A stretch of DNA of 60,356 nt from a virus: positions 1-60,356 of IMG/VR virus record IMGVR_UViG_3300027593_000003; one strand, given 5' to 3'. The translations under genes were made by a program, and so were the position numbers. Every line of letters begins with the position of its first letter. The stretch's first letter is position 1. The notes under the pieces are model-generated. The model saw nothing but the letters and a program-made list of their open reading frames with translations, made no database searches and had not been told where the DNA came from. Positions 1 to 60,356 of the stretch are shown in pieces.

Positions 1-42
1 TAGGGTAAGAACCCATATGAGAAAAATGGGAAAGAAGGTTTC

Positions 43-153
43 ATGAAATTCTGTACATATTGCGATAAGCTCTCATATACATCTAAAGTAACCAGAGATG
101 GTAAAACAGTATACTACTGTGATGATCATGCTGATAGAATAGCAGTTGACTAG
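43..153 (+). CDS. 36-residue putative zinc-finger microprotein
   Basis: This short gene starts at an ATG preceded by a purine-rich GAAAGAAGG-type ribosome binding site. The peptide has C4xxC7 and, after a basic and aromatic middle, C26xxH29. That pattern could hold one zinc ion in a minimal zinc-ribbon fold. The next gene encodes a peptide with a similar C26xxH29 ending, which supports both being real. The frame is also open back to position 4, and another frame ends in a TGA overlapping this ATG, so an upstream gene may be coupled to it. Function is unknown; a regulatory or nucleic-acid-binding role would be a guess. Confidence 0.6.
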   Translation: MKFCTYCDKLSYTSKVTRDGKTVYYCDDHADRIAVD

Positions 154-158
154 GATTA

Positions 159-167
159 TGGTATAAT
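159..167 (+). promoter_or_regulatory. Extended -10 promoter giving a leaderless transcript
   Basis: TGG followed by TATAAT (162-167) forms an extended -10 element. Exactly six bases separate it from the ATG at 174, and no Shine-Dalgarno sequence fits in that space, so transcription would begin at or next to the start codon. A TTGACT at 146-151 is too close (10 bp) to be its -35 box. The same geometry recurs at 2156 (minus), 23754, 29426 and 51763. Confidence 0.6.
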
Positions 168-173
168 ACGAAT

Positions 174-305
174 ATGAATAGATGTTCTGCACACACATGC
201 TCATTGCCATCACTTGTATTTAGAAAAGATGATCCATCTATTGGATACTGCATGGCACATGGCATGGAATACGCATACGTTATGAAGTCTAAAGAATCTA
301 AATGA
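174..305 (+). CDS. 43-residue Cys/His microprotein, leaderless
   Basis: The peptide contains C4, H7, C9 and a C26xxH29 motif, so it could bind zinc like its upstream neighbour. Its ATG lies six bases after a TATAAT box, so the mRNA is probably leaderless. The stop codon overlaps the next start in an ATGA arrangement at 302-305, a sign of translational coupling. No family is recognised. The gene is too small for confident calling from coding statistics, but the promoter and coupling argue for it. Confidence 0.6.
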   Translation: MNRCSAHTCSLPSLVFRKDDPSIGYCMAHGMEYAYVMKSKESK

Positions 306-379
306 ATTGGATTCAAGCAACAGTAATATTTGGACCTATATTGGTTCTATTAATAGCATTTTGGGATGATATCAAATGA
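302..379 (+). CDS. 25-residue single-span membrane peptide
   Basis: An ATGA overlap couples this gene to the preceding one, and another ATGA couples it to the next. After MNWIQ the peptide is a continuous hydrophobic stretch (about residues 6-20) ending in WDDIK, the signature of one transmembrane helix with a short charged tail. Such peptides in phages include holin partners and inhibitors of host membrane functions, but nothing here identifies a role. The two overlaps are the main evidence that it is translated. Confidence 0.55.
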   Translation: MNWIQATVIFGPILVLLIAFWDDIK

Positions 380-522
380 AGAAGATCTATGCTTTAATTG
401 CTCTAACTGCGACAGCAGTCTTTTCAGGTCTTGCTATGTCTAAATTTTTAAATTGGGCGGGTAAGCAAGAAGATATCTTTGATTTTGACCTAGATGAAGA
501 TATAGACAGTGAAGACTTCTAA
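376..522 (+). CDS. 48-residue membrane-anchored peptide with acidic tail
   Basis: The peptide begins MKKIYALIALTATAVFSG, a positively charged start and hydrophobic core typical of a signal peptide or membrane anchor. From about residue 32 it is strongly acidic, with many Asp and Glu and no basic residues. The start overlaps the previous stop as ATGA. There is no clear lipobox. It may display an acidic tail at the membrane or in the cell wall; its function is unknown. It closes the firm part of the microgene chain. Confidence 0.55.
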   Translation: MKKIYALIALTATAVFSGLAMSKFLNWAGKQEDIFDFDLDEDIDSEDF

Positions 523-592
523 TCTATATAGGTCAATACAATGGATTGCTTGGCTTCTTATGGGTATGTATATTATATCCTGGCTATTGTAG
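509..592 (+). CDS. Possible 27-residue membrane peptide, GTG start
   Basis: A GTG at 509 inside the end of the preceding gene opens a frame ending at 592. It has a short polar start and then one strongly hydrophobic, tryptophan-rich helix (about residues 11-27). A purine-rich GATGAAGA lies upstream within the coding sequence. It would be a third tiny membrane peptide in a row, which fits the context, but the evidence is only hydrophobicity and overlap. A competing 20-residue ATG frame at 541-603 has no ribosome binding site and looks less likely. Confidence 0.35.
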   Translation: MKTSNLYRSIQWIAWLLMGMYIISWLL

Positions 593-801
593 AAAATTGC
601 TAGCTTTTTTTCTCCCGCCCTTTTAAGGGTCTAAGTATCAGAGATACCAAATATGACCCGTTAGGGCTTTAGAACCCTCGTAGAGGGCTTATATGGGATA
701 TTCTAGAAAATGTTGCAAAGTAATATATGGGTCTTCTATCGCCGAAGCACTTTTTTCGCACTTTTTACACTAATTGCACTATATGTCTGATTTGTACGGT
801 A
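593..801. other. Non-coding region with hairpins and GCACT repeats
   Basis: About 210 bases between convergent transcription units have no convincing gene. GCTAGC followed by seven T (about 599-611) may be a weak terminator for the microgenes. A nested hairpin follows: GGGTC (627-631) pairs with GACCC (655-659), enclosing GTATC (635-639) and GATAC (643-647). AGGG (663-666) can pair with CCCT (675-678), or CCCTC (675-679) with GAGGG (683-687). Further on, ACACT or GCACT recurs at 747, 758, 767 and 776. A structured RNA is possible but unproven, and no tRNA cloverleaf could be fitted. Confidence 0.35.
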
Positions 802-1443
802 TTAACCAACTACCCAATCGCCATGCTTATAGATCCAGTCAACAAAAGAATACTTAACGCCAGAAAGAACTTCATCCGATAGATACGCTTGTCCTTGATC
901 AATTGGGAAACAATACAAAGTGTTTGGCTTAAGTTCTATCTTAGATCCATCAGACAAAAGTTTTATATTTCCGCCAGTCCATTCGCCTAAATAATAAAGC
1001 GCTATGTAGTCTGCTGACTTCCATGTATCCTTACCGCCCCACATTCTGCTTACATCGTCACCAGGTCTTGTTCTATTAATTGTGTTATGTTCGTTTGTCC
1101 AATATTCATTAATTATTGCTTCAACTATTGCAGCGTTTAATGTTTGGATAGTAAGTGGTTTTGAAATTCTTGCGTATAGTTCTGAAGTTTCAGGTATACC
1201 GTGACCAATCCAAGATTCTTCATCAAGAGATTCACATTGAAATAAAATGTATGTGTAGTCTTGAGGATTTAACAGATCGTCGTACTTGAGAATACCGTTT
1301 CCAATGTCAACAAAGCCTGGCTTCTGGTGCAAATAAACTTGTTCAATAGGAACATCGTTTTTAATTTCAAATTGTTGAATAGTTTCTAGTTCTGAAGAAT
1401 CGTTTTGTTCTTCAATAATATTTTCCCAAATAATCTCAGCCAT
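802..1443 (-). CDS. Oxygenase-like protein lacking metal ligands
   Basis: The C-terminal 80 residues follow the same jelly-roll pattern as the 2-oxoglutarate oxygenases elsewhere in the window: WTGGNIKLL, then an IELKPNTLYCFP strand, then LSGVKYSFVDW. However, the HxD dyad is replaced (the segment reads WKSADYIALYY, residues 141-151) and the distal His is replaced by QGQAYL (183-188). The protein therefore probably cannot bind Fe(II) in the usual way. It starts one base after the stop of the intact oxygenase gene and is read in the same operon. It could be a structural partner, a non-catalytic binding protein or a diverged enzyme. The N-terminal 120 residues are not recognised. Confidence 0.65.
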   Translation of the reverse strand: MAEIIWENIIEEQNDSSELETIQQFEIKNDVPIEQVYLHQKPGFVDIGNGILKYDDLLNPQDYTYILFQCESLDEESWIGHGIPETSELYARISKPLTIQTLNAAIVEAIINEYWTNEHNTINRTRPGDDVSRMWGGKDTWKSADYIALYYLGEWTGGNIKLLSDGSKIELKPNTLYCFPIDQGQAYLSDEVLSGVKYSFVDWIYKHGDWVVG

Positions 1444-1444
1444 T

Positions 1445-2002
1445 TTATTTCTTTTCTGTTAAAAAAGTAGAATAAGCATATCTTATTCCGCTAGTAACTT
1501 CTGCTACGCCGTGTCTAATTAAAGCACCGTGTATTAGTAAATCTCCAGACTTAGGCTTTATTTTTAAACCAAGTGATGGGTAATACAATTCTCCGCCTTC
1601 AAAGTTATCTGTAAAGTATGCAACTGCCCCATATTTTGTTATTGCACATGTATTAAAGTCATCGTTTGAAGTTGCTTCACCATCTTCACCACAGGTATCT
1701 TCATGCTCGTGCATACTATCTCCAGGAAACATTCTGTGAAAAGAGGAATTTCTTGTAGCTACATATCCTGGATCTACTAGATCAGATACTCTTTCGTTAA
1801 CCTCAAGCAATTCTGGTATAGCTTTACTGACCTTGCCGTTATACCAATCTAGCGGACTATTTGCTTCGTTCCACTCAGGCTCTGTTAAGCTGTTTGCAAT
1901 ATTCTCTAATGAGATACACTCTTCTTTACTTAAAAAATTTTCGTATACCCAAATTTCGTCGTATATTTTTTTAACGTTTGGGTTGTTGTCAAAATTAAGC
2001 AT
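1445..2002 (-). CDS. 2-oxoglutarate/Fe(II)-dependent oxygenase
   Basis: This 185-residue protein has the prolyl-4-hydroxylase-type double-stranded beta-helix layout. The metal ligands are H100 and D102 (in MHEHED) and a distal H164 (IRHGV). R174 (SGIRYA) is well placed to hold the 2-oxoglutarate carboxylate. The FEGGELYYP and KPKSGDLLIHG segments are typical of the family. Such enzymes hydroxylate proteins or small molecules using O2 and 2-oxoglutarate; the substrate cannot be read from sequence. The gene overlaps the upstream 53-residue gene by 8 bases. It is the only intact family member on the minus strand; six others lie at 23754-29395. Confidence 0.88.
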   Translation of the reverse strand: MLNFDNNPNVKKIYDEIWVYENFLSKEECISLENIANSLTEPEWNEANSPLDWYNGKVSKAIPELLEVNERVSDLVDPGYVATRNSSFHRMFPGDSMHEHEDTCGEDGEATSNDDFNTCAITKYGAVAYFTDNFEGGELYYPSLGLKIKPKSGDLLIHGALIRHGVAEVTSGIRYAYSTFLTEKK

Positions 2003-2156
2003 CTTTTTTCTTTCTCCAAAAAAATATCTTAGATAGAATTTTTTCTACCCGAAGTTCTATTCTAGTTTCCATTTTGCCCGCAGGAGTTTCTTCCTTATAA
2101 TACTTTGTTCCAAAGTAAGGATTCTTCATTTGTTTAGAAAACTCATGAGGGGTCAT
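1995..2156 (-). CDS. 53-residue basic protein, leaderless
   Basis: The chosen ATG at 2156 lies six bases after a TATAAT box, so the mRNA should begin at the start codon. An upstream in-frame ATG at 2192 would overlap a terminator hairpin and was not used. The product starts MTPHEFSKQMKNPYFG and ends with a basic, aromatic FFWRKKKDA tail. No family is recognised. It is the first gene of the minus-strand oxygenase unit, and its end overlaps the oxygenase start by 8 bases. Confidence 0.6.
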   Translation of the reverse strand: MTPHEFSKQMKNPYFGTKYYKEETPAGKMETRIELRVEKILSKIFFWRKKKDA

Positions 2157-2162
2157 ACTTCT

Positions 2163-2168
2163 ATTATA
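2163..2168 (-). promoter_or_regulatory. -10 box of leaderless promoter
   Basis: On the minus strand TATAAT (2168 down to 2163) is followed by six bases (AGAAGT) and then ATG at 2156. The likely -35 region lies in the U-tract of the terminator at 2182-2213, so termination of one unit and initiation of the next are packed together. No Shine-Dalgarno site exists for the 53-residue gene. Confidence 0.6.
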
Positions 2169-2181
2169 CACCCCAAAAAAC

Positions 2182-2213
2182 AAAAAACCCAATCAGAGGC
2201 GGATCCGATTGGG
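2182..2213 (-). terminator. Intrinsic terminator
   Basis: On the minus strand CCCAATC (2213-2207, preceded by AAAG) pairs with GATTGGG (2194-2188) around a 12-base loop, followed by TTTTTT. The geometry is canonical. It ends transcription from the lysozyme operon and from the candidate small RNA promoter at 2271-2299, just before the leaderless promoter of the next unit. Confidence 0.8.
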
Positions 2214-2264
2214 CTTTGCTGCCATTTAAGGCAATTATAGGGAACAATAAATTGCTCGACCTAT
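2182..2264 (-). ncRNA. Candidate ~83-nt small RNA
   Basis: A minus-strand promoter (TTGACT-N17-TACAAT) would start transcription near 2264, and an intrinsic terminator ends it near 2182. The segment has no usable reading frame. The predicted RNA can form three stems: GCAATT with AATTGC, TGCC with GGCA (these two partly compete), and the terminator stem CCCAATC with GATTGGG. It could instead be the 3' untranslated tail of the lysozyme operon, processed or independently transcribed. The call rests on promoter and terminator geometry only. Confidence 0.45.
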
Positions 2265-2270
2265 AATATT

Positions 2271-2299
2271 ATTGTATTGTATACAATATTTTAAGTCAA
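2271..2299 (-). promoter_or_regulatory. Promoter with overlapping palindrome
   Basis: On the minus strand TTGACT (2299-2294), a 17-base spacer and TACAAT (2276-2271) form a near-consensus sigma-70-type promoter. A perfect 14-base palindrome, TATTGTATACAATA (2275-2288), sits in the spacer next to the -10 box, where a repressor dimer could block it. No protein-coding start lies before the terminator 60 bases downstream. Confidence 0.5.
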
Positions 2300-2301
2300 G
2301 A

Positions 2302-2496
2302 CTAATCTACAGAAATCATTCCTCTTGCAATTAGTGCATCAACAATTCCGCTACACATCTGATTATATCCAGGCTGTGCTTGCAATAAAGCTTTTTCTAG
2401 TTCTACCAGGTCTCCCTGTGCTTGTACGGTTGCCTGTCTTGATTGAATATTAATCTGTTCAACCATTGTGTCTACTACTGCTTCTTTAGTCGCCAT
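2302..2496 (-). CDS. 64-residue helical protein of unknown function
   Basis: The ATG at 2496 follows an AAAGGAAG ribosome binding site and overlaps the end of the preceding gene by 11 bases. The product is predicted mostly helical, rich in Gln and Ala (for example QSRQATVQAQGDLVELEKAL), and ends in a hydrophobic IVDALIARGMISVD segment. No cysteines or catalytic motifs are visible. It is the last gene of the lysozyme operon. Confidence 0.6.
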   Translation of the reverse strand: MATKEAVVDTMVEQINIQSRQATVQAQGDLVELEKALLQAQPGYNQMCSGIVDALIARGMISVD

Positions 2497-2698
2497 TTTC
2501 TTCCTTTTCTTCTATTGAGTATGATGGACTAGGACCCAAAAGGAATCCTTCTTTATGATATTGTACCATTTTCCCTACTTCTTCTCCACCTACCGAGCCC
2601 TTTGCTATTAAGGTCAGCATATCGTAAATACGGTGAAGCATTATATAATTTACCATAGGCAAATTGTCTTCTAGCGCTTGTGGATCTTTTTCTTCCAT
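2486..2698 (-). CDS. 70-residue protein of unknown function
   Basis: The ATG at 2698 was preferred to an in-frame ATG at 2722 because GGGGAGG lies about six bases before it and it overlaps the upstream stop as TAATG. The product has an acidic start, a helical central part (MVNYIMLHRIYDMLTLIAKG) and a glycine-containing loop, then an acidic end. It is predicted soluble. No family is recognised. Its overlaps on both sides suggest coupled translation. Confidence 0.6.
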   Translation of the reverse strand: MEEKDPQALEDNLPMVNYIMLHRIYDMLTLIAKGSVGGEEVGKMVQYHKEGFLLGPSPSYSIEEKEENGD

Positions 2699-2901
2699 TA
2701 TGGCCTCCCCATATCGTTCCAAAATATTTCCCTACCCATAGCGTCTTTGTCTAATATGGCATTTCCTTCAAATTCATATGAGGAAAAGGTCTCTTCTTTC
2801 GCCGCACTGAAATTTGCACTATTTTGCGGAATCACTTTAACGTGAAAAAAATTCTCTTCTTGTTCACAGGTGCATTGCCCATTTTTACATTCATCCAACA
2901 T
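2698..2901 (-). CDS. 67-residue protein with N-terminal Cys cluster
   Basis: The product begins MLDECKNGQCTCEQEE, with C5, C10 and C12 close together, and has no later cysteines that could complete a zinc site, so it may form a dimer or a redox pair. It overlaps the upstream gene by 11 bases and the downstream start by a TAATG. No family is recognised. Position in the lysozyme operon is the only functional clue. Confidence 0.6.
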   Translation of the reverse strand: MLDECKNGQCTCEQEENFFHVKVIPQNSANFSAAKEETFSSYEFEGNAILDKDAMGREIFWNDMGRP

Positions 2902-3100
2902 TTTCCACTGCCCTTACGATATCATCGTAGTCTTTAGACCCAAGTATTTTTTTATATTCACAGGATAAGCAATAAATAAATACCCTGTCTTCGCCGTCCT
3001 GATTAGGTAAAAGAGAGCCCTGATCCATTGGGCATAAAAGCTCTGGAACAAGGCCCTCTTTTGATAAAGAGAGATACTTCGATACATACTGTATCTTCAT
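2891..3100 (-). CDS. 69-residue zinc-ribbon-like protein
   Basis: Cysteines occur as LLCPMDQGSLL (C23) and YCLSCEYKK (C44, C47). C23PMD with C44xxC47 resembles a degenerate zinc ribbon in which one ligand is Asp or missing. The gene starts five bases after the lysozyme stop and is second in the operon. Small zinc-ribbon proteins of this kind are common in phages and usually uncharacterised. Function is not assigned. Confidence 0.6.
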   Translation of the reverse strand: MKIQYVSKYLSLSKEGLVPELLCPMDQGSLLPNQDGEDRVFIYCLSCEYKKILGSKDYDDIVRAVENVG

Positions 3101-3105
3101 TTATC

Positions 3106-3657
3106 CTACTTCTTTTCAGTTGTTGGGAATCGCAATAGCCATTCCTGCGCTTTAGGGGTCATACCCTTCCAGCTTGACCAATCTAAACCGCCGTTGGTCA
3201 TATAATACGTTATCTCTGCGTTTGTTACTGGGTCGAATAACTCTTTGTTACTCTTTAGGTCGAACTTCTCAAGTCTTTCAGGACCAAGATTTCCGATCAT
3301 GTTTATCTGGAATACTCCGTAAGAACTATCTCCAGTTTTCTTATCCCCGTTATATGCAAGCGGTCTTCCGTTAGATTCACGCTTTGCTATGGACCAAGCT
3401 TTCTTAAGGCCTACTCCTTCGAATCCTACAGTCTTGAGTAGTAATACTAGCTCTTCGTCTGTAAGCATCTCAGATGGCTTGTAAATTTCTTTACTGAACT
3501 TATCTAAGACTTCTTGCTTTAGTTGGGCTTCAGTTTTCACTAAAGGTTTTACTACTAAGGCTTGTGTAGGCTGGACTGGAAACATAAATAATGTTATCAT
3601 TACTATTGTAACCAGATTATGAGCCAAATCACTAACCTGTTGTTTTATTTTCTCCAT
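3106..3657 (-). CDS. Secreted lysozyme/transglycosylase-like cell-wall hydrolase
   Basis: The 183-residue product has an N-terminal export signal or anchor (hydrophobic residues about 15-28, then PVQPTQA) and a C-terminal lysozyme-like domain. Key features are the Glu in AKRESNG (E94), likely the catalytic acid, and SSYGVFQINM (111-120), the Gly-x-Phe-Gln-Ile-Asn motif of soluble lytic transglycosylase-type enzymes. It would cleave the glycan strands of peptidoglycan. The ATG at 3657 was preferred to ATGs at 3663 and further upstream because AGGAGG lies eight bases before it. It heads a five-gene minus-strand operon. It could be the endolysin, exported by the host Sec system, or a virion lysin; the lysis role is inferred. 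Confidence 0.8.
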   Translation of the reverse strand: MEKIKQQVSDLAHNLVTIVMITLFMFPVQPTQALVVKPLVKTEAQLKQEVLDKFSKEIYKPSEMLTDEELVLLLKTVGFEGVGLKKAWSIAKRESNGRPLAYNGDKKTGDSSYGVFQINMIGNLGPERLEKFDLKSNKELFDPVTNAEITYYMTNGGLDWSSWKGMTPKAQEWLLRFPTTEKK

Positions 3658-3690
3658 TGGCATTTCCTCCTCTAGAGATAACGAACTACA

Positions 3691-3720
3691 ATCATAACAT
3701 TGATAGGATAAACCTGTCAA
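3691..3720 (-). promoter_or_regulatory. Promoter of the lysozyme operon
   Basis: On the minus strand TTGACA (3720-3715), an 18-base spacer and TATGAT (3696-3691) with an upstream TG form a strong promoter with an extended -10. Transcription would begin near 3684, leaving a leader of about 27 bases that contains the AGGAGG ribosome binding site of the lysozyme gene. Confidence 0.7.
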
Positions 3721-3742
3721 GCCAGTCAACTAGAAAGAAAAC

Positions 3743-4744
3743 ATGAATATATCTTATTATACTATTCAAGCGGGACTAAATCCTGCTGTTGGCTTTGGCT
3801 ATGCAGGAAAAAACATTGTTAAATCATTAAACAATTTAGGTCATTCTGTATCTTTTGCTAATCCCAAATCTACTATTCAATTAAACTTTACTCAGCCACA
3901 TCATTATAAGTTGCATAGAAATCAATATCAAATTGGATACACCCCGTGGGAGTCAACAGCTATGAGACCAGACTGGGTTGAAAGATTTAATGCGTGTGAT
4001 GAAGTTTGGGCACCATCTAATTGGTGTGCACAAGTATTTAAAGATAACGGAGTTACAAAACCAATATATATTTATCCACACGGTATAGAAGATATTTGGA
4101 AACCAAAGCGTAGAGTTATTAGAGAAGGACAACCACTTAAATTTTTACACATAGGAGAACCATCTCCAAGAAAAGACGGACAAATAGCAGTAGATACTTT
4201 TATTAAACTGTTTGGCGGAAACCCAAATTACCATTTAACAATTAAAGCTCATAAGTTTAATACTGTTAGAGTCTACGATCAATATAATAATTTTGTGAGT
4301 CCAGAAAAGGCATACGGTAACATAACTTTAATTACAGATGAGTTAGAAGAAGCAGATCTTGTTGCGTTGTATCACAGTCATCATGTTTTGTTATATCCTA
4401 CCTGGGGAGAAGGTTTTGGTTTTATTCCGCTCCAAGGTTTAGCAACTGGCATGCCAGTTATATCAACATATGATTGGTCTCACTATGTGGACTACATGGG
4501 ACCACTTAAATTAAAATCTAAACTTACAGATGAGACTTTACCTAAATCAGTTGGCGATGAATACATTGGTAAGATGTTTAAACCTGATGCAAAACATTTA
4601 GAAGAGTTGATGCGTGAAATAACTATGGATTACAATGCATACTCTGGTTATTATTTTGCTCAGTCAACTAAGATACACAAAGATTATAATTGGGATCAGT
4701 TGACCAAGAAAGCCTTTGAACATTTAGTAGAAAAATTTTCTTAG
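3743..4744 (+). CDS. GT-B fold glycosyltransferase, group 1 type
   Basis: This 333-residue protein has the two-domain layout of group 1 (GT4-like) glycosyltransferases. The N-terminal part includes GFGYAGKNIVKSLNNLGH (17-34). The C-terminal nucleotide-sugar domain starts near HIGEPSPRKDG (136-146) and contains WGEGFGFIPLQGLATGMPVI (221-240), with E223 the first Glu of the family's EX7E-type motif. It would transfer a sugar from a nucleotide donor to virion proteins, to host surface glycans or to modified DNA; the acceptor cannot be told. It diverges from the lysozyme operon with an 85-bp gap. The AGAAAG ribosome binding site is weak, and a TAGAAA lies six bases before the ATG, so a leaderless start is possible. 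Confidence 0.85.
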   Translation: MNISYYTIQAGLNPAVGFGYAGKNIVKSLNNLGHSVSFANPKSTIQLNFTQPHHYKLHRNQYQIGYTPWESTAMRPDWVERFNACDEVWAPSNWCAQVFKDNGVTKPIYIYPHGIEDIWKPKRRVIREGQPLKFLHIGEPSPRKDGQIAVDTFIKLFGGNPNYHLTIKAHKFNTVRVYDQYNNFVSPEKAYGNITLITDELEEADLVALYHSHHVLLYPTWGEGFGFIPLQGLATGMPVISTYDWSHYVDYMGPLKLKSKLTDETLPKSVGDEYIGKMFKPDAKHLEELMREITMDYNAYSGYYFAQSTKIHKDYNWDQLTKKAFEHLVEKFS

Positions 4745-4767
4745 GGCTTCCCCTTTTAATTGATCTT

Positions 4768-4823
4768 TGGTAGAATAGGATCTTCACACTAAATTTAAAT
4801 TAACCGCTAGGCGGAGAAAAAGG
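4768..4823 (+). promoter_or_regulatory. Promoter and leader hairpin of the reductase gene
   Basis: TGG plus TAGAAT (4771-4776) is an extended -10 element. The leader of about 50 bases contains a small hairpin, CCGC-TAG-GCGG (4804-4814), directly before the AAAAAGG ribosome binding site (4817-4823). The holin-like and first fibre genes have the same arrangement. Confidence 0.5.
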
Positions 4824-4832
4824 TATTATAAA

Positions 4833-6767
4833 ATGTCTAAGACTATTGCAAACCCATACGAAAATTTCATTGCGTTATCCAGATATGCAAGATGGATATC
4901 AGAAGATAATCGCCGTGAGACATGGGGTGAGACAGTAGATAGATATTTTAGTTTTATGCTAAATCATTTAAAAGAAAATTATAATTACATTCCAAATGAA
5001 AAGCTTGTTGCGGAATTAAAAAATGGTGTATTTGAACGAAATGTTATGCCGTCTATGCGTTCCGTGATGACTTCAGGAGTAGCACTAGAAAGAGATAATG
5101 TTGCAGGATATAACTGTGCTTTTCTTCCCGTTGATTCACCACGTTCATTTGACGAAACAATGTATATCCTTATGTGCGGTACAGGAGTAGGGTTTTCTGT
5201 TGAGTATAAGTATATTAATAAACTTCCTGCCGTCCCAGAATCATTAGAAAAGTCGACTACAGTAATTACAGTAGAAGACTCCAAGCAAGGTTGGGCTAAA
5301 GCATACCGTGAGTTGCTAGCACTACTATGGTCTGGACAGATTCCAGCAATTGATGTTTCTAAAGTAAGACCAGCAGGTGCAAGACTTAAAACAATGGGCG
5401 GAAGATCATCAGGCCCACAACCACTTGTTAATTTATTTGATTTTACAATTGCAAAATTTAAGAGTGCTACAGGCAGAAATCTTAAGCCAATTGAATGCCA
5501 CGATATTATGTGCAAGATTGGTGAGGTAGTTGTTGTAGGCGGGGTTCGTCGCTCAGCAATGATTTCTCTTTCTAACATTAACGATATTGAGATGGCACAG
5601 GCTAAATCAGGTAACTGGTGGGAAGCCAATACACAACGTGCTTTGTCTAACAACTCTGTTGCGTACTCACGCAAGCCAGACATGGAGCAATTTATTGCAG
5701 AATGGAAATCTCTATATGATTCAAAGTCGGGAGAACGAGGTATATACAATGTGGCCGCAGCTCAAGCCCAAGCAGCCAAGTATGGAAGAAGAGATCCAGA
5801 TATACACTATGGAACTAACCCGTGCTCAGAGATTATCCTACGTCCTTATCAGTTTTGTAACCTTTCAGAAGTCGTACTACGTGAAAGTGATACAAAGAAA
5901 GAAATTGAACGCAAAGTTGAACTTGCAACAATTCTTGGAACGTGGCAGTCAACGCTTACAGACTTTAAATATCTTCGCAAGATCTGGAAAGACAATACAG
6001 AAGAAGAGCGCCTACTAGGTGTTTCTCTAACTGGACAATTCGGACACAAGTTTATGTCAGGTAAAGAAGACCTTGTTTCGCTAGAAGCTTTTTTAATGAC
6101 TCTTAGAGAATTAGCAAGAGCAAAGAATAAAGATGAGGCTGGGAAGATTGGGATTCCTGAGTCTGCTGCTATTACATGTGTAAAGCCATCAGGAACAGTA
6201 TCTCAATTGGTCGGGGTATCTTCAGGAATGCATGCTTGGCATTCTCCATATTACATTCGTACAGTTCGTGGGGCAAAAGGAGATCCTATTTCTACATTTT
6301 TAAAGGAAGTTGGAATTCCAGTAGAAGATGATGTTATGAAACCAAATGACACATACGTATTTTCATTTCCAGTAAAAGCACCAGAAGGTGCAATTGTTAG
6401 AAATGATTTAACGGCTATTGAGCACCTAAATATTTGGTTAGTTTACCAACGTGCCTGGTGCGAACACAAACCTTCAATTACAGTTTCTGTAAAAGAAGAT
6501 GAATGGATGGAAGTTGGTGCTTGGGTATATAAGCATTTTGATGAGGTCTCTGGAATTTCATTCCTGCCGCACTCAGATCACTCATACAAGCAAGCTCCAT
6601 ACCAAGAAGTAACAGAGGAAGAATACAATGCTCTTGTTGCTAAAATGCCCAAAGAAATTCGATGGGAAGATTTATCTTTTTACGAGACAGAAGATGGCAC
6701 TTCTACCAATGCTACGCTTGCCTGCAGCTCAGATGGAAACTGCGAGCTTGTGGATATTTCCGCTTAG
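4833..6767 (+). CDS. nrdJ: Class II (B12-dependent) ribonucleoside triphosphate reductase
   Basis: The 644-residue enzyme makes deoxynucleotides for phage DNA synthesis. It matches the monomeric class II family typified by Lactobacillus leichmannii. C95 (AGYNCAFLPV) fits the first redox cysteine. C331 and E333 in NPCSEI, with C342 in YQFCNLSE, reproduce the thiyl Cys, catalytic Glu and second redox Cys at the same 11-residue spacing as C408, E410 and C419. The tail ends ACSSDGNCELVD (C631, C637), the swinging-arm pair that regenerates the active site. LMCGTGVGFSVE and CVKPSGTVSQLVG are also characteristic. It is shorter than the 739-residue reference, and no intein interrupts it. It is independent of oxygen, but the host must supply adenosylcobalamin. 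Confidence 0.95.
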   Translation: MSKTIANPYENFIALSRYARWISEDNRRETWGETVDRYFSFMLNHLKENYNYIPNEKLVAELKNGVFERNVMPSMRSVMTSGVALERDNVAGYNCAFLPVDSPRSFDETMYILMCGTGVGFSVEYKYINKLPAVPESLEKSTTVITVEDSKQGWAKAYRELLALLWSGQIPAIDVSKVRPAGARLKTMGGRSSGPQPLVNLFDFTIAKFKSATGRNLKPIECHDIMCKIGEVVVVGGVRRSAMISLSNINDIEMAQAKSGNWWEANTQRALSNNSVAYSRKPDMEQFIAEWKSLYDSKSGERGIYNVAAAQAQAAKYGRRDPDIHYGTNPCSEIILRPYQFCNLSEVVLRESDTKKEIERKVELATILGTWQSTLTDFKYLRKIWKDNTEEERLLGVSLTGQFGHKFMSGKEDLVSLEAFLMTLRELARAKNKDEAGKIGIPESAAITCVKPSGTVSQLVGVSSGMHAWHSPYYIRTVRGAKGDPISTFLKEVGIPVEDDVMKPNDTYVFSFPVKAPEGAIVRNDLTAIEHLNIWLVYQRAWCEHKPSITVSVKEDEWMEVGAWVYKHFDEVSGISFLPHSDHSYKQAPYQEVTEEEYNALVAKMPKEIRWEDLSFYETEDGTSTNATLACSSDGNCELVDISA

Positions 6768-6825
6768 TGGTAGAATTATAGTATTGGGTAAAACCAAAAT
6801 TCTGGGCACCCCGCCCAAAATGGAG
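6748..6825 (+). promoter_or_regulatory. Promoter and leader hairpin of the holin-like gene
   Basis: TTGTGG (6748-6753, inside the reductase gene), a 17-base spacer and TAGAAT (6771-6776) with upstream TGG form an extended -10 promoter. The leader has a TGGGC-ACCCC-GCCCA hairpin (6803-6817) five bases before the GGAG ribosome binding site at 6822-6825. Confidence 0.55.
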
Positions 6826-6833
6826 ATGATAAA

Positions 6834-7076
6834 ATGGCTATCAAAAAATTTGATAAAGCTGATTTAAATAAAGATGGGAAAGTAACTATGCAAGAACAAA
6901 TCTTAGCAGCACTAGGAACTTACGGAAGAGCATTTTTGGCAGCAGCCACGGCTCTATATATGACTGGAAATACTAATCCAAAAGATTTAATTGCGGCTGG
7001 CGTAGCAGCAGTTGCTCCAGTAATCCTAAAGGCATTAAGCCCAAGCAACAAAGAATTTGGATTTACAAGCAAGTAA
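6834..7076 (+). CDS. Holin-like protein with EF-hand calcium loop
   Basis: The 80-residue protein joins two elements. Residues 10-21 (DLNKDGKVTMQE) match the 12-residue EF-hand loop at every key position: D10, N12, D14, G15, V17, E21. Two hydrophobic segments follow, about 30-44 (YGRAFLAAATALYMTG) and 51-68 (DLIAAGVAAVAPVILKAL), separated by an NTNPK turn. The second half resembles r1t-type holins of Gram-positive phages. A holin would permeabilise the membrane at lysis so that wall hydrolases can reach the peptidoglycan; the lysozyme-like gene lies on the opposite strand 3 kb away. It has its own promoter between the reductase and fibre genes. The calcium loop is directly visible; the holin role is inferred. 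Confidence 0.65.
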   Translation: MAIKKFDKADLNKDGKVTMQEQILAALGTYGRAFLAAATALYMTGNTNPKDLIAAGVAAVAPVILKALSPSNKEFGFTSK

Positions 7077-7105
7077 TTTAATTATTACTGTTAGGATAGC
7101 TCCTG

Positions 7106-7141
7106 TGCTAAAATAAGCATAGGAGTTTTCCTATTTAGGAG
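7106..7141 (+). promoter_or_regulatory. Promoter and leader hairpin of the fibre array
   Basis: TGC plus TAAAAT (7109-7114) is an extended -10. A hairpin ATAGGA-GTTT-TCCTAT (7119-7134) follows at the very start of the predicted RNA, then AGGAG (7137-7141) nine bases before the ATG. Confidence 0.55.
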
Positions 7142-7150
7142 TACTATAAA

Positions 7151-7498
7151 ATGGCAGGGCAAAAGAATTTCGAAGTGGATCAAAATGCCACATTTTCATT
7201 TATTGTTGAGTATAAAGACAATAGTGGACTACCTGTTGACCTAACAGGCTCAACAGCTAAGATGCAGGTAAGAGATACAAAAGGCGGAACTAAATTAGCT
7301 TTTAGTTTAACATCACCCGCAGGCGGAATTACAATAACCCCCCTACTTGGCAAACTAACTATTAAAATGACTCCCACACAAACTAATAAATTGTTCTATC
7401 CAAAATCATCTTATGACATTATGTTAACCGACTCCAATGCAAACAAGATTAAATTGATAGAAGGATTTATAACACTTAGTAGATCGGTGACAATATAA
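7151..7498 (+). CDS. 115-residue beta-rich virion-associated protein
   Basis: The sequence alternates short beta strands: QNATFSFIVEYKDNSGLPVD, then LTGSTAKMQVRD, GGITITPLLGKLTIKM, YDIMLTDS and IKLIEGFITLSRSVTI. This is the pattern of small immunoglobulin-like or BppU-N-like domains that join baseplate and fibre parts in many tailed phages. There are no cysteines. It is the first gene of the fibre array and its stop overlaps the start of the next gene, so the two products may act together. The exact structural role is unknown. Confidence 0.6.
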   Translation: MAGQKNFEVDQNATFSFIVEYKDNSGLPVDLTGSTAKMQVRDTKGGTKLAFSLTSPAGGITITPLLGKLTIKMTPTQTNKLFYPKSSYDIMLTDSNANKIKLIEGFITLSRSVTI

Positions 7499-7935
7499 TG
7501 GTAGAAACAATTATAGTAACGGTTCCAAATAATGAAGTTATAGTTTCTTCCCCAGGCCCACAAGGCCCAAGAGGAAAAAGCATACTTAATGGAATAGGTA
7601 GTCCCGCAGAAAATTTTGGCCTTGAAGGAGATTTTTACTACGATAAAAGTACAACAAGGTTTTATGGGCCAAAGCCAACAGACCTAACTTGGGCTGGAGC
7701 AACTAATTACCTTCTAAACATGACTTTAGAGTATTCCTGGGAACTTACACAAGTAACTGGGCCAGTATCTGGAGTGTATTCTGTAGAGATTAATCATAAC
7801 CTAGGAATGAAACCCAATGTTACGATAAAATCAAGCGCAGGCGACGTTTTAGAAACAGGAATAGATTATAATAGTAGTAACAAAATAACACTGACAATGG
7901 CTCAACCATTCTCAGGGACAGCGTACCTGTCTTAA
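7498..7935 (+). CDS. Fibre protein with collagen-like motif
   Basis: The 145-residue product has a beta-rich start, a short collagen-like stretch (SSPGPQGPRGKS, residues 17-28) and the LEGDFYYDKSTTRFYGPKP segment that often follows collagen-like regions in phage fibres. Its C-terminal half (VEINHNLGMKPNVTIK and onward) resembles the end of the next protein, a probable receptor-binding or trimer-end domain. The Gly-Pro-x triplets are potential substrates of the window's proline-hydroxylase-like enzymes. It starts at an ATG overlapping the upstream stop. Confidence 0.65.
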   Translation: MVETIIVTVPNNEVIVSSPGPQGPRGKSILNGIGSPAENFGLEGDFYYDKSTTRFYGPKPTDLTWAGATNYLLNMTLEYSWELTQVTGPVSGVYSVEINHNLGMKPNVTIKSSAGDVLETGIDYNSSNKITLTMAQPFSGTAYLS

Positions 7936-7947
7936 GGGAGTTAGCAA

Positions 7948-9357
7948 ATGGCAAGAAAATTTTTAGTTAGCGTTGATCTCAATAAGAATGAGCTTCTCAA
8001 TGCCAGAATCCAAAACCTTGGAGCTGCACCATCTAGCCCAGTAACTGGACAGATTTACTACGATACATCAAATCAAACGATGTACTACTACAATGGATTG
8101 TCATCACCAGATGGCCCATGGATGCCTATGTCTGGATCAACGGAAGTTATCCAAGATGTTATTGGCTCATCCGTAGTTGCAGGTACAGCATTAACATCAA
8201 CTTATAACGATGCCGCTGGAACAACAACATTAAAATTAAATGACACAGCCGTAACAGCTGGCTCATATGGCTCAACAGTTAAAATTCCTACATTTACAGT
8301 AGATGCTCAAGGTCGTTTGACTGCCGCAAGCGAAGTAGATGTAGCAACAGTACTTACAGTTAACGGAGACACTGGAACAACTGGTATTTCTCTATTAACA
8401 GAAGGATTACAAGTATCAGGCGGAGAAGGAATTGATGTTGTTGTAACAGACAATACAGTTACAGTATCTGCAGAAGATGCAACTTCATCAAACAAGGGTG
8501 TTGCAAGTTTTGATGCAATAGATTTTACAGCTACAGCAGGAAATATAACTTTAAACGCTGAGCGTGTACAAGACATTGTTGGAGGAATGATTGATTCTAA
8601 TACAGAGTCAGGAATTTCAGTAACGTACGATGATGTAAATGGAAAATTAGACTTTAATGTAGCAGATCCAATTATTACTCTTTCAGGAGATATAAACGGT
8701 TCTGCAACAATGACAAACCTAGGTGATGTAACAATCACAACAACTATCCAGCCAAACTCCGTAGCCCTCGGAGATGACACAACTGGAGCATATATTGCAA
8801 CAGTTGCTGGAACAGCAAATGAGGTAACAGTATCTGGTTCAGGTGGAGAAACAGCAGCAATTACAATTGGTTTGCCAGATGACGTAACAATTACTAACAA
8901 CCTTACAATTGGCGGTAACTTAAACGTAACTGGAACAATTAACTCAGTAAGCACCACTCAGGTAAATATTGTTGATAATAAGATTAATCTTAATACCGAC
9001 TTTACAGGAGCACCAACAGTAGATGCTGGTATAAGAGTAGAGCGTGGAACATCTGCTGACGTAGAAGTTCTATGGAATGAAACCTCAGACCAATGGACAC
9101 TTACAAATGATGGCACAAATTATCATGAGATTGTACGTAAATGGAAGTCTGACATTACAACAACAGAGGTTGCTCCTTATACATTTACAGCAACCCACAA
9201 TCTTGGTACAAGAGACGTAACTGTTGCAGTGTATTCAAATTCTTCACCATTTGCAGAAGTTGAAGTAGATGTTGATCATACATCACCAAACGCAGTGACC
9301 CTAACATTTGCAATCGCACCGACAGCTGGAGCATATAGAGTCGTAATTACTGGATAA
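7948..9357 (+). CDS. Tail fibre or adhesin, 469 residues
   Basis: The protein is low-complexity and rich in Thr, Val, Ala and Gly. It begins MARKFLVSVDLNKNELLNAR and continues with a GQIYYDTSNQTMYYYNG segment common to phage fibre heads. The middle has many short VTVS/ITL strands typical of beta-helical or beta-roll shafts. The end (YTFTATHNLGTRDVTVAVYS and onward) is related to the C-terminus of the preceding protein and probably forms a knob. Such proteins attach virions to host glycans. Whether it is a side fibre or a decoration protein is not determinable. AAGGGAG lies upstream of the ATG. Confidence 0.7.
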   Translation: MARKFLVSVDLNKNELLNARIQNLGAAPSSPVTGQIYYDTSNQTMYYYNGLSSPDGPWMPMSGSTEVIQDVIGSSVVAGTALTSTYNDAAGTTTLKLNDTAVTAGSYGSTVKIPTFTVDAQGRLTAASEVDVATVLTVNGDTGTTGISLLTEGLQVSGGEGIDVVVTDNTVTVSAEDATSSNKGVASFDAIDFTATAGNITLNAERVQDIVGGMIDSNTESGISVTYDDVNGKLDFNVADPIITLSGDINGSATMTNLGDVTITTTIQPNSVALGDDTTGAYIATVAGTANEVTVSGSGGETAAITIGLPDDVTITNNLTIGGNLNVTGTINSVSTTQVNIVDNKINLNTDFTGAPTVDAGIRVERGTSADVEVLWNETSDQWTLTNDGTNYHEIVRKWKSDITTTEVAPYTFTATHNLGTRDVTVAVYSNSSPFAEVEVDVDHTSPNAVTLTFAIAPTAGAYRVVITG

Positions 9358-9367
9358 GGAGAGCTAA

Positions 9368-9670
9368 GTGTCTGTAAGAAGATTAGTTCCGCTACACGCA
9401 GTAGTGCTTGATTCAGATCCAATCAATTCTAGAATTGGTGACCTGTATTATAATAGCGTTGAAAATGCTTTAAAGTTTTATGACGGTGCTGCCTGGAATT
9501 TAGTTGGCGGCGGAGCAATAACTGGATTACTTGATCACGTACATACATACGACGGAGATGTTTATTCTGTTAGCGCAAACGAAATATCTTCAGATGGATT
9601 AATTGATGGTGGAACTCCTTCAACAGTCTTTGCAGATTTGCCAAAAAATATTGACGGAGGAACACCATAA
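9368..9670 (+). CDS. 100-residue fibre-module protein, GTG start
   Basis: The GTG at 9368 has AAGGAG six bases upstream. The product carries SRIGDLYYNSVENALKFYDG and LLDHVHTYDG and ends in NIDGGTP. The 157-residue protein at 14997 has the same layout (TGAVYFDIFENTIKVYNG, LEHDHEI, YIDGGGA). Each is followed by a one-base-overlapping gene whose product starts with an Mtd-N-like domain. The two pairs are duplicates of one module. The protein may be a chaperone or an adaptor for the long fibre; this is inference. Confidence 0.65.
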   Translation: MSVRRLVPLHAVVLDSDPINSRIGDLYYNSVENALKFYDGAAWNLVGGGAITGLLDHVHTYDGDVYSVSANEISSDGLIDGGTPSTVFADLPKNIDGGTP

Positions 9671-11469
9671 TGCCTGCTAAAATTAAGATAAGAAGAGGAA
9701 CCTCCAGTCAGTGGGCATCATCTACTAATATTTTAGATCAAGGCGAACTAGGATATGATATATCTACAAAGCTAATTAAGATTGGCGACGGATCATCTTT
9801 ATGGGCTAGCCTACAACCAGTAAATAAATTTGAAATTCAAGAACTTGCACAAGATGCTATATATGAAGCATTAACTAATTTTGTAGCAACTGGACAAAAT
9901 ATAACTGCCACATATAATGATTCAAGCAATACAATGACTTTGGACACAGGCACAAATGTAGTCCTTATTACTAATTTAAATACCGCAATTTCAACTGAAG
10001 TTTCTAATAGAAATACAGCAATTGCAACTGCTAAGTCTGAAGCAATTTCAGCTTCCGCCACAGATGCCACTACAAAGGCTACAGCGGCTCAATCAGCAGC
10101 AGCAACAGATGCAACTACTAAAGTAGCAGCAGAAGCAACCCTTCGGGTATCAGGCGACGCAGCTTCTGTATCTACAGCAGCAGCAGATGCAACTACTAAG
10201 GTGGCAGCAGAAGCAGCCCTTCGAGTATCAGGCGACGCAGCCTCAGTTGCAACCGCAGCCACAGATGCAACTACTAAGGTCGCAGCAGAAGCAGCCCTTC
10301 GAGTATCAGGCGACGCAGCCTCAGTTGCAACCGCAGCAGCAGATGCAACTACAAAAGCAGGTGCTGCATTAACTTCAGCAAATAGCTACACAGATACAGC
10401 CGTCTCATCTTTAGGAAATACTGCAGCAACAACATATGTTCTTCTTTCAGACGTTGGAAATATAGATGGCGTTGCATCGCTAGACGGAACTGGAAAAATC
10501 CCAGACACAGAAATTCCAGCAGGCATTGCAAGAGATACAGAAGTTACAACAGCTATTTCAACAGCTATTAACACTCTTATTAATTCAGCCCCAGGCACAC
10601 TAGACACATTAGGTGAAATTGCTACAGCTATGGCTACTAGTGATTCTGCTGCAGCAGCCTTAGTAACTGCAGTTAATTTAAAGGCCCCTATTGCTTCACC
10701 AACCTTTACTGGTACAGTAAGCGGAATTACAAAAGATATGGTCGGCCTTGCAAATGCAGACAATACAACAGATGCTAATAAGCCAGTTTCAACTGCTACA
10801 CAAACAGCACTAGACTTAAAATTAAATTTGGCAGAACCTTCAGTAGATTATTACGTAAGCAATTCAGGAACTGGCGGATATCTTGTAAATGGAGTCTTGA
10901 ATGGAACAATTAATTTTGTAAAAGGCAAAAAATATAGAATTATTGTAAATGCAGTAGGCCACCCATTTTGGATACAAACATCATATGGAGCATACAACCC
11001 AGCAGATGTTTATTCTACGGGAGTAACAAATGCTGGAACAGATAGTGGATCAATATTAGTAGAACTTCCTTTATCAGCACCAGATGATTTATACTACGCA
11101 TGCCAGTATCACTCTACAATGAAAGGAACAATTAATTCTAAGCCTGACGAGCTTTTAGACTATGCAACCTCTTCAGCAGCAACTGCTTACACTATAACCT
11201 CTGCAAATTCCGCTAAGACAACAGAGTTTACTGCAACAACAGATGTGACAATTACAATACCATCTGACCCATCTAATACAACTTGGCCGATTGGTACTTC
11301 TCTTGAATTAAGACAGATGGGAGTAGGCAGACTTATATTCTCCGCAACATCCCCCGCAACAATTGTTTCAACAGATGGATATTTAAAAACAAGAACACAA
11401 TATTCCTCAGCATTTTTAGAAAAAAGAGCTTCAAACGCATGGATACTAACTGGAGATATTGACGCATAA
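9670..11469 (+). CDS. Long fibre: Mtd-N-like head, alanine repeats, cupredoxin-like domain
   Basis: The 599-residue protein starts with a domain like the N-terminus of phage major tropism determinant (KIKIRRGTSSQW, then GDGSSLW). An alanine-rich shaft follows with three 26-residue repeats containing KVAAEAALRVSGDAASV. Residues about 390-495 look like a cupredoxin: H431 (VGHPFWIQ) and C478-x2-H481-x2-M484 (ACQYHSTM) are arranged as type I copper ligands. The last 100 residues form a fibre-end domain shared with the product at 21534. It probably forms a trimeric fibre. Metal binding is unproven, and some phage cupredoxin-fold domains may be purely structural. Confidence 0.75.
   Translation: MPAKIKIRRGTSSQWASSTNILDQGELGYDISTKLIKIGDGSSLWASLQPVNKFEIQELAQDAIYEALTNFVATGQNITATYNDSSNTMTLDTGTNVVLITNLNTAISTEVSNRNTAIATAKSEAISASATDATTKATAAQSAAATDATTKVAAEATLRVSGDAASVSTAAADATTKVAAEAALRVSGDAASVATAATDATTKVAAEAALRVSGDAASVATAAADATTKAGAALTSANSYTDTAVSSLGNTAATTYVLLSDVGNIDGVASLDGTGKIPDTEIPAGIARDTEVTTAISTAINTLINSAPGTLDTLGEIATAMATSDSAAAALVTAVNLKAPIASPTFTGTVSGITKDMVGLANADNTTDANKPVSTATQTALDLKLNLAEPSVDYYVSNSGTGGYLVNGVLNGTINFVKGKKYRIIVNAVGHPFWIQTSYGAYNPADVYSTGVTNAGTDSGSILVELPLSAPDDLYYACQYHSTMKGTINSKPDELLDYATSSAATAYTITSANSAKTTEFTATTDVTITIPSDPSNTTWPIGTSLELRQMGVGRLIFSATSPATIVSTDGYLKTRTQYSSAFLEKRASNAWILTGDIDA
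10108..10341 (+). repeat. Three 78-bp tandem repeats in fibre gene
   Basis: Three tandem 78-base units start at 10108, 10186 and 10264, each encoding 26 residues with KVAAEAALRVSGDAASV. The second and third are nearly identical, and the same units occur at 16139-16372 in another fibre gene. They probably form a coiled-coil or helical-bundle shaft and give homology for recombination between the two genes. Confidence 0.85.
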
Positions 11470-12845
11470 TGTCAAGACCAAGAGCAAGAAGAAGAAAAGT
11501 AGCCGTAGTCTCATCAAGACTAAAAGGATTTTTATCATTTCAAGAACTTTTTCAAAGCGGATTAAGAAACGGCTGGAAAGTTGTAAGATCTGGTTGGTCT
11601 GCGGGATCGGGTGCAGTTTCCGCATCAAACCCAACACAATATCCTTTATTGTCTACAACAATGTCAAAGACAAATGTCACAATAGAAATTACAGAGCCAG
11701 GTATTGGTACAGGCGCAGCACTTTGGGTTACTGACTCAGGTAACTGGTATGGAGTTGTAACATCTCAAGAAGTTTCGTCAGGAACGGGTAATTGCGGCAC
11801 ATACTCTGCAATAAATAATTGTGGATATACAAATCCATGTGTAGCAACAGGCGGATTTTATACTAATAGTGGGTACGAAGATTTTGGATATCAATGTATT
11901 AACACATCAACATACTCATGGAACGGAAACCCTGCAAGTTACGGAAACTATAGTTGTTCTTGCCCAAATGCTAATAACTGTGCATTTGGATATGTTGCTT
12001 CTGGAAACTATTCTCTTTCTTATTGTGCAAATATTTCATATAGCGCAAACTATTGTGGATATTATACTCAAGCACATCAATACTATGATAATTGTAAAAC
12101 TGGAGGAAATTGTGTAGCAACAGGAGGAAACTGTAGAACCTATGGAAACTGTTTAGTTTATGGTAGCTACTATATCTCTTGTTGCAAAGCTTATAATACA
12201 TACAATTCTTGTGCCTATACAAATCCATGCGTAGGTGGATATATTTATTGGACAACTCAAGAGTCACTTGCTCCTTGTTGTGCTCTAGGATACACTGCAG
12301 ATTACGTAGCAAGTAACTGTGCAACTGGAAGCCCATCAACAAATAACGCTTGTGGATACTGTGGCACTATAGAAGCACAACCTGCTGGATCAGTAACAAA
12401 TAATTGTAGTTGCTGCGGCAGAACAGCGCAAGACATTCGTTTAGTCCTTTACCCACAAGACAGCTATAACCCTTGCGGAGCTGGAGGAAACTGCGTTCAA
12501 ACTGGTGGAAATTGCACAAGTTATCAAGACACTTATCCTAGAAAAATTAAAATATTTAAATACGCATCAAACGTATTAACTGAGGTTGCTTCACAAACTT
12601 TAGACTCATTAACTTCTTATCCCGTTATTAGATCTTTAAAGATTATAGTAACTAATGCAGTAAAAGGCGGATCAACTGCTACAATAACAACAAAAACATA
12701 TTCAGATACCTTATTTACAAATCAAATAGGTTCTGATTTTATACACCAGGCAACAGGATTGAAAGTTAATACCAATTACGGTATAATTGCTAATCCAAGC
12801 GCTTACAATCAAAATATATCAGTACAAAAAATACTAATCTCTTAA
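11469..12845 (+). CDS. Cysteine-rich virion or adhesin protein
   Basis: The 458-residue product has a basic start (MSRPRARRRK), a region about 1-108 without cysteine, then 28 cysteines between residues 109 and 349, and a cysteine-free beta-rich end. The cysteine region repeats GGNC, TNPC, GNC and NNC motifs and is rich in Tyr, Asn and Gly; eleven cysteines follow an Asn. It could form a heavily disulfide-bonded rod or bind metal. No catalytic motif is seen. Its start overlaps the stop of the long fibre gene as TAATG, so it is likely part of the same appendage. No known family is recognised. Confidence 0.7.
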   Translation: MSRPRARRRKVAVVSSRLKGFLSFQELFQSGLRNGWKVVRSGWSAGSGAVSASNPTQYPLLSTTMSKTNVTIEITEPGIGTGAALWVTDSGNWYGVVTSQEVSSGTGNCGTYSAINNCGYTNPCVATGGFYTNSGYEDFGYQCINTSTYSWNGNPASYGNYSCSCPNANNCAFGYVASGNYSLSYCANISYSANYCGYYTQAHQYYDNCKTGGNCVATGGNCRTYGNCLVYGSYYISCCKAYNTYNSCAYTNPCVGGYIYWTTQESLAPCCALGYTADYVASNCATGSPSTNNACGYCGTIEAQPAGSVTNNCSCCGRTAQDIRLVLYPQDSYNPCGAGGNCVQTGGNCTSYQDTYPRKIKIFKYASNVLTEVASQTLDSLTSYPVIRSLKIIVTNAVKGGSTATITTKTYSDTLFTNQIGSDFIHQATGLKVNTNYGIIANPSAYNQNISVQKILIS

Positions 12846-12858
12846 AGGGGGGCAAGAA

Positions 12859-13071
12859 ATGACAATAGAAATTCCACAATGGACATTTGTAACTAAAGAA
12901 GAAGAAGCTACAAAAGTTAGATTTGCAATATGTGTAGATGACACAGTTCAGCAAATCATGGAAGTTAATTTAGCACAAGCTGCGCTATGGGTATTAAACC
13001 CAGTAGTAGTACGATGCAACGATTTAGCTACACCAGGAGATTCTCGAGCAGATGCAGTAGCAGGTCTGTAA
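12859..13071 (+). CDS. 70-residue protein of unknown function
   Basis: An AAAGGGGGG ribosome binding site precedes the ATG. The product is a short alpha/beta protein (VRFAICVDDTVQQIMEVNLA) with a hydrophobic ALWVLNPVVVR segment. Part of it resembles the 98-residue product at 13771 (FTLALVIDNEVVDIMRTEER), so the two may share a fold. The stop lies directly before the next ATG. Function is unknown, but its position suggests a virion-associated role. Confidence 0.6.
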   Translation: MTIEIPQWTFVTKEEEATKVRFAICVDDTVQQIMEVNLAQAALWVLNPVVVRCNDLATPGDSRADAVAGL

Positions 13072-13770
13072 ATGAAGGTAATAAAGTTTATACCTTGGGT
13101 AGAACACTATCCATTGGTTAAACCTGTCAGGTCACAAATTCCACAATGGTGGAAAAAAGGTGAGACTGAAGTTATTATTAATGGAGAAAAACAGGGTAAC
13201 GGAATGAAATCTTGTATACCCTTTATGGAAATAATGTCAGGCGGATATGAAATATTAACTCCATTTGACATCCATGTCATTAAAGACGAAGATGGCAATA
13301 CTCAAGTCAGATGGCAAGGGCCAGAGGGCTGGGATGATTTTGTTGGCGAAAGAGCAAAAGAGCTGGGTGCGACGATACCTAGACCTGCGGGGCATTTACC
13401 AATGGGTTTTATTTGGTCCTGCAAGTGGTCTTGGAAAACACCAAAAGGATATAGCACATTTGTAACTCATCCATTTAATCGATACGAATTGCCATTTACC
13501 ACTTTAAACGGAATTATAGATAGCGATGGTTTTCACGGAAACGGAAATATACCATTTTTTATTAAAGAAGATTTTTCAGGGACTATTCCAGAAGGAACTC
13601 CTTTTGTACAGATATTCCCATTCAAAAGAGACAAGTGGAAAATGTGGACAGACAACTCTTTTAATGCTAGAATATTAGAAGATCAAAATAAAAATTTACG
13701 AACTGCTGATGAAAATGGACTATACCCTTGGTCTTATAAAAAAAGGTTTTGGAAAAAGAAAGAGTTTTAA
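13072..13770 (+). CDS. Unknown paralogue, IPQWW/SCIPFM type
   Basis: The 232-residue protein belongs to a family with related copies at 14027, 25830 and, more distantly, 25120. Shared features are an N-terminal IPxWWK or IPDWFK motif (here SQIPQWWKKG), KSCIPFMEIMSGGYEILTPF, a central tryptophan-rich segment, TPFVQIFPFKRDKWKMW near the end, and a basic aromatic tail (KKRFWKKKEF). No catalytic residues stand out. The copies sit beside fibre and oxygenase genes. They may be virion proteins or modifying enzymes of an uncharacterised family; I do not assign a function. Confidence 0.65.
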   Translation: MKVIKFIPWVEHYPLVKPVRSQIPQWWKKGETEVIINGEKQGNGMKSCIPFMEIMSGGYEILTPFDIHVIKDEDGNTQVRWQGPEGWDDFVGERAKELGATIPRPAGHLPMGFIWSCKWSWKTPKGYSTFVTHPFNRYELPFTTLNGIIDSDGFHGNGNIPFFIKEDFSGTIPEGTPFVQIFPFKRDKWKMWTDNSFNARILEDQNKNLRTADENGLYPWSYKKRFWKKKEF

Positions 13771-14067
13771 ATGTTTAAAAGAAAAACAATTTATAAAAGA
13801 AGCCCAAAAGCAAATGACTTTAACGCACCCAAAGAATTCCACGAGGGCAATAAAATATTTACCCTAGCCCTAGTTATTGATAATGAAGTTGTTGACATAA
13901 TGAGAACAGAAGAGCGGCTAATGTCTATCTTAACAAGCGAGCCCAAAATCATAGATTTGACAACAAAAGATTATAAAGTCCACGTAGGCTGGACTTACCT
14001 AGAAGAAGAAGGGGAGTTTATATCTAATGAAGTTAAAGAAGAAGATAGTTCAGGCGCAGACGTCTGA
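13771..14067 (+). CDS. 98-residue protein of unknown function
   Basis: The gene starts immediately after the previous stop and overlaps the next gene by 41 bases. A basic start (MFKRKTIYKRS) is followed by a small alpha/beta domain with FTLALVIDNEVVDIMRTEER, VHVGWTYLEEEGEF and a very acidic tail. It resembles the 70-residue product at 12859 in the VDxxVxxIM part. No function is assigned. Confidence 0.6.
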   Translation: MFKRKTIYKRSPKANDFNAPKEFHEGNKIFTLALVIDNEVVDIMRTEERLMSILTSEPKIIDLTTKDYKVHVGWTYLEEEGEFISNEVKEEDSSGADV

Positions 14068-14695
14068 TAGAACAGTAGATTTTACACCTCCCGTCCCAGC
14101 AAAAACAGAAATACCAGATTGGTTTAAATCAATCCCATCCTTGGTAGAAGGAGAAATGTCTATCAAGCGTTGTGTTCCAGTTTTAGATGCATTTACGGCG
14201 GGATATATAATTGTTTCTAATGTTGATTTTATGTTTGATGAAGAATCAGGAAGATTTTTAGATAATGCTTCTTACAGTAGCCCAATAAGCCACCACTTGG
14301 ACTTTCAAACTGAAGACATGCAGATAGACAAAAATTTAAACCCTCATCCATTTAAATGGAATAATCAATGGCATCTTAAACTTCCAAAAGGATACAGCCT
14401 ATTAATTACACACCCACTAAATAGAACAGAGCTTCCCTTTCACAGCCTAACTGGAATTGTTGATGCAGATGTTCATCCAGTAGTAATTAACTTCCCGTTT
14501 TTTATGAAAAAAGGTTTTAGCGGATTAATCCCAGCTGGTACACCCCTAGTTCAAATTATTCCAATCAAGAGGGAGCCCTGGAAATTAAAAGTAAATGATC
14601 AAGATACCTATTTTTATAAGGATTTTTGGAAATGGAACTCTCAGCCAGAAGCAACATATAAAAGAAAGTTTTGGCAAAGAAAGGATTACAGCTAA
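14027..14695 (+). CDS. Unknown paralogue, IPDWF/RCVPVL type
   Basis: This 222-residue protein is the second member of the family seen at 13072. It has EIPDWFKSIP, KRCVPVLDAFTAGYIIV, a central KWNNQWHLKLPKGYSLLITH segment that aligns with the equivalent part of its neighbour, TPLVQIIPIKREPWKLK and a YKRKFWQRKDYS tail. The long 41-base overlap with the upstream gene suggests coupling, and its stop overlaps the next start as TAATG. Function is unknown. Confidence 0.65.
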   Translation: MKLKKKIVQAQTSDRTVDFTPPVPAKTEIPDWFKSIPSLVEGEMSIKRCVPVLDAFTAGYIIVSNVDFMFDEESGRFLDNASYSSPISHHLDFQTEDMQIDKNLNPHPFKWNNQWHLKLPKGYSLLITHPLNRTELPFHSLTGIVDADVHPVVINFPFFMKKGFSGLIPAGTPLVQIIPIKREPWKLKVNDQDTYFYKDFWKWNSQPEATYKRKFWQRKDYS

Positions 14696-14931
14696 TGCCT
14701 GATAGTCCAAAAAAAGCAAGACCCTGGGATTTGTTTACTTCAAAGACTAGAGTTCCAATTGAGATTGCCCTTGAAAGATATGAGATTTGCAAAGGTTGTC
14801 CCGAACTTATTCAGACAACTAAGACATGTAAAAAATGCGGATGCTTTATGGCAGCCAAAACAAAACTTCCACATGCTTCCTGCCCACTTGGCAAATGGGA
14901 TGCAATTGAAGTGGCTCCTAAAGAAGAATAA
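14695..14931 (+). CDS. Four-cysteine-cluster zinc-ribbon protein
   Basis: The ATG at 14695 overlaps the upstream stop; a slightly longer frame from 14671 would lie inside the previous gene. The 78-residue product has RYEICKGCPELI, TCKKCGCFM and HASCPLGKW, giving two CxxC pairs and further cysteines, enough for one or two zinc sites. The pattern resembles the small DUF6171-like zinc-ribbon proteins frequent in large phages. The role is unknown; protein or nucleic-acid binding is possible. Confidence 0.7.
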   Translation: MPDSPKKARPWDLFTSKTRVPIEIALERYEICKGCPELIQTTKTCKKCGCFMAAKTKLPHASCPLGKWDAIEVAPKEE

Positions 14932-14969
14932 CACCTTTGCTTAAACGGTGAATTTAATAAATCTTGGTG

Positions 14970-14986
14970 TATAATTAGGGAAGGAG
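14970..14986 (+). promoter_or_regulatory. Promoter and ribosome binding site for second fibre module
   Basis: TATAAT (14970-14975) preceded by GGTG, then GGAAGGAG (about 14979-14986), lies ten bases before the ATG at 14997. No clear -35 box is visible, so this may be an internal promoter that tops up expression of the second fibre module. Confidence 0.45.
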
Positions 14987-14996
14987 CGTACAGTAT

Positions 14997-15470
14997 ATGG
15001 CAATAACCTTTCCAGCTAGTCTGGATAATTTCACCAATCCTCAGTCTGTGAGTTCGGTTGCTAACCCTTCACATTCTCAACAGCATTCTGATGCTAATGA
15101 TGCCATAGAAGCTCTTCAAGCTAAAATAGGTGTTAACAATTCAACCGTACCTACAACTATAGATTATAGAGTTAAAACTCTTGAGCTAGGTATTGCAAAA
15201 AGAATTCAAACGCTATCTGCCGCCCCATCTTCTCCAGAAACTGGCGCAGTCTATTTTGATATTTTTGAAAACACGATTAAGGTTTATAATGGAGTAGTAT
15301 GGTACGACGTGGCTGGCCCAAAGTCTATTCTTGAGCACGATCACGAAATCAATGGATTGGTTAATTCTGTAGACTATGGAAACTATGTTAGCGAAGACAA
15401 GATTTTTGCAAACGCTGGCTCAACTTCCTCAGCTTATATAGATAACTATATCGACGGGGGTGGTGCATAA
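14997..15470 (+). CDS. 157-residue fibre-module protein
   Basis: The start (MAITFPASLDNFTNP, then HSQQHSDANDAIEALQAKIG) is an N-terminal signature seen in many phage fibre genes. The middle has SPETGAVYFDIFENTIKVYNG and the end YIDGGGA. It is the longer paralogue of the product at 9368 and, like it, precedes a long Mtd-N-like fibre with a one-base overlap. It may act as the attachment or adaptor part of that fibre. Confidence 0.65.
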   Translation: MAITFPASLDNFTNPQSVSSVANPSHSQQHSDANDAIEALQAKIGVNNSTVPTTIDYRVKTLELGIAKRIQTLSAAPSSPETGAVYFDIFENTIKVYNGVVWYDVAGPKSILEHDHEINGLVNSVDYGNYVSEDKIFANAGSTSSAYIDNYIDGGGA

Positions 15471-18400
15471 TGGCAATTAGAATTCAATTACGCAGAGATA
15501 CAGCAGCAAATTGGACTTCAGTAAATCCTGTTTTAAAAGCAGGAGAATTTGGTATTGAAACAGATACACTTAAGGTAAAAGTAGGTAACGGTACAAGTAC
15601 ATGGACTCAAATATCCAGCTACCTTAATATTACACCTGCACAGCTAGCAACCACAGTTACATCAGTAAATGCCTATACAGACACAGCCGTAGCATCGCTA
15701 GGTAACACAGCAGCAAACACATATGTTCCACTTTCAGATGTAGGAAATATAGACGGAGTTGCCTCCCTTGACGGAACTGGAAAAATCCCAGACACAGAGA
15801 TCCCAGCAGGAATAACTAGAGATACAGAGCTATCTGCAGCAATTAGCACAGAAGTTACAAACAGAAATTTAGCAATAACAAATGCAATAAGTAATCTTAT
15901 TGATGGTGCCCCAGCAGCTTTAGATACGCTTAATGAACTTGCCGCAGCAATAAATGACGATGCATCTTATGCAGCAACTATAACAACGGCACTTGGTTTA
16001 AAAGCACCTCTAGCTTCACCATCTCTAACTGGAACCCCTCTTGCACCAACAGCAGCAGTAGATACCAATACAACACAGATTGCAACTACAGCATTTGCTA
16101 AAAAAGAAGCAGATGACGCAGAAGCAGCAGCAGCCACAGATGCAACTACTAAGGTCGCAGCAGAAGCAGCCCTTCGAGTATCAGGCGACGCAGCCTCAGT
16201 TGCAACCGCAGCAACAGATGCAACTACTAAGGTTGCAGCAGAAGCAGCCCTTCGAGTATCAGGCGACGCAGCCTCAGTTTCAACCGCAGCCACAGATGCA
16301 ACTACTAAGGTCGCAGCAGAAGCAGCCCTTCGAGTATCAGGCGACGCAGCCTCAGTTGCAACCGCAGCAACAGACGCTACTACTAAAGCTAACGCAGCCC
16401 AAGCAGCAGCAATCGCAGCAGCAGCAACAGACGCTACTACTAAAGCAGATGCCGCTCAAGCAGCAGCAATCGCTGCAGCAGCAACAGCAGCAGGCTCAGC
16501 GCTTACTTCAGCCATCGCAACAGAAGTTACAAATCGAAATACTGCAATTACAAACGCAGTAGACGGACTTGTTGATGGAGCACCAGCACTTCTTAATACG
16601 CTTAATGAACTAGCTGCAGCAATTAATGATGATGCTAATTACACAACAACTATTACAACTGCTTTAGGAACAAAAGCTCCTTTAGATTCACCAGCGCTTA
16701 CTGGTACACCTACAGCACCCACAGCAGGCGCAAATACTAGTACAACACAGATTGCAACTACAGCATTTGCTAAAGCAGAAGCAGACGCAGCAGAGGCAGC
16801 AGCAATCGCAGCAGCAGCAACAGACGCTACTACTAAAGCTAACGCAGCCCAAGCAGCAGCAGCCACAGACGCTACTACTAAAGCTAACGCAGCCCAAGCA
16901 GCAGCAGCCACAGACGCTACTACTAAAGCTAACGCAGCCCAAGCAGCAGCAGCCACAGATGCTACTACTAAAGCTAACGCAGCCCAAGCAGCAGCAGCAA
17001 CAGACGCTACTACTAAAGCTAACGCAGCCCAAGCAGCAGCAGCAACAGACGCTACTACTAAAGCAGATGCCGCTCAAGCAGCAGCAATCGCTGCAGCAGC
17101 AACAGCAGCAGGCTCAGCGCTTACTTCAGCCATCGCAACAGAAGTTACAAATCGAAACACTGCAATTTCAGGAGCAGTAAGCACATTAGTAGATGGTGCA
17201 CCAGATCTTCTTAATACATTAAATGAAATAGCGGCAGCAATTAACGATGATCAAAACTATACAACAACTATTACCACAGCTCTGGGAACAAAGGCACCAC
17301 TAGCCTCCCCAGCGTTTACTGGAACAGTTACTGGTATTGATAAAACAATGGTTGGCCTTGCTAACGTTGATAATACAACAGATGCCCTTAAACCAATATC
17401 AACAGCTACACAGACTGCTCTTAATCTTAAAGCGCCACTAGCGTCACCAACGTTTACAGGAACAGTGGTTCTTCCAGATAATACAATTACTAACGCAATG
17501 CTGGCTGGATCAATTGCAAATGCTAAACTTGCAAACTCTTCCATTACAATTAATGGAAACGCAGTATCTTTAGGTGGAACTGTTACTTTAGCTACTGGAC
17601 AAGCGGCAACTGAAAGCACACTTGGAACAGTATATGGAAAAGTAACACTAGCTGGAGTTGATAATACATCTCTAGGAAGTCTAACCTTTCAAAATACAGA
17701 GACTGGTATTTTAAACACCGCTATTGGTAATGAATCCTTAAGAACTCTATCTAGTGGAGAAAGAAATACAGTAGTAGGTTATCAGGCGGGTACACTTATA
17801 GAGACTGGATCAGATAACACCCTACTAGGAACAGGTGCAGGAAATACTTTGCTTAGCGGAGTCAATAATATTATTATTGGTTCTAACGCCCAAGCAGCTA
17901 CAAACAGCACAAGCAATGAAATCATTATCGGAAATGGTTCAATTACAACATTTAAGATTCCAGGAATTGGCCTTGTAGCATCAGCAACAGACTATATTAT
18001 TACTGCAACAGCTGCACAAAATTTAACCAACAAAACAATAACATCACCAACAATTATTAGTCCGATATTTCAAGGTCCAATATCGGTCTTTTCTCCAACA
18101 GATGATAGCCACGCAATAAACAGAGGCTATTTAGTTGCAGAGTTAGCAGATGCCGTCGGAAGCGATATAATTCCTTTAGACAGCCTATCTCAATTATTTG
18201 ACGGATATACTTCAAGATTCCGTTTAAAGTTTAATGGAGCAACCTTTGATCCAACAAATCCATATAAGCTTTTGATAACAATTAATGGTATAATTCAAAT
18301 ATTGGGAAACCAAGATCAACACTGGCTCAGCGCACTACCTTCTGAGGGATACTTTGTAGATAATGATGGATATATACAGTTCGGGGAACCAATCCCAGCT

Positions 18401-18502
18401 GGGTCATCATTTGAAGCAAGATATATATCAGGACCAAATACGCAAACAGTTAAAAAATCTAGATATCCGTTCAGAGCAACAGATATATTATTAGGAGATT
18501 AA
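15470..18502 (+). CDS. 1010-residue alanine-repeat fibre protein
   Basis: The N-terminus (IRIQLRRDTAANW, then KVGNGTSTW) is Mtd-N-like. The shaft, residues about 200-570, is extremely rich in Ala, Thr and Asp, with three 26-residue repeats (KVAAEAALRVSGDAASV), five 15-residue repeats (DATTKANAAQ) and larger duplicated blocks. A segment near TETGILNTAIGNESL resembles the left-handed beta-roll repeats of trimeric adhesin heads. The C-terminal 150 residues are globular. It is probably the longest fibre of the particle. Overlap and shared repeats show that it is a paralogue of the gene at 9670. Confidence 0.75.
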   Translation: MAIRIQLRRDTAANWTSVNPVLKAGEFGIETDTLKVKVGNGTSTWTQISSYLNITPAQLATTVTSVNAYTDTAVASLGNTAANTYVPLSDVGNIDGVASLDGTGKIPDTEIPAGITRDTELSAAISTEVTNRNLAITNAISNLIDGAPAALDTLNELAAAINDDASYAATITTALGLKAPLASPSLTGTPLAPTAAVDTNTTQIATTAFAKKEADDAEAAAATDATTKVAAEAALRVSGDAASVATAATDATTKVAAEAALRVSGDAASVSTAATDATTKVAAEAALRVSGDAASVATAATDATTKANAAQAAAIAAAATDATTKADAAQAAAIAAAATAAGSALTSAIATEVTNRNTAITNAVDGLVDGAPALLNTLNELAAAINDDANYTTTITTALGTKAPLDSPALTGTPTAPTAGANTSTTQIATTAFAKAEADAAEAAAIAAAATDATTKANAAQAAAATDATTKANAAQAAAATDATTKANAAQAAAATDATTKANAAQAAAATDATTKANAAQAAAATDATTKADAAQAAAIAAAATAAGSALTSAIATEVTNRNTAISGAVSTLVDGAPDLLNTLNEIAAAINDDQNYTTTITTALGTKAPLASPAFTGTVTGIDKTMVGLANVDNTTDALKPISTATQTALNLKAPLASPTFTGTVVLPDNTITNAMLAGSIANAKLANSSITINGNAVSLGGTVTLATGQAATESTLGTVYGKVTLAGVDNTSLGSLTFQNTETGILNTAIGNESLRTLSSGERNTVVGYQAGTLIETGSDNTLLGTGAGNTLLSGVNNIIIGSNAQAATNSTSNEIIIGNGSITTFKIPGIGLVASATDYIITATAAQNLTNKTITSPTIISPIFQGPISVFSPTDDSHAINRGYLVAELADAVGSDIIPLDSLSQLFDGYTSRFRLKFNGATFDPTNPYKLLITINGIIQILGNQDQHWLSALPSEGYFVDNDGYIQFGEPIPAGSSFEARYISGPNTQTVKKSRYPFRATDILLGD
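16139..16372 (+). repeat. Three 78-bp repeats shared with the 9670 fibre gene
   Basis: Units begin at 16139, 16217 and 16295 and encode the same 26-residue motif as 10108-10341. Long stretches are identical in DNA between the two loci, which suggests recent duplication or gene conversion. Confidence 0.85.
16415..17157 (+). repeat. 125-bp direct duplication inside fibre gene
   Basis: Bases 16415-16539 recur without mismatch at 17033-17157 (offset 618). The copy encodes the KADAAQAAAIAAAATAAGSA region and the start of the following helix. Recombination between the copies would delete or add about 618 bases in frame, changing shaft length by 206 residues. Confidence 0.8.
16823..17047 (+). repeat. 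Five 45-bp tandem repeats in fibre gene
   Basis: Five units start at 16823, 16868, 16913, 16958 and 17003, each encoding a 15-residue block with DATTKANAAQ. Units differ by only a few bases. The array is expected to vary in copy number between related viruses and to be fragile in assembly. Confidence 0.85.
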
Positions 18503-18506
18503 GAAA

Positions 18507-21500
18507 ATGGCAAGAAAAATATTATTGGAAACATCTTACACGTTTACCCCATCAACAAGAACTATTTCGATCCCAAAGACAATTTTGAAAGAAAGATTGC
18601 TTTTGATCACAAACGTAACAACAAATCAGGTTATCTATAACTTCTCAGATCCAAGCTTGGGCACAACATCATACTCAGCTAGCACAGACGCATTCATGGT
18701 AGAAAATACCACAATGGTTCTGGCATACAACACTGCATCAATGACATCAACTGATAAGCTTATGTTTACAATTGATACATTTGATGAAAGTTTTACTCCA
18801 GCAGAGTCACAGCTAGACCCAGCCAACAAATTTAGAGTTTCTCAACCTAGAGCTCTTATTGATACTGACTTTGAATACGGTACACAGACTTCTAAATGGG
18901 AAAACTTGGGATTAGTAAATAACAGACCATTTTCTTATGCACGACCAACACCTATTGCTAATATTTCTTCTATCGGTCTCCCAACAGGCTCAAGAACAGT
19001 TACAGTAACACTTTCATCTGGAACAGCCCCAGCAAATGGAACTCCAATTTCAATTCAGGATACATTCCTAGCAATTGCAGATGGTAACTTTATTATTGAA
19101 AATGGTGGAGGAGGTTCAAGCTTTACATATACAGCATCTGCTATAAATAGAACAAGCATTACAGAAATTCTTGACCCAAATAAGACTCTTGTTGTTCAAG
19201 GAGTTCTTTACACTGGTGCTCAAATTGGCGGAAACGCATCATTGACTTATTCAGGAAGAAAGATTACAGTAGTAACATCAATTCCTCACGGACTTGCCCT
19301 AGGAAATGAAATTGTTGTTCTAGGTGCTACAGCAACAACTAATCCACCAAACGGTAACCAGGAAGTTGCCCAGGTACTCAATCCAACAACATTTGCATAC
19401 TATCACGACGCAATACCAACAGGAACAATAGCTGGTGGAATTGCAGTATATGTAAGACCACAGTCTACATTTGCACACAGACCACATGATGGTGGTGTTT
19501 TGTTTAGCGCAAACTCATCATCTAACTATGGTCAATGCATTAGACAAACTCGTCGTTATTTTAGATACCAGTCAGGTAAAGGAATCCAGATGTCATCTGG
19601 AACCGTCCTAAAGCCATATGCTGGAATTGAAAATATTACATCAAACGGAACAGTAGCCGTAACAGTTCAAACAAAAGAAAAGCATAATTTGCAGCCAGGA
19701 ACTGTAATTAAAATTGGCGGATGTAATGAATCAGCGTACAATGGAACATTTACAATTAACAATGTTCTTAGCGCTACATCATTTCAATATCAAGCACTAA
19801 CAGTTCCTTCAGCAAACGTAGCAACTGGAGCATTCTTTGCATCAGTTGAAGCATGGTACGGATGCCAAAATAGACTAGGTGTCTTTGATGACCAAAATGG
19901 TTTGTTCTGGGAATACGATGGAACTACACTATACGCAGTTCGCAGAAGCTCAACATTCCAGCTTTCTGGTAAAGTAACAGTATCTGCAAATTCTGCAACA
20001 GTTTTGCAGTCTAGCGTAGAGTTTCCAACATACTTCTCTAAGCAGGTTATTCCAGGAGATAGAATTGTAATTCGTGGACAATCATATAAGATTGTTGCAA
20101 TTGCATCAGATACATCTATGACAATCAGCCCAGCATACCGTGGAGCAAGTGCTTCAATGTGTATTGTTTCAAGAACAGACGATACAAAAATTCCTCAAAG
20201 CGCTTTCAATCTAGATAAGATTGACGGAACAGGACCTTCTCAGTACAACATAGACCTAGGCAAAATGCAGATGTTTTATGTTGACTATACATGGTATGGT
20301 GCAGGATTTGTAAGATGGGGTGTTAGAGGCCCAAAGGGTAACGTTGTTTATGTACACAAGATGCCAAATAACAACGTTAATACAGAGGCCTACATGCGCT
20401 CAGGTAACTTGCCAGGTAGATATGAAAGCACAACAAATCCACCTTACACAAAGGCAACTACAGAAATTTTAACAACAGATTCTGCTCTAACAGTTGCATC
20501 AACAGCTGGCTTCCCGCCTTCAGGAACTCTTGTAATAAGAGACGGAAGCACTTACGAGTATGTAAACTATACAGGAAAATCAGCTACAACATTTACAGGT
20601 CTTACAAGAGCACAAGCAGGTGTTCCAGGAGGACTTACCGTTACAATTGTAGTCGGATCAAGCACTGGAACAGTAGCAAGCAACGCTGGAATTCAAGTTG
20701 GCCAAAGAGTAATCTCCGACGCATTCCCAGAAGGAACATTCGTTTCTTCAATTGTTGGCAACGCTATTCAATTTAGCAAAGCAGCACTATCAGCTAACCC
20801 TACTGGAGTTATTATTGTTCCAATGGGTGCAACATCAGCTCAAGCATTTACATTCGCATCAACTTCACCAACAATGGTAGAGTTGGCATTCCCATCATTC
20901 TCAGCATCCATATCACACTGGGGAACCTCAGTAATTATGGACGGTAACTTTGATGAAGATAAGTCACTTGTCTTTACATATGGACAAAGAACTACAAGCG
21001 CAATTGCCGCAGGTGCTTCCAGAGCCCTTATGGCAATTCGTGTAGCTCCTTCAGCAGATAATGGTATTGCAGCAGCATTCGGACAAAGAGAGCTAGTAAA
21101 CCGTATGCAGCTTACATTAAAGGCTCTAGACGTTACAACATCTACATCAGGTGCAAACCTTCTTGTAACAGCTGTTCTAAACGGAGTTCCTTCAACAACA
21201 AATGCATGGACTAACGCAGTAGGAAACGTATCAGGAGTAGCTAACTCATCACTATCACAGATTGTTGATTATTCAACTACATCAACTACACTTAGTGGTG
21301 GAGAAATTACAGCAGGTTTCTTCGTAGGAACTGGATCAAACTCAATTGATCTATCTCCAGTTAGAGATCTAGGAAACTCTATTATCGGTGGAGGATCTGC
21401 AAACTCAAATGCAAACATTTTTCCAGACGGTCCAGATACACTTACGATTGTTGTTACCAACATTGGTTCAGCAGCAGCAAACGTGTACTCAAGACTATCC

Positions 21501-21521
21501 TGGACAGAGGCTCAGGCATAG
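18507..21521 (+). CDS. Large virion structural protein, 1004 residues
   Basis: The protein begins MARKILLETSYTFTPSTRTI and contains PRALIDTDFEYGTQTSKWENL with NNRPFSYARP (about residues 110-150), a signature of large structural proteins in many aquatic tailed phages. Several beta modules follow, including YSGRKITVVTSIPHGLALGN and TVQTKEKHNLQPGTVIKIGG, which resemble a small domain also present in the protein at 47786. No enzymatic motif is visible. Its place among fibre genes suggests an outer tail or fibre-base component. Confidence 0.7.
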   Translation: MARKILLETSYTFTPSTRTISIPKTILKERLLLITNVTTNQVIYNFSDPSLGTTSYSASTDAFMVENTTMVLAYNTASMTSTDKLMFTIDTFDESFTPAESQLDPANKFRVSQPRALIDTDFEYGTQTSKWENLGLVNNRPFSYARPTPIANISSIGLPTGSRTVTVTLSSGTAPANGTPISIQDTFLAIADGNFIIENGGGGSSFTYTASAINRTSITEILDPNKTLVVQGVLYTGAQIGGNASLTYSGRKITVVTSIPHGLALGNEIVVLGATATTNPPNGNQEVAQVLNPTTFAYYHDAIPTGTIAGGIAVYVRPQSTFAHRPHDGGVLFSANSSSNYGQCIRQTRRYFRYQSGKGIQMSSGTVLKPYAGIENITSNGTVAVTVQTKEKHNLQPGTVIKIGGCNESAYNGTFTINNVLSATSFQYQALTVPSANVATGAFFASVEAWYGCQNRLGVFDDQNGLFWEYDGTTLYAVRRSSTFQLSGKVTVSANSATVLQSSVEFPTYFSKQVIPGDRIVIRGQSYKIVAIASDTSMTISPAYRGASASMCIVSRTDDTKIPQSAFNLDKIDGTGPSQYNIDLGKMQMFYVDYTWYGAGFVRWGVRGPKGNVVYVHKMPNNNVNTEAYMRSGNLPGRYESTTNPPYTKATTEILTTDSALTVASTAGFPPSGTLVIRDGSTYEYVNYTGKSATTFTGLTRAQAGVPGGLTVTIVVGSSTGTVASNAGIQVGQRVISDAFPEGTFVSSIVGNAIQFSKAALSANPTGVIIVPMGATSAQAFTFASTSPTMVELAFPSFSASISHWGTSVIMDGNFDEDKSLVFTYGQRTTSAIAAGASRALMAIRVAPSADNGIAAAFGQRELVNRMQLTLKALDVTTSTSGANLLVTAVLNGVPSTTNAWTNAVGNVSGVANSSLSQIVDYSTTSTTLSGGEITAGFFVGTGSNSIDLSPVRDLGNSIIGGGSANSNANIFPDGPDTLTIVVTNIGSAAANVYSRLSWTEAQA

Positions 21522-21533
21522 GAATACAAAACA

Positions 21534-22034
21534 ATGTCTATTACTAAAGGAAAATTTCCTTACGAAACAGATTTGCAGGTTAAGTCATTATCAGTTTCTG
21601 ATAACTGCGGTCTTTCTGGAATAACAACATTTTCTGGAGTAGTAAAGTTAAGTGGAACACTTGACAGCACATTAGGTAACATTCAGTTTATAGATGGGGT
21701 ACAGTCAAAACAAGGTATCCCATCTATAACACCTATATCTACTAAATTCTTTAATTACACACTAAGTAATTTAAATGAAAGAGATACTATTATTGATATG
21801 AGAATGACTGTTGCAAATACAGTAACAATTCCAGCGGACACCATTCTCAATTTTCCTGTAGGAACCACTATCGATATTTTGCAAACAGGAGCAGGACAAA
21901 CTACAATTCAGGCAGGCGCAGGAGTTGTATTAAACTTTACTCCAGGACAAAAATTAAGATTCCAATGGTCAATTGCAACAATATTAAAACGAGATGCCAA
22001 CACTTGGCTTTTATTTGGAGATTTAACAGCGTAA
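21534..22034 (+). CDS. 166-residue fibre-end protein
   Basis: The product starts MSITKGKFPYETDLQVKSLS, and its last 100 residues (FNYTLSNLNERDTIIDMRMT to NTWLLFGDLTA) are a stand-alone version of the domain at the end of the long fibre at 9670, which ends NAWILTGDIDA. This domain probably caps or trimerises the fibre. The gene lies between the large structural protein and the FFxPP/Hint gene. It may be an exchangeable tip module. Confidence 0.65.
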   Translation: MSITKGKFPYETDLQVKSLSVSDNCGLSGITTFSGVVKLSGTLDSTLGNIQFIDGVQSKQGIPSITPISTKFFNYTLSNLNERDTIIDMRMTVANTVTIPADTILNFPVGTTIDILQTGAGQTTIQAGAGVVLNFTPGQKLRFQWSIATILKRDANTWLLFGDLTA

Positions 22035-22050
22035 GAAGGGTATTTAAAAA

Positions 22051-23715
22051 ATGGGAAAAAAGACGGGTAGAAAAGCGCAACTCTCTGGAGATTTTGAATA
22101 TCCAGTACCACCAATTAATGTAGTTGCTACAGATGTAGGAACAGATAGACCATATAACAATGGTGCTATAAGTATTACTTTTGAATACCCATCAGGTCAA
22201 TTACCTATTATAAACTATACCGCAAAGTTTACTCCAAATACAGGATCAACCACTTACACAGATTTTGCAGCAACATCTCCAATTGTTATTAGTGGAATAC
22301 CTTCAGGACTGACTGGCTTTGTAACAGTAAATGCAACAAATGTAAATGGAACTTCTCAGGAGTCCACTGCAACCGCCCCACTTTTAGTTACAACAGTTCC
22401 ACAGTCACCAAGAACAGTAACAGCAACATCTACAACTACTGGACCAGGACATAGCACAGATGGAAATCAGACTACTACTCCAGGACAGCGTGGACAGGAT
22501 ATTGTTTCTTGGGGACACCCAGCAGATGGAGGTAAGGCTATATCAAAGTATGTTATTACTTCTTCAGATACAGCAGTACAGCCAGGCGGCTTAGCATCTC
22601 CATACGAAGTTAATTATCCAGCAACATCTTTGGGAATTAGAGAAACAATGGCAAGCGCCCAAATTTATACAGTAAAAGCAGTAAATGCAAATGGAACATC
22701 TCTTGGTCAAGCCACTGGTGAAGTTACAACATTCTTCTCACCTCCAGCATTCTTTTCACCACCTAACTTTTTTGCACCACCTAACTTTTTTGCACCACCT
22801 AATTTTTTTGCGCCACCTAACTTCTTTGCGCCACCTCAGTTCTTTGCACCACCAAACTTCTTCGTTCCACCACTATTCTTTGCACCACCTCAGTTTTTTG
22901 CCCCACCGCAGTTCTTTGCGCCACCGCAGTTCTTTGCGCCACCTAACTTTTTTACCCCTCCAGGGTTCTTTGCACCACCAAGATTCTTTGCCCCTCCAGC
23001 ATTCTTCTCGCCTCCAGGGTTCTTTTCACCACCAAGATTCTTCTCGCCTCCAGGGTTCTTTGCACCACCAAGATTCTTTGCCCCTCCAGGGTTCTTTGGC
23101 CCACCAAGATTCTTTGGTCCTCCAGGGTTTTGTATTCCAGCAGATACTGAAGTGCTAACTACAGACGGTTATAAGAAAGCAAAAGATATTAAAGTTGATG
23201 ATTATCTTTTAACTGCTTCTTTTGATAACCTACCTAAGCATGACTCTAATTGTTCTCAAGGCCACATAACAACAGAATGTATTATCAAGGTTGCTGGATG
23301 GAGAGACCTATCTATGGTTAACCCATCTACCCTAGAGTCTAAGGTTACAAATATTTTTAAACAAACAAAATCCTCATTTATGAGAATTAACAACAATCCT
23401 AAACACGACCTATCTTTAGTAGAGCAGCCTCTAGTAAAAAGAGGCAGCGAATACATGTTCCCAGAAGTAACTGATTTAGAGGTTGGCGACGAGATTTATA
23501 ATTACGATGATCCCTCTAGTCCAATTGTTATAGATTCACTAAATATAATTGAAGAAGATCTAGATGTCTTCCTATTCTATAGAGAGCCTTGGGGACTTCT
23601 TGTAGCTGGATCAATGCTTGCCTACAATGGATGCGAAACATCTACTGAATTTATTCAAGTTGAAGATGATCATCATGATCAAGAAGAGGCAAATACAGAA
23701 TTTCAGGATATATAA
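22051..23715 (+). CDS. FN3, FFxPP-repeat and Hint-domain protein
   Basis: The 554-residue protein has three parts. Residues about 15-228 form two fibronectin-III-like domains. Residues 228-359 are 22 consecutive FFxPPx hexapeptides, mostly FFAPPN, FFAPPQ, FFAPPR and FFSPPG. From C361 (FCIPADTEVLTTDGYKKAKD) a Hint domain begins: C361 is the nucleophile position, H452 (NPKHDLSLV) fits block B, and LLVAGSMLAYNGC ends with N526 at the terminal Asn position. The usual penultimate His is Tyr. Hint domains catalyse self-cleavage or splicing, so the repeat region could be released or joined to another molecule. About 28 residues follow N526. No homing endonuclease is present. The oxygenase operon begins 38 bases downstream. 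Confidence 0.8.
   Translation: MGKKTGRKAQLSGDFEYPVPPINVVATDVGTDRPYNNGAISITFEYPSGQLPIINYTAKFTPNTGSTTYTDFAATSPIVISGIPSGLTGFVTVNATNVNGTSQESTATAPLLVTTVPQSPRTVTATSTTTGPGHSTDGNQTTTPGQRGQDIVSWGHPADGGKAISKYVITSSDTAVQPGGLASPYEVNYPATSLGIRETMASAQIYTVKAVNANGTSLGQATGEVTTFFSPPAFFSPPNFFAPPNFFAPPNFFAPPNFFAPPQFFAPPNFFVPPLFFAPPQFFAPPQFFAPPQFFAPPNFFTPPGFFAPPRFFAPPAFFSPPGFFSPPRFFSPPGFFAPPRFFAPPGFFGPPRFFGPPGFCIPADTEVLTTDGYKKAKDIKVDDYLLTASFDNLPKHDSNCSQGHITTECIIKVAGWRDLSMVNPSTLESKVTNIFKQTKSSFMRINNNPKHDLSLVEQPLVKRGSEYMFPEVTDLEVGDEIYNYDDPSSPIVIDSLNIIEEDLDVFLFYREPWGLLVAGSMLAYNGCETSTEFIQVEDDHHDQEEANTEFQDI
22732..23127 (+). repeat. Twenty-two 18-bp repeats encoding FFxPPx
   Basis: The array of 18-base units encodes FF, one small residue (Ala, Ser, Val, Thr or Gly), PP and one variable residue (Asn, Gln, Arg, Gly, Ala, Leu). 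Codons vary between units, so the peptide pattern is under selection rather than being simple recent slippage. The paired prolines are an obvious potential target for prolyl hydroxylation. Confidence 0.9.
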
Positions 23716-23718
23716 TCC

Positions 23719-23747
23719 TTGACTATATTGCATAAAAATGCTATTCT
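23719..23747 (+). promoter_or_regulatory. Leaderless promoter of the oxygenase operon
   Basis: TTGACT (23719-23724), a 17-base spacer ending in TGC, and TATTCT (23742-23747) form a complete promoter with an extended -10. The ATG at 23754 begins exactly six bases later and no ribosome binding site is present. This is the best-formed of the leaderless promoters in the window. Confidence 0.75.
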
Positions 23748-23753
23748 TTAATA

Positions 23754-24377
23754 ATGATATACAACAAAAAACAACTGTATCCTGGAATATGGGTATATCC
23801 TAATTCTTTTCCAAAAGAACTTGATCTAATTAATAGGATTGAGGAATGCGTATCTAGCAAGCAAGCTGACTGGAATGGCGCAAGTGTTTGCTTAGAAGAA
23901 ATAGATTTAACTTATAGAGATGCCTGGGATTTTAAGTTATCGGCTTTAGGCAAATCCCACCCACTTTATAAAGATATTTATGACTGTCAAAAAGATGCAG
24001 TTCAAGATTTTTGCAATATGTATTCAATTAAAATGGATTTCTGGGAATGGACAAATATTGTTAAGTATTACCCAAATCAATTTTTTCAAGAACATGCAGA
24101 TGACGGTTGGTCATATAAATGCGCTGTCTCTCTAGTTGGATATCCAAATGATGGATATACTGGGGGAGGGCTATATTTCCCTAAATTTAATTTACATATA
24201 ACCCCAGAACTAGGAGACCTTGTTATATTTCCATCATCCTTTATATATTCTCACGTAGCACTGCCAGTTGAAACTGGTGTTAAATATTCTTTTGTTACCA
24301 TGCTAGACTACAACGACGACGCCCATACTGAAGAATATGATAGAATGATAGATAACAAACACAAGGGGAAAAAATAA
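23754..24377 (+). CDS. 2-oxoglutarate/Fe(II)-dependent oxygenase
   Basis: This 207-residue enzyme has metal ligands H114 and D116 (FQEHADDGWS) and H167 (IYSHVAL), with K177 in place of the usual Arg for 2-oxoglutarate binding (ETGVKYSFV). YTGGGLYFP and PELGDLVIFP are typical family strands. It is closely related in layout to the next gene (both have TYRDAWDFK or DYRDAWDFK near the middle, and SYxC after the HxD), so they are probably duplicates with related substrates. It is first in a run of eight coupled genes and directly follows the FFxPP/Hint gene. Substrate is unknown; a proline-rich fibre protein is the most interesting candidate. Confidence 0.9.
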   Translation: MIYNKKQLYPGIWVYPNSFPKELDLINRIEECVSSKQADWNGASVCLEEIDLTYRDAWDFKLSALGKSHPLYKDIYDCQKDAVQDFCNMYSIKMDFWEWTNIVKYYPNQFFQEHADDGWSYKCAVSLVGYPNDGYTGGGLYFPKFNLHITPELGDLVIFPSSFIYSHVALPVETGVKYSFVTMLDYNDDAHTEEYDRMIDNKHKGKK

Positions 24378-24378
24378 T

Positions 24379-25119
24379 ATGCTTCCAAATGGAGAAACGA
24401 TCTACCCAGGAATTATTGTATACAGAGACGTTTTTAAAAAAGAATACAATCTGGCAGAAAGATTAGAAAAGGTTTTAGAAAAACAGGAAAACAAGAAGCA
24501 CTGGAATTTAGCTCAAACAGGTTTTGATACACTAAATACAGACTACAGGGATGCTTGGGATTTTAAGATTAAAGAAAACGATGGAGGATCCTTAATGTAT
24601 GGAAATGGTAACCACGTTCAAGAAGAAAATCTTACGGAAGATGAAATAGAGCTAAGACAAATATGGAGAGACTCAAAAGGAGTCCAGCTTAGCGCTGTAG
24701 CAGATTATATGAATATGTTCCAGCTACCTCCATTAAATTACTGGGAATCTTTTAACTTTATTAAGTATGCAAAAAATCAACATTTTAATGTGCACTCAGA
24801 TCACGGGTACTCGTATGTATGTGTGCTTTCATCAGTAGGATATATTAATGACGATTATGAAGGCGGAGAGTTATTTTTTGATAAATTAGGTCTTAAGATT
24901 AAGCCAAAAGCTGGAGACTTATACCTATTCCCATCTTCTTATATCTATTCTCACGCAGCAATGCCAGTCCGATCTGGAACTAAATATGCTATTGTAACTA
25001 TGCTAGATTATCAAGAAGCTCCACATACACCTCTCTATAGAGAAATAGAAGCAAGCTATGAATATAATCATTTCACTGAAGGGAAAAAATTTATCCCAGC
25101 AGAACAAAGGGAGAGCTAA
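24379..25119 (+). CDS. 2-oxoglutarate/Fe(II)-dependent oxygenase
   Basis: The 246-residue protein has H139 and D141 (NVHSDHGYS), H192 (IYSHAAM) and K202 (RSGTKYAIV). YEGGELFFDKLGLKIKPKAG and DLYLFPSSYIYSH define the double-stranded beta helix. It shares YRDAWDFK and the overall layout with the preceding enzyme but has an insert of about 35 residues around 64-98. It starts one base after the upstream stop and ends directly before a TTG-started gene. Confidence 0.9.
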   Translation: MLPNGETIYPGIIVYRDVFKKEYNLAERLEKVLEKQENKKHWNLAQTGFDTLNTDYRDAWDFKIKENDGGSLMYGNGNHVQEENLTEDEIELRQIWRDSKGVQLSAVADYMNMFQLPPLNYWESFNFIKYAKNQHFNVHSDHGYSYVCVLSSVGYINDDYEGGELFFDKLGLKIKPKAGDLYLFPSSYIYSHAAMPVRSGTKYAIVTMLDYQEAPHTPLYREIEASYEYNHFTEGKKFIPAEQRES

Positions 25120-25833
25120 TTGATTAGAATAACAGCATATGATAATTTTCAAGACACTGCTAACATTGAGCCTCTTTCTGCAAAAAGAGACTGGATGGAT
25201 GAAACAGAGCACAATCATGCATACAGATGCTTTCCATTAACGCTAGCAAATCAATTAGGCTGGGGTATATCATTTCCAGAAGATATAACCTTTATGTGGG
25301 ATGGAGTAACAAGTACTTATCCACATAACGTTCAGGTTTTGCAGGGACAAAAGTACTGCGAGACTGGTAGAGGTCACTCAACAATTAACTTTAAAACAAA
25401 TTTAACTTTTGAAACAGACAGTAACTATACTTTGCTATCTTTTCCAGTTCCAAATATGTTCGTTGATGGAGCTCAGGCCGTAACAAGTTTATTAACAACA
25501 TCCTTTTTTGGCAGCCCATTGCCAGTTGCATGGAAGATTACAAAGCCCTACGTTCCAATTACAATCAAAGCTGGACAGCCAGTAATTGCAATTTTACCAA
25601 TATCTTTAACAGAGCTAAACAATTCTACTCTTGAGGTAAAGGATATAAGGCACATGCCACAGCCACACCTTGAGAATATCCCAACTTATGAAGGAGCAGT
25701 TGCTGCAGCTAAAGAGGCGGCAGAAAAACAAATTTGGACGGATTACTATAGGGATGCTACAGATTATCTAGGTAATAAGCTTGGGTCCCACGAAGTAAAA
25801 TCAATTAAGCTGAAGGTTAGTAAGCACAAATGA
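25120..25833 (+). CDS. DUF6065-like protein, TTG start
   Basis: The 237-residue product has KRDWMDETEHNHAYRCFPLT followed by LANQLGWGISFPEDITFMWD, a pattern I associate with the DUF6065 family, whose function is unknown. GQPVIAILPISLTELNNS near the end aligns with the IIPIKREEW segment of its neighbour, so it may be a distant relative of the proteins at 13072, 14027 and 25830. The TTG follows the previous stop directly (TAATTG) with GGGAGAG upstream. It sits inside the oxygenase operon, which suggests a joint pathway. Confidence 0.7.
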   Translation: MIRITAYDNFQDTANIEPLSAKRDWMDETEHNHAYRCFPLTLANQLGWGISFPEDITFMWDGVTSTYPHNVQVLQGQKYCETGRGHSTINFKTNLTFETDSNYTLLSFPVPNMFVDGAQAVTSLLTTSFFGSPLPVAWKITKPYVPITIKAGQPVIAILPISLTELNNSTLEVKDIRHMPQPHLENIPTYEGAVAAAKEAAEKQIWTDYYRDATDYLGNKLGSHEVKSIKLKVSKHK

Positions 25834-26540
25834 AAATTGTTTTTAATTCAAATAGGCACTATAACAACGACGAACTTGCACCAAGTCCTTCAAAAAATAC
25901 AATGCCAGCATGGTTTAAAAATGCCAGCAAATATTGGAAAGATTTTGAGGGAAACGATGTAGTCGGGCCACCAGATAATAAAAAGGGCCCAGGATTTAAA
26001 TCTTGTCCAGCTCTTCATGATATTTTTACAACAGGATATACATTTACAACACCATGCGACATTAATGTTTTTATGCAAAGCGGATATCCATTAATAAAAG
26101 CAGAGCCAGGATATGATGATTTTGTTGCAATACGTTCGCATATGGGAGAGTTCTATTATCCTGAAGGGTATTATAAATTTGTTTACCATTGGTATCCAAA
26201 CTGGGGGTTTACGCTTCCAGATGGATACAGCGCTTTAGTAGTTCAGCCAATCAATAACTTCGGCCTGCCTTTTTTAACAGTAGGCGGTATAATTGATAGT
26301 GACAAGTACGGAGCACCAGGACTGATGCCCTTTTTTATTAGAGACGGATTTACAGGAATAATTCCAAAAGGAACCCCTTACGCACAAATTATTCCGATCA
26401 AAAGAGAAGAATGGGTATCAGAGTTTAATTTGTATACCTATCAAGAAATGCAAAAAAAGCATGACGATCACGTAGCTATTTATAGAGCAGACACTGGCGT
26501 TTATAAAAAAAGAACTTGGGTACCTAAAAAATATGAATAG
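25830..26540 (+). CDS. Unknown paralogue, MPAWF/KSCPAL type
   Basis: This 236-residue protein overlaps the previous stop by four bases (ATGA). It carries TMPAWFKNASKYW, FKSCPALHDIFTTGYTFTTP, a central YHWYPNWGFTLPDGYSALVV segment, TPYAQIIPIKREEWVSEF and the KKRTWVPKKYE tail. These align with the proteins at 13072 and 14027. Three clear paralogues plus one distant one in a single phage is notable. The function is unknown. Confidence 0.7.
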   Translation: MKIVFNSNRHYNNDELAPSPSKNTMPAWFKNASKYWKDFEGNDVVGPPDNKKGPGFKSCPALHDIFTTGYTFTTPCDINVFMQSGYPLIKAEPGYDDFVAIRSHMGEFYYPEGYYKFVYHWYPNWGFTLPDGYSALVVQPINNFGLPFLTVGGIIDSDKYGAPGLMPFFIRDGFTGIIPKGTPYAQIIPIKREEWVSEFNLYTYQEMQKKHDDHVAIYRADTGVYKKRTWVPKKYE

Positions 26541-26553
26541 GAAAAGAAACTAA

Positions 26554-27237
26554 ATGGATAACACGGTAGAGAACTCATCGGATATTAGAAAGCACAGAAC
26601 ATCTATTACTCCTTCAGGATACTTTGGCAACGGCCCAGAAAACATTGTTGAAATTGAAAATTTGTTAACTGAAGAAGAAAATGAATACCTTCTTAATTTT
26701 ATTAAGGGTAATCAAGTATGGGATCAAGGGCAAGACGTACGTAATGAAAATGGAACTATAATTTATCAACACAATGTATGGGCAGATCGTGTTGCAACAA
26801 AAAAATCCCTAGATGAATCAGACCCTAATGTTTCGGTAATGCTAAATACAATAATTCAAAGACTAAGACTTATTATTGAAAAGCACTTTAATGTAGAGGT
26901 AAACCCAACAGGGCCTTGTTTAGTAAGATGGCCAGTTGGTTCTATGCAGTGGCCACATGCAGACAAAGAGTTGCACGAAGGTCCAGACAAGGGCACCGCA
27001 AACAATTTCCCGTGGTACGACATTGGAACAGTAATTTATTTAAATGAAGACTATGAGGGTGGAAGACTTCATTTTCCAAAACAAGAAATTGCCTTTAAGC
27101 CAAAAGCTAGAGCTGCATATTTTTTTCCAGGAGATTTAAACTATATACACGGAGTAGACGTAATTACACAAGGCACCAGATACACCTCACCATGGTTCTG
27201 GACTATAACTAAATTAGGAGAAAAAACAAATGGCTGA
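26554..27237 (+). CDS. 2-oxoglutarate/Fe(II) oxygenase, prolyl-hydroxylase-like
   Basis: This 227-residue enzyme is among the most canonical of the set: H135 and D137 (QWPHADKEL), H199 (NYIHGVDVI) and R209 (GTRYTSPWF). YEGGRLHFP and AAYFFPGDLNYIHG match the prolyl-4-hydroxylase alpha-subunit pattern. It probably hydroxylates a peptide side chain. Its 3' end overlaps the next start by eight bases. The arginine, rather than lysine, at the 2-oxoglutarate site separates it from the first two enzymes. Confidence 0.9.
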   Translation: MDNTVENSSDIRKHRTSITPSGYFGNGPENIVEIENLLTEEENEYLLNFIKGNQVWDQGQDVRNENGTIIYQHNVWADRVATKKSLDESDPNVSVMLNTIIQRLRLIIEKHFNVEVNPTGPCLVRWPVGSMQWPHADKELHEGPDKGTANNFPWYDIGTVIYLNEDYEGGRLHFPKQEIAFKPKARAAYFFPGDLNYIHGVDVITQGTRYTSPWFWTITKLGEKTNG

Positions 27238-28090
27238 TTTCACATCAAAAACACTCTATCCTAGAATTGAAATCTACAAGGGCTTGCTCCCAGATCATAA
27301 AGAAATTTTTGATGTTGTAAAGTCAACCGAGAGCATTGAAAATGAGTCGGACGAGCACTACTTTGTTCCGTGGACAAAATGGAGCAAGTTTGGAACTTAC
27401 TCATCAACAAAGTTTAAGGGTGCAGTAGAAAGCCTACTTGGTAAAAATAAAACCTTCGACAAAGAGTACTGGGCTGCCGAAAAGGTTTGGGACGCATATA
27501 ATGTTGCCATTGATGACTATATTAAAAAGTATAATGTAGAGCTTCCCAAAGATTGTCAGCTAGGATCATCCTCATTCTGTAAATATTTTACTAACGTTGA
27601 TTCTTTAAAAAATAATTTAACCATGCAGTATCATACTGATTTTAAGCAAACAGATAAGGATGCTCCAGGAGATAAGTTTTATATTACATGCACAGTTTAC
27701 ATTAACGATGATTACGAAGGTGGAGAAATAGAGTTTTATGTAAACGGAGAATTTGTTCCTGCATATAAGCCAGAGGCTGGAGATATTATGGTTTTCCCTT
27801 CTGGCGAAGGATACTATCATGGAGTTAAGACTGCAACAAAAGGCAATAAGTATTTAATAAGAAACTTTATGTTTTATCCATATGCAGGGTCAGAAGAGTG
27901 GCTTGCAAACCAATTGAAGTATGGTGCAACAAAATGGGCAGAGATGGAAAAAAGAAGAATAAGCCTTGATGTATACGGAGGCAACTTGGTATTTGAAAAC
28001 GGAAAAGAAAAGGTTCCAACTGAAAAAGAAATACAAGACCACATAGACTATTTGGATAGTTTAGAAGATAAAGATAAGACGGTGTGCTAA
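27230..28090 (+). CDS. 2-oxoglutarate/Fe(II)-dependent oxygenase
   Basis: The 286-residue enzyme is the largest of the cluster. H135 and D137 (QYHTDFKQ), H197 (YYHGVKTA) and K207 (KGNKYLIRN) are the active-site residues. INDDYEGGEIEFYVNGE and KPEAGDIMVFPSGEGYYHG mark the core. A charged extension of about 65 residues follows the catalytic domain (for example KEKVPTEKEIQDHIDYLD), absent in its neighbours; it may bind a partner. The stop overlaps the next ATG as TAATG. Confidence 0.9.
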   Translation: MADFTSKTLYPRIEIYKGLLPDHKEIFDVVKSTESIENESDEHYFVPWTKWSKFGTYSSTKFKGAVESLLGKNKTFDKEYWAAEKVWDAYNVAIDDYIKKYNVELPKDCQLGSSSFCKYFTNVDSLKNNLTMQYHTDFKQTDKDAPGDKFYITCTVYINDDYEGGEIEFYVNGEFVPAYKPEAGDIMVFPSGEGYYHGVKTATKGNKYLIRNFMFYPYAGSEEWLANQLKYGATKWAEMEKRRISLDVYGGNLVFENGKEKVPTEKEIQDHIDYLDSLEDKDKTVC

Positions 28091-28800
28091 TGGAAATTAT
28101 ATCCCTTAAAGATGATGTTTTTGTTGTTGATAATTTAATTACAGAAGAAGAATGTCAAAAAATAATTGCTTATTTTGATGCAATTACAGATGCAGGACAT
28201 TTAAAGTGGAATCAAATATCTTTTTATGGTTCTTTGGCAATGGGCTACTGGCCATGGGACGAAAACCTTTTAGTGTTTGGATTGCCTAAAGATTACTTTT
28301 CTATTTTAAAAGAAAAAGTAAAAAAGGCAGGAGAGATGTGTTTTGATAGAGAGCTATCAGAGGTTAGCTACCATGCACAAAAATGGGTAGTTGGCGCATT
28401 CGCTGGATTTCATTCAGACAATACTCATGAAGATGGTTCCCCCTCTGCATTCTATAAAAGCAAGTACGCTGGGTTTCTTTACTTAAATGATAATTTTGAT
28501 GGAGGAGTTTTAAACTTCAAACATCATGATATTGCAATAAAGCCAAAGCCTGGAAGATTAGCTTTCTTTAAAGGTGGGCACGGTAATGAGCACGAAGTTA
28601 CTATGGTTCAAAAGGCAGAAAGATATACAGTCGGATCTTTTTGGGATAATGCCGACGCTGTTTACACGCCAGAACAAATAGCTGAATGGGAAGCTGAGCT
28701 TAAAGAGACAAGAGCGGAACAAGAAAAAACTTACGAAGAATGGAACGAGCTTAAGAAAAAAGGAACTCCTCCAACACATAAGGGCAAATACGATGCATAA
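28090..28800 (+). CDS. 2-oxoglutarate/Fe(II)-dependent oxygenase
   Basis: The ATG at 28090 overlaps the previous stop; a GTG two codons earlier is less likely. The 236-residue product has H108 and D110 (GFHSDNTHED), H168 (NEHEVTMV) and R178 (AERYTVGSF). FDGGVLNFKHHDIAIKPKPG is the usual core. After the domain comes a charged coiled-coil-like tail (EWEAELKETRAEQEKTYEEW). It overlaps the next gene by eight bases. Confidence 0.88.
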   Translation: MEIISLKDDVFVVDNLITEEECQKIIAYFDAITDAGHLKWNQISFYGSLAMGYWPWDENLLVFGLPKDYFSILKEKVKKAGEMCFDRELSEVSYHAQKWVVGAFAGFHSDNTHEDGSPSAFYKSKYAGFLYLNDNFDGGVLNFKHHDIAIKPKPGRLAFFKGGHGNEHEVTMVQKAERYTVGSFWDNADAVYTPEQIAEWEAELKETRAEQEKTYEEWNELKKKGTPPTHKGKYDA

Positions 28801-29395
28801 AGAAATTATTAACAAGGATATACATTACTACACTGAGGTTTTTGATGATACAGAATCCATGATAAAAGAAATTGAATGGATGGACCAATTTCAAGATGTT
28901 GGGTCTCAAATAACTAAATGGGAGCCATGGCTTTCTTCTTGCAAAAGTGTGCAGTACGGTTATCAAAAAACAATAAATTATAAAAATGTTTTAAACAATA
29001 ACCCTAGAGACAGACATAACTCTAAAATTGCCAGTATAATCCATTATAGAGCAATTCAAATAGGAGAAGAATATGCTTTGTCTCACGGCATAGATCTCGG
29101 CGATCTTCCAACACATTGTAAAATATATAAGTATGACAACTTAACAGAAATGGGTCCTCACACAGATTACGATCCAGACTATAGCCCAAAAGATTTAATA
29201 GGCACAGTCTCAATTGTTTTTTATATAAATGATGACTACTTGGGTGGAGATCTAAATTTTCCAAATGACGATATATCTGTAAAGCCAAAGGCAAGCAGCG
29301 CATTAGTGTTTAAATCACACGGAGTTTTACATGAGCCAAAGCCAACAACAGAAGGCACGAAATATATGGTTGCAATATTTTTCTTTAAAAAGTAA
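28793..29395 (+). CDS. 2-oxoglutarate/Fe(II)-dependent oxygenase
   Basis: The 200-residue enzyme ends the operon. H123 and D125 (MGPHTDYDPDY), H180 (GVLHEPKP) and K190 (GTKYMVAIF) form the predicted active site, and YINDDYLGGDLNFPNDDISV is the core strand pair. Its N-terminal half has no recognisable extra domain. The eight-base overlap with the previous gene indicates coupled translation. A leaderless promoter for the next gene lies right after its stop. Confidence 0.88.
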   Translation: MHKEIINKDIHYYTEVFDDTESMIKEIEWMDQFQDVGSQITKWEPWLSSCKSVQYGYQKTINYKNVLNNNPRDRHNSKIASIIHYRAIQIGEEYALSHGIDLGDLPTHCKIYKYDNLTEMGPHTDYDPDYSPKDLIGTVSIVFYINDDYLGGDLNFPNDDISVKPKASSALVFKSHGVLHEPKPTTEGTKYMVAIFFFKK

Positions 29396-29413
29396 CCCTA
29401 ATAAGGATTGGTA

Positions 29414-29419
29414 TATAAT
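29414..29419 (+). promoter_or_regulatory. -10 box of leaderless promoter
   Basis: TATAAT (29414-29419) is followed by AATAAG and then ATG at 29426, six bases apart. No Shine-Dalgarno sequence and no clear -35 box are visible. An in-frame TTG at 29408 lies upstream of the -10 box and cannot be the start of this transcript. Confidence 0.6.
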
Positions 29420-29425
29420 AATAAG

Positions 29426-31198
29426 ATGAGCTACCAACTTAAAGTAATGAATGATTCCCCGATTGGCTTCTGGCCTCTAGACGAGTTGTCTGGCACCACC
29501 GCAACCGACGTTTCTGGATGTGGTAATTCTGGAACTTATACTGGGACAATTTCTACAGGGCTAATTCCACTTGTTTCGGGCGGGGCAAATGGGTCATTGA
29601 TAACAAACACAAAGTACATTACGCTGCCAGTAACTAAAGACTATTACGGATCTACCGCCGATGGTGGATTTGCAGATAGCAACTCTTCAGATAATGCATT
29701 CTCATTAGAAACATGGATTTATCCTAAAATTACAACAACTGGCCTAACAACCATATTTGCCGACTCAACAAAGAATATAGGTATTTTTTATGAAAAAGGA
29801 AATATTGTATTTAAACTGGAGGCGGAAAGACTTGATTACACTTTACCTAATATTAGTCAATCTCATCATATTGTAGCCTCATACTCTATTACAGAAATGT
29901 CTTTATATGTAGACGGCAAATTTGCAGCAAGCAAATCTTTAACTAATTACAAGTTTACTAGCTCAACAATTACATTAAAATTAGGCCCAACGGGAAATGC
30001 ATCCGATTCATTTATTGTAGATGCCCCAGCAGTATATAGGTATGCTTTGGGCCTAGATAAAATTTTAGAACATTATAACTATTCTGGCACTACTTCACCG
30101 CTTCAAGTTTCTTACCCAGATAATGGCACCTTATTTGAAATATATGATGATAGCGTAAGCAAGCAATTTAATTTTGCCTATCCCGCCAACAAACCGCTAG
30201 AGATTTTTGCTTCAGAAGATTTAACTTACAATCTAGAAGAGAAATGCCTTGAAATTAATAAAACGGCCTCTGCAGCCTCTAAGAGCGTGGTTGTAGTAGA
30301 TGCCATAGCAATTCCTGCAGGATTTGATCTAGACTCCTCTAAGATAGAATGGAGCGGCGATAATGGGGTCTCTGTAAGAACCTCTACCGATGGAACAACA
30401 TGGCAAGCATGTGCTAATGGAAGATCAATTCCTCAATTTAAATTAGGATCATTTAGTTCTGAAAGAACCCTTTATCTTGAGATAACATTTACATCCTCAG
30501 ACACATCCAAATTTATTCCAAGACTTTATAATCTACTTCTATGCTTTTATAAAGATCAAATACTTTATTCAATAAGCAACCCTGACTATATTTATACAAT
30601 AGAAAGCACCCCTGGATTTGCCTCAAAAGATATAACTCTAGGAAGAATTAAGTACCCCATTTTATCCCGCCAAAAGCTAAATGGAGTCACAACGGCAGAC
30701 GGAGCAGGATTTAAAATTAACACGGCAGAATCAATAAAAACAATAGAGCTATTTTTAACCCTGTCAGACCTTACAGCAAACTCTATTATATCAAGCACAG
30801 CAAGCGGGGATTTTGTATCGGCAGGATATTCTTGGGCTGCTAATGGAACTATTACTAAATCTAATATATCTGCTATTTATGTCAATGGGATAGACAGAAC
30901 ATCTCAGACAAATGTAAATTCTGTATTTACAGCAAATGAGCTTTATCATGTTGTAATTGTAACAAGCGGACCAATTACAGGTCAGATACTATTTAATCAT
31001 GCAGCAACAGGTGGCCCTTCTAGTCTATATCAATACATCGCTTATTACCCAACCCCATTTACAGCCCCTACTGCGTTATCTCACTACAACATGCACATAG
31101 GAAGATCCGCCACAGTAGCAGACGATTCGTCCATAACATTGACAGAAAACTCTGTAGAGTTCTATGACAATGACTGGATTGTACTTCAAAACAAATAA
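29426..31198 (+). CDS. LamG-like (concanavalin-fold) virion protein
   Basis: The 590-residue protein starts at the leaderless ATG with SYQLKVMNDSPIGFWPLDEL, the typical opening of a LamG/concanavalin A-like lectin domain. SLETWIYPKITTTGLTTIFA and MSLYVDGKFAASKS complete the pattern over about residues 1-210. The rest is beta-rich, with a second similar module near the end (VIVTSGPITGQILFN). Such domains bind sugars, so this may be a receptor-binding tail or capsid decoration protein. It sits between the oxygenase operon and the head genes, with its own promoter. Confidence 0.7.
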   Translation: MSYQLKVMNDSPIGFWPLDELSGTTATDVSGCGNSGTYTGTISTGLIPLVSGGANGSLITNTKYITLPVTKDYYGSTADGGFADSNSSDNAFSLETWIYPKITTTGLTTIFADSTKNIGIFYEKGNIVFKLEAERLDYTLPNISQSHHIVASYSITEMSLYVDGKFAASKSLTNYKFTSSTITLKLGPTGNASDSFIVDAPAVYRYALGLDKILEHYNYSGTTSPLQVSYPDNGTLFEIYDDSVSKQFNFAYPANKPLEIFASEDLTYNLEEKCLEINKTASAASKSVVVVDAIAIPAGFDLDSSKIEWSGDNGVSVRTSTDGTTWQACANGRSIPQFKLGSFSSERTLYLEITFTSSDTSKFIPRLYNLLLCFYKDQILYSISNPDYIYTIESTPGFASKDITLGRIKYPILSRQKLNGVTTADGAGFKINTAESIKTIELFLTLSDLTANSIISSTASGDFVSAGYSWAANGTITKSNISAIYVNGIDRTSQTNVNSVFTANELYHVVIVTSGPITGQILFNHAATGGPSSLYQYIAYYPTPFTAPTALSHYNMHIGRSATVADDSSITLTENSVEFYDNDWIVLQNK

Positions 31199-31242
31199 TT
31201 TGTCTTATTGGTTGACAAAAGCTGGACTTTAGCAGGAAGTAA

Positions 31243-31251
31243 TGGTAAAAT
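31243..31251 (+). promoter_or_regulatory. Extended -10 near the 31260 start
   Basis: TGG plus TAAAAT (31246-31251) ends eight bases before the ATG at 31260, giving a leaderless or nearly leaderless mRNA. TTGACA at 31212-31217 is 28 bases away, too far for a standard -35 box. No ribosome binding site is positioned before the ATG. Confidence 0.45.
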
Positions 31252-31259
31252 AAATTACT

Positions 31260-31601
31260 ATGGATATTAACCGCATTAACAGCAAAGTCCTTGAAGAAGA
31301 AACAACTCTTGGGATATATGTTTGGGAAATGCCCGATGGCAGATGGATTGGAGACGACAATGGCAACTTTCTTTCGATCACGTCAAAAAAAGGAAATAGA
31401 TCCAAGGTCGATGCTTTGGCTAGAGAAGTTCGCTCATTCGGTATATACGAAGGCGGGCCTAAATTTCTTTCTGGAAGAAGGAAGATTGACGATGAGGAAT
31501 TCCAACACCAAAAGCAAAGACTCGACTGGGGACTAGTGCCAGACCCACTAGATATTGGAAACTATAAAGACGAAATGAAAAAATTGCGGGGGATGAAATG
31601 A
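31260..31601 (+). CDS. Conserved-looking protein before the portal gene
   Basis: The 113-residue product (MDINRINSKVLEEETTLGIY, then WEMPDGRWIGDDNGNFLSI) is predicted mixed alpha/beta and ends in a charged helical part (YKDEMKKLRGMK). It overlaps the portal gene by four bases (ATGA). Small proteins in this position are often head-assembly factors, but I cannot name a family. The overlap suggests a stoichiometric link with the portal. Confidence 0.6.
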   Translation: MDINRINSKVLEEETTLGIYVWEMPDGRWIGDDNGNFLSITSKKGNRSKVDALAREVRSFGIYEGGPKFLSGRRKIDDEEFQHQKQRLDWGLVPDPLDIGNYKDEMKKLRGMK

Positions 31602-33181
31602 GCGTAGAATTTCTTAATGAGGATAACTCAGAAAACATAATTAATATTTCAAACAATGCGGATTGGTTTTCTTTAAAAAAAGACGAAGTCAGCAACGACC
31701 CATTTGCAGCGGGCCTAGAAGATCTTAAAAAGGTAAGAGGCCTAGGACCAGCTTTTAAGCGCAAGATTAGCAGAGAGTTTTCTAAATCATTTTCTGGTAG
31801 AGAAGAGACGGGCACACAGCAAAATTTATTAGCACAAGCAATTACTGGCTATGCTATGTTTGACCTAGTAGAACCACCATACAACCTAGAGTACCTTTCA
31901 AAGGTATATGAGATTTCAACATATAACTATGCTGCAATTAATGCTAAGGTAGCAAACATTGTTGGGCTAGGCTATGATTTTATAGAGACAAAGAAAACAA
32001 ACGATGCCATTGATTCACTTACGGACGAAAAATCCCTTGAAAGAGCCCGTAGAAAGCTAAGCAAATTAAGACAAGATTTGCATACTTGGCTTGACACTAC
32101 AAATGACGAAGATACTTTTACCCAGACATTAATTAAAGTTTTTACAGATTACGAAGCAACAGGCAATGGATACATTGAAATTGGTAGAACCACAAATGGA
32201 AACATTGGATACATCGGTCACATCCCAGCAAAGACAATGCGTGTGCGTAGACTCAGAGATGGCTTTATTCAGCTTCTATACGGCAAGGCTGTTTACTTCA
32301 ACAACTTTGGGGACACAGAAACAGAGAATCCAATTGCTGGTCAAGAAGACCGCCCAAATGAAATCATTCATATAAAAAAGTATACCCCAATGAACAACTA
32401 TTATGGAGTTGCAGATATTATTGCAGCCCAGGTCTCACTTGCAGGTAACGAGTTGTCTGGAAGATATAACCTTGATTACTTTGAAAACAAAGCGGTTCCA
32501 AGATATATTATTACAGTAAAAGGCGCAAAGCTTTCTCCAGAATCAGAAAGAAAATTGCTTGAGTTTTTCCAGGTTGGACTAAAGGGAAAGAACCACAGAT
32601 CACTTTATATCCCACTTCCAGGAGACACCCCAGACTCAAAAACCGAATTTAAAATGGAGCCAGTTGAGGCAAATCCACAGGAATCTTCATTTAATATTTA
32701 TCGCAAATCTAATAGAGATGAAATACTTCTGGCCCACCGTGTCCCAATTAATAAAATTGGAACCCCCGAAGGAGTTAATTTAGCCGTAGCACGAGATGCC
32801 GATAAAACATTTAAAGAGCAGGTTTGCCGTCCAGCACAAATGATTTTAGAGAAAAAATTAAATAAAATATTTGAGGAAAAGACAGATGCATTAACCCTTA
32901 AATTTAATGAATTAACTCTTACCGACGAAGATACTCAATCTAAAATCGACGAAAGATATTTAAGAATGCAGGTAATTACCCCTAATGAAGTTAGAATTAG
33001 AAAGGGTATGATTCCTCTAGACGGCGGAGATGAAGTAGTTGATTTAAAGGCACAGGATGCAGCAGAGCAAAGTGCCCAGGCTGGAAATACAAGACAAAGA
33101 TCCCAAAACCGAGAGGCAACCTCACCAGATAAATCTGGAGAAGGACGAAATGCCAAAGGCGATGGAAGACAAGTTGACTAA
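31598..33181 (+). CDS. Portal protein
   Basis: The 527-residue protein shows portal hallmarks. There is an N-terminal region with DLVEPPYNLEYLSKVYEIST and YAAINAKVANIVGLGYDF, a clip/stem-like centre (FTDYEATGNGYIEIGRTTNG, HIPAKTMRVRRLRDGFIQL), the GVADIIAAQVSLAGNELSGR helix, and a long C-terminal region ending in a polar, disordered tail. Portals form the dodecameric DNA channel at one capsid vertex. The next genes (protease, scaffold and capsid) confirm the assignment. No terminase gene lies upstream, which is unusual in order. Confidence 0.85.
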   Translation: MSVEFLNEDNSENIINISNNADWFSLKKDEVSNDPFAAGLEDLKKVRGLGPAFKRKISREFSKSFSGREETGTQQNLLAQAITGYAMFDLVEPPYNLEYLSKVYEISTYNYAAINAKVANIVGLGYDFIETKKTNDAIDSLTDEKSLERARRKLSKLRQDLHTWLDTTNDEDTFTQTLIKVFTDYEATGNGYIEIGRTTNGNIGYIGHIPAKTMRVRRLRDGFIQLLYGKAVYFNNFGDTETENPIAGQEDRPNEIIHIKKYTPMNNYYGVADIIAAQVSLAGNELSGRYNLDYFENKAVPRYIITVKGAKLSPESERKLLEFFQVGLKGKNHRSLYIPLPGDTPDSKTEFKMEPVEANPQESSFNIYRKSNRDEILLAHRVPINKIGTPEGVNLAVARDADKTFKEQVCRPAQMILEKKLNKIFEEKTDALTLKFNELTLTDEDTQSKIDERYLRMQVITPNEVRIRKGMIPLDGGDEVVDLKAQDAAEQSAQAGNTRQRSQNREATSPDKSGEGRNAKGDGRQVD

Positions 33182-33198
33182 CCCTGCTCAACTGTTAT

Positions 33199-33227
33199 TT
33201 GCCTTTTTATCTATAAGTCGCTAAAAT
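33199..33227 (+). promoter_or_regulatory. Promoter of the protease-scaffold gene
   Basis: TTGCCT (33199-33204), a 17-base spacer and TAAAAT (33222-33227) lie seven bases before the ATG at 33235. No ribosome binding site precedes the ATG, so this mRNA may also be leaderless or have a one- to two-base leader. Confidence 0.5.
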
Positions 33228-33234
33228 TAAGCAT

Positions 33235-34569
33235 ATGAATATTGAAAAGTCCCTATGGACTAGCCATGGCAATGACATTAGTTTATCTGTCCCTTTCACA
33301 AAAGTAAACCGTGAAAAGAGAACAGTATCTGGTTTTGCTACCCTAGACAATATTGATCAAACAAATGATGTTGTAACCGCAGAAGCAAGTATTAAAGCAT
33401 TTGAAAGTTTCCGTGGAAACATTCGTGAAATGCACGGATCTCTTGCAGTTGGCAAAATGGTTTCATTTAAGCCAGAAACTTTTTATGACCCAGCAACTAA
33501 AGAATTTTATAATGGAGTATATGTAACAGCATACATTTCAAAGGGTGCACAGGATACCTGGGAAAAAGTTCTAGACGGAACCCTATCTGGATTTTCAATC
33601 GGCGGAAAGATTAATGAGTCAGATAACGAAGTTAATAAGGCAAGCGGTAAGACAGTAAGATTTATTAAGGACTACGATTTGATTGAACTATCAATTGTAG
33701 ATTCTCCAGCAAATGAACTTTGCAATGTTCTATCTATTCAAAAGGTAAATGGCCAATTGATATTTAAGGGAATTGCAACCGAAGTAGTAACAGAAAATAT
33801 TTTTTACTGTGAAGACAGTAACTCTGTTTTTATCTCAACAGAGAAAACATATGACTCACCAGTTTCTGGTAAGCCAGCACAACTAATTGGTTGGGTTGAG
33901 AGCTCAGATGTTAATAAAGCAAAAGAGATTGATAAGATTCTTGATGCGTACAAGCATTCAAGATTTACGTTGCCTGATACACAAACAATTGCAAAACAGG
34001 CAAACGCAGAAGGAGGTAATGAAATGTCAGACAATACAGAAAACGTAGTTGTAGAAGATGTTGCAGTTGATGCAGCTCCAGAAGCAGCCGTTGAAGATAC
34101 AGCAGTAGTTGCAGAAGATGCAGCTCCAGTTGACGCTCCTGCAGAAGCAGCAGCAGAAGACGTTCCTGCCGAAACTCTGGAAAAAGCAGCCGAAGTATCA
34201 GAAGATAAGGTTGATGAACCTGATTTTGCGAAGATGTTAGGCGATCTAAAAGGCTTTTTCTCAGAAACTCTAAATAAGGCATCTGAAGCAAATGCAGCAC
34301 AAGTAACAACAATCCAAGAGACTGTTGAATCTTTTAGCAAGAGCGTAGATTCTAGAATTTCAGAGTTGGCAGAACAACACAAAGTACTTTCAAGTACTGT
34401 AAATGATATCAAGAGCACGATTGATGGTGTACAAAAGCGTGTCGATGCAGTAGAATCAGAGACTGCAATTAAGAAGTCTTCAGATCTTGGCCGATCAGAA
34501 GAGGTAACAATCAGAAAATCTAAATGGAACGGTTCTTTCCTCGGTTCCGTAAACGAAATATTTAACTAA
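33235..34569 (+). CDS. Prohead protease fused to scaffold region
   Basis: Residues 1 to about 170 look like a capsid maturation serine protease of the S78/XkdF type: FTKVNREKRTVSGFATLDNI, a His in IREMHGSLAVGKMVSF and the Ser in LDGTLSGFSIGGKINE. Residues about 265-345 are acidic and alanine-rich, and 360-430 form a coiled coil, as expected of a scaffold that organises capsid assembly and is then digested. The gene lies between portal and capsid. A strong internal start at 34024 probably produces the scaffold alone, as in phage lambda's C/Nu3 arrangement. Confidence 0.8.
   Translation: MNIEKSLWTSHGNDISLSVPFTKVNREKRTVSGFATLDNIDQTNDVVTAEASIKAFESFRGNIREMHGSLAVGKMVSFKPETFYDPATKEFYNGVYVTAYISKGAQDTWEKVLDGTLSGFSIGGKINESDNEVNKASGKTVRFIKDYDLIELSIVDSPANELCNVLSIQKVNGQLIFKGIATEVVTENIFYCEDSNSVFISTEKTYDSPVSGKPAQLIGWVESSDVNKAKEIDKILDAYKHSRFTLPDTQTIAKQANAEGGNEMSDNTENVVVEDVAVDAAPEAAVEDTAVVAEDAAPVDAPAEAAAEDVPAETLEKAAEVSEDKVDEPDFAKMLGDLKGFFSETLNKASEANAAQVTTIQETVESFSKSVDSRISELAEQHKVLSSTVNDIKSTIDGVQKRVDAVESETAIKKSSDLGRSEEVTIRKSKWNGSFLGSVNEIFN
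34024..34569 (+). CDS. Internal in-frame start: separate scaffold protein
   Basis: Inside the protease gene, AGGAGG (34011-34016) lies seven bases before an in-frame ATG at 34024, far better than anything before the full-length start. The 181-residue product would contain only the acidic segment, the linker DEPDFAKMLGDLKGFFSETL and the coiled coil. Independent production of scaffold from an internal start is established for lambda Nu3. The sequence alone makes it likely here, but it has not been shown. Confidence 0.65.
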   Translation: MSDNTENVVVEDVAVDAAPEAAVEDTAVVAEDAAPVDAPAEAAAEDVPAETLEKAAEVSEDKVDEPDFAKMLGDLKGFFSETLNKASEANAAQVTTIQETVESFSKSVDSRISELAEQHKVLSSTVNDIKSTIDGVQKRVDAVESETAIKKSSDLGRSEEVTIRKSKWNGSFLGSVNEIFN

Positions 34570-34584
34570 GGTAGGTATAAAATA

Positions 34585-35634
34585 ATGAGCAATGAAACAT
34601 TAGAAAAGGCCGTAAACGCTGGTACTCAGGTATCAACAGGATTCGGTTCAGCAACTGGTGGAACAGGAGTACACGTAGCGTCTGAAAATGGCAACGGTGG
34701 ACTTCTAAACCCAGAACAATCTGCTCGCTTCTTAGATTATATGTTCGACGCAACCGTAATCGGTAAGGTCGCACGTACAGTTCGCATGAAGTCAGATACA
34801 GCAGAAATTGATCGTATGTCAGTAGGCGAAAAGCTTATGAAGCTTGCGACAGAGGCAGACAATACTGCTGTTAACTCAGCAGTAACTTTCTCAAAAATCT
34901 CTTTGACAACAAAGAAGCTACGCATGGACTGGGAGCTTTCAACAGAGTCTCTAGAAGATAACATCGAAGGTGCAGATCTAGAAGATCACATTGCACGTTT
35001 GATGGCGACACAAGCAGGAAATGACATCGAAGATGTTATTCTTAACGGTGACACATCACTTTCTTCAGACGCACTTTACAAGTCATTTGATGGCGTTGTA
35101 AAGAAGGCAAAGGCATCAGGTCGTGTCGTAGACGCAGCTGGAGCCGCAGTATCACGTGAAGTATTCAACAAGGCACTTAAGGCTATGCCACGTAAGTACA
35201 AGCAACGTCGTGGAGACCTTCGCTTCCTTGCTGGATCAAACTTGATTCAGGATTTCCTATATGCTAACAGCATTGGAACAAATCAGACAATCCCACAGGA
35301 CATCGCTTCAAGCGTAATCCGTGGAGGAGTCGCACCACTAGGTGGACCTGCAGGATATGTGGCACCATTCGCATTTGGTATTCCAATTGTTGAAGTTCCA
35401 CTACTTCCAGAGACACAGACTGGTACACACTCAGCAGCAACAGGATCACACGGAGATATCCACTTGACATTCCCAAATAACGTAGTTATTGGAATAAAGC
35501 GTGATGTAACCGTTTACCGTTTCTTCGTGCCACGTAAGGACACAATCGAGTACACAATGTATACTCGTGTTGGCGTTCAAATCGAGCAGGCAGACGCTTG
35601 GGTAGTTGTAAAGAACGTTAAGGTTGCTTCTTAA
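34585..35634 (+). CDS. Major capsid protein, HK97-fold type
   Basis: The 349-residue protein follows the scaffold gene by 15 bases. It starts with a polar stretch and then LLNPEQSARFLDYMFDATVI, followed by VRMKSDTAEIDRMSVGEKLM and KKLRMDWELSTESLEDNIEG, a pattern of HK97-fold capsid proteins. LMATQAGNDIEDVILNGDTS and the closing RDVTVYRFFVPRKDTIEYTM fit the P-domain and E-loop surroundings. A terminator follows, as expected for an abundant product. Its codon use looks biased to preferred codons (for example many CGT Arg and AAG Lys) compared with nearby fibre genes. Confidence 0.88.
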   Translation: MSNETLEKAVNAGTQVSTGFGSATGGTGVHVASENGNGGLLNPEQSARFLDYMFDATVIGKVARTVRMKSDTAEIDRMSVGEKLMKLATEADNTAVNSAVTFSKISLTTKKLRMDWELSTESLEDNIEGADLEDHIARLMATQAGNDIEDVILNGDTSLSSDALYKSFDGVVKKAKASGRVVDAAGAAVSREVFNKALKAMPRKYKQRRGDLRFLAGSNLIQDFLYANSIGTNQTIPQDIASSVIRGGVAPLGGPAGYVAPFAFGIPIVEVPLLPETQTGTHSAATGSHGDIHLTFPNNVVIGIKRDVTVYRFFVPRKDTIEYTMYTRVGVQIEQADAWVVVKNVKVAS

Positions 35635-35659
35635 TTAATTAAGAAATAGCCCCCGAAAG

Positions 35660-35685
35660 GCCCCCAATTAATTTTGGGGGCTTTT
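35660..35685 (+). terminator. Intrinsic terminator after the capsid gene
   Basis: GCCCCCAA (35660-35667) pairs with TTGGGGGC (35674-35681) around TTAATT and is followed by TTTT. An alternative upstream pairing is possible with a second run of C at 35660-35665 and G at 35676-35680. It probably attenuates read-through into the neck genes. Confidence 0.85.
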
Positions 35686-35701
35686 CATTTTAATTTAACA
35701 A

Positions 35702-35730
35702 TGCTATAATTGAGGAACCTAACAAAGGAG
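35702..35730 (+). promoter_or_regulatory. Promoter for the neck genes
   Basis: TGC plus TATAAT (35705-35710) is an extended -10. AAAGGAG (35724-35730) precedes the ATG at 35736 by five bases. The promoter restarts transcription after the capsid terminator. Confidence 0.6.
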
Positions 35731-35735
35731 AATAT

Positions 35736-36143
35736 ATGTCATTTGAGACATTGAAAGTAGCAGAACTCAGAAAAATTGCAGAAGACTTTGCAGTTGATAC
35801 TGATGGACTAAAGAACAAGGCCGATATTGTTGCCGCTCTTGCCGAAGAGGGAGTAACCTGGTCTGTTTACCAAAAGACTATTGAAGATATTGAAAAAGCA
35901 GCAGATGAATTTAGCGATGAAGCAGAAGAGATCCTCCCAAGGTTTAATCCTGATTCTCAGCCAGAAAACACGATGCTAGTTAGAATGACTAGAGATAATC
36001 ATAGATATGATATTCTAGGTTTTACTTTTACAAAGGAGCATCCTTTTGTCGCAATGACATCAGAAGACGCTCAAGAAATTTTTGACAAGGAGGAAGGTTT
36101 TCGCTTAGCAACTCCAAAGGAAGTTCAGGAGTACTACGCTTAA
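35736..36143 (+). CDS. Head-associated protein with HeH/SAP-like domain
   Basis: The first 40 residues (FETLKVAELRKIAEDFAVDT, then DGLKNKADIVAALAEEGV) match the helix-extended-helix fold of SAP, LEM or Rho N-terminal modules, which often bind nucleic acid. The C-terminal half (NTMLVRMTRDNHRYDILGFT, then FTKEHPFVAMTSEDAQEIFD) is a small beta-rich domain. Proteins of this type are commonly found between the capsid and connector genes of siphoviruses. A head-completion or DNA-contacting role is likely but unproven. Confidence 0.7.
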   Translation: MSFETLKVAELRKIAEDFAVDTDGLKNKADIVAALAEEGVTWSVYQKTIEDIEKAADEFSDEAEEILPRFNPDSQPENTMLVRMTRDNHRYDILGFTFTKEHPFVAMTSEDAQEIFDKEEGFRLATPKEVQEYYA

Positions 36144-36153
36144 CCTTTATTAA

Positions 36154-37134
36154 ATGGAAATTCTAGTAGGTTCAAATTCACCAGTAACGCACAAAGTGTT
36201 TTGGCAGGGGCAGCTAACTGATTCAGATAGCCTTCCAGTTGTAAAGATATATGACATTACAGAAGATCCAACAGTATCTCCTTCAATTAATCCAGGAACA
36301 ATACTTGCAACATTAACACCTGTAAAATCAGAAGTAGATGCGGGAACATATATAGTATACATTCCCTTAACCTACACAAATAGACAAAGGCAGTTAAGAT
36401 TAAATTGGTCCTATTCAGTAGGAGGAACTTCTACACAAAAAGACCATAAGGTGTATGTGCAAACCCCGTACACTGATATGAGTCAGGCAATTGACGCTTT
36501 GGGGTTGGGGTCTGACTATTCAGATCCTAATTCTAAATCATATTTTGAATTGTGTGCTGCAGAAAGATATGCTAGAAAATTAATTGAATCTTATACAGGT
36601 CAACAATTTTATTTGTATGATGATGTTCAGATTGCGTATGGATCAGGCTCTGATGTTTTGCCGTTACCTTATAAGCTAGCAGAGCTTCACGAATTATATC
36701 AAAACGATATACTGCTTTTAAATAATTTAACCAACGTAAATAATTGGACTTACAACACAATTGTTTCAGAGACTGGTTTTGGAATAAGAATAAATAGAGC
36801 CAATATGCTTGACAATACAGTATACATAGCAAACGGAATGGTTCCTCCATCAATAAACGATACCAGCAATGGAGTTTTTTCAAATGGGTCAACGTATAAA
36901 GTTCAAGGTAGATTTGGCTGGCAAGAAGTTCCAGATGAAGTTGATCTAGCGTGTATTGAATTAATGAGAGACTATTTCTCAAAAGACAAGGTATGGCGTA
37001 ACAAATACATGAAGTCTATAAAAACTTTTGATTGGCAATTTGAGTACAACTCGGGCACATACTCAGGGACTGGCAATTTGTATGTAGATCAGCTGCTTTT
37101 ACCTTACGTTATTAATAAAATGGTAGTTATATAA
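36154..37134 (+). CDS. Head-tail connector protein
   Basis: The 326-residue product has an N-terminal beta domain (about 1-105) and a C-terminal helical part resembling head-tail connector or adaptor proteins: MSQAIDALGLGSDYSDPNSK, AAERYARKLIESYTGQQFYL, then VDLACIELMRDYFSKDKVWR near the end. Such proteins attach below the portal. The gene position, third after the capsid, fits. It overlaps the following gene by one base. Confidence 0.7.
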   Translation: MEILVGSNSPVTHKVFWQGQLTDSDSLPVVKIYDITEDPTVSPSINPGTILATLTPVKSEVDAGTYIVYIPLTYTNRQRQLRLNWSYSVGGTSTQKDHKVYVQTPYTDMSQAIDALGLGSDYSDPNSKSYFELCAAERYARKLIESYTGQQFYLYDDVQIAYGSGSDVLPLPYKLAELHELYQNDILLLNNLTNVNNWTYNTIVSETGFGIRINRANMLDNTVYIANGMVPPSINDTSNGVFSNGSTYKVQGRFGWQEVPDEVDLACIELMRDYFSKDKVWRNKYMKSIKTFDWQFEYNSGTYSGTGNLYVDQLLLPYVINKMVVI

Positions 37135-37562
37135 TGTATGATCTTGTTGAATCTATACTTACTATGTTTATGGATGTCTATAAGCCAGTTGATTCGCAGG
37201 ATCCAGATACAGGCTCAATAAAAAAAGAATGGCAATATGACAGAACTGTATCGTGTAGCGCAAAGGGCAACATAAGCAACTCTGCTTCAAGCATTACTAA
37301 AGACGGACAAAAGTTTTCCAATAAGTATACTAATGAAGAAGTGTTACAGATTAGAACATCAGAGCAAGTAACATTAAGAGAAAAAATTACAAACATTAGA
37401 GACCATGATGGAAACACTATATGGGAAGAATTAAATTTTCCAACCAACACTCCTACAGTTTTTGAGGTAATAGGAACAACTCCAATGACAGACCCGTTCG
37501 GCGGCATAGTGGGATATAACTCTACTGTCAAGAGATCGGAAAACCAGACAATTGGACAATAG
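37134..37562 (+). CDS. Head closure (stopper)-like neck protein
   Basis: The 142-residue protein has a small beta-barrel pattern (CSAKGNISNSASSIT, VLQIRTSEQVTL, FEVIGTTPMTDPFGG) and starts MYDLVESILTMFMDVYKPVD. Size and position after the connector match head-closure proteins that plug DNA exit and join the tail. Sequence similarity is weak, so the call depends on gene order. Its end overlaps the next frame by eleven bases. Confidence 0.55.
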   Translation: MYDLVESILTMFMDVYKPVDSQDPDTGSIKKEWQYDRTVSCSAKGNISNSASSITKDGQKFSNKYTNEEVLQIRTSEQVTLREKITNIRDHDGNTIWEELNFPTNTPTVFEVIGTTPMTDPFGGIVGYNSTVKRSENQTIGQ

Positions 37563-38334
37563 CTCACTACTAGTTACTGCAGCCAGCGGATTACAAAAGG
37601 GTATGGCTGGGACTAAGGGTAAAATTTTACAAGACAGCACAGTGGCACAAATATCTGCTGCAGTTTATTATCACGCCCAAGTAGTGTCTAAGGTAACAAC
37701 AAATAAGACATTTGAAAAGAAATTCCAGTCAGTTATATTTAATCAAATAGAACAAGACTTTGGCCTATATGTAGACTCTCAAGCAAGAGTTAATCCTAAG
37801 TCTTTGCACCACGTATACGAATGGAAGAAGACTGGAATTAAAAGCGCTAGATTATTTGATCTTAGTATGACTCCAAAGAATGGCCTTTCCTTTACAATAA
37901 CATCTAATTTTTTGCCATCTAAATCAGCTGTCCCAAATAACTTTGGAAAAAGAAAACATGTGTTTATAAATAAAGCTTCTGTGATGGAAGCAGGGATGCC
38001 TCTAGTAATCCGTCCAAGGTACGCAGAGCGCTTAGTATTTGAAACTAGTACTGGAGTAGTATATATGCCTAAAGGGGCCTCTGTGACCGTTACAAGGCCT
38101 GGCGGAGGTAAAGCAACTGGAAGATTCCAGATAGCTTATGCACAATTCTTTACAGGTAATCTAGTAAACCTATCAATAAAAAATTCAGGATTTCAGAGGA
38201 TATTTAATTCAGCATTAACTAAAGCAATGAAAGTTCCATCTGATGTTAGAAAAGTTAAATATTCATTTAATGCTAATACATTAAATATGCAGGCAGAGTC
38301 AGCAATTGCCTCAGCATTTGGAGGTGCAGCATGA
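37552..38334 (+). CDS. Neck or tail-completion protein
   Basis: The frame opens with a TTG at 37552 that overlaps the previous gene; an ATG at 37603 is an alternative. The 260-residue product has QISAAVYYHAQVVSKVTTNK, then HHVYEWKKTGIKSARLFDLS, a pattern reminiscent of HK97 gp10-like tail-completion proteins but longer. It is basic overall. Gene order (connector, closure, this, terminator, tail tube) supports a neck role. Confidence 0.55.
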   Translation: MDNSSLLVTAASGLQKGMAGTKGKILQDSTVAQISAAVYYHAQVVSKVTTNKTFEKKFQSVIFNQIEQDFGLYVDSQARVNPKSLHHVYEWKKTGIKSARLFDLSMTPKNGLSFTITSNFLPSKSAVPNNFGKRKHVFINKASVMEAGMPLVIRPRYAERLVFETSTGVVYMPKGASVTVTRPGGGKATGRFQIAYAQFFTGNLVNLSIKNSGFQRIFNSALTKAMKVPSDVRKVKYSFNANTLNMQAESAIASAFGGAA

Positions 38335-38840
38335 CAGATTATAAAGCAGATGTAATGCTTGATTTAAGAAAGTACCTATGGTCTGAATTAAAGGCTAATA
38401 ATATTTTTACAGCCACAGATTATTACTCGGACAATATAGGGCAAGAGATTGTTCCAATTATTCCAGTTCAGCAGTCCCCAGAAATGAATCAATTTTTGAG
38501 CGGGAAGAAACACATAGTCTATGACAAGATAGGTATGTCATATGAAGACAACTGGGCAATATGCTGTGAGCAGATCCTATTTACAATATATTCAACAGAT
38601 GTTTCAGAGATTAATGAAATTAGAAACTTAATGACAGACCTATTTAGAAGAATGGATGAGTCGGCTAGGGATACCAATGCCTACTCTGGCATATCTAAGA
38701 AATTTAAATTCTTTAGTATATTTGTTGCCGATATATCTCCAACTGCCCCATCCGAAGAACTGGCAGGGTTTTTGTCTGCAGATGTGGTGCTTGAGGTTAA
38801 ATACGCAAGGCACATAGGTACAACAGGCAGATTTCTATAG
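38331..38840 (+). CDS. Tail terminator protein
   Basis: The 169-residue protein overlaps its neighbour by four bases (ATGA) and starts MTDYKADVMLDLRKYLWSEL. It has the alpha/beta layout of tail terminators: an N-terminal helix, then IVPIIPVQQSPEMNQ, then ILFTIYSTDVSEINEIRNLM and a beta sheet to the end. Located directly before the major tail protein, it most likely caps the completed tail tube and joins it to the neck. Confidence 0.65.
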   Translation: MTDYKADVMLDLRKYLWSELKANNIFTATDYYSDNIGQEIVPIIPVQQSPEMNQFLSGKKHIVYDKIGMSYEDNWAICCEQILFTIYSTDVSEINEIRNLMTDLFRRMDESARDTNAYSGISKKFKFFSIFVADISPTAPSEELAGFLSADVVLEVKYARHIGTTGRFL

Positions 38841-38959
38841 TTTGCCTTTTGGCGCATTATACTCTATTATTGGATATAGAGGGAAGGGCCTAGCCAGCCA
38901 AGATTTAAGATTTTACATTAAAAAAATATATATATTTTGAAAACAGGAGGTACGAAACA
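38841..38959 (+). promoter_or_regulatory. Leader and possible promoter of the major tail gene
   Basis: The 119-base gap contains TATACT (38858-38863) as a possible -10 box, then an A+T-rich stretch and AGGAGG (38945-38950) nine bases before the ATG at 38960. A strong ribosome binding site and own promoter would fit the need for many copies. No clear -35 box was found. Confidence 0.4.
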
Positions 38960-39682
38960 ATGGCATTTAACTCAGCCAAAAATATTCTTGTAGGAGCTTC
39001 ACCGCTCTACATTTCAACAAGCGATTCAACAGTATCTGGTTATAAGGAAAACCTTTTAGACAGAGCCACTGGTGGAATTTCTTTCACAGCAAGAGCAAGA
39101 GCAACAGCAGCACTAGACGCATCTTCAGATGTTCGTAACGTAGGATTTACAAACAATGGTCTTCAGATCACTTACAACCCAACTTACGATTCAGTAACAG
39201 TAGATCAGCTTCTAGATACAGCAAAGCTTTTCAAGTCTGCTATGGAGGTTATGATTGCAACTGAAATGGCTGAAGGTACACTAGAAAATACTCTAGTTAT
39301 TTTCGGTCAAGGAGGAGCAACACTAACTAAGCAAGGAGTCTCAGGAGCAGCAACAGATGATTACCCAACAAAGGGTGCAACTGGCGCAGACGACAAGACC
39401 CTTACACTAGGACTTGAGGCAGGATCACTTGGTATTGCCCCAACAGAACGTCAGCTATTTGCAGTTGGTCAAGCACCAACACTAGCAACTACAGCAACAG
39501 GAGAAGTAGACGCAACAACAGAGCGTGTATATTATGCACGTCGTGTTTTGTCAGTACAACAGTCACAATTCTCACTTGCACGTAACGCAGCAACAACTTT
39601 CCCAGTAACATTCCGTCTTCTTCCAGACGCTAACTACAGCGGCTCAGAATACGGTAAGATTATTGACCGAGTTCTAGCTTAA
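38960..39682 (+). CDS. Major tail (tube) protein
   Basis: The 240-residue product follows the terminator gene, has a strong AGGAGG ribosome binding site, biased codon use like the capsid gene and a terminator right after it, all signs of an abundant structural protein. The sequence (NILVGASPLYISTSDSTVSG, VGFTNNGLQITYNPTYDSVT, VYYARRVLSVQQSQFSLARN) alternates beta strands as tube proteins do. It forms the tail tube by stacking hexamers. The assembly chaperones and tape measure follow immediately. Confidence 0.8.
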   Translation: MAFNSAKNILVGASPLYISTSDSTVSGYKENLLDRATGGISFTARARATAALDASSDVRNVGFTNNGLQITYNPTYDSVTVDQLLDTAKLFKSAMEVMIATEMAEGTLENTLVIFGQGGATLTKQGVSGAATDDYPTKGATGADDKTLTLGLEAGSLGIAPTERQLFAVGQAPTLATTATGEVDATTERVYYARRVLSVQQSQFSLARNAATTFPVTFRLLPDANYSGSEYGKIIDRVLA

Positions 39683-39700
39683 TTTATTTAAGCAGGAAAG

Positions 39701-39721
39701 GCCCCCGAAAGGGGGCTTTTT
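39701..39721 (+). terminator. Intrinsic terminator after the major tail gene
   Basis: GCCCCC-GAAA-GGGGGC (39701-39716) is a perfect six-base-pair stem with a stable tetraloop, followed by TTTTT. It matches the capsid terminator in design. Confidence 0.92.
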
Positions 39722-39744
39722 CATTTGTATAGATAATATCTATA

Positions 39745-39776
39745 TGTTATAATAATTAAGACTAGATCCTAGGAGG
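39745..39776 (+). promoter_or_regulatory. Promoter for the tail assembly genes
   Basis: TGT plus TATAAT (39748-39753) is an extended -10; AGGAGG (39771-39776) lies six bases before the TTG start at 39783. Confidence 0.6.
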
Positions 39777-39782
39777 ATTAAA

Positions 39783-40115
39783 TTGGCAACAACAGTATAT
39801 AGCGTAGAACAAGTAACACTTCAGAATGGCGCAACAGTTAATCTGAAGCCTTTAAGTATTAAAGAGCTAAGAAAATTTATGCTCGTATTACAAGCAGCAA
39901 GCGATTCAACTACAGAGGATCAAACACTCAATGTACTAATTGACGCAGTTGCAGTAGCACTTGAAAAACAACTACCAGAGTTGGTAGCAAATAGAGATGC
40001 ACTAGAAGATGCACTTGACGTCCCCACAATTAATCGCATACTTGAGGTATGTGGTGGGATTAAGATGGACGACCCAAACCTTCTAGCGGCAGCGGTTCTG
40101 GCTGGTCAGAACTAG
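39783..40115 (+). CDS. Tail assembly chaperone, short (G-like) form, TTG start
   Basis: The 110-residue helical protein starts at a TTG with a strong AGGAGG site. It contains VTLQNGATVNLKPLSIKELR and ends GGIKMDDPNLLAAAVLAGQN. Between the major tail protein and the tape measure gene, tailed phages nearly always encode a chaperone made in two forms by programmed frameshifting. A slippery CCCAAAC (40073-40079) near its end supports that here. The chaperone coats the tape measure before tube assembly. Confidence 0.85.
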   Translation: MATTVYSVEQVTLQNGATVNLKPLSIKELRKFMLVLQAASDSTTEDQTLNVLIDAVAVALEKQLPELVANRDALEDALDVPTINRILEVCGGIKMDDPNLLAAAVLAGQN

Positions 40116-40126
40116 ATTTAGCCGCT
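40073..40126 (+). other. Programmed -1 frameshift site with nested hairpins
   Basis: CCCAAAC (40073-40079) is a canonical X-XXY-YYZ heptamer read as CCA AAC in the zero frame. Five bases later AGCGGC (40085-40090) can pair with GCCGCT (40121-40126), and inside this GTTCTG (40095-40100) pairs perfectly with CAGAAC (40107-40112). The zero-frame stop is at 40113-40115, inside the structure. The -1 frame is closed by TAA at 40061 and open from 40064 to 40450. Confidence 0.85.
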
Positions 40127-40450
40127 TTAGAGGGTGAAGTTTTTCTTCTAGGTCACTGGAAGAATTACGAAGAACTAGAAGAAAGTCTTTCAATGCCAGA
40201 ACTTATTCAAACATTGAAATCTTTTAAGAAACAAAAGTCGGAAGACAGAAAGTTTACGGCAAGTCTTAAAGGAATAGATTTAGATGTAGACGAGGAAGAC
40301 TCAGCACCACAAGCAAAAACTTTTGACGATGTTAAAAGGCAAGCGCTTGGGATAAATGCTTCAGGTGATGACATAGTTTCTCTACAAGGAAGCTTGGCAG
40401 CACAAGCAGGATTCGGAATCGGAGCAGGTCTAGGCTACACAAAGGAGTAA
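40079..40450 (+). CDS. Tail assembly chaperone extension (T-like), by -1 frameshift
   Basis: After slippage the ribosome continues in the -1 frame, adding 123 residues to the first 99 of the G-like protein (about 222 in total). The extension passes through SGSGSGWSELDLAALEGEVF, then LGHWKNYEELEESLSMPELI, and ends FGIGAGLGYTKE. An ATG at 40193 exists within it but has no ribosome binding site and would miss the first part. The extension would recruit tube protein during assembly. Confidence 0.8.
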   Translation, partial: PSSGSGSGWSELDLAALEGEVFLLGHWKNYEELEESLSMPELIQTLKSFKKQKSEDRKFTASLKGIDLDVDEEDSAPQAKTFDDVKRQALGINASGDDIVSLQGSLAAQAGFGIGAGLGYTKE

Positions 40451-40461
40451 GATAAAGATAA

Positions 40462-43400
40462 ATGGCTGATGAAAATATTGTAACTAATATAGTTGCTAAT
40501 GCAGATTTTTCAGGTCTTATTGCAGATGTCAATAAGGTCACAGCATCGTTATCAAAACTTCAAGCACAAATAATTCAATCAGACACAAGACTGGCAAGTC
40601 AAGTGGCTACAATGAACAGGTCTTTTGGTGAAAACCTAAGAAGAACTGGACAATTTTCATCACACTTTGTTACCTTAACATCTGATGTTGAGAAGTTTGG
40701 CACCAACCTAGACAGGGGCCAAATGAAGCTGAAGCAATACTTTCAGACGTTTCAGCAACACACAAAGACACAGGGCGGGTTAATTAGAGATCTTGCTAAG
40801 CAGCAAGTAGCATTACAAAATGCAATTATTCAGCCAATGGGCAAAAATGCTCAAGGGCTTATGCAATACAGTGTACATATTCCACAGGGTCTTGATGCTG
40901 TAAAAAACAAAACTGCTTTAGCAAGACAAGAGCTACAAATCATGAACAAAGTTGTTCAAGATGGTGGAGTTCAACTTATTAACTGGGGTAAAAATACTCA
41001 ATGGGCAGGCCGTCAGTTAACAGTAGGATTAACAGTACCGCTAGCAGCATTCGGTAAAGCAGCAGCAGATGCATTTAGAATGGCAGATGCAGAGCTAGTA
41101 AGACTTACAAAGGTTTATGGTGGAGTCGCAGCAACATCAGCAGAAGAGCTTGGTAAAGTAAGAAGAGAAGTTACTCAAACAGCTAAAGAAATTTCAAAGG
41201 CTTACGGAGTTTCATTTAAAGATACAATTACTCTTGCAGCAGACATTGCAGCAACTGGCAAGCAAGGTAATGAACTTTTACAGTCAGTTAAAGAAACAAG
41301 CAGACTTGCAGTACTTGGAGAAGTAGACAGACAAGAAGCAATGAAGGCCACCCTGGCAATTCAAACTACATTTAAACAAAACACTGATCAACTTTCTGAA
41401 TCTATTAACTTTCTTAACTCAGTTGAAAACCAAACCTCAACAAGCCTTGCAGATTTAATTGAAGCTATTCCAAAAGCAGGCCCAGTTATTCAGGGTATGG
41501 GTGGAAGCGTAAAAGACTTAGCTCTTTATATGACAGCAATGAAGGAAGGCGGAATTAACGCTGCTGAAGGAGCAAACGCTCTCAAGTCAGCACTTGCATC
41601 ACTTATTAATCCTACAAAGGTAGCAAAAGAAAAATTTGCAGATATGGGAATAGACTTAGGTGGAATTGTAACAAACAATGCAGGAAACCTAACAGAAACA
41701 ATTTTTGAACTACAAAAGGCATTAGATAATCTAGATCCTTTACAAAAACAACAGGCTATTGAGCAACTGTTTGGAAAGTTCCAGTTTGCTAGACTTAATG
41801 CTTTGTTCTCAAACCTAGGAAAGCAAGGAAGCCAAACGCTTCAAGTTATGGATTTAATGAAGGCAAGCTCTCAGGAGCTAGAGCAAGTGGCTGGCCGAGA
41901 ATTATCAATGGTAACAGAGTCTGCTTCTGGAAAGTATAAAAGAGCAGTAGAAGGATTAAAAGCAGATCTTGCAGGAATTGGCGACGAGTTCTTAAAGATT
42001 CAAACATTTTTTATTAATGTTGTAGATGGCGTTATTAAATTTATAAACAAATTGCCAGACCCAATTAAATCTCTGTTAACATTTGTTACAGGATTTACAG
42101 CAATCATTGGTCCAGTAATTATGTTAACTGGTGTTCTTGCCAACTTCTTTGGGTATATAATTAAAGGAGCATCCCACTTCAGGGCTTTGTTTAAAGGCGG
42201 AGAAGGCTGGAAAATGCTTACGCCAGAAATTTTGGCAGCACAAAAAGCAGGATCACTTGTTGAGGCAACATTCTATAGTGATGCTAAAGCAGCTACAGTA
42301 TTAAAAACTGCAATTGCAGGTCTAGTAACAGAATTTGAATTACTACAATCAAAGGCAATGACTGGTGCAATATCTGCCTCCCCAGCAATTTCAACAATGG
42401 CAGGAAATGTTGTTAAGGGCAGCGGAGCAAGAGTTGTTGATCCTAATCACCCGCTAATTAGTCCAGAAGATACACGGTCAATGTCTCACCTTAATCCAGT
42501 TGCTGGAATGACAATGGATCAGAAATCAACACAAACAATTTTCGGAACCGTACCTGGGGCACCAAAAGTAAATCAAAAAATTGGTAATAATCCTCAAATG
42601 TATATGTCTGGCGACCTTCCAAAGATTCCAGGGCTAACATCAATAGGTGGAGCTTCTACAGGTATCGTTGCAGCAGAAGCCGCAAAGTGGCATGCAATGA
42701 CAGGCGCACTTGCAATGCAATCACAAGCAGAAATTGCTTTGCTTAAAAAAGAAGTTGCATCAACTGGGCTTATAACGGCATCACTGTCTGATTCGTATCA
42801 GGCATTACTTCCAACAATGACTAAACTGACTGCTAATGCAGCAACAGAATCAGCAGCAATTGTTGCACAGTTGCAGGCTGGCAAGCTAACGGTAGATCAA
42901 GCAAGAGCTAAGATTATTCAATTAAATGCACAAGTAGAGTCTATGATTGCACAGGCTTCCGTAGACATTGCTGGGCAACAAGGAAGAACAATAGGGTTAA
43001 CAACAGTCCCTCTATTAAATCAGCCAGTTGTAAATGCTGCTGGAAAAACTAATATGAAAGAGCTTCTTCGCCCAGGAAGAACCAGAGACCTTCTTAATAA
43101 AATTGCAAGAGGGCTGGGCGTAAAAACGTTTGGTGCTGGATACAGTACAGAAACAACTATTCCAAAAAGATTTAATACTGGAAGCCTTGTTCCAGGAACT
43201 GGCAATACAGACACAGTGCCCGCAATGCTTACTCCAGGAGAGTTTGTTATTAATAAAGAAGCAACGGCGGCAAATCTGCCATTGCTTCAAGCAATTAACA
43301 ATGGTCAGCAGTCTAATACAGGTCAATATAATATAGGCGGAATTGTACAGGCATTTTTAAAAATGAATCGGGGCGGCAGTTCAAAGCCCATGGTTTCAAA

Positions 43401-46400
43401 AAGATTAATAGATAAACTCTTCCCAGGAAGACTTACATCTCGTGCAAATGCTGAATACTATGAGCCAAAAGGCAACACGGGTGTTTTTGGAGGAAATGTT
43501 TCTAACAGAAAAATTTCTGCATCAACAGCAAAAATAAATAAAGATATGGAAGGGGACGGGGTAGATCCAAGAACCTTACTTGCTTCTGTAAATGCAAGAG
43601 GTGGAGGGTCAAGATTATCTACTGATGTGTTTTTAGACGGTCTAGTGGGAGCAGGAGTAATTACAAAAGCAGAAAAAAGAAGACTTTCAAAGCTAGTATT
43701 TAATGCTTATGCAAAAAAAGTTCTTTCAATGGGTAAGGTTAATGACACCAATAACCCAGTTTATTCAGTATCAGAAAGTTTATTAAGAAAAGAACTTGGC
43801 GGAAATGCAATTGGCATAGAAGCTTGGGACAAGTGGTCTCGTTCTCCAGGAAGCTTTGCTCATCCAACACGCAGAAGCTCCACTGGATTCTTAAACCAAA
43901 TTCAAGCTGGGGGAAGATCTATTAGATTTTCAAACCTAGAGGCTTCAAAACAAAATAAATTTTATCATTCAAAAGAGTCATCAAATCCATTTATACAAAT
44001 ACTCGCATCTTTATTTGGCGCAACAAAATTAAATAGAGGCGGGCCAGTAGGCAATGTATTAAAAAGCACAGCTTTTAAAAACATAGGAGCTAGGTTTGGA
44101 AAAATAGGAGAGAAATGGGGAGCCACTTCTCTATCTATTGGTATGGGAAAAAAGCTTTTTGGAGGTTCTGGATTAACCCCTAAAGCTCAAAACTTAATGT
44201 ATGGAAAGCTAGTTGAAAATCTTGAAAAAGAAAGACCATACGGCTATGTAACAAATGAGCAAGGTCACCTTAAGAATGCTTTAGAGCCACATGTTGTAGA
44301 TATACTTATTAAGTCAGCTGCAGGAGATGTACTTCAATCAGGCGGAAAAAATTTAAGTAAAATTGATAGAGAAATATTAAGAACTAAGTTTGCAAACTGG
44401 GACAACAAGTCTTGGACACCTTCGACTGGTAAAGTAAGAAAACAAATGTTTGGAATGAACGCAGGCGGAATGGTTCCAGGAGCTCAATACTTTAACAGAG
44501 GTGGAAGAGTAAAGGGAGTTCAATACTTTAATGACGGAACTAAAAACCCAGTTCAGCGAATAACATTTGGATCTGCTTATAAACAAGAAAGAGCAAAAGG
44601 TAATATAGGAACAGGAATGATGGGCGCAGGACCAATGGCTGGTATGGGTATTGGCATGGGAATGCAGATGGCTGGTGGAGCAATTGGCGGACAAGCAGGA
44701 CAAATGATGCAATTTGCATCAGTGCTTCCAATGCTTGCTCCAAATATGCTAGGCTCGTTAAGTAAGCTAGCTGGAGGATTTAAAGGTGTTGGCGGAGCAG
44801 CAGGAATTGCTGGTAAAGCAATTGGTCTAGCAATGAGATTTGCACTAGGCCCTGTCGGATTGCTTCTTACAGCACTTACTGCAGGATATGCAATATTTAA
44901 AAAGTTTAAGCAAGAGCAAGAGCAAAATAAAATTGAGAAAACTAACTCGGTTGGAATTACAGAAAAATCTGCAGCAGAGGCGGGGATTAAATACAACAAT
45001 CTTTCTAATTCTATTAAAGCAGTAAATGACCAACTTGATCTAACTAGAGCAAAGGGAAGAAATGCCTATGAAGCCCTCAACTCAGCGGGAGTTCAAGGTC
45101 TAACTCTAAGCATTAAAGAATTAAGAGCAGGAATAAAGAATGCAAAAGAAAACCAAAAAGAGCTAGTTGGAACATTTACAGACATAGATGTATCTGGAGA
45201 TGCTGACAAGCAGGCAAAAGTTACTGAAATTGCTACTAACTTAAAGGCACAATTTATAGCAGCAGGTATTTCTGCCCAAGAGGCAACAAATAAAATCTAT
45301 GCAATTATATCCGCATCAGATAAAGCCGATATGGCATTTAACGCAATATCTAGCAAGGGCTTTAGAGAAATTGTTGATGCGGGAACCGCAGCAGATGCAA
45401 TGTTGGAAAAGCTGCTCAATACTAGCCTATCTGGAGATGACTTGGGTATGGCTATCTCAAATACCATAGATGCATTTGACGAAAGTTTAGCAAAAATACT
45501 AAAAACTAAAGATGCAAATGGCGAACTTATAACTCAGCAAGAAGCTATATCAAAAATTTTAGATGATATTAATTCAAAAGAAAATTCACAATTACAATTA
45601 GGTACCGCTAAGCTAGAGTCTCTTAAAGAAACACATCCAGAACTTGCTAAAGTACTTAATGCTGCAGATAATGTTGCAGGAATGTATGCAAAATGGAGAC
45701 TTAGACTTGCGGGAGTCAGAACTGATTTAAGTGCAATAACTTCAGAGCAAGCTCAAGCCCTACTAGCATTTGAGTCAGCACTAGACTCCTCTATAGCCGC
45801 CTCAGAATCCAAATCTTCAGGAAGCGGTATTGGGGCCAAATCACAAAAATCTATTGCTGCTTTGCAAAAATTAATTACAGCTGGTGGACAAAAAGCAGCA
45901 GTGGCTGCACAAAAAACTCAAGATCAAATTAAGGAAGAAATTAAACTTATCGATAAAAAAATTGATAAGATTAATGAAGAGGCAGACGCCAGAAAGAAAG
46001 CATTAGAGGCTTCACAAAATAAAGAAAACTTAGCCCTTGAAATTCAAAAAGCTCAGCTGGAATACGCAGACAAAATGGCTGCAGGAGATATGGCTGGAGC
46101 AGCCCAGGCACAGCTAAAGATTAAGCAACTTGTTGGAGAAAGAGAAACTCAAAAATCTATTGATGCAATTGAAGAAAATAGAGCTAAGCGTGAAAAAGAA
46201 TTAATTGCCCAAAGAGAAAAACTTCAAGCTCAATCAGATAAGGCTGCAAAAAATCTAGCTAGCGCTCAAAATAATGCTACTTCAGCGGGCGAAAGAATGA
46301 ATAAGGTTGATCAGTATCAAAACGAATATCAAAGACTGGTAAAGGAACAGGCCAGACTAGATGTAATCTTAGCAGAAAATCCAGAAGACAAAAAGGCATT

Positions 46401-47304
46401 AAAAGATCAACAAGAACTAGTAAGAGGACCTTTAGGAGACCTTGCAAAACAAATTGCTGCGGACTCAAAGGGATCGGATAAAGTTTTAGCAGCAGAGCTA
46501 AAGAAAATATTTACTGGCACATTAATTAATGAGAAGGGAGAGTCTATGGCAGGCAGAGTTATGTCTGCGACTCATCCAAAGGGTGTTTCCACCTATAAAC
46601 CTGGATCGGCAGATGCAGCATTAAAACAAGATGCTTCTGCGGCACTTGCAGGTGCCAAGGCAATCACAGGCGGAAAAACTATTGCAGATCTTTACAATGC
46701 TTATAAAGGTCTAGATGGTTCTAAGAAGGCTAGTACTAAAGACACGGCTATGAAAATTGCCGACAATATTTATGATAAGTATTTACAAAAAGACGGAAGT
46801 CTAAATTCTCAAGGTAGAAGAGCTATCATGAACGCAAACAGTCTTGGTGCTGGTCAATACTTTACATATGAAGGAAAAACATATAAGGGCAACAGCGGCG
46901 GAGCAAATGATTTCTTACCAGCAATTCTACAGTCAGCAGCGGGAGGATACATATCTGGCCCAGGAACTGGAACATCAGATTCTATTCCAGCAATGCTTTC
47001 AAACGGTGAGTTTGTTATTAATGCCAAGTCTGCAGCTTCCTTTGGATACGGAAATCTAGAATCAATTAATAAGATGGCGGCAGGTGGACTTGCTGCAAGA
47101 TTTGATATTCCATCATATAATACTTCATCTGGAATGAAACAAGGTGGGTCAGAATCAAGCACTTCTAATGTTACTATTAATGCTACACTTAACTTTGGAG
47201 AATCTCCTAAGAACGGCAGAGAGCTTTGGAAAGAATTTAAGCAGATGGCTAAAGCAGAGGGTGCAAAAATTGGAGAGAACATCGTTATAGGGGGAAATAA
47301 TTAA
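40462..47304 (+). CDS. Tape measure protein, 2280 residues
   Basis: The very long gene after the chaperones encodes the ruler that sets tail length. The N-terminal 550 residues are helical and TP901/Phage_MinorTail-like (QLINWGKNTQWAGRQLTVGL, then MKEGGINAAEGANALKSALA). Hydrophobic segments occur near 530-570 (LLTFVTGFTAIIGPVIMLTG) and around 1400-1475 (GLAMRFALGPVGLLLTALTA). Two related motifs, VPAMLTPGEFVINKEA and IPAMLSNGEFVINAKS, occur near 920 and 2175. Residues about 1820-1960 form a coiled coil. No lysozyme or peptidase motif was recognised in the middle region (about 1000-1330). By the usual rule of roughly 0.15 nm per residue, the tail may be about 340 nm. Confidence 0.92.
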   Translation: MADENIVTNIVANADFSGLIADVNKVTASLSKLQAQIIQSDTRLASQVATMNRSFGENLRRTGQFSSHFVTLTSDVEKFGTNLDRGQMKLKQYFQTFQQHTKTQGGLIRDLAKQQVALQNAIIQPMGKNAQGLMQYSVHIPQGLDAVKNKTALARQELQIMNKVVQDGGVQLINWGKNTQWAGRQLTVGLTVPLAAFGKAAADAFRMADAELVRLTKVYGGVAATSAEELGKVRREVTQTAKEISKAYGVSFKDTITLAADIAATGKQGNELLQSVKETSRLAVLGEVDRQEAMKATLAIQTTFKQNTDQLSESINFLNSVENQTSTSLADLIEAIPKAGPVIQGMGGSVKDLALYMTAMKEGGINAAEGANALKSALASLINPTKVAKEKFADMGIDLGGIVTNNAGNLTETIFELQKALDNLDPLQKQQAIEQLFGKFQFARLNALFSNLGKQGSQTLQVMDLMKASSQELEQVAGRELSMVTESASGKYKRAVEGLKADLAGIGDEFLKIQTFFINVVDGVIKFINKLPDPIKSLLTFVTGFTAIIGPVIMLTGVLANFFGYIIKGASHFRALFKGGEGWKMLTPEILAAQKAGSLVEATFYSDAKAATVLKTAIAGLVTEFELLQSKAMTGAISASPAISTMAGNVVKGSGARVVDPNHPLISPEDTRSMSHLNPVAGMTMDQKSTQTIFGTVPGAPKVNQKIGNNPQMYMSGDLPKIPGLTSIGGASTGIVAAEAAKWHAMTGALAMQSQAEIALLKKEVASTGLITASLSDSYQALLPTMTKLTANAATESAAIVAQLQAGKLTVDQARAKIIQLNAQVESMIAQASVDIAGQQGRTIGLTTVPLLNQPVVNAAGKTNMKELLRPGRTRDLLNKIARGLGVKTFGAGYSTETTIPKRFNTGSLVPGTGNTDTVPAMLTPGEFVINKEATAANLPLLQAINNGQQSNTGQYNIGGIVQAFLKMNRGGSSKPMVSKRLIDKLFPGRLTSRANAEYYEPKGNTGVFGGNVSNRKISASTAKINKDMEGDGVDPRTLLASVNARGGGSRLSTDVFLDGLVGAGVITKAEKRRLSKLVFNAYAKKVLSMGKVNDTNNPVYSVSESLLRKELGGNAIGIEAWDKWSRSPGSFAHPTRRSSTGFLNQIQAGGRSIRFSNLEASKQNKFYHSKESSNPFIQILASLFGATKLNRGGPVGNVLKSTAFKNIGARFGKIGEKWGATSLSIGMGKKLFGGSGLTPKAQNLMYGKLVENLEKERPYGYVTNEQGHLKNALEPHVVDILIKSAAGDVLQSGGKNLSKIDREILRTKFANWDNKSWTPSTGKVRKQMFGMNAGGMVPGAQYFNRGGRVKGVQYFNDGTKNPVQRITFGSAYKQERAKGNIGTGMMGAGPMAGMGIGMGMQMAGGAIGGQAGQMMQFASVLPMLAPNMLGSLSKLAGGFKGVGGAAGIAGKAIGLAMRFALGPVGLLLTALTAGYAIFKKFKQEQEQNKIEKTNSVGITEKSAAEAGIKYNNLSNSIKAVNDQLDLTRAKGRNAYEALNSAGVQGLTLSIKELRAGIKNAKENQKELVGTFTDIDVSGDADKQAKVTEIATNLKAQFIAAGISAQEATNKIYAIISASDKADMAFNAISSKGFREIVDAGTAADAMLEKLLNTSLSGDDLGMAISNTIDAFDESLAKILKTKDANGELITQQEAISKILDDINSKENSQLQLGTAKLESLKETHPELAKVLNAADNVAGMYAKWRLRLAGVRTDLSAITSEQAQALLAFESALDSSIAASESKSSGSGIGAKSQKSIAALQKLITAGGQKAAVAAQKTQDQIKEEIKLIDKKIDKINEEADARKKALEASQNKENLALEIQKAQLEYADKMAAGDMAGAAQAQLKIKQLVGERETQKSIDAIEENRAKREKELIAQREKLQAQSDKAAKNLASAQNNATSAGERMNKVDQYQNEYQRLVKEQARLDVILAENPEDKKALKDQQELVRGPLGDLAKQIAADSKGSDKVLAAELKKIFTGTLINEKGESMAGRVMSATHPKGVSTYKPGSADAALKQDASAALAGAKAITGGKTIADLYNAYKGLDGSKKASTKDTAMKIADNIYDKYLQKDGSLNSQGRRAIMNANSLGAGQYFTYEGKTYKGNSGGANDFLPAILQSAAGGYISGPGTGTSDSIPAMLSNGEFVINAKSAASFGYGNLESINKMAAGGLAARFDIPSYNTSSGMKQGGSESSTSNVTINATLNFGESPKNGRELWKEFKQMAKAEGAKIGENIVIGGNN

Positions 47305-47786
47305 TGGCAACTACAGTATATTTACCAGTAGGCTCACTTCTTTATATTGATACATCTGCTACAGACACCCCTACTTGGGCAAAACTTTCAGAGCACAATA
47401 GACAGCCAATGTCTATTAATCAAAACCGTTTTCAAAAAGTAACAAGAATGAGCAATGGAACACTTAGAAAGTTCTTTATTGCAGATAAAAGAGAATTTAG
47501 CACATCCTGGGAAATGCTACCATCATTTTCAAATATGACCGTAGATGCAGGATACGGAGCAATAGATTTAAAATCATATTTTGAAGGCACTAAGGGCCAG
47601 GGAGTTTTTAAACTTAAGATAGTATATGGTAAAAATCAAACAACACCATTTGCAGATAGAGAAGAAATATTTACGGTGTCTTTTACATCTTGCAGTTTTG
47701 AGGTAATAAAGAGAAACGTCAAGGATTCTTCAAGCGATCCAGCTCAAGAATTTTGGAATGTATCTATTGCAATGGAGCAGGTATAA
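47304..47786 (+). CDS. Minor tail protein after the tape measure
   Basis: The 160-residue protein overlaps the tape measure stop by one base and the next start by one base. It is beta-rich (KVTRMSNGTLRKFFIADKRE, then FSTSWEMLPSFSNMTVDAGY), like the small tip proteins of siphoviruses. Position fits the distal tail ring, but similarity to the Dit family is not clear to me. It is likely an internal tip or hub component. Confidence 0.6.
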   Translation: MATTVYLPVGSLLYIDTSATDTPTWAKLSEHNRQPMSINQNRFQKVTRMSNGTLRKFFIADKREFSTSWEMLPSFSNMTVDAGYGAIDLKSYFEGTKGQGVFKLKIVYGKNQTTPFADREEIFTVSFTSCSFEVIKRNVKDSSSDPAQEFWNVSIAMEQV

Positions 47787-50026
47787 TGATTACCACAATT
47801 CCATCAAATAACAATACTGTTGTTCAAAATCTATTTAAGCAAAAATCTTCTGTTAAAATAAACACTGGATGTACAATAGAATACAACATGAACTCTATGC
47901 TTGATAACATTACCGTTACATATCCATCTACAATGGATCAATATTATGCCAAGTCAGCAGATGGCAAGATCAATACATATAAAAAACTTTTTCCAATTGA
48001 TTCAATTATCAAGCCATTTAGACCGCTCTTCTCTGGAGTAAAGTATCTCATCTGGACAAAGCTACAAACAGATACTCCTGCAAATAGTTTTTATGCTCCA
48101 AGAACATTAATTTATCCACGAGCAACATCCCCACAAACAGACGGGTATGAGTCTGCCGTTACAACTTTGTACCCCAGACTTTATTACCCTGGGCTAACAA
48201 CTTCATATAAGTATTGGGTAACACCAATAAATCAAAGCGCAGATTTAACCGTTAATTATTCTATTCTTTCTGCAACAATTAAAGAAGCTTCTTCTTCGGG
48301 CTCTGTTGTCACATACAAAACATTAAACAACCATGGATTCTCTTCAGGCCAAACAGTAACGATTACTGGTCTTTCAACATCTTCTTTTAATTTATCTTCA
48401 AGCGTAATTGCTTCTACTCCAAGCCCAACATCTTTTACTATTGCTTCGTCTGCCACGGGAGCGTGGGCAAGAGCGCAATCTGCAACAGCAACATTATCCG
48501 CAGCAACAAAGCCTGCTGTGTCAAATAAGATAGTTGCAAGATTTGAAAAAACTCATGCATTCCCAAGTAATTACACAATGACAATTACCTATTCAGATGC
48601 AACAACGGCAACCGTAGGCCCATCATCTGTAGACCTATCAGGACAAATTGTTTTGTACTACAACGGAACTACATGGACTTCAACAGAGCCAGCCTCTTAT
48701 GCTACACCTAAATTAATTAAATCAATTAGGCTTCAAGCAACAAATCCAGGAGGCGGAAAAGTATTAGGGGTTATTGAGTTATCAGCAAGATGGATAAAAG
48801 ATATATCCTCAGACATAGTTTCTCTTGATATTGAAAAAGAATCTTCTTCAAGCTCAGAGGAGATACTTCCTGTTGGAAAGATTACTGCAAACAGCCTAAG
48901 TATAGACATTGTTAAATATAATCAATCTGCACTTGAATACGTTTCATATAATAGAGAATCAAATTTTGATATAACAAAAACATACCTAGTTAAGAATGCA
49001 GAAATGAAGCCTTACTTTTCCGTGTACCACTCTGCAGGAACATATGGGTCGGCGGGAGATTTGTATGACAAGGTTCCACAAGGATCATTTTATATAGATT
49101 CCTGGGAAATAGCAGATACTGGCGAAGTGTCTTTAAATGCATTAGATGCCGCTAAATATCTAATGGATACAGTAGCACCAGATATTTTATGCGAAGCATA
49201 CCCAGTAACCAGTATTATAAGAAGACTGCTAGACTCTATAGGATTCACAAGCTACGAAATTAGAACTGCATTAGATGACAAGTCTGTCCCTGTTATTAAT
49301 TATTGGTGGACAAATGGTTCTAAAACAGTTTGGCAGGCCCTTCAAGAGTTATGCCGTGATATACAAATGAATGCTTTCTTTGATGAAAATAACATTTTGC
49401 AGTTTGCAAGCCGTGATTACATTTACAAGAAGACAGGCATAGACTGGGCATTTACTTATGATGCAGATGGAACGACGCTTCCAAATATAATTAATTTTAA
49501 TAAGCAGGAAATCCCTTCTGCAAACCAAGTTAAAATTTTGTGGCAAAGCCAACTTACATCGAACTATGCTGGAAACTCGGGAGATTTGTGGACCGATGAG
49601 GTTTCGTACCTAAGTGCTGGAGGATTAAGATCAAGCATAGCAGCAGACACGTCACCAGAAAACACAATACTTGCAGTAGATGTAGAAACATTAGACGATT
49701 ACAGTAATGCAACCTTGTATAATTTTGCGGGATATGTTATGATTGATTCAGAAATAATTGAGTACGATGCAATACAATATCAATATACACCTATAGGATC
49801 AACAACATCTCAAAACGTATGGGTTGAATCATCATCAGATGTAAATAAATTTAGATACCTGTCTAGACCAGGATATGACCTTGTGTCAAAGCAAACATTT
49901 TTTAGACCTACAGGTTTGTACCGTGTAAAGACAAGAGGAGCATTTGGAACCACACCAGCATATCACGCAGCCTCCGCCCTTACTGGTTTGGCTGACTGGT
50001 CTCAAAGAAAGGCGACGTGGGAGTAA
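47786..50026 (+). CDS. Distal tail or hub protein, 746 residues
   Basis: The ATG at 47786 overlaps the previous stop as TAATG; a longer frame from 47753 would lie in the upstream gene. The N-terminal part holds YNMNSMLDNITVTYPSTMDQ and a beta module with VVTYKTLNNHGFSSGQTVTI, similar to one in the protein at 18507. The centre (QGSFYIDSWEIADTGEVSLN, ALDAAKYLMDTVAPDILCEA, then AVTSIIRRLL-like helices) resembles the ring-forming region of tail hub proteins. It likely builds the tail tip. Confidence 0.65.
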   Translation: MITTIPSNNNTVVQNLFKQKSSVKINTGCTIEYNMNSMLDNITVTYPSTMDQYYAKSADGKINTYKKLFPIDSIIKPFRPLFSGVKYLIWTKLQTDTPANSFYAPRTLIYPRATSPQTDGYESAVTTLYPRLYYPGLTTSYKYWVTPINQSADLTVNYSILSATIKEASSSGSVVTYKTLNNHGFSSGQTVTITGLSTSSFNLSSSVIASTPSPTSFTIASSATGAWARAQSATATLSAATKPAVSNKIVARFEKTHAFPSNYTMTITYSDATTATVGPSSVDLSGQIVLYYNGTTWTSTEPASYATPKLIKSIRLQATNPGGGKVLGVIELSARWIKDISSDIVSLDIEKESSSSSEEILPVGKITANSLSIDIVKYNQSALEYVSYNRESNFDITKTYLVKNAEMKPYFSVYHSAGTYGSAGDLYDKVPQGSFYIDSWEIADTGEVSLNALDAAKYLMDTVAPDILCEAYPVTSIIRRLLDSIGFTSYEIRTALDDKSVPVINYWWTNGSKTVWQALQELCRDIQMNAFFDENNILQFASRDYIYKKTGIDWAFTYDADGTTLPNIINFNKQEIPSANQVKILWQSQLTSNYAGNSGDLWTDEVSYLSAGGLRSSIAADTSPENTILAVDVETLDDYSNATLYNFAGYVMIDSEIIEYDAIQYQYTPIGSTTSQNVWVESSSDVNKFRYLSRPGYDLVSKQTFFRPTGLYRVKTRGAFGTTPAYHAASALTGLADWSQRKATWE

Positions 50027-51738
50027 TGGGAGCATATAGAGAATATGAATCTTACATTCCCCTATCAACTACTAATATTGGTGCAATACCAGAAATAACT
50101 TTTATTTCAACTTCATCAATTTCCGTAAAAATTTCTAAAACAAATATGACGGTGGAACCAACAAGCTACTCTGTAACATACTATAAGATAGATTCAGCAG
50201 GAGCTATTGTTTCTGGCACTTCTCAAACCGTAACAAAAACTGAAAATCCGTTTACAATAAGTGGTCTTTCAACAAATCAATCTTATGGAATTTCTGTAAA
50301 AGCAAGCAACGGCAGCACGTTTGGCAACAGTGTATATAGGTCATTTGCAACCCCAATAGAATATAATGTGGCGGGGTATAAGGGTACAGTAGTAGATCCT
50401 AATAAAGCTGCAGCTGCAAAGTCATTTTTAAGAATGTCTAATAGCTCAAAAAGCCCAAAAGAATACTCTGTTGCCTATAGAACATTTAATGCAATATCAT
50501 TGCCAACGTTTACAACATCGTATGCTGGGCTTCCCTCATATATTCAAGAAGCAATAAGATTAAACTCAACACGACATTACGCATTTGGCACAAAAATGTT
50601 TTTAGAGTCTACGATTGATAGAACAAGGCAGTCGGCTGGTCTTGGGTTTTTTGTAGACGGGCAAGGCAACGATGGGTATTATATTTTAATTGATAGTACA
50701 GAAACAGCGGGGGCGGTAAATAAAAAAGAAGTTAGAATATGCAAGGTAAAAGGCGGAGACATACGTGTATTAAATGATACTCAAAAAAATACGGTAACTA
50801 GCCTTAATGGAGTATACGGAGGAAGATCTTATGATATTGATGTTAAGGTTAAGGTTAATCTGTCAACAGTAAAAATCAGCGTATATATAAATGGATTTTT
50901 GATTTCTGCTACAGATAGCACTGGCGTATATGAAGATGACAATGGTAAAAGCTCTGTAACCCAAATATTAAATCCGACAAAAACAATTGCCCTTGTATGT
51001 AAATATGGAGAGGCTATATTTGACTACGTATATGGTACAGATATAGATGAAAAGAAATATAATGATTCTGAGTTTGTAAAAAATATGTATAGAGGATCTT
51101 TTTCTAATGATTATCTAGATATTGGATTTGGAGACATCATCTACAATAATTCTGTAGAAGAAGACAATGCCAACAAGCCAGTAGGCATAGACGAGTTTGG
51201 AACCTCAGTTAGAGAAATAAGAAAAGTATCTTTAAGATACAACAGCGCCCCAGCATACCCAATTAAATTTTCAACAGGGCTAAATACATCGGTAAAAATA
51301 TTGGGATCAAGAGTTAGCAATTTTGGCGGGGAGACCTATGTATTAAATAATAGCTCTGCCCTTACTCCATTAAATGATGAAAAGGCAGCAACATTTTATT
51401 TATATGGAGATACAATTGCCCCATCTGGAACTTTAGAATACAACTCAGATATTCTGTCAGAGTATATTAATCAAGAGCCCATCATATTTGAATCCTCTTG
51501 GCTACAAAACCTTTCGGATGTAGAGGCACTTGGCGCATGGATTAAAAATAACATTGTAAACAAAGGTAGACTAATTAATCTATCAGTATTTGGAAATCCA
51601 TTTATTGCCGTTGGCGATATTGTATCAGTAAAGTATTTATATCAAGGGTTAGATGGTACACAAAAATTTATAGTTACAAACGTTAGACATTCGTTTAGCG
51701 ACGGGCTGGATACGGAGATCACATGTCGATCATTATAG
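50026..51738 (+). CDS. Tail tip protein with FN3 and lectin-like modules
   Basis: The ATG at 50026 overlaps the upstream stop; a GTG three codons earlier is less likely. The 570-residue product has an N-terminal fibronectin-III-like domain (ISVKISKTNMTVEPTSYSVT, then GLSTNQSYGISVKASNGS), a central concanavalin-like segment (HYAFGTKMFLESTIDRTRQS, then DIDVKVKVNLSTVKISVYIN), and a C-terminal region ending DGLDTEITCRSL. The last part (FGNPFIAVGDIVSVKYLYQG) resembles the end of tail hub proteins. It probably continues the hub encoded upstream. Confidence 0.65.
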   Translation: MGAYREYESYIPLSTTNIGAIPEITFISTSSISVKISKTNMTVEPTSYSVTYYKIDSAGAIVSGTSQTVTKTENPFTISGLSTNQSYGISVKASNGSTFGNSVYRSFATPIEYNVAGYKGTVVDPNKAAAAKSFLRMSNSSKSPKEYSVAYRTFNAISLPTFTTSYAGLPSYIQEAIRLNSTRHYAFGTKMFLESTIDRTRQSAGLGFFVDGQGNDGYYILIDSTETAGAVNKKEVRICKVKGGDIRVLNDTQKNTVTSLNGVYGGRSYDIDVKVKVNLSTVKISVYINGFLISATDSTGVYEDDNGKSSVTQILNPTKTIALVCKYGEAIFDYVYGTDIDEKKYNDSEFVKNMYRGSFSNDYLDIGFGDIIYNNSVEEDNANKPVGIDEFGTSVREIRKVSLRYNSAPAYPIKFSTGLNTSVKILGSRVSNFGGETYVLNNSSALTPLNDEKAATFYLYGDTIAPSGTLEYNSDILSEYINQEPIIFESSWLQNLSDVEALGAWIKNNIVNKGRLINLSVFGNPFIAVGDIVSVKYLYQGLDGTQKFIVTNVRHSFSDGLDTEITCRSL

Positions 51739-51747
51739 TCGACCAGA

Positions 51748-51756
51748 TGATATAAT
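51748..51756 (+). promoter_or_regulatory. Extended -10 of a leaderless promoter
   Basis: TGA plus TATAAT (51751-51756) is followed by AATAAA and the ATG at 51763, again six bases. This is almost identical to the junction at 29414-29426. No ribosome binding site is present. Confidence 0.65.
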
Positions 51757-51762
51757 AATAAA

Positions 51763-52539
51763 ATGACAAAAGACACTAATAGAGTTGACGGAAAATCGGT
51801 TGTTGTTGGGCCTCCAATTGTTTTGCCAAAAAATTCTCCTGACCGTGTTTTTTTAAGAAGAACAGTTGGAATAGACATTGAAGAAGGTTTTAATTCAAAC
51901 GGAGTTAGTCCATTTCTTATGGGTTCAGGCTCAGGAATCGGTGGTCCTGGCGGAAGCACCCCAGTAGATCCAAATCCACCAGGAGCAATAAGCGATATAC
52001 CACAATTAAGCGATATTGAAAATATTACCTATCAACAATATTATAACAGCGCTAACGCAGTAAGAATTAAAGCTATTATTAAAATTAGAAACTCTAGTAA
52101 AAATAAAGCAAATGTTATAGGAGTAGATGCAAGAAACCAGCCAAGTGGTAAAACATCTTCAGCAGATCCTGTAATACCAGTAGGATTTACACAGCCTTCT
52201 CCTTCCGTTCCTTCAGTTGCTTTTGACAGAACTGGAACAGCAGTAGCTTGGGGATGGAACAATGTATCTGGATTAGGATCTTATCAATCAGTTACTTATC
52301 AGTGGGAAATAAGATCATCTTCAAGTGTTACAAGTACAAAAATAAGTTCGGGAACAAAGACATACGTCTCTGGCGGACTATTATCAATAGGAGATAGTGG
52401 AAAAACTAGAAATTATAGAGTTAGCTCGGCGCAAGGAGATACGGCTGCAACAGCTTCTCAAAGATGGCTACGAGTTAGAGCGGTTGTTTTGGCGACAGAT
52501 GGCAAAACATATTATTCGGGATATTCTACACCAATCTAA
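51763..52539 (+). CDS. 258-residue tail-tip associated protein, leaderless
   Basis: The start has the leaderless layout. Residues about 1-80 are Gly/Pro-rich and probably extended (GVSPFLMGSGSGIGGPGG, then STPVDPNPPGAISDIP). A beta domain with an FN3-like pattern follows (VAFDRTGTAVAWGWNNVSGL, then VTYQWEIRSSSSVTSTKISS). No enzymatic motif is seen. Flanking genes encode tail tip and fibre parts, so it is likely a virion protein. Proline-rich loops make it another conceivable hydroxylation substrate. Confidence 0.6.
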   Translation: MTKDTNRVDGKSVVVGPPIVLPKNSPDRVFLRRTVGIDIEEGFNSNGVSPFLMGSGSGIGGPGGSTPVDPNPPGAISDIPQLSDIENITYQQYYNSANAVRIKAIIKIRNSSKNKANVIGVDARNQPSGKTSSADPVIPVGFTQPSPSVPSVAFDRTGTAVAWGWNNVSGLGSYQSVTYQWEIRSSSSVTSTKISSGTKTYVSGGLLSIGDSGKTRNYRVSSAQGDTAATASQRWLRVRAVVLATDGKTYYSGYSTPI

Positions 52540-52547
52540 GGGGAATC

Positions 52548-53471
52548 ATGATAAAGGGAACATACATATATTACGAAGATGGCCAAGAGGTATATAGGTC
52601 TGAAAACGTTATTACTAAATACGGCAAAAGGTTTTTAACAAACTTTATAGCTGGAAGAGATTCGTTTGCATCAAAGTCCATGGCCTTTGGAATTGATAGT
52701 ACGGCAGCCCTAGATACAAACACAAGATTAGGTTTTGAGTTTTACAGAACCCCTGTTCTTTTTGGAAGTACAGACATACAGACATTAAATGATACATCGA
52801 CATATGCCGTAGTATATAAAGCAACAATCCCACAGGATGTTTCTGGTTACATTACAGAAGTTGGTTTGTATCCAGAATATAAAGAGTCCCTGGCCTCTTA
52901 TGATAGTAAGTTTATAGCAGATTTTGAAAACCAGCTAGACTGGACCAACTTTCCATTGATAACAACAACAGATGCTAGAGTTGGTCAATATCTTTTGTCT
53001 ATGTCTTCAAATGGAACGTCGGCACAAGAATATAAAACAAATGTACAGCCCATAGATCTTTCAGGTTATAGTGTTAATGATACATTAAGGTTAGCCTATG
53101 TAAAAAATGATGCCAACCTACAAAACATTATAATTAAGTTTTATAGCTCAGCGCTAGACTATTATTCTGTAACCGTCACACCAGAAGCGGGGACTGGATA
53201 TAAAATATCGTCTGATATAACTATAGATAATTTATTTTTAAATGCCAGCACAGGAAATGTTGATCCTTCTAACATTAATCAAATTGGAATTGTTGTAACA
53301 CCAGTTTCTGCACAATCAACATCCGTAGGCCTAGATGCTTTAAGAATTAACGATGAAGATACTTTTAGCCCAAACTTTGGTTTAATTAGCCGCTCAGTTT
53401 TATCTACACCATTAGTTAAATTAGCTGGAAGGCAAGTAGACGTAGAATATAGATTGGATTTAGGATTCTAA
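52548..53471 (+). CDS. 307-residue baseplate or fibre-base protein
   Basis: AAGGGG precedes the ATG. The N-terminal 110 residues (MIKGTYIYYEDGQEVYRSEN, GKRFLTNFIAGRDSFASKSM, then YKATIPQDVSGYITEVGLYP) match a domain found in fibre-base proteins of many tailed phages. A jelly-roll-like module follows (FENQLDWTNFPLITTTDARV to NINQIGIVVTPVS). It probably links fibres to the tail tip. The stop is two bases from the next start. Confidence 0.65.
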   Translation: MIKGTYIYYEDGQEVYRSENVITKYGKRFLTNFIAGRDSFASKSMAFGIDSTAALDTNTRLGFEFYRTPVLFGSTDIQTLNDTSTYAVVYKATIPQDVSGYITEVGLYPEYKESLASYDSKFIADFENQLDWTNFPLITTTDARVGQYLLSMSSNGTSAQEYKTNVQPIDLSGYSVNDTLRLAYVKNDANLQNIIIKFYSSALDYYSVTVTPEAGTGYKISSDITIDNLFLNASTGNVDPSNINQIGIVVTPVSAQSTSVGLDALRINDEDTFSPNFGLISRSVLSTPLVKLAGRQVDVEYRLDLGF

Positions 53472-53472
53472 T

Positions 53473-55923
53473 ATGGCTTATGAAGATCTAGATGACTATA
53501 GCGTAGGTGCTGCTGGCAGCGATACGTTTGATATTGTCATCCCAGATCTAGATCCTTCTAGTGCATATCCAATTCAATTTAGATGGCAGTTTGCAGATAA
53601 AACATCAGGACTATGGTCTGTCTCTAAAGTGCTATACACTCCAGAGATTGCTCGACCAGAGTCAACAAACGTTGTAGCGGTATGGAATGGAACTAACCTA
53701 GAAATTTCATGGGAAGCTCCAAATCTTGCAAACGGATTTACAATATATTTAACCTCTGGAGCAACGACAGTACCATTTGGCTATACGTTAGATAAAACAA
53801 AAACTACACAAAAATTTATTATTTCTTCAAGAGATTTAATTAATAACTTTGCAAGTGTTCTCCCAACAACCTTAACTGGTTTGCTAAAAACTACTTACAT
53901 AGATACATCTACTGTTGGAACAGCGTTTGCCATACCTCCTTATGCGGATGCTATTTCTAATCAAAATATTTTAGATGCAGATTGGTCAGTACTTTCCGTT
54001 TCAAATGGATTTACAGTTTCTTGGGGTGGAACATTAGTTTCTTCTGCTGAATATAAATACACCGAGGTCCACACTTCATCTTCTCAGGCAGGCACTTATG
54101 ACATAGTGTATTCTGGCATAGGTCCAGCTATTGTAACGGTTGCATCTTTATCTACAAACTATATTAAAATCAAGCACGTATCTGTTACAGGATTAAAGTC
54201 TAGTTTTTCAAACGTCAAACAGGCAGTGCCATTTGATCCAATAGTTTTTGATGACACTCCGCCAACTAATAATTTTTCCCTAGGCACTGCTACAGTAACT
54301 GATGATTCAAACGGATTATTTTCTTTTGACAAAAAGGTATTGTTTACGTGGACAGAAAATGCAGACAGCAGCACATCTGGATACAGAATAAGATTTAGAA
54401 TTGCTGGATCAGGATCAGTTTATACGTACATGTCTGTTCCAGGAAAAGAAAAAACTTCTACCTATATATATGGTTTAAAAGGCGGCAAATCTTATGAAGT
54501 TGCAGTAAGCACATTTGATATCTATGGTAATACTAATGAAACGCAATGGCAAACTTATCCAAACATAGTAGCTCCAGTAAGCAATTCTCTTTTGCCAGAT
54601 GTTGCAATTACAGCTGGAGATATGAAATTAGGATATGGAATCAGTTCAGATAATTCTAAAAAAGGATTGTATATTGCCCCAGATAACTACTGGTATGTTC
54701 AAGGAAACACAAACGTATCAAGTGCTGCATACTTATCAGTTGGAGGCGCAACGGATAAACTGGTTTGGAATGGAACAAGCCTATCCGTAACTGGAACTGT
54801 TAATGCAAATGCTGGCAATTTTACTGGCTCTATTCAAGTAGGAGGCCAATTTAAACTTACTACTGCAACAGGAACTAAAATTGAAATGGGAGCTCTTACA
54901 AATGCTTCAGGGGCATATACAGGTGGAGTTGGTATTCAAGGAACAGATGCAAATGGTACTCTATTTCAGCTGGACACATCTTCTGGAATTATTGCTAATA
55001 AGGGAACAATTGGCGGATGGACAATCAGCGAAACAGAAATAAAAAGAGGAAATACCAGCCTAGGGGCAAGCGGTGCAATTTCAGCAGGAGCCGCTGGACA
55101 GTTTTCCGTATCATCAGCAGGAGCTCTTAGCGCAACAGGTGCTACTATAAGCGGAGAGATAAAAGCAACCTCTGGATTTATTGGAAGTACAAATGGATCA
55201 ACAGCAACTGGTTTTAATTTTAATGCTACACAAATTACTTCAGTTGGTTTCCCATCAGGATCATCACAAATTATACTAGATGGATCAACTGGAACAATTT
55301 CGGGCGGAAAAATTAATGGTACATTAATTACGGGATCAGATATTACTATGAGTGGTTCGGCAACACAGTATGGCACTTCGACAACAAAATTATTATTTTC
55401 AGCATCAGATTATAAAATAGCTGCTGGATCATCTACTTTTACCTATCCAAGCAACACTGGTTATTACGATGGAGACGGAGAATGGGTTAGTACAGGTGCT
55501 TCAACTATCGTTACAAATAATGATATTAGATTTACAGACAACACGTGGGGTGGAGCAGTACCAACTGTAGGCGTCTCAACATTTTCTTACGGAGAACTTT
55601 GGCTAGGCTCAGGAAATGGAACTACAACCGCAGGAACAGTAGATTTATTTGCAAACTTCCCTGGAGATTACATTGGAATAAGTCTTACAGCTAACTCAAC
55701 AACTCAAAACATAATTATAAAAGGCCCTGCTGGCGCAGGATTTGGATCATCATACGTGCACAGAAGCAGTGCTACAGACTCAAGCAAAGAGTCTCCAGCA
55801 TTTCTTCAGGTAGACTCTGGTGGCAGACTAACTAGAGGAAGAGCTATATTTTCAGGTGGTTCATCTGCTCCAAGTTCAGACATCGGCCTACAAGGCGATC
55901 TATACTTTTCGACTGCGAGTTAA
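53473..55923 (+). CDS. Tail fibre with FN3 and beta-shaft regions
   Basis: The 816-residue protein has fibronectin-like modules in the first 390 residues (VAVWNGTNLEISWEAPNLAN; YIKIKHVSVTGLKSSFSNVK; FTWTENADSSTSGYRIRFRI), then a Gly/Thr/Ser-rich shaft (SGAISAGAAGQFSVSSAGAL; ISGGKINGTLITGSDITMSG) and a short tip ending GLQGDLYFSTAS. This is a typical long receptor-binding fibre. The layout resembles gpJ-type host specificity proteins in its C-terminal half, although the hub part is encoded by the upstream genes. Confidence 0.7.
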   Translation: MAYEDLDDYSVGAAGSDTFDIVIPDLDPSSAYPIQFRWQFADKTSGLWSVSKVLYTPEIARPESTNVVAVWNGTNLEISWEAPNLANGFTIYLTSGATTVPFGYTLDKTKTTQKFIISSRDLINNFASVLPTTLTGLLKTTYIDTSTVGTAFAIPPYADAISNQNILDADWSVLSVSNGFTVSWGGTLVSSAEYKYTEVHTSSSQAGTYDIVYSGIGPAIVTVASLSTNYIKIKHVSVTGLKSSFSNVKQAVPFDPIVFDDTPPTNNFSLGTATVTDDSNGLFSFDKKVLFTWTENADSSTSGYRIRFRIAGSGSVYTYMSVPGKEKTSTYIYGLKGGKSYEVAVSTFDIYGNTNETQWQTYPNIVAPVSNSLLPDVAITAGDMKLGYGISSDNSKKGLYIAPDNYWYVQGNTNVSSAAYLSVGGATDKLVWNGTSLSVTGTVNANAGNFTGSIQVGGQFKLTTATGTKIEMGALTNASGAYTGGVGIQGTDANGTLFQLDTSSGIIANKGTIGGWTISETEIKRGNTSLGASGAISAGAAGQFSVSSAGALSATGATISGEIKATSGFIGSTNGSTATGFNFNATQITSVGFPSGSSQIILDGSTGTISGGKINGTLITGSDITMSGSATQYGTSTTKLLFSASDYKIAAGSSTFTYPSNTGYYDGDGEWVSTGASTIVTNNDIRFTDNTWGGAVPTVGVSTFSYGELWLGSGNGTTTAGTVDLFANFPGDYIGISLTANSTTQNIIIKGPAGAGFGSSYVHRSSATDSSKESPAFLQVDSGGRLTRGRAIFSGGSSAPSSDIGLQGDLYFSTAS

Positions 55924-55928
55924 TATAA

Positions 55929-58900
55929 ATGCCAAAAACTTTTCTTAAAAAATCCACGGGATGGACTGAAATGAAGTCTATCTTTGTTAAAAAATCAACA
56001 GGGTGGACTGAAACAAAAAGTATATTTATAAAAAAACTTGTTAGCGGAGTTCTCACGTGGGTTAAAGTTTATACTAAAGCATCTTTGCCAGACACTACAA
56101 CTGCCCCATCTATAAGAACAACAAATACGGGCGCTGGAACCATTTATGATGGTCCAGTAGCCGTTAGTCCAAGATTTTTAAATGACAACTTATATGGCAA
56201 AGACGGAGTATATACAAACTATACTTCTATTTTTGGAAGAAAGTTTACAAAAGCAGATGCAGCATCCGCTTTGCCAGCAGAAAGAACCACAGTAGTTACG
56301 GGAGATTTATTTACTTCAGGAGGTGGAGTTACTGAAGCAGATAGAACTGCGCTTGACGGAAAATATTTATTTTATGAATTAAGTGTTCAAAATGGTTCTA
56401 CTGCAAATCAAATTCAGCCAATCTCTCCAGCACTTAAAATGATTAAACGAGCTCCAGCAACAACAGATTTTCAATGGACTGGAGTAGAGCAGGCTGGAAC
56501 AGAGCTTGTTCTAAATTATGTTTATGAAAATTATTATTACAACAAAATAGATCCAAATCTATCCTATATAAAATGGTGGAGAAACACCACCGATGAACCT
56601 GGCGGTGATTTAATTAAAACAGAAACTATTGCAGCAACATCTACTGGAGCAACATCCACTTCTAGATCAGGGACAAGCCGCTACACCCCAAGTGCTATTA
56701 CAGATTCTGGAAAATATATTATAGCTGAAACCACTGCGGTAAATTCAAATACTGTACATTTTGGCTATACAGACAACTATAGCGTTGCTTCATTTTCAAC
56801 AGGAATAATTGGTGCACCACTTGTTTTTTCTAATGTTGAAGTACAAGATGAAAATGGTGAAAATGGTTTAGACAATAGAGGCCGATGGCCAGTAGGCACA
56901 TTAAATAGATATGCATGGACACTTGATGGATATGATGCCAGCACTACTATAAGAATTAGATATAGAATGTATAATTATGATACAGATAGATACTACAAAA
57001 TTTCTACAGGTTTAATTCAAGCAGATACCGATGCTGGAGCAGAAGCTGCATATGATTCATATGTTAGCACTCCAGGAGCCAGTAATTACATAAGCAGTGT
57101 TTCTGTAAGCGGAACTACAGCAACATGCTACGATTACCTTGATCTAATTGATACTTCTGTTTTTAATGGAGGAGGCTCAGGCCCTACTTGGTGGCTAGAG
57201 ATAGAGTTAAGTGCTACCAAGGGTATAGGAAGAGTTTATGAATTAGGATATACAGGCGGATATGCTACTTATTATACTGGAAAAGCAATTGATTCTTCAA
57301 TCTCAGTAAGCCCTACCACTGCTGCAAGAAATGCAAATGTAACAATTTCTGGATCTTTAATTGGATACCCAGCTACTCCATCTACAAATGGATATCCCCG
57401 TCAATATAAAGTTGATTACGGAGATAACTCAGACAGCGGATGGTTACCAGTAGGAGAGTACGCATCGGGCACATTAAATCCAACATTTAGCTTAACAAAA
57501 CAATATTCTGAAGCAGGATCATATACCGTATCAATCGAAACAATACCTTATTATGAATCTTCTACAGCTTCTCTTACAGTAACCTCATCAAAGGTTCCCC
57601 CAACAATGGGAACCCCAACTCTATCAGCCGCAGGGGCTTTTGTAGTTGGATCGAGAAGGCTTTCTGTTCCATTTACAGCAGTCACAGACTCTGGACCTGC
57701 GTATCAAATTTACTGGCATTATAGCTCAGATACTCCTGGTGTTTCTGTTACTCCCGATGGGTCAAGAACAATAAGCCCCGTTTTAGATGAGTCTGGACCA
57801 GACGCTATTGGAAGGTGTTATGTTTTTATTAGATCTTCAGCTACAACTACAACAACAGGAACAACTGCACCTTCAACAACATTAAGTAATTGGAGTGCTG
57901 GTACTTATATTGATATATCTGGTACCAGAACTTTAACTTATAATAAAAATACTACTGATACCGTAGAAAACCTACCTTCTAACTCAAGCGGAACCGACCC
58001 ATGGAATGGATGGGCTACAACAGTATCTTCAAACACTCCAACTAGAACAGGGCATACCTTTAACGGATACAATACTCAGGCAGATGGAACAGGCACTAAT
58101 TATGCAGCAGGTGCAGCAATTACTTTAACTTCAGCCGTAACTCTATATGCAAAATGGACAGCAAACACCTATGCCGTTACTTACTACGGCAACAGCAACA
58201 CTGGAGGATCTGTCCCAGATGCTCAAACAAAAACACATGGAGTTAACCTTACACTAAGAACAAATGTAAATACTTTAACCAGAACTGGTTACACTTTTGC
58301 TGGTTGGAACACAAATTCAAGCGGAACTGGAACAGATTATGCAGCAGGTGCTACATACAGCGGCAATACAGCATTAGATCTTTATGCTAAATGGACAACT
58401 AGTGTAACTTTATACACAGTTACATTTAGCGCAAATGGTGCAACGGGATCACCTTCTAAATCAACTGCACCACAAACTACAGAAGGAGGATCAGTTACTC
58501 TTGCTACAATAGGAACCATGGGTGGAGGAACCAATAGAATTTTTGGTGGTTGGAGAACTGGTACTACTTCTGGAACTGTATATGCATTCGGCGCTAGCTT
58601 TACTCCTACCTCTAATATAACCCTATACGCATATTATGGGACTCAGCCAACGTGTTCTGCGCCTACTCTTTACTTTAGAAGATATCCAAATAACAGTAGC
58701 ACTAGCTACGAGTACTTTGCAGACTATCCAACTCCGTCAGGAGCGTATACTGAAATAATAGGAATGCAATATGAAATTTATTCAGCAAACTCTACAAGTG
58801 GATCTACAGTAACGGGAGGAGCTGGTACACTTGCCTATCCAACTGGAGGAGATACTTACCCATATCAAAGCACAAGGGATGGAACGTACTGGTCTTTCCT

Positions 58901-59027
58901 TGTAAGATCTGGTGAAGGCAGTAGAACCACGGCAGCGGTGGGAACAAGGTTCGGTAGAGTCAGAGTTAGAATGAGAGGAATTGATGGGGTTAATTATCCA
59001 GGAACATATACCTCACCACTATTATAA
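55929..59027 (+). CDS. Fibre/adhesin with PKD-like and InlB B-repeats
   Basis: The 1032-residue protein starts with tandem KKSTGWTExKSIF motifs (residues 6-40), common at the attachment end of phage adhesins. A PKD-like domain lies at about 458-555 (YKVDYGDNSDSGWLPVGEY, then QYSEAGSYTVSIETIPYY). Three Listeria-Bacteroides (InlB B-type) repeats lie at about 672-905, with the hallmarks TRTGHTFNGYNTQADGTG, TRTGYTFAGWNTNSSGTG and NRIFGGWRTGTTSG, each ending in VTLYAKW-like strands. These repeats are best known from bacterial surface proteins. The combination suggests an adhesin built from host-like extracellular modules. The stop overlaps the next start. Confidence 0.75.
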   Translation: MPKTFLKKSTGWTEMKSIFVKKSTGWTETKSIFIKKLVSGVLTWVKVYTKASLPDTTTAPSIRTTNTGAGTIYDGPVAVSPRFLNDNLYGKDGVYTNYTSIFGRKFTKADAASALPAERTTVVTGDLFTSGGGVTEADRTALDGKYLFYELSVQNGSTANQIQPISPALKMIKRAPATTDFQWTGVEQAGTELVLNYVYENYYYNKIDPNLSYIKWWRNTTDEPGGDLIKTETIAATSTGATSTSRSGTSRYTPSAITDSGKYIIAETTAVNSNTVHFGYTDNYSVASFSTGIIGAPLVFSNVEVQDENGENGLDNRGRWPVGTLNRYAWTLDGYDASTTIRIRYRMYNYDTDRYYKISTGLIQADTDAGAEAAYDSYVSTPGASNYISSVSVSGTTATCYDYLDLIDTSVFNGGGSGPTWWLEIELSATKGIGRVYELGYTGGYATYYTGKAIDSSISVSPTTAARNANVTISGSLIGYPATPSTNGYPRQYKVDYGDNSDSGWLPVGEYASGTLNPTFSLTKQYSEAGSYTVSIETIPYYESSTASLTVTSSKVPPTMGTPTLSAAGAFVVGSRRLSVPFTAVTDSGPAYQIYWHYSSDTPGVSVTPDGSRTISPVLDESGPDAIGRCYVFIRSSATTTTTGTTAPSTTLSNWSAGTYIDISGTRTLTYNKNTTDTVENLPSNSSGTDPWNGWATTVSSNTPTRTGHTFNGYNTQADGTGTNYAAGAAITLTSAVTLYAKWTANTYAVTYYGNSNTGGSVPDAQTKTHGVNLTLRTNVNTLTRTGYTFAGWNTNSSGTGTDYAAGATYSGNTALDLYAKWTTSVTLYTVTFSANGATGSPSKSTAPQTTEGGSVTLATIGTMGGGTNRIFGGWRTGTTSGTVYAFGASFTPTSNITLYAYYGTQPTCSAPTLYFRRYPNNSSTSYEYFADYPTPSGAYTEIIGMQYEIYSANSTSGSTVTGGAGTLAYPTGGDTYPYQSTRDGTYWSFLVRSGEGSRTTAAVGTRFGRVRVRMRGIDGVNYPGTYTSPLL

Positions 59028-59188
59028 TGATATCAACAGACGATAAAAGATATTTAATTTTTTCTAGGTTAAAAAACCTAGAGGGATTAAAAAATAGAAA
59101 AATTAGCCAAGACCCAGAGGTATTTGAGTCTATTGAAGATTTAAACTCACAGATTCAGGCATTGACTAATATGCTTGAAATGCTATAA
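59027..59188 (+). CDS. 53-residue charged helical protein
   Basis: The ATG overlaps the adhesin stop as TAATG. The product (MISTDDKRYLIFSRLKNLEG, ending IQALTNMLEML) is strongly charged and predicted to form a helical hairpin or coiled coil. It is the first of three tiny helical proteins in a row. They may be assembly chaperones of the neighbouring fibre; this is inference from position only. Confidence 0.55.
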   Translation: MISTDDKRYLIFSRLKNLEGLKNRKISQDPEVFESIEDLNSQIQALTNMLEML

Positions 59189-59206
59189 TATGAAAGGAGG
59201 AACAAA

Positions 59207-59443
59207 ATGACAACAATGCTAACAAATGAAGAAAAATTAAACATAGTTAATCAGCACATTAAGTCTGTAGAGTATAACCTATACGGGCACAGTCTGGATT
59301 TAATTCAAGCAAATGCAGTGTCATCGCCAGATGCTGGACAAATTACTGCAATTAATGCTAGAATTGCTGAAGCAAATGCTGTAAAAGCAGCGCTAGTTAC
59401 TGAAAAAAATTCATTAACTGTAGTAGTAGTAGAACAGGAATAA
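59207..59443 (+). CDS. 78-residue coiled-coil protein
   Basis: GGAGG lies six bases before the ATG, and TGC plus TATAAT (59184-59189) upstream may be a weak internal promoter. The product (TNEEKLNIVNQHIKSVEYNL, then QITAINARIAEANAVKAALV) is an all-helical coiled coil without cysteines. Its size and place, next to two similar small proteins and downstream of fibres, suggest a fibre chaperone or trimerisation factor. No family is recognised. Confidence 0.65.
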   Translation: MTTMLTNEEKLNIVNQHIKSVEYNLYGHSLDLIQANAVSSPDAGQITAINARIAEANAVKAALVTEKNSLTVVVVEQE

Positions 59444-59446
59444 AAA

Positions 59447-59620
59447 ATGGCAGATAAAGCTGAACTAATTATAACAGCTTTACAGCAAAGAATTGGGGAG
59501 ATTGTCTCAAACTATGAGACTCAGATTGCAATTCTTCGTGCAGAAATTACAACAATTATGCAGCAACAGCAAGAAAAAGAAGAAGCGGTAAAAGAATACG
59601 AAAATTCTTTGCCTCTATAA
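59447..59620 (+). CDS. 57-residue coiled-coil protein
   Basis: The gene starts three bases after the previous stop. The product (MADKAELIITALQQRIGEIV, then NYETQIAILRAEITTIMQQQ) is a heptad-like helix rich in Gln and Glu. The spacing and similarity of type indicate a small operon with the two preceding genes. It could form a complex with them. Function is unknown. Confidence 0.6.
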   Translation: MADKAELIITALQQRIGEIVSNYETQIAILRAEITTIMQQQQEKEEAVKEYENSLPL

Positions 59621-59631
59621 GGAGATAAGCA

Positions 59632-60069
59632 ATGGCAACAAATTCATTTATACCAGTTACATTTAACGACGGGGAGCCACTGGATCCTGTCAAGTTAAAT
59701 AAGTTGGTTGATAATATAAATAATATATATCAGTCTAATGCCATATCTTTATCTAATTCATCAACAGGGACATCTCCTCAAGTTCCAGTCATATTTACAT
59801 TTAGACATAAGTTTGAAAATGTAAAAGCGGGCACCCCACAGAACACTCCTATTAATTTTGGAGATAAGTTTACTCAGTCTGAATTGTCTTCAAGTAAGGT
59901 ATATATTTCTACTGGGATAAGGGCTTCCGTAACAGACAAGGATGTTATAACCGCAAGCGTAGGTGGAGTAAGTACAGGAAATCCAACGCTATATGTTAAT
60001 TTTAACGGAGACAATACTCGCACCATATACGTAGATGTAATAGCAATCTGCATGAGGGATATCGTTTAG
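59632..60069 (+). CDS. 145-residue fibre-tip or structural protein
   Basis: AAGGAGA precedes the ATG. The start (MATNSFIPVTFNDGEPLDPV, then KLNKLVDNINNIYQSN) is a helix-containing attachment segment seen in many phage fibre-type proteins. The rest is a beta-rich domain (VPVIFTFRHKFENVKAGTPQ to NGDNTRTIYVDVIAICMRDI). It is the last gene before a terminator, so it probably ends the structural region. It may be a short fibre. Confidence 0.65.
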   Translation: MATNSFIPVTFNDGEPLDPVKLNKLVDNINNIYQSNAISLSNSSTGTSPQVPVIFTFRHKFENVKAGTPQNTPINFGDKFTQSELSSSKVYISTGIRASVTDKDVITASVGGVSTGNPTLYVNFNGDNTRTIYVDVIAICMRDIV

Positions 60070-60074
60070 ACCCC

Positions 60075-60111
60075 TTGACAAGCACCACCAATATGTTACA
60101 ATTATTGTAAC
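60075..60111 (+). promoter_or_regulatory. Promoter overlapped by a perfect palindrome
   Basis: TTGACA (60075-60080), a 16-base spacer ending in TGT, and TACAAT (60097-60102) form a near-consensus promoter. The -10 box lies inside a perfect inverted repeat, GTTACAAT-T-ATTGTAAC (60095-60111), a likely operator. A strong terminator starts just after the predicted transcription start. Confidence 0.65.
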
Positions 60112-60114
60112 ATC

Positions 60115-60141
60115 AAAGTCACGTACCCGTGACTTTTTTTA
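60115..60141 (+). terminator. Intrinsic terminator after the structural region
   Basis: AAAGTCACG (60115-60123) pairs perfectly with CGTGACTTT (60128-60136) around a TACC loop, followed by T residues. It would end the fibre transcript and also stop RNA started at the promoter at 60075-60102 after about 30 bases. Confidence 0.9.
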
Positions 60142-60157
60142 CATATTAAGGTAGAAA

Positions 60158-60356
60158 ATGAGCAACGATTTAAAATGGATGCTTTCATCCGATCAGCAGT
60201 TCCCATATCAAGATGATAAGATGATAGCCCTATGGTTTAAGGTCATGAAATGGTTTAAGCCAGACGTTGTAGACTACCTTGGAGATACAGACGATCAGGC
60301 CTGTTATAGCAAATATACAGAAGGAAGATCCGCAGAGTTTTTAAACTGTCATAAGA
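60158..60356 (+). CDS. Metallophosphoesterase-like protein, 5' part only
   Basis: The gene is cut by the window end; 66 residues are visible. MLSSDQQFPYQDDKMIALWF followed by KPDVVDYLGDTDDQACYSKY resembles the start of calcineurin-like phosphoesterases, with an Asp-x-Gln in place of the usual Asp-x-His and GDTDD in place of GDxxD. These enzymes use two metal ions to cleave phosphodiesters or phosphomonoesters and occur in many phages near replication genes. A short GGTAG ribosome binding site precedes the ATG. It probably marks the start of a non-structural region. Confidence 0.6.
   Translation, partial: MSNDLKWMLSSDQQFPYQDDKMIALWFKVMKWFKPDVVDYLGDTDDQACYSKYTEGRSAEFLNCHK

What the first reader, a model, noticed from the sequence alone, without database searches (positions are those of the whole stretch)
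60075..60141. Promoter with operator-like palindrome running straight into a terminator
Seen: TTGACA-N16-TACAAT with an extended -10 inside the perfect repeat GTTACAAT-T-ATTGTAAC, then a 9-bp terminator stem starting about six bases after the expected transcription start, then the next gene. Inference: either a tiny (~30-nt) RNA, or a switch in which the next gene is expressed only with antitermination, or a repressor-controlled boundary between late and non-structural genes. The promoter at 2271-2299 also pairs a palindrome with a nearby terminator.
Basis: partly seen in the sequence, partly recalled or inferred. Interest (0 to 1): 0.55.

Follow-up and report, generated by a model that had tools for sequence, protein, structure and literature searches.

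The report
Phage promoter ending in own terminator
Just before its DNA-copying genes, a family of freshwater-type bacterial viruses carries an on-switch that runs straight into a stop signal, so those genes can probably be read only when the stop is overridden; the same layout recurs in nearly all close relatives examined and looks like a conserved control switch.

Summary
In detail: TTGACA-N16-TACAAT with extended -10 (60075-60102), a perfect palindrome (really 21 bp, 60093-60113), a 9-bp hairpin plus seven T (60115-60140), then a metallophosphoesterase gene (60158). It is far beyond chance: the promoter is present in all 159 loci found through that gene and in 74 of 74 testable loci found through the helicase gene, always with 16-nt spacing. 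The dyad survives in 72 of 82 distinct copies, with compensating changes in both arms. The hairpin, also with compensating changes, sits about 6-9 nt from the predicted start.

Best reading: the promoter of a metallophosphoesterase / MerR-like / DnaB-helicase operon with a promoter-proximal intrinsic terminator. Most transcripts should end after about 32 nt; operon expression needs read-through. Only about six nucleotides precede the hairpin, so riboswitch, leader-peptide or RNA-borne antitermination has no room. It works like lambda pR'-tR' or alpB-tB, but lacks a conserved binding element in the -35/-10 spacer, so it is not filed there. A functional tiny RNA is unlikely. Streptomyces phages have a similar promoter-hairpin at the same place.

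The "second" promoter (2299-2271, minus) starts something else: a conserved, covarying ~87-nt non-coding RNA without Rfam match. No transcription data were available.

The parts
60075..60080 (+). -35 element TTGACA
   Evidence: TTGACA in 92 of 92 distinct copies (part of these were found by a pattern that demands it), and in 54 of 54 distinct copies found through the downstream gene alone
60094..60102 (+). extended -10 TGt-TACAAT
   Evidence: TG in 54 of 54, TACAAT 48, TACACT 4, TATTAT 2
60093..60113 (.). 21-bp perfect dyad ATGTTACAATTATTGTAACAT over -10 and start
   Evidence: 72 of 82 distinct copies keep 7 or more pairs, with compensating changes at arm positions 4, 7 and 9
60108..60113 (+). 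TAACAT, -10-like hexamer at -1 to +5 (possible sigma-dependent pause element; also part of the dyad's right arm)
   Evidence: TANNNT in this register in 41 of 54 distinct copies, shifted by 1-2 nt in 9, absent in 4
60109..60140 (+). predicted ~32-nt terminated transcript (start inferred 7 nt after the -10)
   Evidence: inference; no RNA data
60115..60140 (+). intrinsic terminator: 9-bp stem, TACC loop, T7
   Evidence: compensating changes in 3 of 9 pairs; T run of 6 in 81 of 92
60158..60356 (+). metallophosphoesterase gene, 5' part (record ends)
   Evidence: phrog_221, E 1.7e-15
59632..60069 (+). last gene of the upstream unit, function unknown
59162..59189 (+). promoter-like TTGACT-N16-TATAAT after the tail genes; its unit would end at the same terminator
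   Evidence: comparable promoters after the minor tail gene in Streptomyces phages
2178..2264 (-). predicted ~87-nt three-hairpin non-coding RNA, ending in hairpin CCCAATCGGATCCGCCTCTGATTGGG and T run
   Evidence: 11 of 20 pairs with changes on both sides

Best explanation
The 66 bp are the control region of the phage's replication-side operon (metallophosphoesterase, small genes, MerR-like winged-helix protein, DnaB-type helicase). RNA polymerase of the presumably actinobacterial host starts at about A60109 from a near-consensus extended -10 promoter, meets an intrinsic terminator whose hairpin begins at about +7, and mostly stops after about 32 nt. The operon is made only by polymerases that read through, either at a fixed low rate or, more likely, when a phage or host factor acts on polymerase at the promoter. 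The same terminator also ends the upstream unit of tail-adjacent genes. The dyad over -10/+1 is a selected control site, either for a regulator bound to DNA or as a fold-back hairpin. Shown: the parts, their conservation, synteny and compensating changes. Inferred: start site, termination, dependence on read-through, the factor, the host.
For: Promoter at fixed spacing in 159 of 159 loci and 74 of 74 testable loci from two independent protein queries, while the flank upstream is not alignable (major-base frequency mostly 0.3-0.5) and third codon positions of the downstream gene average 0.69: the element belongs to the downstream operon. The hairpin is held by compensating changes and begins at predicted RNA nucleotide 7-9 in 82 of 92 distinct copies. 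The next recurrent promoter lies about 3.4 kb downstream, before the primase (45 loci examined, not all have it). In Streptomyces phages and their relatives 9 of 23 entries show a promoter and, at nucleotide 2-11, a strong hairpin at the same syntenic place with unrelated sequence. About 6 nt before the hairpin leave no room for an aptamer, leader peptide or put/nut RNA. Precedents with promoter, terminator and read-through factor: alpB/AlpA and 21 pR'/Q (passages read).
Against: No RNA evidence of start, stop or read-through. No antitermination factor identified: the operon's MerR-like protein has much the same recognition segment in dyad-bearing and dyad-lacking phages. No conserved binding element in the -35/-10 spacer. 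Some Streptomyces-type hairpins lack a T run (Blueeyedbeauty, L320), and BillNye and Wakanda have a promoter near this place without a hairpin. Four Rhodococcus phages and 13 of the 23 Streptomyces-type entries lack the module. One copy (L508) has lost the hairpin with T run (seen by eye), so the terminator is not indispensable.
Confidence: 0.5

Rival explanations
1. One-way boundary: the terminator is there to end transcripts from the tail side, in which the dyad folds as an RNA hairpin stacked one nucleotide before the terminator hairpin; transcripts from the embedded promoter start inside the dyad, lack that hairpin and read through well enough.
For: In an upstream transcript the two hairpins fold in tandem with 1 nt between them. 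Arm-to-arm gaps of 5, 6 and 7 nt occur in 54, 6 and 12 of 72 dyads, and all 12 with gap 7 have an extra inner pair, as a hairpin would need. A promoter-like site at 59162 would feed this terminator.
Against: The near-fixed distance from -10 to hairpin and the Streptomyces-type copies, with hairpin but no dyad, point to coupling with the promoter. G.U-type intermediates are not preferred over C.A. Dyad-less copies keep the terminator.
Confidence: 0.25
2. Plain repressor control: the dyad is the operator of a phage or host repressor that blocks the promoter, and the hairpin is a leaky terminator or a 5' stem-loop that stabilises the mRNA.
For: Position over -10/+1 is typical of repressor operators (general knowledge); arms change in concert; single site per record in 11 of 11; T tract weak in some Streptomyces-type copies.
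Against: Gap between half-sites varies by 2 bp, unusual for one dimer geometry; no cognate repressor found; the six-T run is kept in 81 of 92 copies, which a stabilising stem-loop would not need.
Confidence: 0.15
3. A functional ~32-nt RNA is the product.
For: Strong promoter directly followed by a terminator; stem sequence GTCACG is common (80 of 89).
Against: Loop has 20 sequences; the six 5' nucleotides vary and are part of the dyad; Rfam gives only a sub-threshold isrD match, 17.1 against 37 bits.
Confidence: 0.06
4. The site primes or marks a replication origin, and the short transcript is incidental.
For: It lies at the border of the replication genes.
Against: Nothing found specifically for it; whole-genome skew and replication were not examined.
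Confidence: 0.03

Closest known systems
Lambdoid late promoter pR' with terminator tR' and Q (lambda, 21)
   Same: Phage promoter followed by an intrinsic terminator before the operon's first gene; possible -10-like hexamer in the first transcribed bases (PMC6606751, passages read)
   Different: Q binding element lies between -35 and -10; here that spacer is variable apart from AATATG and the conserved site is a dyad over -10/+1. It controls replication-side genes rather than late genes. No Q-like gene identified.
Pseudomonas aeruginosa alpB promoter, terminator tB and AlpA
   Same: Promoter, terminator, first gene; -10-like CACGAT at -1 to +5 in alpB (PMC9371919, passages read) against TAACAT in the same register here
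   Different: tB begins 54 nt after the start (PMC7969949, passages read), here about 6; the AlpA binding element is in the -35/-10 spacer.
phiC31 conserved inverted repeats near promoters and terminators (recalled; one search found no paper on it)
   Same: Streptomyces phage, short inverted repeats beside promoters and terminators (recalled)
   Different: phiC31 has many copies and a known repressor (recalled); here one copy per record and no repressor.
Promoter-hairpin before the metallophosphoesterase of Streptomyces phages Comrade, Blueeyedbeauty and TunaTartare
   Same: Same syntenic place, consensus-like promoter, hairpin within about 11 nt of the predicted start
   Different: 17-nt spacing, no dyad, GC-rich hairpin of unrelated sequence, T run weak or missing in some.

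Membership tests
Q/AlpA-type promoter-loaded antitermination modules | sigma70-type promoter followed by an intrinsic terminator before the first gene | tested here: met
Q/AlpA-type promoter-loaded antitermination modules | conserved factor-binding element between -35 and -10 | tested here: not met
   first nine spacer positions variable in 54 distinct copies; only AATATG next to the -10 conserved
Q/AlpA-type promoter-loaded antitermination modules | -10-like pause element in the first transcribed bases | tested here: inconclusive
   TANNNT at -1 to +5 in 41 of 54, shifted in 9, absent in 4; confounded with the dyad's right arm, though TAATAT persists in four of the five copies with the TTTAGATAAT variant
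Q/AlpA-type promoter-loaded antitermination modules | cognate antiterminator protein | tested here: inconclusive
   operon's HTH protein (phrog_9440) predicts as MerR-type winged helix, residues 58-128, best Z 7.6 to 5d90_C with ties; Q or AlpA not listed, which does not exclude them
Q/AlpA-type promoter-loaded antitermination modules | read-through activity | not testable with these tools
   needs transcription assays
Repressor operator (palindrome over a promoter) | dyad maintained by selection | tested here: met
   72 of 82 with 7 or more pairs, shuffled maximum 12; compensating changes at three positions
Repressor operator (palindrome over a promoter) | fixed half-site spacing | tested here: not met
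   gap 5 in 54, 6 in 6, 7 in 12 of 72
Repressor operator (palindrome over a promoter) | cognate repressor | tested here: inconclusive
   MerR-like candidate does not track dyad presence (53 of 54 loci); other genes not examined
Trans-acting small RNA | conserved unpaired seed | tested here: not met
   loop and 5' end variable
Riboswitch, leader-peptide or nut/put-type attenuator | leader RNA before the terminator long enough for aptamer, ORF or antitermination RNA | tested here: not met
   hairpin starts at predicted nucleotide 7-9 in 82 of 92 copies
Known Rfam family (for the second-site RNA) | match at gathering score | tested here: not met
   window 0 matches; 9 loci only tRNAs; L349 none up to E 1; window copy best RF00236, 24.9 of 45 bits

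The most novel reading that the evidence does not exclude
A new type of promoter-embedded switch: a hairpin-forming dyad that overlaps -10 and start, directly abutting an intrinsic terminator at +7, lets polymerase tell transcripts begun here from transcripts arriving from upstream, or loads an unknown antitermination factor through the -10/+1 region rather than the -35/-10 spacer. It would be the checkpoint between tail and replication genes in a large clade of phages related to actinophages.
Probability: 0.2. Interest if true: 0.75.

Novelty: new variant of a known kind. Interest (0 to 1): 0.5.

Why it matters
How these environmental phages, related to Streptomyces and Rhodococcus phages, time their genes is open as far as the searches made here show; a module this constant gives a handle on it. 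If read-through is regulated, it extends promoter-loaded antitermination to this group with a layout in which the terminator begins at about +7, leaving RNA-borne mechanisms no room. The second site adds a covarying structured RNA that had no Rfam match in the copies tested and whose hairpin has no exact match in the 84,980 species genomes of genome contigs.

Tried and rejected
Bidirectional promoter from the palindrome: considered by reading; the minus strand has no -35 and its -10 loses the final T in copies with ATTGC, so not pursued. Trans-acting tiny RNA: no conserved unpaired stretch. MerR-like protein as dyad binder: its recognition segment does not clearly differ between dyad-bearing and dyad-lacking phages. 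Fold search of that protein: MerR-type matches of middling score; Q and AlpA structures did not appear, which excludes nothing. Palindrome at the second promoter: not conserved. Host: the downstream protein gave no relative in genome contigs, so the host is inferred only from homologues in Streptomyces, Rhodococcus, Gordonia and Mycobacterium phages. Nearest named phages by DNA: none. Literature: seven searches; listings only, except passages read in PMC7969949, PMC9371919, PMC6606751 and PMC11150451. I did not find this module or this RNA described, in those searches only. Sub-threshold Rfam matches were taken as chance. Copies dropped: 11 pattern hits not followed by the same gene (listed); 6 of 66 second-site copies with no clear promoter or odd length, then 3 identical ones. 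One search printed 'none 73' because my pattern had the wrong spacing; one search corrects it. Of 590 relatives and 591 only the best 80 each were available; of at least 594 only 80.

Full report
WHAT IS THERE. The window is a 60,356-base linear virus record with portal, protease, tape measure and tail genes. Near its right end, five bases after the stop of a small gene of unknown function, lie TTGACA (60075-60080), a 16-nt spacer, an extended -10 TGt-TACAAT (60094-60102), a hairpin with a 9-bp stem (60115-60136) and seven T (60134-60140); the next gene starts at 60158 and matches the phage metallophosphoesterase family phrog_221. The palindrome is longer than reported: 21 bp, perfect, 60093-60113. 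The predicted start is A60109, so the predicted transcript before the stop is about 32 nt.

IS IT MORE THAN CHANCE. Three protein queries were used. The upstream protein gave 11 loci; all 11 show promoter, dyad and hairpin. The metallophosphoesterase gave 590 and 591 relatives in two scans, of which the best 80 each were returned; after merging, 159 loci, 54 distinct upstream sequences, all with TTGACA, 16-nt spacer and TG. The helicase further on in the operon gave 80 loci; 73 had at least 3.4 kb upstream and all 73 held the metallophosphoesterase; the promoter motif is in 74 of 75 helicase loci with that gene, and the exception begins inside the gene. The three samples overlap. The upstream flank is unalignable and third codon positions of the gene average 0.69 major-base frequency, whereas the element is nearly invariant.

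THE TERMINATOR. In 92 distinct copies (some found by a pattern that selects the promoter and right arm) the hairpin starts at predicted RNA nucleotide 7-9 in 82, and the T run is 6 in 81. Three of nine pairs show changes on both sides (A-U to G-C, U-A to C-G, G-C to A-U), with 97.1% of cells paired. Loops vary: 20 sequences in 89 hairpins with perfect stems. One copy, L508, has lost the T run and the GTCACG stem (seen by eye).

THE DYAD. Of 82 distinct copies 72 keep 7 or more pairs in the arms; shuffling the right side gives 5.6 on average and at most 12. Arms change together: position 4 T-A in 63, C-G in 5; position 7 C-G in 66, T-A in 2; position 9 A-T in 14, C-G in 8. These positions are tolerated by the promoter on the left side, while the right side follows. 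The gap between 8-bp arms is 5, 6 or 7 nt (54, 6, 12 of 72) and all 12 with gap 7 carry a ninth pair. This suits a fold-back hairpin better than one rigid protein dimer, but related sequences are not independent, and a regulator that changes with its site is not excluded. Related sequences without the dyad keep promoter and terminator (L076, L281, L282, L303, L307; L535). On the 54-row alignment the measure 'pairs with a change on both sides' for dyad plus terminator was reached by 39 of 500 shuffles, and 'further pair types' by 424 of 500; the other three measures by none.

CONTEXT. After the metallophosphoesterase come small genes, a protein of phrog_9440, a DnaB-type helicase and a primase (primase by named relatives). 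Named relatives with the same order are Streptomyces phages of Stanwilliamsviridae and Rhodococcus phages. The next recurrent promoter is about 3.4 kb in, in front of the primase (45 loci; in the 25-nt bin at 3375 it is in 19, with further ones in neighbouring bins). Streptomyces phages Comrade, Blueeyedbeauty and TunaTartare have a consensus-like promoter and a strong hairpin at the same spot. Of 23 entries of this type (3 named plus 20 virus contigs, some of which are copies of named phages) 10 pass the promoter test, one of them weakly; in the other nine the hairpin begins at nucleotide 2-11. The remaining 13 have none, and neither do four Rhodococcus phages. A further relative, L468, seems by eye to have a TTGACA promoter with a hairpin close behind; L466 and L467 do not. 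BillNye and Wakanda have a promoter near this place in front of an inserted gene.

HOW IT MOST LIKELY WORKS. Transcription starts inside the dyad and runs into the terminator almost at once. With six leader nucleotides, control through a leader RNA is excluded by space, so regulation, if any, must act through DNA at the promoter, through the polymerase, or through terminator efficiency itself. That is the logic of Q and AlpA: both need a binding element in the promoter and a -10-like hexamer in the first transcribed bases; in alpB the hexamer is at -1 to +5 and the terminator starts 54 nt after the start (passages of PMC9371919, PMC7969949, PMC6606751). Here TAACAT stands at -1 to +5 in the window, and TANNNT in that register in 41 of 54 copies; this is suggestive, but it coincides with the right arm. 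The binding element between -35 and -10 is missing, so I do not file the module there. The alternative that the terminator mainly closes the upstream unit, with the dyad as a second RNA hairpin one nucleotide before it, explains the gap pattern better and is kept as the chief rival.

THE CANDIDATE REGULATOR. The phrog_9440 protein was modelled from 42 aligned sequences (of 43 representatives listed; mean pLDDT 80.6). Residues 58-128 resemble MerR-type winged helices (best Z 7.6, rmsd 2.7 over 60 residues, 5d90_C; others tied; Foldseek best E 0.057). Its recognition segment is alike in phages with and without the dyad (53 of 54 loci), so there is no support for it as the dyad binder.

THE SECOND SITE. 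The promoter at 2299-2271 (minus) starts a different thing. With the window and the loci, 88 copies gave 66 distinct predicted RNAs, 60 of them with a TTGAC promoter and a length within bounds; 57 distinct RNAs were aligned. They fold into three hairpins; 11 of 20 pairs have changes on both sides, 142 cells against 36.9 in shuffles, none of 500 as high. The third hairpin, with loop UCCGCC, was fixed by the search pattern, so its constancy is by construction. A covariance model found the RNA in 14 of 18 long records chosen because they hold the downstream gene. Rfam: no match at gathering score in the window, and in 9 loci only tRNAs. No exact hairpin in genome contigs, no match in named phages. 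Its function is unknown; a loop that could pair with GGCGGA is a thought, not a result.

LIMITS. No transcripts, no infected culture, no identified host. Counts describe related sequences, not independent events. The start site is a rule-of-thumb prediction.

Noticed in passing
window 2299-2178, minus strand; L339-L418: Strong promoter followed by a three-hairpin RNA of about 80-95 nt to its hairpin end, with strong covariation in hairpins 1 and 2 and a UCCGCC loop in the terminator hairpin; at least 119 viral stretches, no Rfam match in the window or 9 loci tested, no named phage, no exact match in genome contigs.
   Followed up: partly
G012 (113,997-base record) 32-117 and 113902-113987: The same non-coding RNA lies at both ends of one record, which suggests a terminal repeat or a complete circular map closing inside it.
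   Followed up: no
window 59162-59189; L223:2003, L224:2027, L225:1412, L226:1434, L227:2003: Promoter after the tail genes in the window and, in five Streptomyces phages, promoters with long spacers at the corresponding place; several of these spacers look like inverted repeats by eye.
   Followed up: no
L225:2780, L226:2783: In BillNye and Wakanda a TTGAC promoter ends about 10 bases before the start codon of an inserted gene, so its mRNA may be leaderless.
   Followed up: no
L011 / L101 / L479 downstream of the element: In this near-identical relative the start of the metallophosphoesterase is joined to a later part of the gene (a deletion or assembly join) while the control element is intact.
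   Followed up: no
L340, L347, L348, L376: Contigs with the non-coding RNA often also hold tRNA genes, in some cases close beside it.
   Followed up: no
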